Positions 1 to 46,457 of a stretch of DNA of 46,457 nucleotides are shown in pieces. Location: assembly GCA_022760335.1 (NCBI GenBank), contig JALEGE010000152.1:1-46457 (forward strand), written 5' to 3'. Below the pieces are notes generated by a model, which saw nothing but the letters and a program-made list of their open reading frames with translations, ran no database searches and was not told the DNA's origin. The stretch's first letter is position 1. Every line of letters begins with the position of its first letter. The DNA comes from Hyphomonadaceae bacterium. Lineage in GTDB: Bacteria; Pseudomonadota; Alphaproteobacteria; Caulobacterales; Hyphomonadaceae. A program made the translations under genes and the position numbers.

Positions 1-13
1 CCCTCACCCCTAA

Positions 14-39
14 CCCCTCTCCCGCATTCGGGAGAGGGG
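14..39. repeat. REP-like palindromic hairpin upstream of ruvA
   Basis: An 11-bp perfect inverted repeat (cccctctcccg / cgggagagggg) with a CATT loop sits 24 bp before the ruvA start. Hairpins of this ccctctcccg...cgggagaggg form are common dispersed intergenic repeats in GC-rich proteobacteria. It has no T-run, so it is more likely a REP-like repeat or mRNA-stabilising hairpin than a terminator. Confidence 0.65.
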
Positions 40-62
40 GACGCGTTCCTTGAGGTAGCACA

Positions 63-689
63 ATGATCATCGGCAGGCTCAGAGGTGAAGTCGCGGCAAT
101 CGGCGCCGATACGGTGCTGATTGATGTGAATGGGGTCGGCTATGTCGCCCAGGCTGGCTCGCGCCTGCTCTCGCGGCTCGATCCGGGCCAGCGCGCCGAG
201 CTGCATATCGAGACGAAGATCACCGAGAATTCCATCACGCTCTATGCCTTCGAGACCGACGAGGCGCGCGCTTGGTTTGCCCGCCTGCAGGATGTGCCGG
301 GCGTTGGTGGCAAGGCGGCCATGGCGCTGCTGGATGCGCTCACGCCAGGCGAGTTGATGGACGCGATTGCGCTTGGCGATGTCGCCAGCGTCACCCGCGC
401 CAAGGGCGTCGGCAAGAAGCTGGCCGAGCGGATCGTCGGCGAACTGGCCGGCAAGGCCCCGCCCATGGGCCGCTTCGGCAGCTTTGGCGTGAAAGCCGCG
501 CCGGGTTTGGTCAGCGCGGCGGGAGCTCCTGCGGGCGGCGCACGCGCGGAAGCCATCTCCGCGCTGCAAAATCTCGGCTATGGTCCGACCGATGCCGCGC
601 GCGCCGTGGCGGCCGCCGCCAAGGCCAATGAGGGGGCTGACACGCCCGCCCTGATCAAGGCCGCGCTCAAGGAGCTGATGCCGTCATGA
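63..689 (+). CDS. ruvA: Holliday junction branch migration complex subunit RuvA
   Basis: RuvA tetramers bind the four-way Holliday junction and load the RuvB motor; with RuvC they process recombination intermediates in the cytoplasm. The 208-residue product has the family length. The N-terminal OB-fold (MIIGRLRGEV..., about 1-65) is followed by the tandem helix-hairpin-helix region (LQDVPGVGGKAAMALLDAL and VTRAKGVGKKLAERIVGEL, about 77-130). A Gly/Ala-rich linker then leads to the C-terminal RuvB-binding domain (EAISALQNLGYGPTDAARAVAAA, about 160-205). The stop overlaps an ATG (ATGA at 686-689), an arrangement usual when ruvB follows directly. Here ruvB begins only at 1571, after an AT-rich insert. 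Confidence 0.98.
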   Translation: MIIGRLRGEVAAIGADTVLIDVNGVGYVAQAGSRLLSRLDPGQRAELHIETKITENSITLYAFETDEARAWFARLQDVPGVGGKAAMALLDALTPGELMDAIALGDVASVTRAKGVGKKLAERIVGELAGKAPPMGRFGSFGVKAAPGLVSAAGAPAGGARAEAISALQNLGYGPTDAARAVAAAAKANEGADTPALIKAALKELMPS

Positions 690-783
690 GTACGACTTTG
701 ATTCTCTCGAGTGATTCGGATTGTAGTCGAACCTGAAGTCAGATTTTAGTCTAGTGCTTTGATTTTAGATTCAAAAAAAGACT

Positions 784-812
784 TTGCAAATCTAAGAAAA
801 ATTCAATATAAA
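784..812 (+). promoter_or_regulatory. sigma70-like promoter of the AT-rich insert
   Basis: TTGCAA (784-789) and TATAAA (807-812) are separated by exactly 17 bp and lie about 27 bp before the GTG start at 839. This is much closer to the enterobacterial sigma70 consensus than the other intergenic regions of this GC-rich window. It supports independent expression of the inserted genes and a foreign origin. Confidence 0.6.
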
Positions 813-838
813 GAATGCACTAGGATTGGAGCGATGTT

Positions 839-1333
839 GTGTCCGATTGGGGTCCGGTAATTATTGCTACGGCCGCAATTGCAGGCGCATTTATCGGCGG
901 CTTGGGGGCATATATATTGCTGAGAATCAATCGAAGAGATCGGAGACTAGAGGGCGAAGAGCAGGCGACGACATTACGCTATGCGATTTCTGCGGATGTT
1001 CGAGCCCAAATCTTGGATTGTGTAAACGAACTTTCGATATTGATTTCATTGGCAAATGAAGCTGATGCCGGATCTATCGTTTTGAAACGAAAAGAACTTT
1101 TTTCTATAGATTTAATAAACTACAGCCACCAGGATTTCTATCGGGTGTTTAGCGGTGATTTTATTGAGAAAACCGTGGGGTTAAATACTCGACTCAAAGA
1201 TGTGAATCGATTTATGACGCTTCTTTCGTCTAACCCCGAATTTGTGCTCGATCGTCAGTCGGTTAACGATGTTCGGGAACTCGCCAAAGCGGCAAGAAGT
1301 TCGGCGGACGAGGTGAAACGCGAACTTAACTGA
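839..1333 (+). CDS. hypothetical membrane-anchored protein in AT-rich insert
   Basis: A 164-residue protein I do not recognise. One N-terminal membrane helix (IIATAAIAGAFIGGLGAYILL, about 8-28) is followed by a basic stop-transfer stretch (RINRRDRR). The rest is predicted cytoplasmic and helical (about 35-164), with charged heptad-like segments and no catalytic motif visible. The GTG start at 839 is chosen because GGAG lies about 8 bp upstream and the membrane helix begins at once. Codon use (many ATT, TTA/TTG, AAA) is clearly more AT-rich than ruvA or ruvB on either side, indicating recent horizontal acquisition. It is probably co-transcribed with the small gene at 1346. Small membrane proteins of this shape occur in phage-related and defence-related cargo, but nothing here proves such a role. 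Confidence 0.75.
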   Translation: MSDWGPVIIATAAIAGAFIGGLGAYILLRINRRDRRLEGEEQATTLRYAISADVRAQILDCVNELSILISLANEADAGSIVLKRKELFSIDLINYSHQDFYRVFSGDFIEKTVGLNTRLKDVNRFMTLLSSNPEFVLDRQSVNDVRELAKAARSSADEVKRELN

Positions 1334-1345
1334 GCCAGCGGGGCT

Positions 1346-1558
1346 ATGGCAGCAATATCAAAAGACGAGTTCGAGCGCGCCTATCGGCTAAGCTCGGAAA
1401 AAGTATATGAGTGGATAGATAGTAGGTTGATGCCATCAACGGCCAAGGCTTTTCCTCAAGGAAAAGGGCGCATCCGCGCTGCGAAGAAAGCGACTTTAGA
1501 GAAGTTTTGGAGAGACCGGAAGATTTGGCGTCTAACTAACGGTTTGGAACCGGATTGA
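1346..1558 (+). CDS. small basic protein, possibly excisionase/MerR-like HTH
   Basis: A 70-residue basic protein starting 13 bp after the preceding gene. The segment LSSEKVYEWIDSRLMPSTAKAF...GRIRAAKKATLEKFW (about 15-55) loosely fits the winged-helix excisionase pattern (turn, V-Y-x-W-I recognition helix, basic wing, then a helix ending near F-W). This is a weak resemblance only. It shares the AT-rich composition of its upstream neighbour and ends 12 bp before ruvB. It could be a DNA-binding accessory of the inserted cassette or an unrelated small protein. Confidence 0.6.
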   Translation: MAAISKDEFERAYRLSSEKVYEWIDSRLMPSTAKAFPQGKGRIRAAKKATLEKFWRDRKIWRLTNGLEPD

Positions 1559-1570
1559 ATTGAATCATAA

Positions 1571-2614
1571 ATGAGCCGCCTAGAATCAGCCAGAGAGGGA
1601 TCCATCACCGACCCCGAGGCGCAGATCGGCGAGGCGCTGGACCGGGCGCTGCGGCCGCAGAGCTTTGCCGATTATATCGGCCAGGACACGGCGAAATCGA
1701 ATCTGAAAGTCTATGTTGAGGCGGCGCGCGGGCGCGGTGAGGCGCTGGACCATGTGCTGCTGTTCGGCCCGCCAGGGCTCGGCAAGACGACGCTGGCACA
1801 GATACTCTCGCGCGAGATGGGCGTCGGCTTTCGCGCCACCTCTGGACCGGTGATTGCCAAGGCCGGCGACCTGGTGGCGATCCTCACCAATCTCGAAGCC
1901 AATGATGTCCTCTTCATCGACGAGATCCACCGCCTGCCGCCCGCCGTGGAGGAGATCCTCTATCCGGCCATGGAGGATTATGCGGTTGATATCGTGATTG
2001 GGGAGGGGCCGTCGGCGCGCTCTGTGCGCCTCGATCTGCAACCCTTCACGCTGGTCGGCGCGACGACACGTGCCGGCCTGCTCGCCACGCCCCTGCGCGA
2101 CCGGTTTGGCATTCCCGTCCGCCTGCAATTCTATGCGCCGGAACAGCTCGCCCTCATCGTGCGGGCGGCGGCGGCCAAGCTGCAGGCCTCGATCACCGAG
2201 GATGGCGCGGTGGAAATCGCCCGCCGCGCCCGCGGCACACCACGCATCGCCCTGCGCCTCTTGCGCCGTGTGCGCGACTTTGCCGAGGCCGAAGGCAGCC
2301 GGATCGACCAGGGCGCGGCAGACCGGGCGCTCGCCCGCCTGGAGGTCGACCGGGAGGGCCTGGATGCCCTCGACCGGCGCTATCTGGAGGCCCTGGTGAA
2401 AACCTATGCCGGCGGCCCGGTGGGCGTGGACACGCTGGCCGCCGTTCTCTCAGAAGCGCGCGATGCGGTGGAAGATGTGATCGAGCCCTACCTGATGCAG
2501 AAGGGCTATGTCGCCCGCACGCCACGTGGGCGCGTGGCGGCGCCGCTTGCCTATCAACGCATGGGCGTGAAGCCGCCCGGCACCCTGCAGACCGGGCTGT
2601 TCGAGGAAGACTAG
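1571..2614 (+). CDS. ruvB: Holliday junction branch migration DNA helicase RuvB
   Basis: RuvB is the hexameric AAA+ ATPase that pumps DNA through the RuvA-bound junction. The 347-residue product has all family landmarks: the [11 protein letters not shown] entry motif (28-38), Walker [10 protein letters not shown] (66-74), Walker B LFIDEIH (114-120), sensor region [11 protein letters not shown] with LRDRFG, and the C-terminal winged helix (LYQ-like region ending near GVKPPGTLQ). The ATGAG start repeats the five bases found at the ruvA 3' end (686-690), consistent with an insert having separated formerly adjacent genes. Expression now needs read-through from upstream or a promoter inside the insert. 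Confidence 0.98.
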
Positions 2615-2659
2615 AGCCAGTCTGACAGTCAATTCTTGGTGAATAGATCCCTGTAAAAA

Positions 2660-2705
2660 TTAAGAGAATTAACCAATGTCTTAAGACGGGCGGTTAAACT
2701 CTTAA
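2660..2705 (+). promoter_or_regulatory. nested dyad upstream of the TadG/TadE-like cluster
   Basis: Arms at 2660-2674 (TTAAGAGAATTAACC) and 2692-2705 (GGTTAAACTCTTAA) are near-perfect inverted repeats. Between them is a perfect 10-bp palindrome, GTCTTAAGAC (2678-2687). Five TTAA tetramers fall in 46 bp directly upstream of the start at 2722. It could be an operator or a leader hairpin. Confidence 0.5.
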
Positions 2706-2721
2706 CGGCTATTTCTCCCTC

Positions 2722-3978
2722 ATGAGGGGAAAACTAGGCATATTCCTGAGGAACGCACGGGGGAATCTGACCGTGCTTATGGCGATTGTCGCACCCGCGG
2801 TGATCGCCGCCGCCGGCTTCAGTGTGGAAACCGGCTATTGGTACTATCTCAATGCCAAGGCTCAGAATGCTGCAGATATCGCCTCTTATGCCGGGGCGGT
2901 GTCCCTGCGCAATGGTGCCAGTGTGCAGGAGGCGAAAACCGCCGCGCTTGCGGAAGCGGGCACACTCGGTTTTTCGTCTACAACCGGAGCAACCCTGGAA
3001 GCCAATGTGCCGCCGAAATCCGGCGCGCATATCAATCCCAATTCCATCGAAGTGCTGATCGACTATCCGGTCCCGCGCTTTTTCTCGTCCCTGTTCAGCA
3101 ACAAGGCGATTGACGGGAATGCGCGTAGTGTCGCCGTGTTTGCGATCGCGGCAGATGCCTGTGTGCTGGCGACCCACACTACTGCGCCCGAGGCCTTGCA
3201 TTTGTCCGGTAGCGCGTCGGTCTCGATCAGCGGATGTGAGTTCATGTCGAACTCCATCTCAGATGCCGCATTCTATATGGAAGGCTCGTCAGCCCTGCAT
3301 GTCGACTGTGTGAACATGGTGGGCAATTACGGCTTTAATGGCGGCAGCTATTCCCTGACCCTGGATGAGTGCAACAATCCGCGCACGCATTTGTCACGCG
3401 CTGAGGACCCTTATGCGAATGTGCCGGTGCCTTCCACGCATGGCTGTGACAATCTCGGCGGCGGGCCGCCCTCAGACCCGACCATTCTGTCGCCTGGCCC
3501 TGATGGCATCCGCAAATTCTGCAATGGCCTGCAGCTCAACGGCAATTACATCTTCGAGCCGGGTGTCTACATCATTGATGGCGGCGATTTCCGCATCAAG
3601 GGCAACTCCATCGTCTCAGGCGATGATGTGACCTTCTATTTGGCAGACGGCACGGAACTGGACTTCAACGGCAATTCCACCGTGACCTTCCAGGCGCCCG
3701 ATGCAGGCACCTATGAAGGCCTTGTCTTTTTCGGTGACCGCGCGGACACGAGCTCGGTCCACCAGATCAACGGAACCAACTCATCCTCCATCACTGGCGC
3801 GATCTATACGGCGGGTGCGGACCTTGTGTTTACAGGCGACTTCTCGGGCCTGGATGGCTGTATGCAACTTATAGCCGGAACAATCGAGATGACTGGAAAT
3901 ACAACAATAAATAGCTCTTGCGATAGCTACGGCATCGTCTGGGCAACTGTACCTGGAGTGGCATCATTAGCGGAGTAG
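2722..3978 (+). CDS. TadG-like pilus-assembly protein with beta-helix-like C-terminal region
   Basis: A 418-residue protein. The N-terminus (RNARGNLTVLMAIVAPAVIAAAGFSVETGYWYYLNAKAQNAADIASYAGA, about 10-60) matches the TadG-type N-terminal domain of Flp/Tad pilus-assembly proteins: a short cytoplasmic lead, one membrane helix and an amphipathic AQNAADIAS segment. The external part (about 150-410) lacks a visible vWA MIDAS. Instead it has Asn/Gly-rich strand repeats (for example LQLNGNYIFEPGVYIIDGGDFRIKGNS), suggesting a right-handed parallel beta-helix, and at least eight cysteines. The last 100 bases of the gene are more AT-rich than the rest. It is first of three adjacent pilus-like genes; no prepilin peptidase, secretin or TadA ATPase is present in the window. 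Confidence 0.75.
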   Translation: MRGKLGIFLRNARGNLTVLMAIVAPAVIAAAGFSVETGYWYYLNAKAQNAADIASYAGAVSLRNGASVQEAKTAALAEAGTLGFSSTTGATLEANVPPKSGAHINPNSIEVLIDYPVPRFFSSLFSNKAIDGNARSVAVFAIAADACVLATHTTAPEALHLSGSASVSISGCEFMSNSISDAAFYMEGSSALHVDCVNMVGNYGFNGGSYSLTLDECNNPRTHLSRAEDPYANVPVPSTHGCDNLGGGPPSDPTILSPGPDGIRKFCNGLQLNGNYIFEPGVYIIDGGDFRIKGNSIVSGDDVTFYLADGTELDFNGNSTVTFQAPDAGTYEGLVFFGDRADTSSVHQINGTNSSSITGAIYTAGADLVFTGDFSGLDGCMQLIAGTIEMTGNTTINSSCDSYGIVWATVPGVASLAE

Positions 3979-3984
3979 AGGGAC

Positions 3985-4434
3985 ATGAAGGGACTCTTTC
4001 CAAGACTGGGCCGCCTTAGCCGGCCCTGGAAAATCGCACGCAATGAAGAAGGCGTTGCCGCGATTGAATTTGCATTCCTGTCATCGGTGATGGCGTTCAT
4101 CCTGCTTGGCATCACAGATGTCGGCATGGTGGTCATGCAGCGCTCGGACATGGAAAACTCGGTGAAGGCCGGGGTGAACTATTTCATGGTCGGCGGGCGG
4201 GACCCTGTGGAGGCCAAGGCGGTGATGGAATCGGCATGGGCATACCGCCCGGAAGGCACTGAGATCTTCGTTAGCAATATTTGTTTCTGTGGCGATCAGA
4301 TCCAGGCCTGCAATGTGGAATGTTCAGACGGCTCCCTGCCTGTGACCTATTACCAGATCGCGGCACGCGCCCAGCTCGAAACCGTCGTCAGTGAGGCAAA
4401 CTATGTCTATCAGGATGTTATCCGCATTCGCTGA
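3985..4434 (+). CDS. TadE-like pilus assembly protein
   Basis: A 149-residue protein with a basic N-terminal tail and the TadE signature NEEGVAAIEFAFLSSVMAFILLGITDVGMVVMQR (about 20-55). This is the hydrophobic pseudopilin-like helix with the conserved Glu (AIEFAF). It is predicted to sit in the inner membrane with its C-terminus outside; four cysteines (ICFCGDQIQACNVEC) could form disulfides there. It starts 6 bp after the TadG-like gene and overlaps the next TadE-like gene, so the three form one transcription unit. It is likely a minor pilus or surface-assembly component. Confidence 0.8.
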   Translation: MKGLFPRLGRLSRPWKIARNEEGVAAIEFAFLSSVMAFILLGITDVGMVVMQRSDMENSVKAGVNYFMVGGRDPVEAKAVMESAWAYRPEGTEIFVSNICFCGDQIQACNVECSDGSLPVTYYQIAARAQLETVVSEANYVYQDVIRIR

Positions 4435-4846
4435 GCGCACCGCACGCGGCAGACGAAGTTGGCGCGGATGCGCCAGCGGTGTCTCCGCCGTCGAGTTCGC
4501 GATGCTGGCGCCGATCTTCATGGTCATGGTGTTTGCCAGCCTGCAGATCGCGCTGGCCTGGCACAATGGCAATACTGTGCGCCATGCGGTGAAGAAGGCC
4601 GCGCGCGAGTTGATGTTCGACAAGACCTTGACCGAGGACGATCTGCAGGTCCTGGTCGATGCCCGGCTGGCAAAGCTGCGCCCGGCGGGCCTGTCAGTTG
4701 ATATCGCGCTTGCGGTGGACACATCCGGGTCTGTGCCAGTGGCGAATGTCACTGGTACATACACGCACCCGGTGCAGATCCCGATGTTTGCAGACTACAA
4801 TGCAAACTTTGATATCGATCTGGTGGTTCTCCAGCCGGCGGACTGA
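4403..4846 (+). CDS. TadE-like pilus assembly protein (second copy)
   Basis: A 147-residue protein read from the ATG at 4403; a GTG at 4391 would add four residues. It overlaps the preceding gene by 32 bp. The motif CASGVSAVEFAMLAPIFMVMVFASLQIALAW (about 22-53) is the TadE signature with the conserved Glu. The remaining 95 residues are predicted periplasmic, with a helical region (LTEDDLQVLVDARLAKLR) and a beta-rich end. It ends 3 bp from the convergent phaZ stop. Confidence 0.8.
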   Translation: MSIRMLSAFAERTARGRRSWRGCASGVSAVEFAMLAPIFMVMVFASLQIALAWHNGNTVRHAVKKAARELMFDKTLTEDDLQVLVDARLAKLRPAGLSVDIALAVDTSGSVPVANVTGTYTHPVQIPMFADYNANFDIDLVVLQPAD

Positions 4847-4849
4847 AGT

Positions 4850-6154
4850 CTACACCACCCGGCGCAGTTTTGGCGCTTGCCGGCGGGCCGAGCCCTGGCG
4901 GCTTTCGTCGCCGAAACGGGCGATGAATTCGTTCACGCGCGGGACAATCTCGCTCTTGAAGCGCGAACCGTTGAACACGCCATAATGGCCGACGCCCGGC
5001 TGGATATAGTCGATGCGCATGTCTTCCGGGATGTTCACACACAGGTCGTGCGCGGCCTGGGTCTGGCCGATGCCGGAAATATCGTCCTTCTCACCTTCCA
5101 CGGTCATCAGGGCGACATCCGTGATGGCCGAGGGCTGTACCAGCCGGCCGCGATGACGGAACATGCCGCGCGCGAGATGGTGTTCCTGGAACACTTTCAG
5201 GATGGTCTGGAGGTAAAACTCCTCTGACAAGTCCAGAACGGCGAGATATTCGTCATAGAAAGTACGGTGCTTTTCGATGCCGTCGCCATCGCCTTCCACC
5301 AGATGGTTGAAGAAGCGCCAATGGGCATCGACATGGCGTTCCCAGTTCATGTTCATGAAGCTGGAAAGCTGCACAAAGCCGGGATAGACGCGCCGGCCCA
5401 TGCCCGGCCAGGGCGCCGGCACGGTATAGATCATGTTCTGTTCGAACCATTCAAAGCTGCGTTCTTCGGCCAGCAGATTCGGCACGGTGGGCGAGCGGCG
5501 ACAATCGATCGGCGAGCCCATGAAGGTCATCGTGGCGGGACGGTTGGGGTCATTATCCTCTGCCATCATGGAGATTGCCGCGAGCGTCGGCGGGCCAGGC
5601 TGGCACACGGCCAGCGCGTTCGCGCCAGGCCCGAGGGCTGCAAAGATGTCCCGGATGGTATCGATATAATCATCAAGGTCGAAGCGGCCGAGCCAGATCG
5701 GCGCCATGCGCGCATCGCTCCAGTCGGTAATATAGACCTCATGGGTCGGCAGGAAGGCTTCCACCGTTCCGCGCAGAAGGGTGGCATAGTGGCCCGAAAG
5801 TGGGGCGACGATCACCAGCTTGGGCTGCGGCGGGGCAGTTTCCCCACGCGCGAAGGCCATCGCTTCGGCATCGCGCTTGAAATGAACCAGGCTGCACCAG
5901 GGCGAGCGCCATGCGCTGACCGGTGTAATCGGCACCGGAACGCTGTTTACTTTCGTCTGCTCGATCTGCCAGTCGGGCTTGCCGTAATACCGCGTTGCAC
6001 TCTCAAACACATTGGTCATGGCGACCAGTGTCTTGCCGAAATCTGTATCCGACATGGGGCTGAGTGGGCTCTGGACTGCGAGGCGCGCTGTTTTTGCGGC
6101 CAGACGCATGGGTGCCATGGCCGCACGGTTCAATTCCACCAGTGTATACAGCAT
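4850..6154 (-). CDS. phaZ: intracellular poly(3-hydroxybutyrate) depolymerase
   Basis: This enzyme hydrolyses the amorphous PHB of storage granules in the cytoplasm. The 434-residue product has the usual length for the PhaZ family related to Ralstonia PhaZ1. It shows the family nucleophile elbow with Cys in place of Ser (LAVCQPGP, Cys184), a candidate catalytic Asp in EGEKDDISG, and the C-terminal His in GVGHYGVFNGSRF. The ALSPMSDTDFGK N-terminal region and RPATMTFMGSPID are further family features. It stands alone on the minus strand and is divergent from the hydrolase gene at 6352; a TGC-rich PhaR-like site lies just upstream. Confidence 0.93.
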   Translation of the reverse strand: MLYTLVELNRAAMAPMRLAAKTARLAVQSPLSPMSDTDFGKTLVAMTNVFESATRYYGKPDWQIEQTKVNSVPVPITPVSAWRSPWCSLVHFKRDAEAMAFARGETAPPQPKLVIVAPLSGHYATLLRGTVEAFLPTHEVYITDWSDARMAPIWLGRFDLDDYIDTIRDIFAALGPGANALAVCQPGPPTLAAISMMAEDNDPNRPATMTFMGSPIDCRRSPTVPNLLAEERSFEWFEQNMIYTVPAPWPGMGRRVYPGFVQLSSFMNMNWERHVDAHWRFFNHLVEGDGDGIEKHRTFYDEYLAVLDLSEEFYLQTILKVFQEHHLARGMFRHRGRLVQPSAITDVALMTVEGEKDDISGIGQTQAAHDLCVNIPEDMRIDYIQPGVGHYGVFNGSRFKSEIVPRVNEFIARFGDESRQGSARRQAPKLRRVV

Positions 6155-6175
6155 GTGGCCCCATCCAATCTTTCT

Positions 6176-6191
6176 TTGTTGCGCTGCACAA
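6176..6191. promoter_or_regulatory. candidate PhaR-type site between phaZ and the hydrolase pair
   Basis: TTGTTGCGCTGCACAA lies 22 bp upstream of the phaZ start in the divergent region. TGC-rich imperfect palindromes of this kind are bound by the PHB-sensing repressor PhaR in other alphaproteobacteria. A perfect palindrome, AATTGCAATT (6209-6218), lies next to it. The assignment is by resemblance only. Confidence 0.4.
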
Positions 6192-6351
6192 TAATCTGCA
6201 TTGCCCTGAATTGCAATTGACTTCGCGCATCAGGGGTGTTGCGCGGCTCCCAGCAAGTACCGCGCCGCACAAGACTGTCGATGTTTAGACGTTGACCCAT
6301 CGCGGGCGGTACCGTGGGATGGGCCGAAGAAACATAAGGGAGATGAGGCGT

Positions 6352-7518
6352 ATGAGCCTAGCAAGACCATTCCAGATCGAGGTGGGCGACCCTGTGCTCG
6401 CGCGTATCCGCGAGCGTGTCGCTGCCTATCGCTGGTTTCCTGAACCTGATGGCGGCGCGGCAGGCTGGGCTTATGGCACTGAGGGGGCGTGTCTGCGGGA
6501 TCTCCAGGAATATTGGCTAAGTGCCTATGACTGGCGCGCGGCGGAGGCAGACTTGAACCGATATCCCCATTTCATGGCGGAGATCGACGGTCTGGATATT
6601 CATTTCGTGCATATAATCGGTGAGGCAGGCGGCGCGCGCCCCTTGCTGTTGACCCATGGTTGGCCGGGGTCGGTCTATGAATTCTGGCCGGCCATCGCGA
6701 AACTGGCTTTCCCCAGTCAGAAAGGCGGGATGGCAGAGGATGCTTTTGATCTGATCATTCCTTCGCTGCCTGTATATGGCTGGTCGGGAAAACCGCCGCG
6801 TCCCATTGGCCAGCGCGCCACCGCCGCTCTTTGGGACAAGCTGATGCGAGATGTGCTCGGTTATCAGACTTACCTTGCCCAGGGCGGGGACTGGGGGGGC
6901 ATGGTGACCAGCTGGCTTGGCACTAATCACGGCCCCGGCAAGGGTGGCTGCCAGGCGATCCATCTCAACATGATTGGTTTGAGACCGACCGATGGCACGC
7001 CCCAAACCGAGGCAGAAAAGAACTGGCTTACGTCCACCCAGGCCGCCATGCAGGCCGAGGGCAGCTATTTCATGCAACAGGCAACCAAGCCGCAGACCCT
7101 GGCCTGGGCACTGATGGACAGTCCCATGGGGCAACTCGCCTGGATTTTGGAGAAATTCCACGGCTGGAGCGATCTCAGCGAAAAGTCGCTGTTTGAGGTC
7201 TATTCTCGCGACCAACTCTTGACCAATCTCATGATCTATCTGGTCAATGACGCCTTTGCGACATCGGTCTGGTATTATAACGCGCTCTTCCAGGAGGGCG
7301 GGGTCGCCTTGCCAGAAGGGGTGCGCTGCGAGGTTCCGACCGCTTTTGCCAATTATCCCGGAGAAAAAGTCTACCGTGCGCCGCCACGCAGCTGGGTCGA
7401 GCGTGCCTATAATATCACCCGCTGGCGCGATATGCCACGCGGGGGACATTTCGCTGCGATGGAAGAGCCAGACTTGTTTGTTGAAGATGTGTGCGCCTGG
7501 GCGCGGGAGGTGACTTGA
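6352..7518 (+). CDS. epoxide hydrolase family alpha/beta hydrolase
   Basis: A 388-residue protein with the N-terminal epoxide-hydrolase domain (PFQIEVGDPVLARIRERVAAYRW..., about 5-90), followed by the alpha/beta-hydrolase core. Visible active-site elements are the oxyanion motif HGWPGS (102-107), nucleophile Asp180 in GGDWGGMV, and the late His in RGGHFAAMEEP. The family opens epoxides to diols through an alkyl-enzyme ester; the substrate is unknown here. The ATG at 6352 is preferred because AAGGGAG (6336-6342) is well spaced from it; an in-frame ATG at 6343 is too close and an upstream TTG lacks a ribosome site. It overlaps the next hydrolase gene by one base (TGATG), so the two are translationally coupled. 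Confidence 0.9.
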   Translation: MSLARPFQIEVGDPVLARIRERVAAYRWFPEPDGGAAGWAYGTEGACLRDLQEYWLSAYDWRAAEADLNRYPHFMAEIDGLDIHFVHIIGEAGGARPLLLTHGWPGSVYEFWPAIAKLAFPSQKGGMAEDAFDLIIPSLPVYGWSGKPPRPIGQRATAALWDKLMRDVLGYQTYLAQGGDWGGMVTSWLGTNHGPGKGGCQAIHLNMIGLRPTDGTPQTEAEKNWLTSTQAAMQAEGSYFMQQATKPQTLAWALMDSPMGQLAWILEKFHGWSDLSEKSLFEVYSRDQLLTNLMIYLVNDAFATSVWYYNALFQEGGVALPEGVRCEVPTAFANYPGEKVYRAPPRSWVERAYNITRWRDMPRGGHFAAMEEPDLFVEDVCAWAREVT

Positions 7519-8267
7519 TGAGCGATGTGCACTGGCTGGATGGACCGCATGGTCGACGCCTCGCCTATCGTCACACTCCAGGGCAGTCTGGCCGGAGTTT
7601 CGTCTGGCTCAGCGGCTTTAATTCCGACATGGCTGGCACAAAGGTGACGGAGCTTGAAACCTGGGCTGTCGCCGCCGGTCATGGCTTTACTGCCTTTGAT
7701 TATTCCGGCCATGGCCAGTCTGATGGTGCTTTCGAGGACGGCACGATTACGGACTGGCATGAAGACAGCCTGGCTGTGCTGGATGAAATCACCCGCGGCC
7801 CGCTAATCCTGGTTGGCTCCAGCATGGGCGGCTGGATGTCGCTGTTGGCACAGCGCGCCCGGCCGGCCCGTATTGCCGGTCTCGTCCTGATTGCGCCAGC
7901 ACCGGATTTTACCATCCGGCTGATGTGGCCAGACCTGCCACAGGTCGCAAAGGAAGCCATTGAGCGCCTGGGCAAATGGATGATGCCATCACCTTATGGC
8001 GAGCCGGTGCCGATCACAAAGGCGATGATAGAGAGTGGCAGGCGCCATCTCGTCATGGATGAACCCATCACATTTGAGGGCCCCGTGCGCATCCTTCAGG
8101 GAATGTGCGATGAAGATGTGCCCTGGCGCCATGCTGAGGCGCTGGTGGACCTTGTCACCAGCCAGGATCTCACTTTTACTCTGATCAAGGATGGCGACCA
8201 TCGCCTTTCGCGGCCGCAGGACATCGCCCGCCTGCTCGCGACCTGTGCTGAAATCGCCGACGCCTAG
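7518..8267 (+). CDS. alpha/beta hydrolase (ABHD10-like thioesterase/esterase type)
   Basis: A 249-residue alpha/beta hydrolase. It has the DYSGHGQSDG loop, nucleophile elbow GSSMGGW, acid loop region MCDEDVPW and the catalytic His in KDGDHRLSR. This pattern resembles the ABHD10/palmitoyl-thioesterase-like subgroup, so a carboxyl- or thioester substrate is plausible. Coupling to the epoxide-hydrolase-family gene suggests a shared detoxification or catabolic route. Its stop overlaps by 4 bp with the stop of the convergent tesB gene. Confidence 0.85.
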   Translation: MSDVHWLDGPHGRRLAYRHTPGQSGRSFVWLSGFNSDMAGTKVTELETWAVAAGHGFTAFDYSGHGQSDGAFEDGTITDWHEDSLAVLDEITRGPLILVGSSMGGWMSLLAQRARPARIAGLVLIAPAPDFTIRLMWPDLPQVAKEAIERLGKWMMPSPYGEPVPITKAMIESGRRHLVMDEPITFEGPVRILQGMCDEDVPWRHAEALVDLVTSQDLTFTLIKDGDHRLSRPQDIARLLATCAEIADA

Positions 8268-9142
8268 CTCTTGGCCTTGTATTTCCGGTTCGGCCGCATC
8301 AGGCCTTCCTGGGCCACGCTGGCGACCAGTTTTCCATTGCGGTCATAAATCTTGCCGCGATTGAAGCTGCGCGCGCCGCCAGCAAAAGGCGCATCCATGG
8401 AATAGAGCAGCCATTCATCGAACTTGACCGGCGCGTGAAACCACATGGAGTGATCGAGGCTGGCGCCCATCACCTGACCTGTCATCCATGAAACGCCATG
8501 AGGGCGATGTGCGGTACCAAGCAGGCGCATATCAGAGGCATAGGCCAGCAGGCATTGGTGAAGCCAGGGCTCTTCATCAATTTCCCGCGCCACTCGAAAC
8601 CAGAGATCACTGACTTCAGGCATGGGCTTTGGCTCGAAAAGATCCATCGGATCAATCTCACGGATCTCGATTGCGCGTGCACGCAGGAACTCCTTGCGCT
8701 GGTGCTCGGGCACCTTGTCCGCGACGGCCCTGCGCAACTGCTCTATATTCGGCAAATCCTCAGGCCCCTGGACCCCAGGCATCTCATGCTGGTGGTGCCA
8801 GCCGTCCTCTTCGATGTGAAACGAACATGCCATGTTGAAGATCTGCTTGCCATGCTGGATGGCGATGACGCGCCGTGTCGTGAAACTGCCGCCATCGCGC
8901 GCGCGGTCGACCTCATAGATGATCGGGATTTTCGGGTCGCCGGGGCGGATGAAATAGGCGTGCAGGGAATGGCACAGCCGGTCTTCCACTGTCCCGTAGG
9001 CGGCGACCAGGGACTGGGCGATCACCTGCCCGCCAAACACGCGCTGGCTGGTATCTTCATCTGCGCTTTGTCCGCGAAAGAGGTCCACTTCCAGGCGCTC
9101 AAGATCGAGCAATTCAAGAAGGTTTTTAACAGGATCGGTCAT
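8264..9142 (-). CDS. tesB: acyl-CoA thioesterase II
   Basis: Hydrolyses medium and long acyl-CoAs to free acid and CoA in the cytoplasm. The 292-residue product has the TesB double-hotdog layout. The N-terminal half has RGQSADEDTSQRVFGGQVIAQSL and HSLHAYFIRPGDPKIPIIYEVDRARDGGSFTTRRV. The C-terminal half has LAYASDMRLLGTAHRPHG and SLDHSMWFHAPVKFDEWLLY, containing the Asp and Gln/Thr-type catalytic positions known in the family. It ends with the usual FNRGKIYDRNGKLVASVAQEGLMR. It is divergent from dnaX with 87 bp between. Confidence 0.95.
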   Translation of the reverse strand: MTDPVKNLLELLDLERLEVDLFRGQSADEDTSQRVFGGQVIAQSLVAAYGTVEDRLCHSLHAYFIRPGDPKIPIIYEVDRARDGGSFTTRRVIAIQHGKQIFNMACSFHIEEDGWHHQHEMPGVQGPEDLPNIEQLRRAVADKVPEHQRKEFLRARAIEIREIDPMDLFEPKPMPEVSDLWFRVAREIDEEPWLHQCLLAYASDMRLLGTAHRPHGVSWMTGQVMGASLDHSMWFHAPVKFDEWLLYSMDAPFAGGARSFNRGKIYDRNGKLVASVAQEGLMRPNRKYKAKS

Positions 9143-9229
9143 GATCGGGCCTTACGCCAGTGTCAGCTTCCTGTGAAGCCTTGGCCTTGCGGCATTGCCC
9201 TGCATTTTTCGCCGCGCCATACTCTCCCG

Positions 9230-10918
9230 ATGAGCGAGACCGAATCTCCTGAAGCACGTGATGACGCGACCTTCTCCATGTTTTCCGACGCGGAGACCGG
9301 GCCTCCGGATGCGGGCTATCAGGTGTTGGCGCGAAAATACCGACCGCTACGATTTGAGGATCTGATCGGCCAGGAGGCCATGGTCCGCACGCTGAAAAAT
9401 GCGTTCGAGACGGATCGCATCGCGCATGCCTTCATGCTCACGGGTGTACGCGGGGTCGGCAAGACAACCACGGCGCGCTTGCTTGCGCGCGGGCTCAATT
9501 ATCGCACCGACACAGTGAACGCGCCAAGCATCAAGCTCGATCCATCGGGTGAACATTGTGAGGCCATCATGGCCGGGCGCCATCCCGATGTGCTGGAACT
9601 GGATGCCGCCTCACGCACCGGCGTGGCCGATATGCGCGACCTTCTGGATGGTGCGCGCTATGCCCCGGTGTCTGCGCGCTACAAGGTTTATGTGATCGAC
9701 GAAGTGCATATGCTTTCCACGGCGGCTTTCAACGCGTTGCTCAAGACACTGGAAGAGCCGCCTGCGCATGTGAAATTCATCTTCGCCACCACGGAGATCC
9801 GCAAGGTGCCCATTACAGTGCTCTCGCGCTGTCAGCGGTTTGATCTCAAACGCCTCGACCCGGCCGCGCTGGCCGTCCATCTCGGCCGTGTGGCGCAGAA
9901 GGAAGGCGCGAAAGTCTCCGAGGAGGGGCTCGCCCTGATCGCGCGGGCGGCCGAGGGCTCGGTGCGCGACGGGCTTTCCATACTCGATCAGGCGATCGTG
10001 CAGACCACCGATGGTGGTGAGGTTTCCGGCGCGGCGGTGCGCGACATGCTCGGCCTTGGCGACCGCGGTCGCCTGCTGGATGTCTTTGACATGGCCGTCA
10101 AGGGCGAGGCCAAGGCGGCCCTCAAGGAAGCTGATGAGCAGGTTCAGGCTGGCGCAGATCCGCTCGTCATCCTGAAGGATCTTATGGACATCGCTGCTGA
10201 AGTGGCTGCCGCGCAAGTGGCCGGGGACGACTATACCCCCACCGCGCCGAAGGATTGGGTGGACCGGACGCGCGCCATTGCCCAGCGCCTGACGCCCGCT
10301 CAATGCGCGCGACTCTGGCAGATGTTGCTGTCGGGTTATCGCGATGCCCAGGTTGCGCCGGATACGGCCACAGCCCTTCGCATGGTGCTTTTGCGCGTGG
10401 CGGCATCGGCGGGGTTGCCTTCGCCGGAAGAGGCCGCGCGGATGATCGCCGAGGCGCGCGGTGCGGGTGGCAAGGGCGCGCCGGGCGGGGCAGGGGGCGG
10501 TTCCGGACCCAGCAGTTTTTCCGAGATTATCGACCGGCTTCAGGCGCGGCGCGAAATCATTCTGCAGGGCGAGGTGGAAACCTATATCCGGCCCGGCGAT
10601 GTTGCCTATGGGCAGCTGCGTTGTGCGCTGGAGCCTGACGCGCCAGATGGTCTCTTGCGCAAGCTCGCCTTGTTCCTGGAAAAGGATACGGGCGTCATCT
10701 GGCAGGTCGACCAGGTCGAAACCGCCGAGGAGACCTTCAAGGCGCGCAAGGCGCGTATCCTGGACGAGAAGATTGCTGATGCCTGTCGCCATCCCGCAGT
10801 GGCAGCGGCGCTGGACGCTTTGCCGGGGGCTCGCGTCATCGATGTGCGCCAGGCAGGACCCGTTGATCCTGCGCACGATGAGACCAATGTGGTGGACATG
10901 CCCCGCCGCCGGGCCTGA
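9230..10918 (+). CDS. dnaX: DNA polymerase III subunit tau/gamma
   Basis: The clamp-loader ATPase of the replicative polymerase. The 562-residue product starts at the ATG at 9230; the open frame extends far upstream but only as antisense of tesB. It shows LARKYRPLRFEDLIGQE (33-49), Walker A GVRGVGKTT (72-80), DEVHMLS (Walker B), the SRC motif in VLSRCQRFDLKRL, and a C-terminal tau region. The zinc-binding Cys cluster of E. coli DnaX is reduced to a single visible Cys (GEHCEAI), as is common in alphaproteobacteria. A Gly-rich linker (GAGGKGAPGGAGGGSG) separates domains near residue 420. It is 18 bp upstream of ybaB, presumably in one operon. Confidence 0.96.
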   Translation: MSETESPEARDDATFSMFSDAETGPPDAGYQVLARKYRPLRFEDLIGQEAMVRTLKNAFETDRIAHAFMLTGVRGVGKTTTARLLARGLNYRTDTVNAPSIKLDPSGEHCEAIMAGRHPDVLELDAASRTGVADMRDLLDGARYAPVSARYKVYVIDEVHMLSTAAFNALLKTLEEPPAHVKFIFATTEIRKVPITVLSRCQRFDLKRLDPAALAVHLGRVAQKEGAKVSEEGLALIARAAEGSVRDGLSILDQAIVQTTDGGEVSGAAVRDMLGLGDRGRLLDVFDMAVKGEAKAALKEADEQVQAGADPLVILKDLMDIAAEVAAAQVAGDDYTPTAPKDWVDRTRAIAQRLTPAQCARLWQMLLSGYRDAQVAPDTATALRMVLLRVAASAGLPSPEEAARMIAEARGAGGKGAPGGAGGGSGPSSFSEIIDRLQARREIILQGEVETYIRPGDVAYGQLRCALEPDAPDGLLRKLALFLEKDTGVIWQVDQVETAEETFKARKARILDEKIADACRHPAVAAALDALPGARVIDVRQAGPVDPAHDETNVVDMPRRRA

Positions 10919-10936
10919 CACGGCCAAGGAGACCCC

Positions 10937-11263
10937 ATGAAAGACCTATCCAACATCATGCGCCAGGCCCAGGAGATGCAGGCCAAGATGGCCGAGGCGC
11001 AAAAAAAGATCGAACAGATCGAGGCCGAAGGCGTCGCCGGGGCAGGGCTTGTATCCGTGACCTTGAAGGGCAAGGGTGAGTTGGTTGCTGTGCGCATCGA
11101 TCCCTCGCTGATGGGGGATGAGGCCGAAATCGTGGAAGATCTTATCAAGGCTGCCCATGGCGATGCCCGCAAGCGGCTGGACAGCGAAATGGAAGCAGCC
11201 ATGCGCGAGGCGACCAAGGGACTTGGCGGCGGCATGTTGCCGGGGTTCAAGCTGCCCTTCTGA
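10937..11263 (+). CDS. ybaB: YbaB/EbfC family nucleoid-associated protein
   Basis: A 108-residue small dimeric DNA-binding protein. The N-terminal helix (MKDLSNIMRQAQEMQAKMAEAQKKIEQIEAEGVAG) and the core VSVTLKGKGELVAVRIDPSLM...EIVEDLIKAAHGDARKR fit YbaB/EbfC closely. Position after dnaX is the conserved arrangement; recR, which commonly follows, is absent. The product is proposed to coat or organise the nucleoid. Confidence 0.95.
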   Translation: MKDLSNIMRQAQEMQAKMAEAQKKIEQIEAEGVAGAGLVSVTLKGKGELVAVRIDPSLMGDEAEIVEDLIKAAHGDARKRLDSEMEAAMREATKGLGGGMLPGFKLPF

Positions 11264-11287
11264 CGTGTCCCGAAACCAGACAAAATG

Positions 11288-11315
11288 AAACCCGCTGGAT
11301 CACTCCAGCGGGTTT
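11288..11315. terminator. bidirectional terminator between ybaB and the TonB receptor
   Basis: A 12-bp perfect stem, aaacccgctgga / tccagcgggttt, with a 4-nt loop lies between convergent genes. The A/T-rich ends of the stem and the T-rich sequence on the minus-strand side (TTTCATTTTG) suit termination from both sides. Confidence 0.8.
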
Positions 11316-11369
11316 GATCAGATCGACCCAGTTCCCGATCGGGTCATATGCCGGCTTGCTCATCCAGCT

Positions 11370-13634
11370 TTAGAAGTCAAAAGCAAGTTCCACACCAAAT
11401 GTCTGGGGCTCGTTCACAAAGCCGGTGAGATTGTTGAAGTCGATCCCGCCGGTCAGAGCTTCCTCATCGGTGATGTTGCGGCCGAACACCGAAACATCAT
11501 AGCCGAGATCGGACGCATATCCGATCCGCAGACCGCCTTCCCAATAGCCGTCCTGACCGAATTCCGCGCTCTCATAGAGGAAGAAGTTCGTATCGCCCTT
11601 ATAGGCCCAGTCGGTGTAGGCATAAAACTCGCCATTCGGCGCCGGGATGGCATACCGCGCGGTCACATTACCGATCCACTCCGGTGCATTCGGGAAGCTG
11701 TTACCGGAAATGTTGTAGCCAAGCAGATTGCCCATATCGTCGGTAACCGCCGGATCCAGAATCGTGCAGGGCGCGCCACAGCCTGGTGCGATCAGAACAT
11801 CATCCTTGATCTCGGTATGATTGTAGGAAACGCCCGCCGTCAGCAGAAGGTTTTCAAACGGGATCGCCTCAATATCGGCTTCGAAACCATAGCCCTCGCC
11901 GGTATCGGCATTGAACAGGGCGACGGTGTTGTCCAGGCCGCCGACAATGGTCAGCTGCTGGTCGCTGATCTCGTAGAAGTACACACCCGTATTGGCGCGC
12001 AGGCGATTGTCGAACAGTTCAGACTTCACACCAGCTTCGTATGAAATCACGGTCTCTGCATCGGCAGAGGACAAGGTGTCGCCAAAGGCGAGCCGGCCTT
12101 GCACGGAAGGCGCGCGATAGCCCTTCGCGATGCGACCATAAACATTTAGGTCATCCGTGGCCGCATAGGTCGCCGAGAGATCCCAGCTCACTTCGTCGGA
12201 GCTGATGCTTTCCGATAGTGGACCAATCGGGCCAGTGCCGATCGAGCTCTGAACACGCTCAGCAGTGAAATCTTTCTCGTCATCGGTAAAGCGCGCGCCG
12301 CCGGAGACGGTCAGCTTGTCGGTGATGTCATAGGAGAGTGACGCGAAGATCCCGAAGGCGTTGGTATCCTGCTGGCGGTAAGCCAGGCCATTCTGCGGAC
12401 GATCCGGGGAGAGAGAGTCAAAAGAGACGGACCGGATTTCGATATTCTCTTCGAAGACAAAGAGGCCGGCCTGGCCGCGCAGTGGCCCACCGCCATCAAA
12501 CGCAAAGCGCACTTCATGCGTGGTCTGGGTCAGGTCATCCACACCGCCGCCGGTCTCCGATGGGAAGGGGATGAAACCAGGTCCGAAATTGCCCTCGCCC
12601 AGGAAGGCCGCGCCAAAGCCGCCATCAATGTCCCCGCGCGAGAACACTTCTGCAGTCTCACGACCGAAAATATAAGTCAGGTCGACACTTTCCGAGAGCG
12701 ATTTTTCGAGCGTCAGCGTCACGCCCCAGGCGGTCTGATCGAGCATGTTGAGCCCGTCAAACTGTACTGTATCCCGGTCGAAATTCGATCCGACACCATT
12801 CGAACCAACATCAATGATATTGGCGCGGAAGAGGCGTGCGGAGCCTTCACTGTCGCGTCCATGCACATTCAGAAGTGCAGAGAAATCATTGTCGAACGGC
12901 GTGAAGAGCAGCTGCACCCGGCCGGCGAGCTCTTCAAAGCCTTCATACTGATCGCTTTCGCCGGTGAAGGCATTATCGACATAATCGTCGCGAGACTGGT
13001 AGATGCCTGAAACGCGCACGGCAAGATTGTCATCCACGCGGAAATTCACTGCGCCTTCGGTGTCGACCGTGTTAAACGTGCCCCAGGAGCCGCGCCCATA
13101 GCCGCCGAATTCATCGCCCGGTTTCACGCTGTCGAACTTGATCACGCCGCCCGGCGCGTTTCGGCCAAACAGGGTGCCTTGCGGACCGCGCAACACTTCG
13201 ATCGCTTCCAGGTCGAAGACCGGATACCCCTTCAGGATCGGGTTTTCATACGGCACGCCATCATAGACCAGCGAGATCGGCTGGGAGGCATTGAGGTCAA
13301 AATCGGTGTTGCCGAAGCCGCGAATATAAAAGCGCGGGAAGGTGCGGCCGAAGGAGCTCTCTGCGATGACGCTGGGTACGCGTGCCGAGAGGAAGCGCAC
13401 ATCCGCGCCGCTGGCCTTGAGATTGGTCAGTTTCTCGTCGGAAACCGTTGTGATGGAGATTGGAACATCCTGGATGTTCTCTTCCACTTTCTGGGCTGTC
13501 ACCGTGACCGTGCCGAGACGGTTTTCAGCATCGGCTTCCGGCGTTTGTGCGTTCGCAGGCAAGGCCAGTGCGAGGGCCGAGACGCCAAGACCAAGTGCGG
13601 CGTGCAGCATCTGGGAGTGGAGGAAGTTTGCCAT
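11370..13634 (-). CDS. TonB-dependent outer membrane receptor
   Basis: A 754-residue outer-membrane receptor. The signal peptide ends near LALPANAQ. The plug domain follows (NRLGTVTVTAQKVEENIQDVPISITTVSDEKL ... FYIRGFG ... EAIEVLRGPQGTLFGRNAPGGVIKF), then the 22-strand barrel ending in the terminal aromatic (AFDF). The VTVTAQ TonB-box-like stretch and GRNAPGG plug motif place it with the large FyuA/CirA-like receptors of Sphingomonadales/Caulobacterales-type bacteria; the substrate cannot be read from sequence. The ATG at 13634 is chosen because AAGGAT lies about 10 bp upstream; the TTG just before has no advantage. The leader contains a strong hairpin, a TGC-rich dyad and a G-rich hexamer repeat. 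Confidence 0.93.
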   Translation of the reverse strand: MANFLHSQMLHAALGLGVSALALALPANAQTPEADAENRLGTVTVTAQKVEENIQDVPISITTVSDEKLTNLKASGADVRFLSARVPSVIAESSFGRTFPRFYIRGFGNTDFDLNASQPISLVYDGVPYENPILKGYPVFDLEAIEVLRGPQGTLFGRNAPGGVIKFDSVKPGDEFGGYGRGSWGTFNTVDTEGAVNFRVDDNLAVRVSGIYQSRDDYVDNAFTGESDQYEGFEELAGRVQLLFTPFDNDFSALLNVHGRDSEGSARLFRANIIDVGSNGVGSNFDRDTVQFDGLNMLDQTAWGVTLTLEKSLSESVDLTYIFGRETAEVFSRGDIDGGFGAAFLGEGNFGPGFIPFPSETGGGVDDLTQTTHEVRFAFDGGGPLRGQAGLFVFEENIEIRSVSFDSLSPDRPQNGLAYRQQDTNAFGIFASLSYDITDKLTVSGGARFTDDEKDFTAERVQSSIGTGPIGPLSESISSDEVSWDLSATYAATDDLNVYGRIAKGYRAPSVQGRLAFGDTLSSADAETVISYEAGVKSELFDNRLRANTGVYFYEISDQQLTIVGGLDNTVALFNADTGEGYGFEADIEAIPFENLLLTAGVSYNHTEIKDDVLIAPGCGAPCTILDPAVTDDMGNLLGYNISGNSFPNAPEWIGNVTARYAIPAPNGEFYAYTDWAYKGDTNFFLYESAEFGQDGYWEGGLRIGYASDLGYDVSVFGRNITDEEALTGGIDFNNLTGFVNEPQTFGVELAFDF

Positions 13635-13660
13635 CAACCCGATATCCTTTTGCTAGGCAG

Positions 13661-13685
13661 ACCGCGCCGGGGCGCGCGGTTTTTT
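13661..13685 (+). terminator. intrinsic-terminator-like hairpin in the TonB receptor leader
   Basis: The stem accgcgc / gcgcggt (13661-13667 and 13674-13680) with a 6-nt loop is followed on the plus strand by a run of T (13681-13685). In the minus-strand mRNA it forms a hairpin in the 5' leader, 27 bp before the start. As a terminator it would act only on transcripts antisense to the receptor leader. Confidence 0.5.
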
Positions 13686-13758
13686 CCTTGCCGCCTTGTC
13701 ATGTCGCAGCCCGGTTCACGCAACCAGATTTCCGGTTTGAATGAGGGGAATACGGACA

Positions 13759-13791
13759 TTTTGTGCAGTGCGTTGCGGCATTGCAACAAAA
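13759..13791. promoter_or_regulatory. TGC-rich dyad, candidate PhaR-type operator
   Basis: The arms TTTTGTGCAGTGC (13759-13771) and GCATTGCAACAAAA (13778-13791) form an imperfect inverted repeat about 125 bp upstream of the TonB receptor start. The composition (TTGTTGCA...TGCACAA type) resembles PhaR/phasin promoter sites of alphaproteobacteria and the element upstream of phaZ at 6176. Confidence 0.4.
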
Positions 13792-13821
13792 GCTTCAGAA
13801 AACTCGCGCGTCAGGCGAGTT

Positions 13822-13855
13822 GGGCAGGGGCAGGGGCAGGGGCAGGGGCAGGGGC
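13822..13855 (+). repeat. GGGGCA hexamer tandem repeat
   Basis: Six guanine runs (one GGG, then five GGGG) are spaced by CA, ending with a C. This simple-sequence tract could vary by slippage and could fold as a G-quadruplex on the plus strand. It lies about 190 bp upstream of the TonB receptor start and about 130 bp beyond the stop of the acidic protein. Confidence 0.85.
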
Positions 13856-13986
13856 GCGCAGAGCTGGGCCCCGGCCAATCTGGCGGGCGTTCATCTTGCC
13901 TTTTAGACATCCGCGAAGGCCGCAAGGATCGCCGCGCATTTGCGGCACTCGCGAATGTCTGTGTTTTCACCAGGAGTTGGTCTGTT

Positions 13987-16086
13987 TTAACTCCACGGAT
14001 TGAAGCGGGTCACGGGTTTCGTGCGCGCTGGCTCGTCCTCGTCACTTTTGGCGTCGTCAGATGCGGCCTCCGTCAGCTTGTCGGCCATGCCAGACACGGT
14101 TTCGCCCATTTGACCTGCTGCGGCCGTGGCACCGCCGATCACGCTGGAGGCGATAGACTGCGCTGCCGTGCTCGCCTCTTCAACGGTGTCACTGACCGCG
14201 TCGCTCACAGTCTCGGTAACTGAACTCAATGCCTCGTCGGCCTGTTCCGTTGTGGTCTCGACAAGTGTTTCAGTTGCTTCCGTGGCGGTCTGGCTGGTGT
14301 CTGTCGCAAAGGCGACGACCTCACCCGTGGCTTCGCCAACCGTGCTGGCCGCCTCGTCGAGGCCGGAATGGGCTGTTGCTGCGGCTGAGCCGAAGGTATC
14401 GCCTGCATCTTCGGCCAGATCGCCTATGCCGGTTTCAACGCTTTCAACCGCATCATTCGTGGCGTCGATGAAGGATTGGGTGGCTTGTCCGAATGCATCG
14501 GTCGGGGCGGGTGTTTCGCTGACGATCTCCACGGGCTCGGAAACGAACACTGGTTCGGAGGGCGTCACCGGAGTTTCTTCCAAAACGCTGGGCGTTTCGC
14601 TTTCCGCGGTAGCGTAGTCATAATCGGAGGTTGCGATTTCAGGCTCGCTTTCCGTGGTGGTTTCTGGCGCAGGCATGGTCGCTTCCACCGGATATTCAGG
14701 GGTCACAGTCATTTCAGGCGTTTCAGTCGAGAAAGACGCCTCGGCCGGCTCGGCGGCCTGGAACGGGGCAGGCGCCTCTGGCTCGGTCTCCGGGGCAACG
14801 CTCTCGGGCGTTGAGCCGAATGTGCCGTAACTGTCCGTCTCGAAGCTGGTCTGATCTGGAGTGGGGTCCGGCGTGGGCTCAGGCTCTGCCTGAAAGCCGG
14901 ACTGGAAGGAAGTATCCGGGGACGCCTCTGTAGGGGCCGGCTGGAACTCTTGCGCGCTGGGTGTTTCGAATTCCGCCGGGCTTGCCTGGAAGGTCTCCGG
15001 CGTTTCAGACACTTCAGGTTCGGCATAGGCCGGGGCAGGGTCGACTTGCGGCTCAGGCGTGAATTCCGTTGTCGCCGGATCGCTTGCCATGGCAGGTTCG
15101 GGGCTGAAGGGCTCGGTCATGGTGCCAGGTGTTTCGATTGGGGGCACGTCTTCGGTCGCGGCAATCTCCGGCTCGCTGACGGGTTCATATGTGACGGGCG
15201 TCTCGATTTCGGCCGGCGCTTCGGGTGTGAAGACCGTTTCCTCGGGTGCGGCAAAACTTTCGGCAGGCTCGGTCAGAGTGCTGCCAATGCCAGTTGCGGC
15301 GAAACTCGGGGTCATGGCGGGGGTGTCAGACTGTTCAGCATTCACCTGGTCAGCCATGGCGACCACCGCATCGCTCACATTGTCCGCGTCATCCATGTCT
15401 TCATATGGCTGGGGGGCCGGGCTGACCGGTTCGGCCTCCAGGGTCGGCTCGGGCTCAAAGGTGGCCGGCTCGGGCTCCAGCGCCGGTTCAGCCTCAAGCG
15501 CGGCAGATTCAGCTTCTGGCTCGAATGTGGCCGGTTCAGCCTCAAGCGCGGCCGGCTCAGGTTCGGTGGTCGCCGGTTCGGCCTCCGCTGGAAGCTCTTC
15601 GCCGGGTTCAGCCGGGGCCTCGGCATAGCTGGCAAAATCGGTAACCGTGCCGGACTCATCGGCAACATCTTCCAGATCGGCGGGCTCGCTGTCTGGCTCG
15701 GTCGGCAACTGGCTGGTCTGTAGCGCCACCTCTTCCACTTCGGCTTCCAGATCCGGCTCGCGGTCGAGTTCGGCCAGCACGCTGTCGATCGCTGTTTCGG
15801 TGCCACGCGCCTGGCGAGAGCCTTCGCGCATCAGTTCATTGAAGATGCCAGTATAAGACGCACCGTCTTGCGTTTGCGCCTCGGCCAATTCTTCGGCTGT
15901 CACTTCCTCCAGAACCCGTCCGCTTTTGTCGGACAGCAGCATGGCCGACGGCTCAGCCGTCAAAGCCACGGTGTACCCTTCAGTGGGATATTCGATCCCT
16001 GTCTCTGTTTCCTGCCAGGCGATGCGACGTTCGAGGGTCATTTCGGCCAAGCGGTCGAGCAGCTTCTGCGTGGAGGGGTGCATCAT
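13987..16086 (-). CDS. large acidic Pro/Glu-rich protein with helical C-terminus
   Basis: A 699-residue protein of unknown function with no signal peptide. It has three parts. About 1-110 is a folded-looking domain (STQKLLDRLAEMTLERRIAWQ ... YTGIFNELMREG). About 110-515 is low complexity, strongly acidic and rich in Glu, Pro, Ala and Thr, with repeats of the LEAEPATFEPE type. About 515-680 is Ala/Thr/Glu-rich amphipathic helix (TVGEATGEVVAFATDTSQTA ...), LEA- or phasin-like in composition. It ends in a short basic-aromatic tail, TKPVTRFNPWS. The start is one of two adjacent ATGs. The low-complexity part is probably an extended linker between two binding ends. It is not similar to any family I can name. 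Confidence 0.8.
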   Translation of the reverse strand: MMHPSTQKLLDRLAEMTLERRIAWQETETGIEYPTEGYTVALTAEPSAMLLSDKSGRVLEEVTAEELAEAQTQDGASYTGIFNELMREGSRQARGTETAIDSVLAELDREPDLEAEVEEVALQTSQLPTEPDSEPADLEDVADESGTVTDFASYAEAPAEPGEELPAEAEPATTEPEPAALEAEPATFEPEAESAALEAEPALEPEPATFEPEPTLEAEPVSPAPQPYEDMDDADNVSDAVVAMADQVNAEQSDTPAMTPSFAATGIGSTLTEPAESFAAPEETVFTPEAPAEIETPVTYEPVSEPEIAATEDVPPIETPGTMTEPFSPEPAMASDPATTEFTPEPQVDPAPAYAEPEVSETPETFQASPAEFETPSAQEFQPAPTEASPDTSFQSGFQAEPEPTPDPTPDQTSFETDSYGTFGSTPESVAPETEPEAPAPFQAAEPAEASFSTETPEMTVTPEYPVEATMPAPETTTESEPEIATSDYDYATAESETPSVLEETPVTPSEPVFVSEPVEIVSETPAPTDAFGQATQSFIDATNDAVESVETGIGDLAEDAGDTFGSAAATAHSGLDEAASTVGEATGEVVAFATDTSQTATEATETLVETTTEQADEALSSVTETVSDAVSDTVEEASTAAQSIASSVIGGATAAAGQMGETVSGMADKLTEAASDDAKSDEDEPARTKPVTRFNPWS
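15483..15552. repeat. internal 48-bp-spaced repeat in the acidic protein gene
   Basis: A 22-base block beginning ccggttcagcctcaagcg is identical at 15483-15504 and 15531-15552, offset by 48 bp (16 codons). More diverged copies flank it. This shows that the Pro/Glu-rich region grew by in-frame duplication. Confidence 0.75.
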
Positions 16087-16308
16087 GGGATGTTGCCTTT
16101 TCGTTCGATGGCGGGGCCTATTCCAGTCATAGACCCTGATAGGCGAGTCATGAAGGGGGAAAGCCGCCCAAATCGAGGCAAGTACGGCAATTCTTTCAAT
16201 CTTTTAGGACTTATCGTTCGTCGTGTCCGGGCGCCCGCACCCGCGCGCACGGCTCATTCGTTCGCTGCGTACGGGAAAGAAGCGCTGCGCAGCTGACTGG
16301 CGAGCAGC

Positions 16309-17514
16309 CTATTCCGACATGCGGGCCGGGCTGGGCGGCAGATAGCGCATCTCTTGCAACTGCCCTTTGGCCTGAATTTCCGCACTGGCGGTGGTGAAAT
16401 CGCCCTCAAATGTGTCCGGCGCGGCGAACACCCAGGCAAAGCGTGCACCCTTGCCGGCATCCACGGTGCAGACCAGGTGATCGGCATAGGCTTCCAGGCC
16501 CGGTCCGCAAGCTTGGCGCGCGCGCTCTGGAAGGTCACCGAGCAGGCTGGTGCCGACCTTACTATCATACGGGCCAACCACGCCGCGATTACGTGTGACA
16601 ACGGCCAGCACATGGCCGCGATCCCAATCGGGCTCGATCGTATAGAGATTCCCGCGGCTCCGGGGTGGCATACCCGGTTCAATCACCCGGAAGACGGGAT
16701 AGGAGTCTCCCTCCATACTCTCTGTATGTGCCCGCACAATCAGGGGAGAGAAGGCCACTTCGATGGAGCCCTGGGTGAACGGTGTGGTACCGGTGATGCC
16801 GGCCACCCCGTCAAACCCGAAATCGGGCAGGGCCGGGCGGAACTCGGAAAACGTCGCGGCCTGAACCTTGCGGACATTGGCCATGAAGTCATCCACAGGC
16901 GTGTCACCGGCGACGGATAGATCGGTGCGAAACCCGCGCACCACGCCATCGGGCGAGACCAGGAGATAGGTCGGCGTCCAGGCGATCTGGAGCATTTCAC
17001 TCAGGCTGGCATCGATGTCCAGCACTGTAGGATAGCTATAGCCTACGGCTTCGAAATAGGCCTCCACACTGTCATAGCGCCCAAAGGCTTCATCGGCCCG
17101 GCGCGCATTGGGCGGCGTGTGGATTGAGATGAAATCAAGGCCCGGTTCGGCTTTTGCGAGCGCGGCCAGTTCTGCAGCATGAGGTGCATCGGCGATGCAG
17201 TCGTCGCACCAAAGGCCCCAGACATACACAATCGTCCAGGAATCAATCCGCCGTGGCGACCACTCGCCTCCGCTGACCATGGGCGCGGTAAAATCCGGCA
17301 GCCGTGCCCCAAGCAGGCCGTAGCCATAGGGGCGACCGTCATCATCGAGCAGCACATCATCGCCGTGTGTGTTGGTTGCGCTTTCCGGGGCGATGCTGTT
17401 TTCCGTGATGAAACCCGTGGCAGCGTCGGGAGCGCTGGAACCGCCATGACCGTCTTCACCGCCTGCACAGGCGGACAGCGCAAACAGGGCGGCGGCGAGG
17501 AGAGTGAGACGCAT
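16309..17514 (-). CDS. TlpA-like thioredoxin-fold lipoprotein
   Basis: A 401-residue predicted lipoprotein. The start at 17514 has a good AAGGGAG ribosome site, and the N-terminus MRLTLLAAALFALSACAGG carries a lipobox (LSAC). A thioredoxin/TlpA-type domain occupies about 60-215, with the redox motif WGLWCDDC (CxxC) and the cis-Pro region WTPTYLLVSPDGVV. The C-terminal half (about 230-400) is beta-rich (GTTPFTQGSIEVAFSPLIVR ... EPDWDRGHVLAVVTRNRG) and unrecognised. The family reduces or isomerises disulfides in the periplasm. It sits alone on the minus strand downstream of a thiolase terminator. Confidence 0.85.
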   Translation of the reverse strand: MRLTLLAAALFALSACAGGEDGHGGSSAPDAATGFITENSIAPESATNTHGDDVLLDDDGRPYGYGLLGARLPDFTAPMVSGGEWSPRRIDSWTIVYVWGLWCDDCIADAPHAAELAALAKAEPGLDFISIHTPPNARRADEAFGRYDSVEAYFEAVGYSYPTVLDIDASLSEMLQIAWTPTYLLVSPDGVVRGFRTDLSVAGDTPVDDFMANVRKVQAATFSEFRPALPDFGFDGVAGITGTTPFTQGSIEVAFSPLIVRAHTESMEGDSYPVFRVIEPGMPPRSRGNLYTIEPDWDRGHVLAVVTRNRGVVGPYDSKVGTSLLGDLPERARQACGPGLEAYADHLVCTVDAGKGARFAWVFAAPDTFEGDFTTASAEIQAKGQLQEMRYLPPSPARMSE

Positions 17515-17550
17515 GCGGGCTCCCTTTGTCTGCAGCCAGACATAAGAAAA

Positions 17551-17577
17551 GGCGCCGGCAAAGTCACTGCCGGCGCC
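17551..17577 (-). terminator. intrinsic terminator downstream of thiolase
   Basis: A 10-bp perfect stem, ggcgccggca / tgccggcgcc, with a 7-nt loop is followed on the minus strand by TTTTCTTATG. It lies 23 bp after the thiolase stop and before the TlpA-like gene, which therefore needs its own promoter or read-through. Confidence 0.85.
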
Positions 17578-17600
17578 CCTGAATTCAGCGTGAAGCGTTC

Positions 17601-18809
17601 TTAGTGCAGGAACTCGAAGAGGCCCGCAGCGCCCATGCCGCCGCCGATGCACATGGTAACGACGCCATATTTGGCCTTGCGGCGCTGGCCTTCCAGCAGG
17701 ATAGAGCCGGTGCAGCGCGCGCCGGTCATGCCGAAGGGGTGGCCGATGGAGATCGAACCGCCATTGACGTTGTATTTCGCCGGATCGATGCCGAGGCGGT
17801 CGCGGGAATAGAGGCACTGGCTGGCAAAAGCTTCGTTCAACTCCCAGAGATCGATGTCATCGACTTTCAGGCCATGGCGCTCAAGCAGGCGCGGCACGGC
17901 GAAGACCGGACCGATGCCCATCTCATCCGGGTCGCAGCCGGCAACATTGAAGCCCATGAAACGGCCGAGCGGGGTGATCCCGCGCTTGGCGGCTTCTTCA
18001 GCTTCCATGACGACTACGGCAGCCGCGCCATCTGACAGCTGGGAGGCGTTGCCTGCGGTGACATACTTGCCTTCCTTGACCTGCTGGCCACCGGAGAAGA
18101 CCGGCTTCAGGCCGGCCAGGCTCTCAGCCGTGGTGCCAGGGCGGTTGCACTCGTCGCGGTCGCAGACCACGTCCTGATAAGTCTCCTCACCGGTTTCCTT
18201 GTTGACCAGTTTCATGCGCGTGGCGAGGGGTACGATCTCCTCAGCCATCTTGCCGGATTCCTGGAAGGCGGCGGTGCGCGCCTGACTCTCGGCGGAATAC
18301 TCGTCCTGGTATTCGCGGGAGACACCATAGCGCTCGGCGACGATCTCGGCGGTCTCGATCATGGTCATCCAGATCGCCGGCCATTCGCTCATCAGCTTGT
18401 CTTCGGTATAGCGGTGGAAGTTCATGTGGCCTGAGCGTGAGACCAGCGAGAGGCTCTCCACGCCGCCGCCAATCGCCGCCGGGGCGCCTTCATGGATCAC
18501 AGTATGCGCAGCATTTGCGATGGCCTGCAAACCGGATGAGCAGAACCGGTTGATCGTCGCACCAGACGTGGTCGAAGGGCAGCCGGCCCAGAGCGCGGCG
18601 TTGCGCGCCACATTGTGGCCCGTGGCGCCTTCCGGCTGAGCACAGCCGAGATAGACATCCTCGATCAGGCCCGGCTCAATGCCGGCGCGCTCAATGGCGC
18701 CCTTGATGGCATGACCGGCCATGGTGATGCCATGGGTGTCATTGAGTGAGCCGCGATTGGCCTTTGCCAGGCCGGTACGGGCGGTGGAAACGATAACTGC
18801 TTCGCGCAT
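17601..18809 (-). CDS. acetyl-CoA C-acyltransferase (thiolase)
   Basis: A 402-residue thiolase that cleaves 3-ketoacyl-CoA (or condenses acetyl-CoA) in beta-oxidation. The active site is complete: nucleophile Cys90 in NRFCSSGLQ, His in GGSISIGHPFGMTGAR, and the second Cys in TMCIGGGMGAA. The N-terminus MREAVIVSTARTGLAKANRGSLNDTH fits the FadA-like degradative group more than PhaA. The start has a good upstream ribosome site (CGGAGGAGAATACC). It is divergent from the Kbp-like gene. Together with the acyl-CoA dehydrogenase at 20915 it supplies parts of fatty-acid oxidation. Confidence 0.94.
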   Translation of the reverse strand: MREAVIVSTARTGLAKANRGSLNDTHGITMAGHAIKGAIERAGIEPGLIEDVYLGCAQPEGATGHNVARNAALWAGCPSTTSGATINRFCSSGLQAIANAAHTVIHEGAPAAIGGGVESLSLVSRSGHMNFHRYTEDKLMSEWPAIWMTMIETAEIVAERYGVSREYQDEYSAESQARTAAFQESGKMAEEIVPLATRMKLVNKETGEETYQDVVCDRDECNRPGTTAESLAGLKPVFSGGQQVKEGKYVTAGNASQLSDGAAAVVVMEAEEAAKRGITPLGRFMGFNVAGCDPDEMGIGPVFAVPRLLERHGLKVDDIDLWELNEAFASQCLYSRDRLGIDPAKYNVNGGSISIGHPFGMTGARCTGSILLEGQRRKAKYGVVTMCIGGGMGAAGLFEFLH

Positions 18810-18969
18810 GGGTATTCTCCTCCGAGGATTGCCTTGTCCCAGTATTTTCCTGCCTGTCCTACAGAACCGGCTCGGCCAAGGCTAGATATGCCTTTAGGGC
18901 AGGGCCGCGGTTCCGCTCCTGGTTGTTTTAGGTTAACGGTTTTGCTCACACTTGCGCTGGAGGAACCGC

Positions 18970-19416
18970 ATGCTGGGACTGATCAAATTCGCCATCGACA
19001 AGGGCAAGGATCTCTTCGACAAAAAGGATGATGATGCGACCAAGGCAGTCGCCATCCGCAAGGAAGTTGAAGATCTCGGCCTGGATGAAGCGGTTGAAGA
19101 CGATTTCCGCGTTATCGTGGAAGGTGAGAAGGTGAAGCTGGAAGGCAAGGCACCTGATCAGGAGACCAAGGAAAAGATCCTCCTTGCTGCAGGTAACATC
19201 ACGGGGGTGGCTGAAGTCGAAGACGCCATGACGGCTTCGGAAACCACCTTCTATACAGTCAAATCGGGCGACACTCTGTCAAAGATCGCACGGCGCTATC
19301 TCGGCTCTGCCCGGCTCTATCCCGAAATCTTCGAGGCCAACCGCCCGATGCTGACCCATCCCGACAAGATCTATCCTGGGCAGGTCCTGCGCATTCCCGG
19401 CACCAAGCAGGGGTGA
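18970..19416 (+). CDS. kbp: BON-LysM protein of the potassium-binding Kbp (YgaU) type
   Basis: A 148-residue protein of the same length and order as E. coli Kbp/YgaU. A short N-terminal helix (MLGLIKFAIDKGKDLFDKKDDD) leads to a BON domain (about 25-88, VIVEGEKVKLEGKAPDQETKEKILLAAGNITGVAEVEDAM), then a LysM domain (about 95-147, FYTVKSGDTLSKIARRYLGSARLYPEIFEANRP ... YPGQVLRIP). E. coli Kbp is a cytoplasmic K+ sensor binding one potassium. There is no signal peptide here either. Ribosome site GGAGGAACC precedes the ATG. It is followed by a cupin gene. Confidence 0.9.
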   Translation: MLGLIKFAIDKGKDLFDKKDDDATKAVAIRKEVEDLGLDEAVEDDFRVIVEGEKVKLEGKAPDQETKEKILLAAGNITGVAEVEDAMTASETTFYTVKSGDTLSKIARRYLGSARLYPEIFEANRPMLTHPDKIYPGQVLRIPGTKQG

Positions 19417-19424
19417 GTCACACC

Positions 19425-19820
19425 ATGCCTGTCTATGACCTGTCGACGGAGTTTCTCCATCTTGGTCTTGGCGCTACAGCCGTCCCACAGCCTCCCTTCA
19501 GTGGGATGGATTGGTATGGTGACTATGGCGCTCGACATGACCATGACGGTGCTGACGGCCGTCTGGTTAGCTTGTATAGCTTTTCCAGCTCATGGGATTC
19601 TTGGGAGATGCATCCGCAAGGTCATGAGGTTGTGGTTTGCCTTGCAGGGAGACTGCGCTTGATTCAGGAGCATGTGGACGGACGAGTCGAGACCCTGGAA
19701 CTGGGGCCTAAGCAATATGCCATCAACGCTCCAGGGGTTTGGCATACGGCAGACGTGGATGGTGAAGTAACGGCGCTGTTCATCACGGCAGGAATCGGCA
19801 CACAGCACCGTCCACGCTAA
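19425..19820 (+). CDS. cupin domain protein
   Basis: A 131-residue single-domain cupin from the ATG at 19425; a GTG at 19413 overlapping the previous stop is an alternative. The motif EMHPQGHEVVVCLAGRLRLIQ (cupin 1: H...E-type ligands) and INAPGVWHTADVDGEVTALFIT (cupin 2, His) fit a metal-binding beta-barrel. The pattern resembles the ChrR-like or small-molecule-sensing cupins. The function and ligand are not visible. Confidence 0.8.
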   Translation: MPVYDLSTEFLHLGLGATAVPQPPFSGMDWYGDYGARHDHDGADGRLVSLYSFSSSWDSWEMHPQGHEVVVCLAGRLRLIQEHVDGRVETLELGPKQYAINAPGVWHTADVDGEVTALFITAGIGTQHRPR

Positions 19821-19887
19821 GTCGCGCGTTCAGATTGGCATTCCCAGTAACTGCACCATACTGTTTGCCCTTGTCTGGGAGGATTGA

Positions 19888-20286
19888 ATGGCAAAGGTGT
19901 TGGGAATTGGTGGCTTCTTCTTCCATTGCAGGGATATTGAAGCCACGCGGGAATGGTATGCTCGCGTGCTTGGCCTGAAGCTCGATGAGATGGGGGGCAC
20001 CATGTTTTCCCATGGCGAGGCCGCCGAAGCTTTTGGAAAAGGCGCGATCACTGTCTGGGCGCCGTTCAAGACGGATGGTGACTACTTCGCGCCGTCCACC
20101 GAAAATCACATGATCAATTATATTGTCGATGACCTGACCGGTATTCTGGCGCGGGCTGAAGCCGAAGGCGTTGTGCAGGTCAAGCCGCGCGAGGATTATG
20201 ATTATGGCAGCTTCGGCTGGATCATGGATCCCGATGGCCGCAAGATCGAACTCTGGGAACCAAAGGGGTCCTTCGAGGAAGATTAG
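19888..20286 (+). CDS. VOC (glyoxalase/bleomycin-resistance) family protein
   Basis: A 132-residue VOC-fold protein. It opens with GIGGFFFHCRDIEATREWYARVLGLKLDE, the classic beta-alpha-beta unit with the metal-ligand His, and ends with GSFGWIMDPDGRKIELWEP with the Glu ligand. It may act as a small-molecule dioxygenase, isomerase or binding protein; the substrate is unknown. The spacing to the preceding cupin (67 bp) allows one transcript. A hairpin terminator follows. Confidence 0.88.
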   Translation: MAKVLGIGGFFFHCRDIEATREWYARVLGLKLDEMGGTMFSHGEAAEAFGKGAITVWAPFKTDGDYFAPSTENHMINYIVDDLTGILARAEAEGVVQVKPREDYDYGSFGWIMDPDGRKIELWEPKGSFEED

Positions 20287-20297
20287 CAGACGCAAAA

Positions 20298-20324
20298 AAG
20301 GCCGCCTACGGATGGGCGGCCTTG
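20298..20324. terminator. terminator between VOC gene and small secreted protein gene
   Basis: The stem aaggccgcc / ggcggcctt (9 bp) with a 9-nt loop has A-runs on one side and T on the other. It serves the VOC gene on plus and the convergent small secreted-protein gene on minus. Confidence 0.8.
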
Positions 20325-20347
20325 TTCATTGACGCTGAAGACAACGT

Positions 20348-20650
20348 CTAGTCGTCAACCACTTCATTGCAACGTGCGAGATCTGCTTCATCAAGTTCGC
20401 CGCGCTCGGACGAAAAGCTGGCGAGGCTACCGATTTCCTCAGCCACTTTCTTGCACGAGCGGACAGTGGGGCTGCGGCGGTCCAGTTCGGCCACGCAGGT
20501 ATTGTCAACGCATGTCCAGACAGCGCTGTTGGCGACAAAGGTTGTGCGCTCGGCAACCGGCTCGCTCAGATTGGCGGTGAACAGGGTGCCGGCCAGTGCG
20601 GGGCCGGCGACAAAGAGGGCGCAAGCGCCGAGAATGGAAGTGCGGATCAT
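20348..20650 (-). CDS. small secreted protein (CC_3452/CC_3515-like)
   Basis: A 100-residue exported protein from the ATG at 20650, preceded by GGAG. The signal peptide is MIRTSILGACALFVAGPALA. The mature part has AVWTCVDNTCVAELDRRSPTVRSCKKVAEEIGSLASFSSERGELDEADLARCN. Four cysteines and the VWTC...CV...RSCKK pattern match a small extracytoplasmic family known in Caulobacter-like bacteria and sphingomonads (CC_3515/CC_3452 type). I assign this from memory of the motif. The function of that family is unknown. Confidence 0.75.
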   Translation of the reverse strand: MIRTSILGACALFVAGPALAGTLFTANLSEPVAERTTFVANSAVWTCVDNTCVAELDRRSPTVRSCKKVAEEIGSLASFSSERGELDEADLARCNEVVDD

Positions 20651-20715
20651 GGGAGGCTCCAACATTTGTATCCTGGCTGGATGCGTCCCACCCAGCGACC
20701 TCGATATAGTGATGA

Positions 20716-20739
20716 CTGAATGATTTGTCTATCATTCAG
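20716..20739. promoter_or_regulatory. perfect 9-bp inverted repeat, candidate operator
   Basis: CTGAATGAT and ATCATTCAG flank 6 bases. This 24-bp palindrome lies in the region between the small secreted-protein gene and the acyl-CoA dehydrogenase gene. It is followed at 20741-20756 by TTGTTGCATGCGCAAA, similar to the TGC-rich elements upstream of phaZ and the TonB receptor. A TetR- or GntR-type operator is plausible. Confidence 0.45.
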
Positions 20740-20914
20740 CTTGTTGCATGCGCAAAGATTCTGGCGCTCCGACGCGAACTTGCCAGTGTTTGTTACAGGC
20801 CGGACAGGTGCTTTTTTTTCCACTCCCGTCGCGGCATGCCGCTAGGTCTGCATTGCCTGCGCACGCCTCCTTCCTACACTGGCCGAAAAAACACGCCTCA
20901 GGAGGAGACGCTCA

Positions 20915-22192
20915 ATGGATTTCAACATCCCGCAGGACATTGCCGATTATCTGAATGTGCTCGACGCCTTTATCGAGGCCGAAATCAGGCCGCTTGAGGA
21001 TGTCGACGACAATATCCGCTTCTTCGACCATCGCCGCGAATGGGCGCGTACCGATTTCGACAATGGCGGCCTGCCGCGCGAGGAGTGGGAAGCCCTCCTG
21101 AGAGAGGCCAGGCGCCGGGCCGATGCGGCCGGGCATCTGCGCTATGCCCTGCCGAAGGAATATGGCGGCCAGGATGGCACCAATCTCGGCATGGCGATCA
21201 TCCGCGAGCATTTCGCCAGAAAGGGGCTCGGCCTGCACAATGACCTGCAGAACGAGCATTCGATCGTCGGCAATTTCCCGCAGATCCTGATGCTGCGCGA
21301 TTTTGCCCGCGAGGACCAGAAACACCTGATCGAAGAGGCACTGGAGGGGCGCTATCTCGCCTGCTTTGGCCTCACCGAGCCCGATCATGGCTCGGATGCC
21401 ACGCATATGGAAACGCGCGCGATCCGCGAGACCCGCGATGGTGTTCCCGGCTGGCGGATAAATGGTGAGAAGATGTGGACGACGGGCACCCATGTTGCCA
21501 CGCACATCATGACCTTCTGCCGAACCAGCGGCGAGGATGGCGATGCGCGCGGCATTTCCTGCCTGATCGTGCCGATCGATGCCGAAGGGCTGAAGATCGA
21601 GGAATATATGTGGACCTTCAACATGCCCACCGATCATCCGCGCGTCTCCTACACCGATGTCTGGGTGCCGGAGGAGGCCGTGTTCGGCCCGCCTGAGGGC
21701 GGTCTCGCCCTGGCCCAGCATTTCGTGCATGAAAACCGCATCCGCCAGGCCGCCAGCAGTGTTGGCGCGGCGCTCTACTGTCTGGAAGAGAGCATCAAAT
21801 ATGCCCGCGAGCGCGCGCCCTTTGGAAAGCCCTTGGCGGTCAATCAGGCGATCCAGTTCCCGGTGGTGGAGCTTTACAGCGAGGCTGAGATGCTGCGGCT
21901 CTTCATCTTCAAGACGGCCTGGGACATGGACCAGATGAGCAAGCCGGACGTCGCCAAGCTGCTCTCCGACAAGGTCAGCATGTGTAACTATCGCGCCAAT
22001 CGCCTGTGCTGTGAAGCGGCCGATCGCGCTATGCAGATCCATGGTGGCATGGGCTATTCCCGCCACAAGCCTTTCGAACATATCTACCGCCATCACAGGC
22101 GCTATCGCATCACCGAGGGCTCGGAAGAAATCCAGATGCGCAAAGTGGCCGGACACCTGTTCGGCTTCATGGGCGCGCGCAAGGGCGGCTAG
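20915..22192 (+). CDS. acyl-CoA dehydrogenase
   Basis: A 425-residue flavoprotein that oxidises acyl-CoA to trans-2-enoyl-CoA. It shows the substrate/flavin motif ACFGLTEPDHGSDATHM, GEKMWTTGTHVATH, the dimer region RAPFGKPLAVNQAIQFPV, and the C-terminal QIHGGMGYSRHKPFEHIYRHHRRYRITEGSEEIQ. It is longer than the 380-residue classic type because of an N-terminal extension (residues 1-60), like the ACAD10/11-like group. The ribosome site AGGAGGAGACGC precedes the ATG. It stands alone on plus and ends 1 bp from the convergent hydrolase gene. Confidence 0.92.
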   Translation: MDFNIPQDIADYLNVLDAFIEAEIRPLEDVDDNIRFFDHRREWARTDFDNGGLPREEWEALLREARRRADAAGHLRYALPKEYGGQDGTNLGMAIIREHFARKGLGLHNDLQNEHSIVGNFPQILMLRDFAREDQKHLIEEALEGRYLACFGLTEPDHGSDATHMETRAIRETRDGVPGWRINGEKMWTTGTHVATHIMTFCRTSGEDGDARGISCLIVPIDAEGLKIEEYMWTFNMPTDHPRVSYTDVWVPEEAVFGPPEGGLALAQHFVHENRIRQAASSVGAALYCLEESIKYARERAPFGKPLAVNQAIQFPVVELYSEAEMLRLFIFKTAWDMDQMSKPDVAKLLSDKVSMCNYRANRLCCEAADRAMQIHGGMGYSRHKPFEHIYRHHRRYRITEGSEEIQMRKVAGHLFGFMGARKGG

Positions 22193-22193
22193 G

Positions 22194-23141
22194 TCAAATC
22201 CCGGCGCGCTCCAAAAGGCGATCAAAGGCGGCCCACCAGATGGCGCGGCGCTCATCGGTCTCCATCAGAATTTCGTGCATCGCGCCGGGCACCTGAATGT
22301 GCTCACAATCGGGCAATAGTCCGCAAACCCGATCATGCGAGCGATTGTCGATCAGCTTTTCTTCTTCTGCGGTCGCGACCAGCAGCGGAATGTCGATCTC
22401 AGCCAGTCTTGCGCGCCTTGCAAACGTGCGGACAATATCCAGGCTTGCGCCAAGCCAACCCCAGGTGATCGGCCCCAGGTCGAGATCAGGCGCGGTATCG
22501 ACTAGATCGCGTGCAATCTGCCAGCGGCGCTCGTCATGGGTGACGATATTGTCCTTGAAGCGCTCGGGCGGGCCGGGCTGCTGGGCATAGTCACCCGAGC
22601 GGCCCATCACCCGCATGGCCCAGACCAGATAACGAATACCGAAAATACGTGTGCGCAAGCCCCACATAGGCGCAGAGAAGGCCGCAGCTTCAACGTTGAC
22701 GAGCCTTTCGGAAATCGCGGCAAGTGCAATCGCGCCTCCCATGGAATGGGCGAGGCAAAGATAGGGGCGCGGCAGACGCTCTTCGAGTTCATCCAGCCCG
22801 TTGCGCAGTGCGCCCATGAAGGTCTGGAAATTATCGATATGGCCTTTCTTCGGATCGTCCAACAAGCGCTCGGACAGGCCTTGGCCAGGCCAGTCCAGGA
22901 TCAGCACGGCAAAGCCCTTGGCCTGCAATTCACGCGCGACCTCGAAATATTTCTCGACAAACTCCGTTCGCCCCGGGCAGACAATCACTGTACCGCGCGC
23001 AGCCTTCATAGGCAGTGCAGGCACCATGCAGGCGCGCAGCGTTCGTCCCGCACTTCCTGTAAACCAGACCAGTTCCGCGCCATCCGGACGGGGGTTTCCG
23101 GGGACGTCGACAAAGTCATGCAAGGGGATCGCATTTCTCAT
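22194..23141 (-). CDS. alpha/beta hydrolase (lysophospholipase / monoacylglycerol lipase type)
   Basis: A 315-residue protein of the serine aminopeptidase/Hydrolase_4 group. It shows GTVIVCPGRTEFVEKYFEVARELQAKGFAVLILDWPGQGLSERLL, the nucleophile elbow LAHSMGGAIAL, acid region LLVATAEEEKLIDNRSHDRV, and the final PGAMHEILMETDERR with His. It likely hydrolyses monoglycerides or lysophospholipids. The ATG at 23141 is chosen; a GTG three codons upstream is possible. An intrinsic terminator just upstream ends the SCP2 transcript. Confidence 0.85.
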   Translation of the reverse strand: MRNAIPLHDFVDVPGNPRPDGAELVWFTGSAGRTLRACMVPALPMKAARGTVIVCPGRTEFVEKYFEVARELQAKGFAVLILDWPGQGLSERLLDDPKKGHIDNFQTFMGALRNGLDELEERLPRPYLCLAHSMGGAIALAAISERLVNVEAAAFSAPMWGLRTRIFGIRYLVWAMRVMGRSGDYAQQPGPPERFKDNIVTHDERRWQIARDLVDTAPDLDLGPITWGWLGASLDIVRTFARRARLAEIDIPLLVATAEEEKLIDNRSHDRVCGLLPDCEHIQVPGAMHEILMETDERRAIWWAAFDRLLERAGI

Positions 23142-23162
23142 GATAGCCACTTTAGACGTGGA

Positions 23163-23193
23163 AAAGGGCCCGGCAAATAGTGCCAGGCCCTTT
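23163..23193 (-). terminator. intrinsic terminator after the SCP2 gene
   Basis: The stem aaagggcc-c-ggca / tgcc-a-ggcccttt (12 pairs with one mismatch) and 5-nt loop are followed by a TTTTCC run on the minus strand, 24 bp after the SCP2 stop. Confidence 0.8.
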
Positions 23194-23216
23194 CAGACAG
23201 TCAGATGAGTTGAAGA

Positions 23217-23519
23217 CTAGCTGAACTTGCTCATCAGCGATTGCAGTTGCATGGCAACCGACATGTCGCCTTCGACTTTCAGCTTGCCCTGCATGAACGC
23301 CATGGTTGGGTCCATCGCGCCGGCAGAGATCTTCTGGAAATCGTCCCAGTTGACCTTGATGGTGGCATCAGCGTCGCCATCGGAATTGTCGGCTTTGCCT
23401 TCAGCGCCGTCGATGAACAGCTTGCCCAGATCGCCGAAATCAAATTTCACTTTCTTGGTAAAATCGCCGCCCGCGCTGACTGCTGCATTGGCTTTCGAGG
23501 TGAGTTCTTCGAGGGTCAT
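23217..23519 (-). CDS. SCP2 sterol-binding domain protein
   Basis: A 100-residue single-domain SCP2 protein from the ATG at 23519. The beta-rich core VKFDFGDLGKLFIDGAEGKADNSDGDADATIKVNWDDFQKISAGAMDPTMAFMQGKLKVEGDMSVAMQLQSLM is typical, including the MQGKLKVEGD hallmark. It binds acyl chains or sterol-like lipids in a hydrophobic tunnel and may present lipids to the nearby acyl-CoA enzymes. It is divergent from the carboxyltransferase gene. Confidence 0.92.
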   Translation of the reverse strand: MTLEELTSKANAAVSAGGDFTKKVKFDFGDLGKLFIDGAEGKADNSDGDADATIKVNWDDFQKISAGAMDPTMAFMQGKLKVEGDMSVAMQLQSLMSKFS

Positions 23520-23632
23520 AGTATTCCTCCGGATGGGTGACCTGGCTCCAGCGCGATAAAGCAGAAGCCTGCCCTTTGGCGCAAGGGCAAATGGCTTGAC
23601 CTGCCGCGACGGCACGCAGAATTGATGGCAAA

Positions 23633-25180
23633 ATGAGTTGGGAAAAATCGATTGAAGAGCTGCGCCGGCGCGAGCGTCTGGCTGAGGAGATGGGCGGCGA
23701 GGAGCCCGTCGCGCGCCAGCGTTCGCGCGGCAAGCTCACGGTGCGAGAACGCGTGGCCTTCCTGGCCGATCCGGGCAGCTTTCACGAGATCGGCAAGATT
23801 GCTGGCGTGGCGAGCTATGACGCGGCCGATGAACTGGAGAGCTTCCGTCCTTCAAATTCGGTCATGGGGCGCGCGACACTAGATGGGCGCCCGGCGGTCA
23901 TCCTGGCCGATGACTTCACTGTGCGGGGTGGTGCAGCTGATGCCTCGATCTGGCAGAAAATGGTCCAGGCCATCAAGATGGCGGCGGAATACCATATGCC
24001 GCTGGTGCAGATGATCGATGGCACGGGCGGTGGCGGCAGCGTGAAAATGCTGGAAAAGGATCCGCGCACCTATATCCCTGAAACGCCCGGCTGGAACGAG
24101 ATCACCCACGGCTTGACGCGTGTGCCCTTTGTCTCGCTGGCATTGGGGCCGTGCGCCGGCATGGGGGCAGGGCGGGTGGCCGCCAGCCACTATTCTGTGA
24201 TGGTGAAAGAGCTTTCCCAGGTCTTCGTCGCCGGCCCGCCGGTGAGCCGCGCGCTGGGCGAAGATGTCACCAAGGAAGAACTGGGCGGCTGGGAGATCCA
24301 GGCGCGCAACGGCACTGTGGATGAAGTGGTGGGCAGCGAGGCCGACGCCTTCATCGCGGCGCGGCGCTTTCTCTCCTATCTGCCGACTTCCGTCGACAGC
24401 TTGCCAGAACGAGGACCCTGCGCCGATCATGCCGACCGGCGTGAGGAAAAACTCCTCTCCATTGTCCCAACGGATGGCAAGACGCCCTACAAGCCCCGCA
24501 CTATCATAGAAGCCTGTGTGGATCGCGGCAGCTGGTTCGAGATCGGCAGCCAGTGGGGCAGGGGCATCGTCACCGGCCTTGCCCGCGTGGATGGCTATCC
24601 CGTCGCCGTTCTGGCGGGCGATCCCTTCTTCCTCGACGGCGCCTGGACCGCCGATGTTTGCGACAAGGTCACCCGGCATATGGATCTGGCGAGCCTGTTC
24701 CATCTGCCGGTCATCCACTTTGTCGACTGCCCCGGCTTTGCTGTCGGTGTGCGCCACGAAACCGCTGGCGTGACCCGGCGCGGCGTGCGCGCCATGGCGG
24801 CGGTCTATCAGGCCGAGGTGCCGGTTTGTTCGGTGGTGATCCGCAAGGCCTATGGGCTGGCGGGCAGCGCGATGATGAACCAGTCGCGCACCAAATGGCG
24901 CTATTGCTGGCCGTCCGGCGACTGGGGCTCACTGCCCATGGCCGGCGGTATCGAGGCAGCCTTCCGAAAGGAGCTTTCCGAGAGCGAAGATCCCGAAGCC
25001 CTGATCGCCGCGCTGAATGCCAAGTTCAAGGCCATTGCCTCGCCCTTCCGCACGGCGGAAAGCTTCTATGCCGAGGAAATCATCGATCCGCGCGACACAC
25101 GGCCTCTGCTGTGTGATTTTATCCATCACGCCCAGCGCGCGCTGAAAGCAGGTGACACACGCCATGGCTGGCGCCCTTAA
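23633..25180 (+). CDS. acyl-CoA carboxylase carboxyltransferase subunit
   Basis: A 515-residue two-domain carboxyltransferase (PccB/MccB/AccD5 type). The N-terminal half (RRRERLAEEMGGEEPVARQRSRGKLTVRERVAFLADPGSF ... VILADDFTVRGGA ... GTGGGGSVKMLEKDP) and the C-terminal half (GRGIVTGLARVDGYPVAVLAGDPFFLDGAWT ... CPGFAVGVRHETAGVTRRG) are both complete. It transfers CO2 from biotinyl-protein to an acyl-CoA. The biotin carboxylase/BCCP partner is not in this window, so it must pair with a distant subunit. The start at 23633 is the ATG nearest the conserved N-terminus; no strong ribosome site is visible. Confidence 0.9.
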   Translation: MSWEKSIEELRRRERLAEEMGGEEPVARQRSRGKLTVRERVAFLADPGSFHEIGKIAGVASYDAADELESFRPSNSVMGRATLDGRPAVILADDFTVRGGAADASIWQKMVQAIKMAAEYHMPLVQMIDGTGGGGSVKMLEKDPRTYIPETPGWNEITHGLTRVPFVSLALGPCAGMGAGRVAASHYSVMVKELSQVFVAGPPVSRALGEDVTKEELGGWEIQARNGTVDEVVGSEADAFIAARRFLSYLPTSVDSLPERGPCADHADRREEKLLSIVPTDGKTPYKPRTIIEACVDRGSWFEIGSQWGRGIVTGLARVDGYPVAVLAGDPFFLDGAWTADVCDKVTRHMDLASLFHLPVIHFVDCPGFAVGVRHETAGVTRRGVRAMAAVYQAEVPVCSVVIRKAYGLAGSAMMNQSRTKWRYCWPSGDWGSLPMAGGIEAAFRKELSESEDPEALIAALNAKFKAIASPFRTAESFYAEEIIDPRDTRPLLCDFIHHAQRALKAGDTRHGWRP

Positions 25181-25285
25181 CCTTTGGCCATGACCTGCCC
25201 CAAGATTGTCACAGAACTGCCGCTTGGTTCCCGTCAGATAGCTGCGTAAGACACACCCGTTGCGTTCACCTGATCGGAGAAAACC

Positions 25286-25945
25286 ATGTTCCGTATTTCC
25301 CTCGCTGCCGTTTCCCTGGCCGTGCTGGCTGCTTGCGCCTCCACCACAACAGAGACTGACCCGGCCGATGCCATTGCACCGCCTGTTGAAGCCGCCGATA
25401 TTGCTGACAGCCCGTTCGCGTTAGCCATGAACACGGTTGAGAGCCTGGCCGGGTCCGGCAATGAGCAGGCTGCGATTGACCGCCTGACCCAGCTTCTGGG
25501 TGATCCGAACCTGACCCCGGAGCAGTATCAGACGGCGCTGGAGACCCGCGCGGCGCTGCGCTATGGCGAGGGCGATGATGTCTGGGGCGCGATCAGCGAT
25601 TATGAAACCCTGCTTGAAATGGACGGCCTGAGCGCTGACCAGATCGCGGCCTATGAAGAGGCGCTGAACACGGCGCGTGGTGAGGCGACATCGACCAATT
25701 TCATGCTTGAGCAGGGCGAGCTGTCGCGCACTGAGCGCTTCGAGCTGATGTTCCGCCTCGGCGAGCATCAGGAAGCGGTCGACTACATGCTTGAGAACAA
25801 TCTCACCCCGTCGAATGCGCATCTCGTGGATCTCTATCAGATGGGCTATCTATGCGAGGGCGATGAGTATGGTGGCCCGGTCTATGCCGCGACCGAGCCT
25901 GACGGCACGCCGCGTTCGCTGCAATATTGCGATTTCGGGAAATAG
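25286..25945 (+). CDS. TPR-like lipoprotein
   Basis: A 219-residue predicted lipoprotein: MFRISLAAVSLAVLAACASTTT carries a lipobox (LAAC). The rest is helical, with TPR-like helical pairs (LTQLLGDPNLTPEQYQTALETRAALRYGEGDDVWGAISDYETLLEMDG) at about 70-115 and a more variable end. Two cysteines lie in the C-terminal 30 residues. It is probably an outer-membrane-attached adaptor; no specific function is visible. It is followed by a dispersed repeat and a strong terminator. Confidence 0.8.
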   Translation: MFRISLAAVSLAVLAACASTTTETDPADAIAPPVEAADIADSPFALAMNTVESLAGSGNEQAAIDRLTQLLGDPNLTPEQYQTALETRAALRYGEGDDVWGAISDYETLLEMDGLSADQIAAYEEALNTARGEATSTNFMLEQGELSRTERFELMFRLGEHQEAVDYMLENNLTPSNAHLVDLYQMGYLCEGDEYGGPVYAATEPDGTPRSLQYCDFGK

Positions 25946-25976
25946 GTCGTCAGCCAGCCCGCAGGCTCAACACAGC

Positions 25977-26068
25977 CCTCATCCTGAGCGGAGACGAAGG
26001 ACGAGGGCGGTCGGTAGAGAACTGCTCTCACCTTCCCGCCGCATGGTTCGTCTCCGCTCACCATGAGG
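25977..26068. repeat. dispersed inverted-repeat element, copy A
   Basis: Left end 25977-26001 (CCTCATCCTGAGCGGAGACG...) and right end 26043-26068 (reverse complement of the same with two changes) enclose about 40 unrelated bases. The same outer ends occur at 27412-27647. It is a MITE-like or REP-like family common in this bacterial class; no ORF is inside. Confidence 0.8.
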
Positions 26069-26090
26069 CTGATGCCAGACACCAATTCCG

Positions 26091-26123
26091 CGCCGCGATC
26101 CTGATCAGGGTCGCGGCGTTTTT
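26091..26123 (+). terminator. intrinsic terminator downstream of TPR-like lipoprotein
   Basis: The stem cgccgcga / tcgcggcg is extended by a T-G wobble pair and the palindrome cctgatcagg, giving almost no loop. A T-run (gtttttaatt) follows at 26119-26123 on the plus strand. Confidence 0.8.
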
Positions 26124-26215
26124 AATTCTTCAAACCGCTTTTCGCAACGGCAGGCTTGGACAGCGGGCGCCATGCGCATTACCTTCACGCCAACGCAAAG
26201 GCGGAAGGTGACCTC

Positions 26216-27397
26216 ATGTTCCTCAATTTCTTCACCGAATTGCGCGAAGCGAAAGTGCCTGTGACTCTCAAAGAGTACCTCGTCCTGATGGAGGCGATGG
26301 ACAAGGGTGTCATCGATATGGATGTGGAGGATTTCTACCACCTCTCGCGCGCCACCCTGGTGAAAGATGAGCGCAATATCGACAAGTTCGACAAGGTTTT
26401 CGGGCATGTTTTCAAGGGGCTGGACTCTCTTGCGGACGCGGTGGATGTGCAGGATCTGCCCGAGGAATGGCTGCGCAAGATGTCGGAGAAATTCCTCACG
26501 CCGGAGGAAATGGCCGAGATCGAGGCGCTGGGCGGCTTTGAAAAGCTGATGGAAACCCTGAAAGAGCGCCTGGAAGAACAGAAAAAGCGCCATGAGGGCG
26601 GCAACAAGTGGATCGGCACGGGCGGTACTTCGCCCTTTGGTGCCAATGGCTATAATCCCGAAGGCGTGCGCATCGGCCAGGAAAAATCCCGCCATCGCCG
26701 CGCGGTAAAGGTCTGGGACAAGCGCGAATTCAAGAATTACGATGACAGCGTCGAGCTCGGCACGCGCAATATCAAGATCGCCATGAAGCGCCTGCGCAAA
26801 TGGGCGCGCGATGGGGCGGCTGAAGAGCTTGATCTCGACCAGACCATCAGGAACACCGCCAAACAGGGCTATCTCGACATCGAGATGCGCCCGGAGCGGC
26901 GCAACACGGTCTCGGTGCTGCTGCTGATGGATGTCGGCGGGAGTATGGACCCGCATATCCGCGTGATGGAGGAGCTGTTTTCCGCCGCGCGCTCCGAGGT
27001 GAAGAATCTGGAATACTACTACTTCCACAACTGCCCCTATGAGGGCTTGTGGAAAGACAATCGCCGGCGCCGCGCCGACGTTATCCCCACCTGGGATGTG
27101 CTGCACAAATATCCCAGCGACTACAAGGTGATCCTCGTCGGCGATGCCACGATGAGCCCGTATGAAATCACCTATTCCGGCGGCAGCGTGGAGCACTGGA
27201 ATGAGGAGGCCGGCGGCCTCTGGATCCAGCGCTTCGTGGAAACTTATCCCAATCTGGTCTGGCTCAACCCGGTGAAAGAGGGCGCCTGGGACTATACCGC
27301 CTCGATCCAGCTGATCCGCGACCTGATCGGCCCCCAGCGCATGTTCGAGCTGACGCTGGCAGGCTTGGATGAGGCGATGAAGGAATTGTCGCGTTAG
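26216..27397 (+). CDS. vWA-domain protein, CoxE-like
   Basis: A 393-residue cytoplasmic protein. The start at 26216 has GGAAGG 8 bases upstream. It opens with MFLNFFTELREAKVPVTLKEYLVLMEAM (a domain found in CoxE-like proteins), followed by a linker and a vWA domain (about 225-385) with the MIDAS pattern LLLMDVGGSMDPHI. The central region RYDSVELGTRNIKIAMKRLRKWARDGAAEELDLDQTIRNTAK is typical of this family. CoxE-type proteins usually sit next to a MoxR AAA+ ATPase and help activate metal enzymes or assemble complexes. No such ATPase adjoins here. Confidence 0.85.
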   Translation: MFLNFFTELREAKVPVTLKEYLVLMEAMDKGVIDMDVEDFYHLSRATLVKDERNIDKFDKVFGHVFKGLDSLADAVDVQDLPEEWLRKMSEKFLTPEEMAEIEALGGFEKLMETLKERLEEQKKRHEGGNKWIGTGGTSPFGANGYNPEGVRIGQEKSRHRRAVKVWDKREFKNYDDSVELGTRNIKIAMKRLRKWARDGAAEELDLDQTIRNTAKQGYLDIEMRPERRNTVSVLLLMDVGGSMDPHIRVMEELFSAARSEVKNLEYYYFHNCPYEGLWKDNRRRRADVIPTWDVLHKYPSDYKVILVGDATMSPYEITYSGGSVEHWNEEAGGLWIQRFVETYPNLVWLNPVKEGAWDYTASIQLIRDLIGPQRMFELTLAGLDEAMKELSR

Positions 27398-27411
27398 GGT
27401 AAAAGTATAGT

Positions 27412-27647
27412 CCTCATCCTGAGCGGAGACGAAGGACGAGGGCGGGGCGGGCCTACGGGCGCACATATTTCCAATATCTCCGCAGACACCTGCGCAAGCA
27501 GGTGTCCATGGACAAATCTTTCAACCGGGAGCACCTGATGCCTCTTTCGTCCATGGATGCCTGCCTGCGCAGGCATCTGCGGTGTGAGGAGCTTGCGGGA
27601 ATGTGGAACGCATCCAGCCCCATGGTTCGTCTCCGCTCACCATGAGG
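27412..27647. repeat. dispersed inverted-repeat element, copy B, carrying a nested repeat
   Basis: The outer ends match copy A at 25977-26068: left 27412-27436, right 27621-27647. The middle is enlarged and contains a second repeat family (27478-27582). The interval 27398-27700 holds no gene. Short frames in the inner repeat give the MPAQAGIHG-type peptide often mis-annotated as protein. Confidence 0.8.
27478..27582. repeat. PAQAGIH-type palindromic repeat, copy 1
   Basis: CTCCGCAGACACCTGCGCA... at the left end and ...TGCGCAGGCATCTGCGG at the right end are inverted copies around a variable centre. A second copy with the same ends, about 106 bp long, lies at 42022-42127. Confidence 0.8.
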
Positions 27648-27667
27648 GCTGAGAGTGGACGAGAAAA

Positions 27668-27697
27668 GAGCGGCGCGAGAGAAGTCCCGCACCGCTC
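27668..27697 (-). terminator. intrinsic terminator after rtcB
   Basis: On the minus strand GAGCGG-T-GCG pairs with CGC-G-CCGCTC and is followed by TTTTCTC, a few bases past the rtcB stop. Confidence 0.75.
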
Positions 27698-27700
27698 CGA

Positions 27701-28912
27701 TTACCCCTTCACGCAGACAACCTGCTTCAGGGTGTGCACGACCTCGATGAGGTCTGATTGCGCGGCGATCACCTTGTCGATGTCCTTGTAGGCCATCGGG
27801 GTTTCATCGACCACGCCGCGGTCTTTCCGGCATTCCACGCCCTTGGTGGCTTCCACATGGTCAGCCACCGTGAACCTGGCTTTCGCCGCCGTCCGCGACA
27901 TGCGCCGCCCAGCCCCGTGCGAGCACGAGCAGAAGGACTCCGCATTGCCTTTCCCGCGCACGATGAAGGATTTGGCCCCCATCGAGCCGGGAATGATGCC
28001 AAGCTCCCCCTCGCCGGCGCGCACGGCGCCCTTGCGGGTGACCCAGACATCGGCGCCGAAATGGTGCTCTTTCTCCACATAATTGTGGTGGCAGTTCACC
28101 GCCGACTTCTCGATCGTGAAACCGGGCAGGGTTTCCCGGCAGGCCTGCAGGACACGCTCCATCATCGCTTCGCGATTGAGACGCGCATAGTCCTGCGCCC
28201 AGCCGACCGCTTCGACATAGTCATCGAACAGGGGCTCGCCTTCCACGAAGAAGGCAAGATCCCGGTCGGGGACATGATAGCCGAGCACCCGCTTCTCCAA
28301 GGCTTGGCGGGCTTCCTGGATGAAATAGGTTCCGATACGGTTGCCGGTCCCGCGTGAGCCGGAATGCAGCATGATCCAGACACGGCCCTCCTCATCGAGA
28401 CACAGCTCGATGAAGTGGTTGCCCCCGCCCAGCGTGCCGAGCTGGGCGGTGAACCGGTCGGGCGAGATTTTCTCATGCTTGCCGGCGATCACATCGAAAC
28501 GCTCCACCAGGCCGGACCGCTTCAGGCGGGTCTCGACGCTGGCGGGCGCCATTTTGTGATTGCCGCGGGGACCATTGCCGACGGGCACCTTGCGCTCGAT
28601 CTCGTCACGCACGCGCTTGAGATTGTCGGGCAATTGCCCGGCCGTCAGCGAGGTGCGCATCGCCATCATCCCGCAGCCAATGTCTACGCCCACCGCCGCC
28701 GGGATGATCGCGCCCTTGGTGGGGATCACAGATCCCACCGTGGCGCCCCGGCCAAAGTGAACATCGGGCATGACCGCCAGGTGCGAATGCACGAAGGGCA
28801 GTCCGGCCACATTCTCAAGCTGCTCGCGGGCCTTGGGTTCGACAGGCACGTCTTTCACCCAGGCCTTGATCGTCCCGCCGCGCGCGGTTTCGATCACTTC
28901 AAAATCGCTCAT
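27701..28912 (-). CDS. rtcB: RtcB family RNA-splicing ligase
   Basis: RtcB joins RNA 2',3'-cyclic phosphate (or 3'-phosphate) ends to 5'-OH ends using GTP and Mn2+. The 403-residue product (ATG at 28912) has the metal-binding motif AVGVDIGCGMMA (Cys80), FTAQLGTLGGGNHFIEL, WIMLHSGSRGTGNRIG, and the guanylylation-site motif FCSCSHGAGRRMSR. The length is of the shorter bacterial RtcB form. An in-frame GTG at 28957 would add 15 residues but would place the start only 26 bp from a terminator. Upstream lies a tiny ORF with three hairpins (see findings). No rtcA or rtcR is in the window. Confidence 0.95.
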   Translation of the reverse strand: MSDFEVIETARGGTIKAWVKDVPVEPKAREQLENVAGLPFVHSHLAVMPDVHFGRGATVGSVIPTKGAIIPAAVGVDIGCGMMAMRTSLTAGQLPDNLKRVRDEIERKVPVGNGPRGNHKMAPASVETRLKRSGLVERFDVIAGKHEKISPDRFTAQLGTLGGGNHFIELCLDEEGRVWIMLHSGSRGTGNRIGTYFIQEARQALEKRVLGYHVPDRDLAFFVEGEPLFDDYVEAVGWAQDYARLNREAMMERVLQACRETLPGFTIEKSAVNCHHNYVEKEHHFGADVWVTRKGAVRAGEGELGIIPGSMGAKSFIVRGKGNAESFCSCSHGAGRRMSRTAAKARFTVADHVEATKGVECRKDRGVVDETPMAYKDIDKVIAAQSDLIEVVHTLKQVVCVKG

Positions 28913-28982
28913 CAGTCTGTCGCTCGTTTCGGAGCTCTCCTCTTTCAGACTCTCCACGCGGCAGACTTTTCAGGCAATAAAA

Positions 28983-29008
28983 ACCCTCCAGGCTGGCGCG
29001 AGGAGGGT
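28983..29008 (-). terminator. intrinsic terminator in the rtcB leader
   Basis: On the minus strand ACCCTCC (from 29008) pairs with GGAGGGT and is followed by TTTTATT. The terminator lies 71 bp upstream of the rtcB ATG and downstream of the tiny ORF at 29054-29137, so it can end a short transcript or attenuate rtcB. Confidence 0.8.
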
Positions 29009-29016
29009 GCATGCAA

Positions 29017-29052
29017 ACCGGCTTTTCACCGGTCCGGGCTGACCATCAGCCC
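29017..29052 (-). promoter_or_regulatory. two hairpins between tiny ORF and terminator
   Basis: GGGCTGA/TCAGCCC (29036-29052, 7-bp stem, 3-nt loop) and ACCGG/CCGGT (29017-29033, 5-bp stem) follow one another directly after the stop of the tiny ORF. With the terminator at 28983-29008 they form a three-hairpin leader before rtcB. Confidence 0.65.
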
Positions 29053-29053
29053 T

Positions 29054-29137
29054 TCATCCAACACGCTCCACAGGTGTGCATTCCGGGCACGGGCGTGCCT
29101 GGTCGCTACCTTTGAAATTGAAATCCCGATAGGTCAT
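29054..29137 (-). CDS. putative 27-residue leader/small protein with CPxC
   Basis: The ATG at 29137 has GGAGA 5-6 bases upstream and encodes MTYRDFNFKGSDQARPCPEC followed by TPVERVG. It is too short for usual gene finders. The CPEC pair could bind a metal or be redox active, but the main interest is its place ahead of a three-hairpin leader and rtcB. It could be a regulatory leader peptide or a small stand-alone protein. Confidence 0.5.
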   Translation of the reverse strand: MTYRDFNFKGSDQARPCPECTPVERVG

Positions 29138-29206
29138 CGGTCTCTCCAGCGTTGAACGGATGGGCCATATGCCGGCGCGATGTGGCAAGGTCAAGGCAGA
29201 ACGAAA

Positions 29207-29234
29207 AAAACCGCCCCGTTTCCGAGGCGGTTTT
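29207..29234. terminator. terminator between unknown helical protein and tiny ORF
   Basis: The stem aaaaccgcc / ggcggtttt (9 bp) with a 10-nt loop is A-rich on one side and T-rich on the other. It ends the minus-strand gene at 29264 and insulates the rtcB leader from it. Confidence 0.85.
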
Positions 29235-29263
29235 CCTACACACACTATGTCGCCCCAGCCGGG

Positions 29264-29695
29264 CTAAGCCACGGCTGCGATGGCGGAAGGGGACAGGGCG
29301 GCATTCCCGTCGCTGCCCAAGAGGTCTCCAAGATGACCGAAGCCGGTAATCGCGTAAGCCTCCTCGGCAAAGCCGGCGATGGCCGGAAGCATAAGGCCGA
29401 TCTCCTTGTGGGAGAGGTCACACCCTTGAAGGCGCTCGATCATCCCGCAGGCAACCGCGCGGCGCCCGCCTGGTGTCTGTTCGATCAGACGAGCAATCGT
29501 GCCGGTTGGCGCGCCGATATCGGAGCCGATCTTGGCTGACAGCGTGCGCGCGCCTGGCAGACGTTTGAAAAGTGCATCTGCAAAGGGAGAGCCTTGTCGA
29601 TCCGCTGCGTTCATGATGATGCCGAGCGCTTCGCGGGCGCGTGCCTGCGTAATCCCGGTTTCAGTAGCAACGTGACGAATAAGGTCTCTCAACAT
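29264..29695 (-). CDS. hypothetical helical protein
   Basis: A 143-residue soluble protein from the ATG at 29695, preceded by AAGGAGA. It is all-helical in character (MLRDLIRHVATETGITQARAREALGIIMNAADRQGSPFADALFKRLPG...), with a Gly/Ala-rich end (GFGHLGDLLGSDGNAALSPSAIAAVA). It has features of small DUF2267/DUF2780-like proteins, but I cannot assign it. It is divergent from the TIR protein gene with a 237-bp gap, so co-regulation is possible. Confidence 0.65.
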   Translation of the reverse strand: MLRDLIRHVATETGITQARAREALGIIMNAADRQGSPFADALFKRLPGARTLSAKIGSDIGAPTGTIARLIEQTPGGRRAVACGMIERLQGCDLSHKEIGLMLPAIAGFAEEAYAITGFGHLGDLLGSDGNAALSPSAIAAVA

Positions 29696-29862
29696 GTGTG
29701 TCTCCTTCTTAATATTGGCGATGGAGACATTAACCATGATCTCGGTTACTCGTTTCTTTCGACTTGACCGGCAAGAACAGGGTGATTCGGCAGGAAGTAT
29801 GAATCCGCGTTAGTACCGGGTGAATTTTCTGCCTGATTTTGTTAAGCTTCAGGGACCAATTG

Positions 29863-29883
29863 GACCGATTGTGTTAATCGGTC
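29863..29883. promoter_or_regulatory. perfect 8-bp inverted repeat upstream of TIR gene
   Basis: GACCGATT and AATCGGTC flank GTGTT, 50 bp upstream of the TIR gene start. It overlaps TTAATCGGTCTTAA, where two TTAA boxes are spaced by 6. It is a candidate operator for the TIR gene. Confidence 0.4.
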
Positions 29884-29932
29884 TTAATTCTGGCCCGAAA
29901 ACCGGGATTTCGGGGCATTTCCGGAGAGAGTG

Positions 29933-31936
29933 ATGAGCGAGAACGCCGACACCAGTAAAAGTGCTTCCGAAGATCAGTATGATGTCTTTCTGGCTTATGC
30001 TCATGGCGATGAGGACATTGCCAGCAGTCTTCAGGCCGAACTGAACCGCATGCAGCCAGACTTGCGTGTCTGGTGTGAGAAGACGAGCCTGGATGTCGGC
30101 GATGCTTTCAACCAGACTGTCGATGAAGCCATTGCCGGGTGCGGTGTGGTGCTGGCGGTGTGGACCCCGCATGCGGCCCGGTCGGGGGCTTTCATGCTGG
30201 AGGCACGCCGCGCGCTGACCCTTCGCAAGCCCCTGGTGAATCTGCTGGCAGGGGCTCAGCATGCTTCGCTTGTGCCGCCGCTCTCGAAATACGCCACCTT
30301 CCCAATTGACCATGTCGTCGCCAGCGCTGGCCGTTCGGAAGGATGGTTGCCGCCGCTGAAGCCCGGCAAGGATACGCTCGATGAAGAGCTGAAGCCGGTC
30401 CTCGCCAAGGTCAATGACTTCCTGCGCATGATCGGAAAGCCGGCCTCGGAGGTTTCCGATAGCCTGATTTCCGGCCTCTTGGGGGCTGCCGGCCAGCCGC
30501 ATTCGACCGAGTTCGAGGCGATGCTGAAATCCATCGCGCCGGGCGATCCTGCCACCGCGCTGGAAGTGCTTTTGCTCTCTGGTTACAGCGAGGCGGAAAT
30601 CAACACGCTGATCAGTCCACAGCGGGCCAGAATTGCCGACCCAAGCGGCACGCGGCCATCCTGGGGAGCCTGGCAGGTGCGCCCGCATGTTCGCAAGCTT
30701 GCCCCAGTTCATAAAGATAACGGCGCGATCTATGCGGCCGGTGGCTTTGTGGCGGCGGCTCTCGGCGCGGCCGCGCTCTGGTTCATGGGCTCGACCTTGT
30801 CGGCTGGCAGCGCTGGCTCCGCGGGAACAGCGACGACACCAGCCGATAGCGGCGCGCAAGACACTGCGGAAACCACATCCAATCTCAGTCCGGCCACGGC
30901 CCGGCCAGACATACAGCCAACGCCGCTCCCCGATTGTACGCTCAATTCTGATGGCTCAATCACCGGGGCCGAGTGCCGCTTGACCACGGATATCGCGCCA
31001 CGTCCGGTCGAGCCTGTGGAGACCGACAGCGCCGATACCGCCGAGCCTGTCCCAAGCCTGCGCGGCTGTATTATCCGCCTGGACGGCTCGATCCAGAACA
31101 CGCCCTGCCGTCTGGCGGCGCCTTATGCGATCTCTGATCGCGATGAGGACGAGCTTGCTGAATGCGTGGTTACCGATGAAGGTGCGATTACCGAAGTCCC
31201 CTGCCGTCTGATCGGCAGTTTTGAAGCACCTGATCCTGTGGAAGTGGAGGTGCCAGCCGAGACCCCGCCAGAGCGTCTGTGCATTACAAATCCCGACGGC
31301 TCAATCACCGATGTTCCGTGCATGATGGCTAGCCCAACCTCCGCGCCTGAGCGAATTGAAGTGCCGGGTGAAACCATTGTCGAGATGGAAGAGCTGCCGG
31401 TTTGCGACACCGACGCGGCCGGCGCGCGCTTGTCACCCGGCTGCAAGCTGGACGAGGAAATCAATCTCGCCCACGCGATCTGCGATGAGGATTACTCCAA
31501 TCTGCCCTGTACCCTGACAACGGCCCCCACGCGGCTGACCTCTGATGACACGGCAAGGCCGGCCACCAGCCAGACCACATCTACGCCGGCTGAACCCGCT
31601 CCGATGACACCGATTGAGATGCCCGACACGCTGGAGCCGTGCGAAGACGCTATTGTCGCGCCTTGTCAGCTTACTGTTTCCAAGGCCGGCCTGTTCACCT
31701 TGTCGGAAATTGCCCAGTCCTTTTATGGCGACCGGGAGGCTTGGTGCATGGTGTATCGCGCCAACAAACCGACGTTCGGCTCGCGCAATGAGACGCGTGT
31801 TAGCGATGATCCCAACTGCATCTTTGCTAGCGATGTGCTGGACCTTCCCGAAACGCAGGAGAGCTCAGCCTATAATCTCAATGGTTGCCCGCCAGCGAAA
31901 CAGCGCAATCGCTGTTTCGTTCCGATTGAGCGCTAG
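29933..31936 (+). CDS. TIR-domain transmembrane protein with periplasmic Cys-pair repeats and LysM-like end
   Basis: A 667-residue protein from the ATG at 29933 (GGAGAG upstream; a GTG one codon before is possible). The TIR domain spans about 16-105: YDVFLAYAHGDEDIASSLQAEL, then WTPHAARSGAFMLEARRAL, in which Glu90 sits at the position of the TIR NADase catalytic Glu (Ser + 6). A helical linker (about 190-235) leads to one membrane helix (about 264-286, AIYAAGGFVAAALGAAALWFM). The outer part has seven Cys pairs: five with C-x12-C spacing (335/348, 379/392, 411/424, 450/463, 491/504) around a DGSIT core, then 517/526 and 570/578. A LysM-like segment (about 583-640) ends it. The topology is cytoplasmic TIR and periplasmic repeats. 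TIR proteins can degrade NAD+ or act as adaptors; which applies here is unknown. Confidence 0.75.
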   Translation: MSENADTSKSASEDQYDVFLAYAHGDEDIASSLQAELNRMQPDLRVWCEKTSLDVGDAFNQTVDEAIAGCGVVLAVWTPHAARSGAFMLEARRALTLRKPLVNLLAGAQHASLVPPLSKYATFPIDHVVASAGRSEGWLPPLKPGKDTLDEELKPVLAKVNDFLRMIGKPASEVSDSLISGLLGAAGQPHSTEFEAMLKSIAPGDPATALEVLLLSGYSEAEINTLISPQRARIADPSGTRPSWGAWQVRPHVRKLAPVHKDNGAIYAAGGFVAAALGAAALWFMGSTLSAGSAGSAGTATTPADSGAQDTAETTSNLSPATARPDIQPTPLPDCTLNSDGSITGAECRLTTDIAPRPVEPVETDSADTAEPVPSLRGCIIRLDGSIQNTPCRLAAPYAISDRDEDELAECVVTDEGAITEVPCRLIGSFEAPDPVEVEVPAETPPERLCITNPDGSITDVPCMMASPTSAPERIEVPGETIVEMEELPVCDTDAAGARLSPGCKLDEEINLAHAICDEDYSNLPCTLTTAPTRLTSDDTARPATSQTTSTPAEPAPMTPIEMPDTLEPCEDAIVAPCQLTVSKAGLFTLSEIAQSFYGDREAWCMVYRANKPTFGSRNETRVSDDPNCIFASDVLDLPETQESSAYNLNGCPPAKQRNRCFVPIER

Positions 31937-31944
31937 AGCGCCGG

Positions 31945-32037
31945 GCGAAAAAGTGGACTCCGGTTTTTTTCGCATAACCGGCGCGACCATCAAAAAACCT
32001 GGATCCTCAGGCGTTTCTCATTAAACGCCTGATGATC
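31945..32037. repeat. alphaproteobacterial intergenic repeat with two hairpins
   Basis: The first hairpin is gcgaaaaa / tttttcgc (31945-31952 and 31966-31973). The second is gatc-c-tcaggcgttt / aaacgcctga-t-gatc (32002-32037, 14 pairs, one mismatch). The block resembles widespread intergenic repeats in related bacteria. It also separates the TIR gene from convergent dxs and could terminate both. Confidence 0.7.
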
Positions 32038-32060
32038 TAGAGAACTGTTTTGCTAGGCGC

Positions 32061-33989
32061 TTAGCGTCCGGCTGAAGCTGCGATGCGCTCGATTTCGGCG
32101 ACATCGCCCCGGCCGAGGGCTTCGATCGCCATCGCGGCGACATGGCGGGCATTCAGGCCAGCCGCCTCATACATATTGTAGGGCGTGTCCTGATCCTGGA
32201 AGATATCAGGCAAAGTCATGGTGCGGATTTTCAGGCCGTGGTCCAGCGCGCCGACAGAGGCCAGGTGCTGCAGTACGAAGGCGCCATAGCCGCCCACTGC
32301 GCCTTCCTCAATCGTGATCAGAACCTCATGTTCGCGCGCCAGCCGTTCTGTTAGTTCCGTATCCAGCGGCTTGGCGAAGCGGGCATCGGCCACGGTCGCC
32401 GATAGACCCTGAGCAGCCAGCATGTCGGCAGCTTTCAGGCATTCCTGCAGGCGCGCGCCATAAGACAGGATCGCGATGCTGGAGCCTTCGCGCACGACCC
32501 GGCCCTTCCCGATTTCGAGCGCTTGCGGATTCTCTGGGATCTCCACGCCAAGCCCCTCGCCACGCGGATAACGGAAAGCGGAAGGGGCATCGTCAATCTG
32601 GTGGGCCGTGACGACCATTCGGGCGAGTTCGGCCTCATCTGACGCGGCCATGCAGACCATGCCGGGCAGGGCGCCGAGATAGCCGATATCAAAGCTTCCA
32701 GCATGGGTGCAGCCATCGGCGCCGACAAGGCCGGCCCGGTCGATGGCAAAACGCACGGGCAGGCCCTGGATTGCCACATCATGGACGACCTGGTCGTAGC
32801 CGCGCTGCAGGAATGTGGAATAGATCGCGCAGAAGGGGCGCATACCATCGGCGGCGAGCCCGGCTGCAAAGGTTACGGCATGCTGCTCAGCAATGCCGAC
32901 ATCGAAATGCCGGTCGGGAAAGGCCTTGCCGAAAATGTCTGTACTGGTGCCCGACGGCATGGCGGCGGTGATGGCGACAATCTTGTCATCCTGCTCGCCG
33001 AGTTTTGTCAGGGTCTGGCCGAACACTTTCTGATAGGCGGGAGCCTTCGGGGTTGGTTTTTTCTGCTCGCCCGAGAGGACGGAGAATTTCGACACGCCGT
33101 GATATTTGTCCGCGGAGTTTTCCGCCGGCGCATACCCCTTGCCCTTCTGGGTCACGGCATGGATCAGGATCGGGCGCTGGACATCGCGCACATTTTCAAG
33201 GATTGGCAGCAGCACATCCAGGTCATGACCATCAATCGGGCCGACATAATAAAAGCCCAGTTCCTCAAACAGTGTGCCACCCATGGCAAAGCCGCGGAGA
33301 TATTCCTCGGCTTTGCGCGCCGGGCTTTCCAGGCCAATCGGCCGGGCCATTTTCTTGGCAAGCTGGCGCAGGCCGCGATAGGGGCGCGAGCTGACCAGCC
33401 TCGACAGATAATGGCTCATCGCCCCCACGGGCGGGGCGATGGACATGTCATTGTCGTTCAGGATCACAATCAGCCGGGAGTCATCATGGCCAGCATTGTT
33501 CATCGCTTCATAGGCCATGCCGGCCGACATGGAGCCGTCACCGATCACGCAGATGACGTGATTGTCCTTGCCTTGCAGATCGCGCGCCTTGGCAAAGCCG
33601 TGGCCGGCGGAGATAGAGGTTGAGGCATGAGCCGCGCCGAAGGGGTCGTATTCGCTCTCGGCGCGTTTGGTGAAGCCTGACAGGCCATCGCCCTGGCGCA
33701 GGGTGCGGATACGGTCGCGCCGTCCGGTCAGGATCTTGTGGGGGTAGCACTGATGGCCGACATCGAAGATCAGCTTGTCATCCGGGGTTTCGAAAACCGC
33801 ATGGATCGCCACGGTGAGTTCTACCACGCCGAGGCCTGAGCCGAGATGCCCGCCAGTGACCGACACCGTCTCAATGACTTCCTGGCGCACCTCGTCCGCA
33901 ATTTGCTTCAGCTCCTCGCGCGAGCGTCCGCGCAGGTCACTCGGGAAGGTGATGTCATCAAGCAGGCGAGGGGTATTTGGTATGGTCAT
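32061..33989 (-). CDS. dxs: 1-deoxy-D-xylulose-5-phosphate synthase
   Basis: A thiamine-diphosphate enzyme condensing pyruvate and glyceraldehyde-3-phosphate, the first step of the MEP isoprenoid pathway. The 642-residue product has the family length. It shows [17 protein letters not shown], the ThDP motif [23 protein letters not shown] (GDG...NN), [15 protein letters not shown], and the C-terminal transketolase part [18 protein letters not shown] and [23 protein letters not shown]. It is followed downstream only by a repeat element; upstream are ispA and xseB on the same strand, a common alphaproteobacterial cluster. Confidence 0.97.
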
Positions 33990-34032
33990 GAACTCAAAAC
34001 TGATAGAGCGCGTATGTGGCTATCAGACTGTT

Positions 34033-34917
34033 CTAGCGCTCTCGTCCTAAAACAAAATCAACCGACTGCAGCAAAATATCGGCGCGATTGTGAAATATAG
34101 CGAGATGATCCTTGGCCTGAGCGGCAAGAAGACGCACGCGCTCTTGTGCCCCATCCAGGCCCAGAAGGGTCACGAAATTGGCCTTTCCGGCCCCTTCATC
34201 CTTGCGCACGGCCTTGCCGGTCATGCTTTCCTGGCCGGTGGCATCCAGGATATCATCGGCAATCTGGTAAGCGAGGCCGAGATCGTGTGAGAAGCCGACA
34301 AGGGCCTGGCGCTCGGCATATCGCGCGCCGCCGATGATTGCTGCAGCGTCTGTTGAATAGGAGATCAGCGCGCCGGTTTTCAGCCGCTGCATGCGGGTAA
34401 TGGTGTTCAGATCGCGCGGCATGTCTGGGCCCAGCATATCGATCATCTGCCCGCCAACCATGCCCAGTGCGCCGGAGGCATCGGACAGACGCTCAATCAG
34501 TTCCACGCGGATCGCGGGATCTTCATGGGTGTCCTCATCGGCAAGAATCCGGAAGGCAAGGGTGAGCAGGGCATCGCCGGCCAGCACGGCGGTGGCCTCG
34601 TTGAAGGCGCGATGGACAGTGGGCTGGCCGCGGCGCAGATCGTCATCATCCATGCAGGGCAGGTCGTCATGGACAAGGGAGTAGCAATGCACGCACTCCA
34701 GCGCGGCGGCCGCACGCAAGAGCGATTTCTCCGGTGCGCCGAACATGCGCCCAGTTTCCAGCATATAGAATGGGCGCATACGTTTGCCATTGGCCAGCGC
34801 GGCATGACGCATGGCGCGCATCAGATCAGCTTCGGGCCCGGCCGCAGGGGGAATCAGCTGGTCAAGCGCAACGGTAAGCTTGTCAGCGACTTCCTTCAGG
34901 CGGCGTGCGAATTCCAT
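34033..34917 (-). CDS. ispA: polyprenyl (farnesyl/geranyl) diphosphate synthase
   Basis: A prenyl chain elongation enzyme making geranyl/farnesyl diphosphate. The 294-residue product has both Asp-rich motifs: DDLPCMDDDD (84-93, FARM) and GLAYQIADDILD (SARM). The two residues before the FARM and the short size fit the IspA type. It lies between xseB and dxs, spaced 45 and 43 bp, so one transcript from xseB is likely. Confidence 0.96.
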   Translation of the reverse strand: MEFARRLKEVADKLTVALDQLIPPAAGPEADLMRAMRHAALANGKRMRPFYMLETGRMFGAPEKSLLRAAAALECVHCYSLVHDDLPCMDDDDLRRGQPTVHRAFNEATAVLAGDALLTLAFRILADEDTHEDPAIRVELIERLSDASGALGMVGGQMIDMLGPDMPRDLNTITRMQRLKTGALISYSTDAAAIIGGARYAERQALVGFSHDLGLAYQIADDILDATGQESMTGKAVRKDEGAGKANFVTLLGLDGAQERVRLLAAQAKDHLAIFHNRADILLQSVDFVLGRER

Positions 34918-34962
34918 GAGGTTGCGGCCTTTCTGTCGCCAACCAGACTGAGCTGTCGGGGA

Positions 34963-35211
34963 TTAGTCGAGGTTTGCGGGCTCCGTGCGCGGCGTTCCGG
35001 AACTGTCCTGGACGATCTGTTCGACCTTGAGCTCTGCGGCTTTCAACCGTGCTTCGCAATGCGCTTTCAGCTGCGCGCCACGCTCGTAGATTGCAATGGA
35101 CTCTTCAAGTTCGACATCACCGCGCTCCAGCTTTGACACAATCTGCTCAAGTTCCGAAAGCGCTGTTTCGAAACTCATGGATTCAATGGCTGTCGCAGTT
35201 TTTGATGCCAT
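34963..35211 (-). CDS. xseB: exodeoxyribonuclease VII small subunit
   Basis: An 82-residue small subunit of exonuclease VII. The core [55 protein letters not shown] is typical (helical hairpin). Its partner XseA is not in this window. It heads the xseB-ispA-dxs cluster and is divergent from the LuxR-type gene. Confidence 0.95.
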
Positions 35212-35315
35212 GCTTTCGCCTCCCGCATTTCAGCTACTTTAGGCAGCCAGACGGGCCATCGCAATGATTCCTTTATTGGGCGTACGGATTGCTTTTTTGT
35301 CACAGGAAGATTGAG

Positions 35316-36071
35316 ATGCCCTTTGTGGCGGAGGATCGGAAAGTGACGGCAGAGCGCGATCTGATTGCGCATGGCAAAGCCTGTCAGGCGGCAAAGACCC
35401 GGCTCGAACTCGAGGCGGTTTCGATCAGGTTTTTCTACGCCCGTGGCCTGCGCCAGATGAGCTATTATCATGTCTCTCCGCTTGGCGTGGAACCGGATGG
35501 AGAGTCCGTCCCGATCTATACCTATGGTTTCCCAGAGGCATGGGTGAAGCGCTATATTGAGGAGAAGCTCTACGAGGTTGATCCGGTCCCGCGGCACAGC
35601 AAGGCGTGCACGCGGCCGTTCCGCTGGCTCGATCTTGTTGGCTCTCCGGAGCTTTCCAATAGTGAACGCAAATTCATGCAACTGGTGCAGGATGAAGGGC
35701 TTGGAAATGGCTGGGCGATCCCTGTGTTCGGGCCGCATGGACGCAATGGGTATTGCGGACTCAGCTATGGGCCAAAAGCAGAAACTCCGATGAATGATGA
35801 AGTCATCTTGCTGTCTCTGGCGTGCCACCAATTCCATTGGCGGTATTGCGAACTGCATCCCCTGTCGACAGAGTCGGCCGGTCTTTCGAAACGGGAGGCG
35901 CAAACCCTAAGATTGCTTGCCAGGGGGTTGAGTAATGCTCAGGTGGCCAAAATCATGGAAATAAGTCCCTCTACCGTGGACACAAATGTGCGTCGTTGTT
36001 TCCAGAAATTGGGCGTGAACGATCGGGTCTCGGCCGTTCTGAGGGGGATTGTAGAGGGCGTCTACGACTAG
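35316..36071 (+). CDS. LuxR-family regulator with autoinducer-binding domain
   Basis: A 251-residue regulator. The N-terminal autoinducer domain retains the usual ligand-pocket pattern: FPEAWVKRYIEEKLYEVDPVPRHSKACTRPFRW contains the W-x3-Y, D-P and W residues of the LuxR/TraR family, and GNGWAIPVFG has the conserved Gly. The C-terminal GerE helix-turn-helix (about 190-245, LSKREAQTLRLLARGLSNAQVAKIMEISPSTVDTNVRRCFQKLGV) is intact. An AGGAAG site precedes the ATG at 35316. No luxI synthase is in the window, so it is a LuxR solo or its partner is elsewhere. Confidence 0.9.
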   Translation: MPFVAEDRKVTAERDLIAHGKACQAAKTRLELEAVSIRFFYARGLRQMSYYHVSPLGVEPDGESVPIYTYGFPEAWVKRYIEEKLYEVDPVPRHSKACTRPFRWLDLVGSPELSNSERKFMQLVQDEGLGNGWAIPVFGPHGRNGYCGLSYGPKAETPMNDEVILLSLACHQFHWRYCELHPLSTESAGLSKREAQTLRLLARGLSNAQVAKIMEISPSTVDTNVRRCFQKLGVNDRVSAVLRGIVEGVYD

Positions 36072-36073
36072 AC

Positions 36074-36133
36074 TTTTTGCGGGAAAGCGCAAAAAATTGC
36101 AGAATTAACTGCTTTTGTCCCGTAATCACGGGA
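36074..36133. promoter_or_regulatory. inverted repeats between LuxR-type gene and small coiled-coil gene
   Basis: tttttgcg / cgcaaaaa (36074-36081, 36088-36095) and tcccgt / acggga (36118-36133) lie in an AT-rich 122-bp gap. They may be operators, possibly of the LuxR-type protein itself; no T-run follows in either orientation that would make the first a typical terminator. Confidence 0.4.
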
Positions 36134-36193
36134 TAGCTTTGATAGCGCTAACATATATATGGTCTCCATACAAATCGCGTATGGGAACATCCG

Positions 36194-36586
36194 ATGCAAA
36201 AAAATGAAAACAAAAAGCTTGGCAATGCGGCCGACGATGTTGTCATCGATATGATGAATGTTCGCCAGGTCACAGATGCCTGGCGTATCTGCCAGGATCA
36301 GATCAATCGCACTCAGCGCGAGCAGGATGACCTGTTTGTGCGCGACGGCGATAATATCGATGCGCTTTATGAGCTCGAATCAAGACGCGGCGCACTGAAA
36401 AAGCGAGCAGATGAACTGGTCCACCAGCTGATCAGTCTGGAAAGCGCCTCGACAAATGACGTCGCGGCCAAGCTGTCACTGTGGCGGGATGTGAATTGTC
36501 CGCCAGACACACCGCTCAACCGGAAAACAGCGATTGATTTTGTCGTGGTCTCAGCCCTGCGGGACCTGCAGAAACTGGCATCCTGA
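36194..36586 (+). CDS. hypothetical small coiled-coil protein
   Basis: A 130-residue soluble protein I do not recognise. It is charged and helical (MMNVRQVTDAWRICQDQINRTQREQDDLFVRDGDNIDALYELESRRGALKKRADELVHQLISLE), likely a helical hairpin or coiled coil, with a more hydrophobic end (AIDFVVVSALRDLQKLAS). It lies downstream of the LuxR-type gene, with candidate operators between, so it may be a target of that regulator. The start is supported only weakly (GGGAAC upstream). Confidence 0.7.
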   Translation: MQKNENKKLGNAADDVVIDMMNVRQVTDAWRICQDQINRTQREQDDLFVRDGDNIDALYELESRRGALKKRADELVHQLISLESASTNDVAAKLSLWRDVNCPPDTPLNRKTAIDFVVVSALRDLQKLAS

Positions 36587-36615
36587 CGGGCGAGTGTGGC
36601 AAGGGCTGCAGACTG

Positions 36616-36650
36616 GAGGCGGCTGCCAGAAGGGCGGTGCGCCTCTTTTT
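36616..36650 (+). terminator. intrinsic terminator after coiled-coil gene
   Basis: The stem gaggcg / cgcctc (36616-36621, 36640-36645) with an 18-nt loop that can pair further is followed by TTTTT. It lies 30 bp after the stop. Confidence 0.6.
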
Positions 36651-36669
36651 CTGTTCGCCGAGAGACAGG

Positions 36670-37326
36670 CTACTCTCCGCGATACTCATAGATGCGAAAG
36701 CTCCAATACCGGTCGCCGCCATTATGGACTTCCTGCCAGCCATGGGCACGCAGGGGCGGGCGTAGCATGCGGTTGAACCAGCCATGGGCGGCCAGGTACA
36801 CTTTGCCTTCGCGCGCGGCTTCGTGCAGCATTTCTGCGGCAAGCGCTGCGCGCTGGCGGGCCTGATGCACCGATTCGCCCCCATCCAGCGTATGCCCGTT
36901 TAGCCAGGCTGTGCGTGCCAGGACATTCCAGGTTTTCGGTAAATATCTTACTCGCGGCAGGCGCGGGGGCGGCAGCGGCGCCTCATTGAACAGGGCATGC
37001 GGTTCGGCCTGAAGGTGTGGGGCCGCGAGCGCCGCGGTTTCCTGAGCGCGTGGACGCTGTGAGGTGAGTGCGATGTCCACATCTTTCACCGCATCCAAAA
37101 GCGCTTCCGGCGGGATTTGTCCCTCTGCCAGGCTACCGCGCTCATAGCGCGCCCACCAGTCAACATAATCCTGCCAGCGCAGGCGTGGCCCCTTGGTGCG
37201 GTCCAGCGCCGGTTTGCCATGCCGGGAGATGATGATTGGCCCGCGCACGGGCGGGATCGACGCCGCGGGCATCGTCTCGGTGGCTGCCGTCTGGGCAGAG
37301 TCCGTGGCAAGATCGCGGGCCATCAT
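36670..37326 (-). CDS. histidine phosphatase family protein
   Basis: A 218-residue branch of the phosphoglycerate-mutase-like superfamily. The catalytic His motif is RHGKP (IIISRHGKPAL), with RAQETA and the later His in YLAAHGWFNRML. The substrate is unknown. The start is uncertain: two adjacent ATGs at 37326 and 37323 lack a strong ribosome site, and the first 30 residues (to PAASIPPVRG) are not conserved-looking. It is the last gene of a probable minus-strand unit with lepB and a CelD-like gene (gap 65 bp). Confidence 0.85.
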   Translation of the reverse strand: MMARDLATDSAQTAATETMPAASIPPVRGPIIISRHGKPALDRTKGPRLRWQDYVDWWARYERGSLAEGQIPPEALLDAVKDVDIALTSQRPRAQETAALAAPHLQAEPHALFNEAPLPPPRLPRVRYLPKTWNVLARTAWLNGHTLDGGESVHQARQRAALAAEMLHEAAREGKVYLAAHGWFNRMLRPPLRAHGWQEVHNGGDRYWSFRIYEYRGE

Positions 37327-37391
37327 GGCCAGCGAGGTACCCTTATCCCCGCCAGCCGGCAAGATGCTGATGTGTTGTGGCCTTGCGGTGA

Positions 37392-38549
37392 TCAGTCGTC
37401 AGCGCGTCGCGCTGCGGCCTGGGCAAAGCCGCGGATACGACCGGAGGCCGCGATTTCACTGGCCAGGATCTGGTCAGATCGGCGGCGAACCTTGCCCATC
37501 AAACTGCCGGCGCGCTGAGGCAATGTGTTCTCAAGTCCTCGCCAGCCGCGGCTGAGTAGACGGGCCGGTGCCAGCGAAGCGGATTTGCCATGCAGCACGC
37601 CCTGATCGGCGGGAACCATGAGGTTGGAATAGTATTTCTTGTAATAGTCCTGTCCCGGCCCGGCATCATAAATGTCCTGGCCGCGTGTGGGCATGTCTTC
37701 CAGGATTGATTCGACGAGCAGGAAGCCCGGCGAATAATTCCCGAATTCCGGATCATAAGCAGTCAGCCAGCCATGGGCGACGGTTTGCGAGCAGATCATG
37801 ATTTCGCCGGCAGCGAAGGCACCGTCGAGATAGAGGCTTGCCACACGCAGGGACAGGCCGGGCGTGTCATGCGCGCGCAAAGCTGCCACGAAATCCTGTG
37901 CCCAGGTCGCGGCCAGCACGTCATGCCTGCCGGTATGAGCATATTGTGCGCGCTTCAGGCGCAATATGGTCGCGAAGGTTTCAGCACTATGGTCGTCTGG
38001 ATTGAACACGGCCGTCTTGAAGTCCCGCTCCACATGACGCCGTTTCTGGCGCATCTTCTTGAAATGTTTGGGGTAGAGCTTGCGCTGGTTTTCAAGCCAG
38101 CTGGCATGATCTCCGCCAATCCGCGTGATGTGTGCGCCGGTGCGTGTGCGCGTACGCGCCTTGTCCCAGGGCGCGGACCGGAAAGCAGTGACGGTGATGC
38201 CAGCAATGCCGGCGTTAGACAGCAGGGTCTGCGGATCCATCGGGTGGGCTGGATCAATCAGGGGCGCGTGCCAATCGGAAAAAGGACCGCCTATCGGGCG
38301 TGCCCAGCCACCCGGGCGCAGGTGAAGCGGCCAGAAAGCGATGAGTTTCTCGTCCAGATGCGCACAAATCAGCCGCGTATCAGGGCGCATGCGGGCGATC
38401 AGGCGGGCCAGTTGTGGACTGAACAGGGGGTCTTCGCGGTCCGGGCATCGCGCCTGAAGTGCATCTGCTGCGTCCCAGAGAGCAGGCGAGGCATCCTGTG
38501 CGGATATGAGCGAGATCTGTTCCATGGGCTCGCCTGATGCGAGACTCAT
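37392..38549 (-). CDS. GNAT-type acyltransferase, CelD/BcsL-like
   Basis: A 385-residue protein with the CelD-like acetyltransferase layout (Acetyltransf_6). It has an N-terminal non-catalytic GNAT half and a C-terminal half with KHFKKMRQKRRHVERDF ... ILRLKRAQYAHTGRHDVL ... SLYLDGAFAAGEIMICSQ ... YDPEFGNYSPGFLLVESILED, typical of this family. Relatives are linked to cellulose or other exopolysaccharide modification. No polysaccharide synthase adjoins it here. Starts at 38549 or 38525 are both possible. Confidence 0.85.
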   Translation of the reverse strand: MSLASGEPMEQISLISAQDASPALWDAADALQARCPDREDPLFSPQLARLIARMRPDTRLICAHLDEKLIAFWPLHLRPGGWARPIGGPFSDWHAPLIDPAHPMDPQTLLSNAGIAGITVTAFRSAPWDKARTRTRTGAHITRIGGDHASWLENQRKLYPKHFKKMRQKRRHVERDFKTAVFNPDDHSAETFATILRLKRAQYAHTGRHDVLAATWAQDFVAALRAHDTPGLSLRVASLYLDGAFAAGEIMICSQTVAHGWLTAYDPEFGNYSPGFLLVESILEDMPTRGQDIYDAGPGQDYYKKYYSNLMVPADQGVLHGKSASLAPARLLSRGWRGLENTLPQRAGSLMGKVRRRSDQILASEIAASGRIRGFAQAAARRADD

Positions 38550-38578
38550 GCCAGTCGCACATGCGTGTGAGGAGAAAC

Positions 38579-39439
38579 TTACAAGCCCTTCCAGATCCGC
38601 CCATCGAGGCAGTCGGTTCCCGCCTGCTTGCGGCAGCGATAGGTGGAGAAGATCACGGTTTCAGCCCGGCCGATGAGGTGGTCGAGCGGGACAAAGCCGA
38701 TCGAGGCATCGCTCGCGGCCATGCCGGGAGGCAGCGAACAGCCGGCATCGCGCACCACGCCATTGCGCGCCGGGCAGTGACCGGTGAGATCCCGGCCATC
38801 CTTTGAATTGTCGCGATTGTCGCCCATGAACAGGACATGGCCCGCCGGCACTTCGAAGACCGGTGTGGAATCCCCGCGTGAGCCCTGGTCCCATTGATGG
38901 GTAACCCAGGATTTCTCGTCCATGGTCTCGGTATAGACACGCGCGGTGATCGACTGGCGCTGGCCATGAGGCAAATAGGTCAGGCGGCCCTCGAACACCG
39001 TGCTGACAGGCTCGCCATTCAGAAACAGCTGCTCCCCGCGCATCTCCACAATATCGCCGGGCAGGCCGATGACACGTTTGATCATCACCCGTCCGAAATG
39101 GGGATGTTCGAACACCACCACATCGCCGCGCTCCGGGGTGCGCTGAAACAGGGTGCCATCGCCCAATGGCAGCCATTTGCCCATGCCGAAGGGCACTGAA
39201 TGGCGGTTATAACCATAGGCGAACTTGGCCACAGCCACCCGGTCACCCACCCGAAGATTGGGCACCATGCTCTCAGACGGGATCACCCGCTGCTCATAGA
39301 CAAGGCCAGAAAACAGCAGGAAGAGCGGAATGAACACAGACAGCGTGGCGCCCCATTCCTTCAGTTCCTGTTTCACCTTGGCACTGAAGCTCTTCTTCTC
39401 TTCGGTGCTGTCGCGTGTGGATGTCTGATCGGAACCCAT
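38579..39439 (-). CDS. lepB: signal peptidase I
   Basis: Cleaves signal peptides of exported proteins at the outer face of the inner membrane. The 286-residue product has one membrane helix (about 30-50, ATLSVFIPLFLLFSGLVYEQ), catalytic Ser57 in PSESMVP, Lys121 in RVMIKRVIGLPGD, and the C-box GHVLFMGDNRDNSKDGR. It is 29 bp upstream of the CelD-like gene, so probably co-transcribed. Confidence 0.97.
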   Translation of the reverse strand: MGSDQTSTRDSTEEKKSFSAKVKQELKEWGATLSVFIPLFLLFSGLVYEQRVIPSESMVPNLRVGDRVAVAKFAYGYNRHSVPFGMGKWLPLGDGTLFQRTPERGDVVVFEHPHFGRVMIKRVIGLPGDIVEMRGEQLFLNGEPVSTVFEGRLTYLPHGQRQSITARVYTETMDEKSWVTHQWDQGSRGDSTPVFEVPAGHVLFMGDNRDNSKDGRDLTGHCPARNGVVRDAGCSLPPGMAASDASIGFVPLDHLIGRAETVIFSTYRCRKQAGTDCLDGRIWKGL

Positions 39440-39559
39440 GGCCCGCCTTTGTCGTCATCATTGCAGTGGAGGTATCTAACGCCCGCATGGCGAGAATGCG
39501 ACTTTTATTCTGGCGCCGCGCTGCAATTGCTTGTGATACGCGCTCTTCATGCACCTGGA

Positions 39560-40315
39560 TCAGGTCTGTACAAAGCGCATCTTGAACTTGCCGGGGGTGA
39601 AATCCCAGATCGCTGCGCCGGTCATCAAGAGGGCGCCATGGGTGCGTGGTGTGTTGGCTGCATTTGCCGTTGCGGGCACCCAGACATGGAGCGTCTCGTC
39701 CAGTGTGCGTGTCAGCGCCTGGTGCAGGTGACCGCTGGCGAAGATGGCGATCGCGCCGCCTATGGCCAGGTCCAGCAGGCGATCACGCGCGGGTGCAGCG
39801 ACGGCCCAGGAGGCGGCCTCCGGCTCGTCGGGCGCTTCGATGAAGAGCGGTTTATGCAGGAACACCGCGATCCGGCTTTCCCCGCGCGTCGCCACGGCCT
39901 GTTCCAGATCCGCCCACTGGGCCTCTTCCTCCGCCCAGCCTGTACCGAACAGATGGACATTCAGCCCGATCAGGCGCCAGCCGGGCAGGGCAAGATCAAA
40001 CCGGTCGCTGCCGAATATGTCGAGAAAACGCGCCCGTCGCTGCACCGAAATTGGCTGCATCTGACGCGGACTGGCCGGTTCCTCGCCAATATCGTGATTG
40101 CCGGGGATGACATGTACGGGCGCATCAAGGCGCGCAAAACGCTGCTGGGCGGCCCGCAGATCGGAGTCATGGTCGGCGCCATCCACGGTGAGGTCGCCCG
40201 TCACCAGAATATGCGCGCCAGGGCCGGCTCGGCGGACCGCGCGCGAAAAGCCGCGCTGATGGCGCCATTGGCTCGCGCGCAGATGCGTATCGGAAAATTG
40301 CACCACTCTGACCAT
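39560..40315 (-). CDS. metallophosphoesterase (calcineurin-like)
   Basis: A 251-residue metallophosphoesterase. Metal motifs are visible: QFSDTHL (DxH), VTGDLTVDG (GD), PGNHDIG (GNHD), HKPLF and ASGHLHQ (GHxH). The length and layout resemble small class III cAMP phosphodiesterase/CpdA-like enzymes; the substrate is unproven. The ATG at 40315 fits a GGAG ribosome site; upstream TTG-initiated frame is unlikely. Confidence 0.9.
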   Translation of the reverse strand: MVRVVQFSDTHLRASQWRHQRGFSRAVRRAGPGAHILVTGDLTVDGADHDSDLRAAQQRFARLDAPVHVIPGNHDIGEEPASPRQMQPISVQRRARFLDIFGSDRFDLALPGWRLIGLNVHLFGTGWAEEEAQWADLEQAVATRGESRIAVFLHKPLFIEAPDEPEAASWAVAAPARDRLLDLAIGGAIAIFASGHLHQALTRTLDETLHVWVPATANAANTPRTHGALLMTGAAIWDFTPGKFKMRFVQT

Positions 40316-40450
40316 GGATTTGTCCGCTCCCGGCTTCCGCACTAGACTCGGTTGCTCACTGCGTGAGTCAGGGTGGCTCAAGCTGATGACAAACGAGTCT
40401 AAAGATGGCTATGAGGCCTCGCCGTGCGGGGCAAGAGGGGAGCGATGCCC

Positions 40451-41464
40451 ATGAGCGGGTTTCAAGCCGAAGACGAGACATCCGGAGCGGGGCTGGATGT
40501 GCCGCCGCGCTTCAAACAGTTCGAGCGCACCTATTACAATGAGATCCGCCCGATGCTGCAGGCGCGCGAGGGCGAGCGGGTCAAGGCGGTGGACATAGCG
40601 AAGAAGACGATTGGTGGCGGCGTTCTGCTGGCCCTGATCGGTGGGGCGCTTAGCCTGTTTGTCTTCAATGCGCCCCATGCCCTGATTGCTGGAGCGGTTG
40701 GTGGGGTGCTCGTCGGTGCGATTGGCACCAGTCCGATACGCAAGCTTTCCGGTGAGGCAAAGGCCCTGCTGGTGCGCCCGGTGGCCGAGAGCCTCGACCT
40801 GTTTTTCGAACCCAAGCCTGGCCAGGTGGACAGCATCAGTGATCACCGCCGGGTTGGCCTTTTGCCGAGCTATGACCGGTCAAGCTTCGAGGACCAGCTT
40901 GTCGGCGCGCATGAAGGCGTGGATTTCGAGTTTTTCGAATGCACGCTGAAGCAACGGCGCACCTCGACCTCCAATGGCCGCACGCGCACCCATTATGTCA
41001 CCGTGTTCAAGGGCCAGTGTATCCGCATGGATTTTCACAAGCGCTTTTTCGGCGAGACTCTGGTGCGGCGCGATGCCGGGATTTTCAACATGTTCGGCGG
41101 CCGGCGGGGGATGGACCGTGCACGCCTGGAAGATCCGGAATTCGAGAAGGCTTTCGAGGTGTACACCACCGACCAGGTCGAGGCGCGCTTTCTGCTGACG
41201 CCGGATTTCATGCAGACCCTGGTGGATCTGGAGCGTGCGCTGCATGGCAAGAAACTGCGTTGTGCCTTCTCCGGAGAAGAGATGTTCGTGGCGGTGGAAG
41301 GCGGGGACCTGTTCGAACCGGGCAGCCTGTTCAAATCGCTCGATGATCCTGCACGGGTACGCGACTTGCTGCTCGATTTCGAGGCTGTGTTCAATCTGAT
41401 CGAAACGGTCAGTGCGCGCCGCCGGGTCGAAGGTGAGGCGCGGGGCACGCCGGATCAGGATTAG
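40451..41464 (+). CDS. DUF3137 membrane protein
   Basis: A 337-residue protein. Two adjacent membrane helices lie near 60-100 (GGGVLLALIGGALSLFVF, ALIAGAVGGVLVGAIG). The remaining cytoplasmic-looking part (SSFEDQLVGAHEGVDFEFFECTLKQRRT ... VFKGQCIRMDFHKRFFGETLVRRD ... LERALHGKKLRCAFSGEEMFVAVEG) matches the DUF3137 family. The function is unknown. The start at 40451 is preferred because AGGGGAG is spaced 8 bases from it; 40445 is too close. Confidence 0.85.
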   Translation: MSGFQAEDETSGAGLDVPPRFKQFERTYYNEIRPMLQAREGERVKAVDIAKKTIGGGVLLALIGGALSLFVFNAPHALIAGAVGGVLVGAIGTSPIRKLSGEAKALLVRPVAESLDLFFEPKPGQVDSISDHRRVGLLPSYDRSSFEDQLVGAHEGVDFEFFECTLKQRRTSTSNGRTRTHYVTVFKGQCIRMDFHKRFFGETLVRRDAGIFNMFGGRRGMDRARLEDPEFEKAFEVYTTDQVEARFLLTPDFMQTLVDLERALHGKKLRCAFSGEEMFVAVEGGDLFEPGSLFKSLDDPARVRDLLLDFEAVFNLIETVSARRRVEGEARGTPDQD

Positions 41465-41612
41465 AGCCGTGGGAATTCAGGCAGATGAGGCGGGTTCGTG
41501 ACATAATCTGGGCAACCCCGTTCAGGCTTGCTTCAGTCCTGAACCTGTAGGTATTGGGCCAGAACGGAATGAATGGCGCTTTGCTTGCGCCGCAGAGTTT
41601 GAAAGACGACGC

Positions 41613-41990
41613 ATGACTTACAAATCCGGCCTTCTGGCCCTTGTCGCCGCCTTGACCCTTGCTATGCCTGCGGGCGCCCTGACAGCGCAGGAAGCTGCGC
41701 AATGCCGTGTGATGTCCCAGAGTTTTGGGGTGCGCCAGGCTGAAGTGTTGGAGCTGCAGGAACGCCAGGCAGAGCTGGCCACCCTGGCTGATGAGTTGGG
41801 CGCGGCATGGGAGCTGAAAGAGGAAGTGCGCAATTTCAGCGCGGGCCACGCCGCCGAAGCCGATGAGGCGCGCATTGCCTTTGATGAGGCCAAGATGGAC
41901 GCCATGCGCGTCACGGCGGATCTGCGCAGCAAGGCGCAGATGCTGAACGCGGATGTGGCGCAGTTCAATGCGCGCTGCGCGAGCGATTAG
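41613..41990 (+). CDS. secreted coiled-coil protein
   Basis: A 125-residue exported protein. The signal peptide is MTYKSGLLALVAALTLAMPAGALTAQ. The mature part is a charged coiled coil (AEVLELQERQAELATLADELGAAWELKEEVRNFSAGHAAEADEARIAFDEAKMDAMRV) with one Cys near each end (QCRV and ARCASD), so a disulfide or dimer is possible. It is not recognised as a named family. Confidence 0.8.
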   Translation: MTYKSGLLALVAALTLAMPAGALTAQEAAQCRVMSQSFGVRQAEVLELQERQAELATLADELGAAWELKEEVRNFSAGHAAEADEARIAFDEAKMDAMRVTADLRSKAQMLNADVAQFNARCASD

Positions 41991-42021
41991 AGCGTCTCAA
42001 GTTTCAGCCAAATCGCATTTT

Positions 42022-42127
42022 CTCCGCAGACACCTGCGCAGGCAGGTGTCCATGGACCATTCTCGTAAACGGGAGCGCCTGGCTGCGTCTTTCGTCCATG
42101 GATCCCTGCTTTCGCAGGGATTCGCGG
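42022..42127. repeat. PAQAGIH-type palindromic repeat, copy 2
   Basis: Same ends and spacing as 27478-27582, with a diverged centre. It lies between the secreted coiled-coil gene and xthA, both ending here, and its hairpins may end transcription. Confidence 0.8.
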
Positions 42128-42159
42128 AAACGAGCACTTCCACTGAAACTTATGTGAAC

Positions 42160-42939
42160 CTAATCCTCAAATTCCCCGATCACCGGCACATGGTCTGACG
42201 GCTTGGTCAGCTCCCGCGCCTTGCGGAAGATTTCCACGCCTTTCAGACGGTCTGCCGCGCCGGGCGAGCAGAGAAGGTGGTCGATGCGGATGCCGTGATC
42301 CTTGGCGAAGGCGCCGCCCTGATAGTCCCAGAAGGAATATTGGTGCGCGCGCCCGTCCAGGGTCTCGAAGGCTTCGGTGAGGCCCAGCCACAAGAGCTTG
42401 CGGAAGGCTGCACGGGTCTCGTTCAGGCCCAGCGCATCCTCGGCCCAGAGCGAAAAGTCCCAGCAATCCTCATCGCGCGGGATGCAGTTATAATCCCCGG
42501 CCAGGATGAAGGCATCTTCCTCAGCCATGCGGCGCTTGGCATGGGCATAAAGCCGTTCCATCCAGGCGAGCTTATAGTCATATTTCGGCCCTGGCGCTGG
42601 ATTGCCATTGGGCAGATAGAGCGAGGCCACGCGCAGGGGCCGTTCGGCCATGACCAAGGCCTCGATGAAGCGTGCCTGGTCATCTTCATCATCCCCTGCA
42701 AGCCCGGTCTCGACATCTTCCAGCGGAAATTTTGAGAGCAGGGCAACGCCATTATAGCTCTTTTGGCCATGCACCGCACAGGTCCAGCCGGCATCTTCCA
42801 GTTCCAGATAGGGGAAGGCGTCGGTCTCGCATTTCAATTCCTGCAAACAGACCACATCACAGTCCATGGCGGCGAGCACCTCCAGCACTGTGGGCAGGCG
42901 GGCCTTGACCGAGTTCACGTTCCAGGTGGCGATTTTCAT
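42160..42939 (-). CDS. xthA: exodeoxyribonuclease III
   Basis: An AP endonuclease and 3'-exonuclease for base excision repair. The 259-residue product has KIATWNVNSVKARL, VVCLQELKCE (Glu metal ligand), GLYLPNGNP-type YLPNGNPAPG, ILAGDYNCIPRDEDC (Asp/Asn), and the end RIDHLLCSP ... PSDHVPV (DH). The start is the ATG at 42939; a longer frame upstream is not conserved. Confidence 0.96.
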   Translation of the reverse strand: MKIATWNVNSVKARLPTVLEVLAAMDCDVVCLQELKCETDAFPYLELEDAGWTCAVHGQKSYNGVALLSKFPLEDVETGLAGDDEDDQARFIEALVMAERPLRVASLYLPNGNPAPGPKYDYKLAWMERLYAHAKRRMAEEDAFILAGDYNCIPRDEDCWDFSLWAEDALGLNETRAAFRKLLWLGLTEAFETLDGRAHQYSFWDYQGGAFAKDHGIRIDHLLCSPGAADRLKGVEIFRKARELTKPSDHVPVIGEFED

Positions 42940-43004
42940 CTGGCCTGCATAGGGCGCGCGGCATGGCTTGGCTAGATTGGTTGCGCTGAACAAGGTCCAG
43001 CGCG

Positions 43005-43529
43005 CTAACGCGCACCATCCTCAAACGCGGCAAGGGCCCATTCGGCGAAGCTGGCGAGATTGCCGCCCTCGAAGAAAAACCCACCCACACCAGCGGCATG
43101 GGCCGCCTCGATATCAGCCGGCTTGTCGCCAATCAGGAAGCTGGCCTCGCGGCGAACCGGAAATTCGGCCATGGCTTGGAGCAGCATGCCGGGCCCGGGC
43201 TTGCGATCGAGGCTTTCACGGGCATAGCGCGCAAGGTTGCCGTCGGGGTGGAAAGGGCAATGATAAATCCGGTCGATCTCGGCGCCCTGTGCGGCAAACT
43301 CTGTCAGCAGATGCTTATGTACCGCCTGCATGTCTGCCTCAGTATAAAGGCCATGGGCGATGCCGGTCTGGTTGGTAACAATGAAGACAAACCAGCCGCG
43401 CGCCTTGAAGCGGGCGACACAGTCCATTGCGCCGTCTACCCATTCAAGATCCGCTATCCGGGCGACATAGCCGCGATCCTCATTGAGGACACCGTCTCGA
43501 TCCAGGAAGAGGGCGGGGCGCAGGCTCAT
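43005..43529 (-). CDS. gmhB: HAD phosphatase of the GmhB family
   Basis: A 174-residue HAD-type phosphatase. It shows the motifs LFLDRDGVLN (DxDG), VTNQTGIAHG, the zinc-loop half CPFHPDG and RKPGPGMLLQA, then IGDKPADIEAAHAAGV. GmhB removes the 7-phosphate of heptose bisphosphate in LPS core synthesis. The second Cys pair of the usual zinc site (CxC before RKP) is replaced by SLDRKP, so zinc binding may be lost. It is 66 bp upstream of xthA in the same direction. Confidence 0.85.
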   Translation of the reverse strand: MSLRPALFLDRDGVLNEDRGYVARIADLEWVDGAMDCVARFKARGWFVFIVTNQTGIAHGLYTEADMQAVHKHLLTEFAAQGAEIDRIYHCPFHPDGNLARYARESLDRKPGPGMLLQAMAEFPVRREASFLIGDKPADIEAAHAAGVGGFFFEGGNLASFAEWALAAFEDGAR

Positions 43530-43578
43530 GCCTGATGCTCTAAAGCGACTCCTGTCCCTTCGCCAGCGGTCGCCCCTC

Positions 43579-44829
43579 TCAGGCGATTTGCTCTGTCTTT
43601 TCCCGATTCATGCGGAAACCATGGAGCACCGGCACCAGGGCGAGAGCTGTAAGACATGCGGCCAGCAGGAAGGCCGCCCCGGGGAAATGCACCGGTGCTG
43701 CGCCGCTGGAGAAGTAATACAGTGTCTGGGTCATGATCAGCGGGGCGATCACCAGGGACAGGGCATTCAGGCTCGCCGTCGCGCCATGCAGCTCGCCTTG
43801 TGCGTTTTCCGGGGTGAGATTTGAGGTGATCGTGTTCATTGCCGGGGTCGTCACGCCGCCCAGCGAGGCCAGCGGCACAATGATGTACATCATCCAGGGC
43901 TCGACGGCGAAGGCAAAGGCGGTGAAGGCGAGAAGATTGGTGGTAAAGCCCAGCAAGGCCGTGCGCACGGTACCGATCGCCTTCAGGATCTTGCCCATCA
44001 AGACCGCCTGCACCAGGGCGGAGCCAAGGCCGAACGCCGCCAGGGAAAAGCCAATCTCGCGTGGGCCCCAATCATAGCGGATCTCGCCATGGAAGGACCA
44101 GGTGGCCGGATATACAGCATGTGCCAAGGCCAGAATGCCCATCCCGACCAGGAAGACCGCGACATGAGGGAGCTTTGAGAAATGCTTGAACGCGCCGAAC
44201 GGATTGGCGCGCGACAGCTCGAACCGGCGAACATTTTCCGGTTTCAGAGATTCCGGCAGGACAAACAGACCGTACATGACATTCAGCCCGGCGATGATTG
44301 CTGCAGCAAAGAAAGGCGCGCGCGGGCCAATCTGGCCGAGCAGGCCGCCTATGGCCGGGCCAAGAATAAAGCCGATCCCGAAAGCTGCGCCCATCATGCC
44401 AAACGCTGCGCCGCGCCGGTCTGGCGACGTGGTGTCGGCGATATAGGCATTGGCCGTGGAATAGGTGGCTGAGGCAATGCCCGAGAGGGCACGGCCAAGA
44501 AACAGTATCCATAGTGCGTTTGCAAAGCCCATGATCGCAAAGTCGAGCGCGAGCATGGCCATGGAGGCGAGCAGGACAGGGCGCCGGCCGAACCGGTCTG
44601 ACAAGCTGCCAAGGGTCGGCATGGCGAGGAAATTCGTCAGCGCGAAGGTTGCTGTCAGCGGGCCAGCCCAGGCCACGGCCTCCTCGGCAGCAAGCCCGGT
44701 CAACTCTTCCAGCAGGTCGGGCATCACCGGCACGATCATGCCGAAGGCCAGCATGTCCAGCGTCACGCAGACAATGACGAACAGAAAGGCGTTACCGCCG
44801 TGCTTGGGGGTCTCAGCGGTCTCGCTCAT
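43579..44829 (-). CDS. MFS transporter, TetA/Tcr-like
   Basis: A 416-residue transporter with 12 predicted helices. Motif A is GSLSDRFGRRPVLL, followed by RALSGIASATYSTANAYIAD and PAIGGLLG, characteristic of the TetA-like drug/H+ antiporters. The actual substrate is unknown; many such chromosomal proteins do not confer tetracycline resistance. It lies 49 bp upstream of gmhB and 67 bp downstream of the GT2 gene. Confidence 0.9.
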   Translation of the reverse strand: MSETAETPKHGGNAFLFVIVCVTLDMLAFGMIVPVMPDLLEELTGLAAEEAVAWAGPLTATFALTNFLAMPTLGSLSDRFGRRPVLLASMAMLALDFAIMGFANALWILFLGRALSGIASATYSTANAYIADTTSPDRRGAAFGMMGAAFGIGFILGPAIGGLLGQIGPRAPFFAAAIIAGLNVMYGLFVLPESLKPENVRRFELSRANPFGAFKHFSKLPHVAVFLVGMGILALAHAVYPATWSFHGEIRYDWGPREIGFSLAAFGLGSALVQAVLMGKILKAIGTVRTALLGFTTNLLAFTAFAFAVEPWMMYIIVPLASLGGVTTPAMNTITSNLTPENAQGELHGATASLNALSLVIAPLIMTQTLYYFSSGAAPVHFPGAAFLLAACLTALALVPVLHGFRMNREKTEQIA

Positions 44830-44896
44830 GGCGAGGTGACATGCGCTGAGCGGGCGGCCCGGTCAACTGTGCTTTTTGTGTTTTCCGCCCGCGCCT

Positions 44897-45910
44897 CTAG
44901 CGGTTGTCGAGTGCGGAGTAGCTCAGGAAAACCGCGCGCTTGGCTTCGATCCGGGCGCGCGCCAGGCTGTCGAGGATTAGCCCACATACGGTCGAGATTG
45001 CGCCGGTGATGACGATGCCCGTTGCCAGGATGGCCGTGGGAAAGCGCGGTACCAGGCCGGTTTCCACCCAGGTAAAGATCAAGGGCACGGACAGCATGGC
45101 GCCGATCGTTGCCAGAGCAAGGCCGATCAGCCCGAAAAAGGCGGCGGGACGGGTCTCCTTGGCCAGCATGGCGAACATGCCGAGGATGCGGAAGCCATCA
45201 CGGAATGTGCGCAGTTTTGACTGGCTGTCTTCTGGGCGCACGCCATAGCGGGTGGGTCGCTCCAGGCACGGAATGCCGAGCTGGCTGGCATGCACGCTCA
45301 TCTCTGTTTCGATCTCGAAGCCGCCAGAGACCGCCGGGAAGCTTTTCACGAAACGGCGCGAGAAAACGCGATAGCCGGAGAAGATGTCGGTAAAATCGCG
45401 GCCGAAGATGCGGTGATAAAGACCGTTGAAGATCTTGTTGCCAAGGGCGTGGCCCTCGCGCCCGGCATCGCGGGTGACATCGGCGCGCGTGCCAACCACC
45501 ATGTCGACATGGTTACGCTGCAACAGCTCGACCAGGGTTGGCGCCATTGAGGCATCATAGGTCGCGTCGCCATCGGCCATGACATAGATATCGGCATCGA
45601 CATCGGCGAAGATGCGGCGCACCACATGGCCCTTGCCCTGGCGGTGCTCACGCCGAACGATCGCGCCGGCGCGCGCGGCGATATCGGCCGTGCCATCGGT
45701 GGAGTTATTGTCGAAGACATAGATCCGGGCGGTGGGCAGCGCGGCGCGGAAATCCTCGATCACCTGGGTGATGGTCGCCGCTTCATTATAGCAAGGAATG
45801 GTGACGGCGATCTCAAGCGGGCGCGGCGCCGGCTCTGGCGCGCTGTGATAGGATTGGGACGGGGCCAGACTCATCTCTCGTGCAGCCTTTCGGTAACCTC
45901 GCTGTGTCAT
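44897..45910 (-). CDS. GT2-family glycosyltransferase (dolichyl-phosphate-mannose-synthase type)
   Basis: A 337-residue protein. Its GT2 fold is at about 33-240: AVTIPCYNEAATITQVIEDFRAALPTARIYVFDNNSTDGTAD, VMADGDATYD (DxD-like) and FSGYRVFSRRFVKSFP. Two predicted membrane helices near the C-terminus (about 253-310) suggest membrane attachment, as in polyprenyl-phosphate sugar synthases. Starts at 45910 or 45874 are possible. It is divergent from the GT-C-like gene at 45978, whose lipid-linked sugar donor it may make. Confidence 0.88.
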   Translation of the reverse strand: MTQRGYRKAAREMSLAPSQSYHSAPEPAPRPLEIAVTIPCYNEAATITQVIEDFRAALPTARIYVFDNNSTDGTADIAARAGAIVRREHRQGKGHVVRRIFADVDADIYVMADGDATYDASMAPTLVELLQRNHVDMVVGTRADVTRDAGREGHALGNKIFNGLYHRIFGRDFTDIFSGYRVFSRRFVKSFPAVSGGFEIETEMSVHASQLGIPCLERPTRYGVRPEDSQSKLRTFRDGFRILGMFAMLAKETRPAAFFGLIGLALATIGAMLSVPLIFTWVETGLVPRFPTAILATGIVITGAISTVCGLILDSLARARIEAKRAVFLSYSALDNR

Positions 45911-45977
45911 AGCTTGTCAGGCTTAATGAGGTGTTGCCGGCAATGGCGCCGGAATTCCCTCTGTGTGGAGACCCTGA

Positions 45978-46457
45978 GTGACCCGGTTCAAGCAGCAGAT
46001 GCCAGACTGGCTGATGACGCCACAAACCCAGGTCATGATCGGGATCGGGACGGTCATACTCTATCTGATCCTCAAGGCGGCGTTTGGCTGGAATGGAGCC
46101 TTGCCCGGCAATGATGATCTCATGCGTCTGGTCCAGGTGCGCGATCTCCTGGCCGGCCAGGCCTGGATGGATGTCAGCCAGGATCGTTTCCTCACGCCAG
46201 AGGGCGGAGCGATGCACTGGTCGCGCATTCCGGACATTCTTCTTGGAGGGCTGATCCTTCTCTTTACACCCTTTCTCGGTCCTGAGGGCGCAGAGCACGC
46301 CGCGCTGATTGCCTGGCCATACCTCTTGCTTTGCGGTGCCCTGTCGGCCCTGGCGGTGGGGCTTCACAGGCTCGGCGCCGGGCGCGCCGGCATTTTGTTG
46401 GGGCTGGTCTTCTTTCTCGCTACCCATGCCATGGTACAGTTCCAGCCCGGCCGGATC
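45978..46457 (+). CDS. GT-C-like membrane protein, 3' end beyond window
   Basis: An open frame from GTG 45978 (GGAG 7 bases upstream; ATG at 45999 as alternative) runs without stop through the last base, giving 160 residues. It shows a membrane helix (IGIGTVILYLILKAAFGW), the DDLMRLVQVRDLLAGQAWMDVSQ region, then more helices (LLGGLILLFTPFLG, LIAWPYLLLCGALSALAVGL). The D-D/MRLVQ/WMD pattern is typical of membrane glycosyltransferases (GT-C type) that use polyprenyl-phosphate sugars. It is incomplete, so domain limits are unknown. Confidence 0.75.
   Translation, partial: MTRFKQQMPDWLMTPQTQVMIGIGTVILYLILKAAFGWNGALPGNDDLMRLVQVRDLLAGQAWMDVSQDRFLTPEGGAMHWSRIPDILLGGLILLFTPFLGPEGAEHAALIAWPYLLLCGALSALAVGLHRLGAGRAGILLGLVFFLATHAMVQFQPGRI

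Follow-up and report, generated by a model that had tools for sequence, protein, structure and literature searches.

A stretch of 46,457 nucleotides from Hyphomonadaceae bacterium (the window) encodes a 667-residue protein in which a TIR domain, a middle region, one membrane helix, a Cys-rich stalk and a LysM-like end follow one another. At the level of sequence, the domain order, the membrane helix, the LysM homology and the pairing of the cysteines are established. An initial annotation had proposed this layout of TIR, membrane helix, seven Cys pairs and LysM-like end, and it is confirmed by the sequence and by conservation in orthologs. The protein may be a single-gene sensor-switch of the inner membrane, a TIR protein tethered to the wall, with defence or damage response as its likeliest role. 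A probability of roughly 0.45 is given to this reading.

Table 1. Positions of the gene, its parts, its neighbour and two related genes (window coordinates unless a locus is named).
Feature	Position	Strand	Remarks
Whole gene	29933-31936	+	667 aa; single-gene unit flanked by a small conserved gene (divergent) and dxs (convergent)
TIR_2 domain, residues 17-105	29981-30247	+	Pfam TIR_2; predicted cytoplasmic
Glu90	30200-30202	+	Aligned with the catalytic Glu in NADase TIRs; unchanged in all three orthologs
Middle region, residues 110-262	30260-30718	+	Predicted mostly helical; genus-specific; no assigned fold
Single membrane helix, residues 264-286	30722-30790	+	Predicted N-in/C-out; small residues abundant
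Stalk, residues 335-578	30935-31666	+	Predicted periplasmic; seven Cys pairs
Divergent LysM, residues 589-641	31697-31855	+	Insertion with Cys pair 605/629
Tail Cys pair C652/C661	31886-31915	+	Also present in the G002 ortholog
Divergent neighbour, small conserved protein	29264-29737	-	No Pfam or NCBIfam match
TIR-TM-OmpA gene	L159:2293-3315 = G000:C6:9792-10811	+	OmpA E=1.1e-11; source genome
TIR-TM-repeat-OmpA gene	L031:1504-3363 (G009:C7:198337)	+	801-aa open frame; another genus of the family

Layout and orthologs of the protein

Relatives of the whole protein are found only in two other searched genomes of the same genus. The ortholog from Hyphomonadaceae bacterium UBA5336 (G002; L025:10187-12118) is about 63-64% identical. 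It is full length, with 643 residues, and its existence excludes a chance or frameshifted reading frame. The ortholog from GSL.Bin11 (G001) is 37% identical, and its gene is cut by a contig end. A GTG lies immediately 5' of the ATG start codon of the gene in the window.

The membrane helix can be recognized by hydropathy in all three orthologs. The best hydrophobic segment starts at residues 266-268 in each of them (means 1.73, 1.76 and 1.91), and the next best reaches at most 1.19. This single helix, conserved in position, corresponds to residues 264-286, which had been put forward as membrane-spanning. It sits within a stretch of 30-42 residues free of charged residues and is the most conserved part of the protein, with 85% identity to the UBA5336 ortholog. 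In the 667-residue protein and its closer ortholog, net charge is positive before the helix and negative after it, which argues for an N-inside, C-outside orientation; this is clear in two of the three orthologs, the charge difference in the third being only 1. The predicted topology is that of a single-pass, type II (N-in/C-out) protein of the inner membrane.

Two Cys precede the helix and 18 follow it, the latter in nine consecutive pairs. Seven pairs lie before the LysM region, as had been claimed, with a further pair in the LysM insertion and another in the tail. Five of the seven stalk pairs are C-x12-C units of the type C-x4-DGSIT-x2-PC-[RKM]-[LM]. The spacing of 12 residues is exact in all five, and the centre D/E-G-S/A-I recurs in four. 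The UBA5336 ortholog has four such units and 16 outer Cys rather than 18. Since it is one unit short, Cys pairs are added or removed a whole unit at a time. Thr, Pro, Ala and acidic residues abound in the spacers, and residues 290-560 contain 48 acidic and 14 basic residues. These features fit disulfide-closed hairpins on an extended acidic stalk; disulfides are favoured by the even numbers of outer Cys and by the gain or loss of whole units.

The LysM-like end was the weak point of the proposed layout. Pfam LysM (PF01476) has no match in the protein at E up to 5, and a PDB sequence profile search with the C-terminal end found nothing. Yet the claim is borne out by profile-profile alignment. 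Using hhalign, residues 589-641 match LysM domains with a probability of 95.8 and E=8e-9. The alignment score is 47.3, whereas 200 column shuffles reach no more than 17.1, the reversed sequence 15.9 and other segments of the protein 7-9 (at most 9.2). Homology of these residues to LysM is accepted on this profile evidence. AlphaFold models, one for the full protein and one for its C-terminus (mean pLDDT 33 and 37, shallow alignment), are unusable as a test of the fold; the C-terminal model has only two helices at the place expected for the beta-alpha-alpha-beta fold of LysM.

A profile of the last 124 residues gives five weak non-self matches in 150 genomes of the order. Four of the five are the LysM halves of BON-LysM (Kbp-like) proteins. 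One match to the LysM region, L071, sits in a helicase-like frame and was rejected. The LysM of Kbp/YgaU is the closest sequence to the C-terminal domain, although Kbp/YgaU itself is small and soluble and lacks a TIR domain, a membrane helix and a Cys stalk.

The TIR domain and the NADase question

The N-terminal TIR domain is supported by Pfam TIR_2 (PF13676), which matches residues 18-103 with E=4.1e-11 and 43.9 bits, against a cut-off of 28. Both orthologs also pass this cut-off (36.5 and 41.8 bits), and the earlier assignment holds. Solved TIR chains in the PDB, including AbTir, match the three-ortholog profile with E=7e-4 to 6e-3.

Residues important for AbTir were mapped through a HMMER alignment and a family alignment, with the alpha-C position read from the profile alignment. 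A Glu had been noted at the NADase position, and rightly so: E90 aligns with E208 of AbTir and with the alpha-C Glu of other TIRs. Of those among 80 other TIRs from related genomes that have a residue there, all but one have Glu. The counterparts of AbTir S140, R151, D167 and W204 are A21, S31, E49 and A86, so that four of the five AbTir activity residues tested are changed. Each of S140A, R151A, D167A and W204A inhibits AbTir (PMC11374754). The first and third of these positions are nearly invariant in other TIR sequences of related genomes, with Ser at position 21 in 77/80 and Asp at position 49 in 76/80. The UBA5336 ortholog retains Arg at the R151 counterpart, and the GSL.Bin11 ortholog retains both this Arg and the Ser. 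The alpha-C Trp is more variable; it is present in 37 of the 81 family TIRs, orthologs among them, that can be read at this position. In AbTir the Trp is necessary for the cyclic ADPR product, and TcpC does not need it (PMC11374754).

The protein thus resembles the NADase TIRs AbTir and TcpC in its TIR fold, as judged by profile, and in its alpha-C Glu. It differs from them in the changed equivalents of S140, R151, D167 and W204, and in its predicted membrane anchor and wall-facing end. NADase activity, for which the Glu had been taken as a sign, is doubtful because four residues needed in AbTir are absent, and about 80 family TIRs show hardly any variation at two of these positions; the Glu is there, but the case is weaker than it alone suggests. 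Since the Trp needed for cyclic ADPR in AbTir is Ala here, cyclic-ADPR signalling is unlikely. Judged by these residues, hydrolysis of NAD+ is uncertain and a structural role is possible.

A separate TIR-TM protein of the source genome (L138:880-1779, minus strand; G000:C25:5024-5290) has Ala in place of the alpha-C Glu and is likely a non-enzymatic TIR.

Distribution, locus and rate of change

The gene is confined to one genus. A single-sequence search of named genomes found no relative of the protein, and an alignment-based search of them recovered only the two genus members. The protein type is absent from about 100 other genomes of the family. A search of 384 other genomes of the class found nothing that matches the part after the TIR domain. 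For the middle region, which is 71% identical to that of the UBA5336 ortholog, neither these 384 nor 150 genomes of the order yielded a convincing relative. A match to the profile of the middle region and membrane helix (L047, E=1.5e-4) was put down to chance; the matching protein is a polytopic membrane protein resembling O-antigen ligases. A plasmid search found no relative of the TIR gene.

The surroundings are unchanged in UBA5336, where CoxE-like, RtcB, the small conserved gene, dxs and ispA occur in the same order. The small gene is conserved across the family, with 47-61% identity outside the genus. At least 15 of the 18 other family genomes searched have it, and outside the genus none of the flanking genes tested (TIR, dxs and RtcB) lies within 1.5 kb of it. 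On these grounds it was rejected as a member of the system, to which it probably does not belong. PADLOC gave no full-length match for the protein and only partial TIR matches, the best being to PDC-S66 over residues 5-68 (E=8e-9). No defence genes or partners were found among the ten window proteins scanned. Elsewhere in the window (35289-36071, plus strand) lies a LuxR-type regulator with an autoinducer-binding domain. An RTX-like calcium-binding repeat protein, cut by the contig end, is encoded upstream of the GSL.Bin11 ortholog (L026:1-1965, plus strand).

Between the source genome and UBA5336 the TIR gene has dN 0.29 and dN/dS 0.23. Five neighbours are 90-97% identical, with dN 0.017-0.061 and dN/dS 0.04-0.08. 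At sites where a change alters the amino acid, the TIR gene evolves about 5-17 times faster than they do. There is no need to invoke replacement by a distant allele, because the TIR part has diverged at synonymous sites (0.92) to an extent similar to dxs, ispA and the small gene (0.75-0.81). Another TIR pair of the two genomes (best available match, orthology not checked) is equally divergent, with 62% identity and dN/dS 0.35, so fast change is a property of some TIR genes here. Two further pairs, likewise best matches of unchecked orthology, are less divergent (92% and 78%). The fast evolution fits conflict, and it also fits relaxed constraint.

A recurring design and its possible function

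Membrane TIR proteins are common in the family. The source genome has 20 TIR_2 domains, and 95 of the 105 family genomes have at least one. On G026:C16, G026:C9 and G077:C2 several TIR_2 genes are clustered per contig, which suggests tandem expansion. In 46 of 80 TIR proteins from fetched loci the TIR domain is followed by one or more membrane helices, and in 37 by exactly one. A Pfam scan of 37 TIR-TM proteins found at least four with OmpA, and others with Sel1, TPR, WD40 or FGE-sulfatase; the counts of outer-end domains are lower bounds, as some genes are cut by locus ends. A PG_binding_1 domain in L169 was suspected by eye and is unsupported by Pfam.

An example of an exchanged end can be found in the source genome, where a TIR-TM-OmpA gene (Table 1) directly follows genes for an M23 peptidase and a bactofilin. 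Such a pair has a role in cell shape in Hyphomonas (PMC10945521). In UBA5336 (L162) the same M23 and bactofilin genes, at 90-91% identity, are followed by a TIR that is 81% identical, in which a Sel1-like repeat end (read by eye) replaces OmpA. The outer end has apparently been swapped between two species at a fixed locus.

The family thus makes repeated use of a TIR-TM cassette whose end can be exchanged, and the 667-residue protein is one version of it. The initial annotation could not place the layout in a known system. It is placeable, as TIR-TM proteins with exchangeable ends are common in the family and OmpA ends recur. The protein shares with the family's single-TM TIR_2 proteins the order of TIR, linker, one membrane helix and outer module. 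It differs from them in its middle region, Cys-unit stalk and LysM-like end, which have no relatives outside the genus. The two TIR-TM-OmpA proteins in Table 1 are alike in having a TIR domain predicted to be cytoplasmic, one membrane helix and a C-terminal domain of peptidoglycan-binding type, but they have OmpA instead of LysM and lack the Cys-unit stalk. A survey of TIR domains describes bacterial groups that mix many architectures, with no mention of LysM, OmpA or peptidoglycan (PMC7075850), and no description of the TIR-TM-Cys stalk-LysM layout was found in the open-access literature. A TIR-TM protein with an outer module is thus a known modular kind, and the LysM-ended version with a Cys stalk is a new variant.

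The sensor-switch would work as follows. The Cys pairs would form disulfides that stiffen the stalk, and the LysM-like end would hold peptidoglycan. If the wall were damaged or displaced, for instance during phage entry, the tension on the protein or its clustering would change. This change would travel through the membrane helix, in which small residues abound, and the helical middle region to the TIR domains. These would then assemble, and the output may be either a residual NAD+-consuming activity through Glu90 or a purely structural signal. A link from the wall to a cytoplasmic TIR had already been suggested. It is a fair inference because both the sequence and its conservation in orthologs support the topology and the order of domains; the binding and the coupling themselves are inferred. 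Zorya offers an analogue in function: defence depends on its outer peptidoglycan-binding domain, which is proposed to sense wall damage (PMC11890865). ZorAB likewise combines an inner-membrane position, such an outer domain and a cytoplasmic defence output (PMC11890865), but it has no sequence relation to the protein and is a MotAB-like, ion-driven complex with nuclease partners.

Defence or damage response is the likeliest role because the gene is genus-specific, stand-alone and fast-evolving at a fixed chromosomal position; the lack of defence genes among the scanned window proteins and of a plasmid relative speaks against it. The output itself may be non-enzymatic. The TIR domain could be an assembly or adapter module, with the protein clustering at wall sites and recruiting partners such as other TIR proteins of the cell. 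This is a real possibility, if on the doubtful side. It draws on A21 and E49 at near-invariant positions, on the Ala at the alpha-C Trp position, on the inhibiting AbTir substitutions and on the 20 TIR_2 domains that could interact. The loss of four of five AbTir residues also weakens the sensor-switch. On the other hand, a change from Asp to Glu is conservative, and the Trp is dispensable in TcpC and missing from many family TIRs. E90 is kept although the third ortholog shares only about 37% of residues, which favours the sensor-switch.

The outer end could also have another task. As a disulfide-stabilised cap it might recognize another ligand or a protein and not peptidoglycan, as with the LysM of the potassium-binding protein Kbp. 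The LysM of Kbp-like proteins is not known to bind the wall. The divergence of the domain, its nearness to Kbp-like LysM halves, its insertion with an extra Cys pair and its being missed by Pfam are consistent with such a cap and count against the sensor-switch, as does the poor quality of the structure models. However, the domain follows the membrane helix on the predicted periplasmic side, and LysM domains in that place usually bind peptidoglycan. Wall-binding OmpA ends on other TIR-TM proteins of the family favour a wall tether. A cap is rather unlikely, and the end may bind peptidoglycan. Still less probable is a housekeeping envelope protein, a wall tether or morphogenesis factor in which a TIR domain has been put to a use other than defence. 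Its housekeeping neighbours, fixed position and vertical inheritance within the genus would suit this, as would the paralog behind the cell-shape pair (PMC10945521). But the gene belongs to a single genus, is absent from about 100 other family genomes and evolves fast, and the bactofilin-linked paralog swaps its end between species, unlike a core morphogenesis gene.

By analogy, the family's proteins may hint at a receptor-like class in Alphaproteobacteria, a proposal that is on balance rather unlikely. Membrane TIRs with interchangeable outer ends (LysM, OmpA and others) would act as sensors of the wall or envelope by which a cytoplasmic TIR output is switched, a logic analogous to that of Toll-like receptors and wall-sensing Zorya. 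Bacterial TIR proteins have been studied mostly as soluble enzymes triggered from inside the cell. If the sensor-switch reading is true, a wall-held TIR would be an outside-facing trigger that can be tested with one gene. The fixed locus beside a wall-hydrolase operon, with the same TIR and a swapped end, would be a natural experiment on the role of the outer end.
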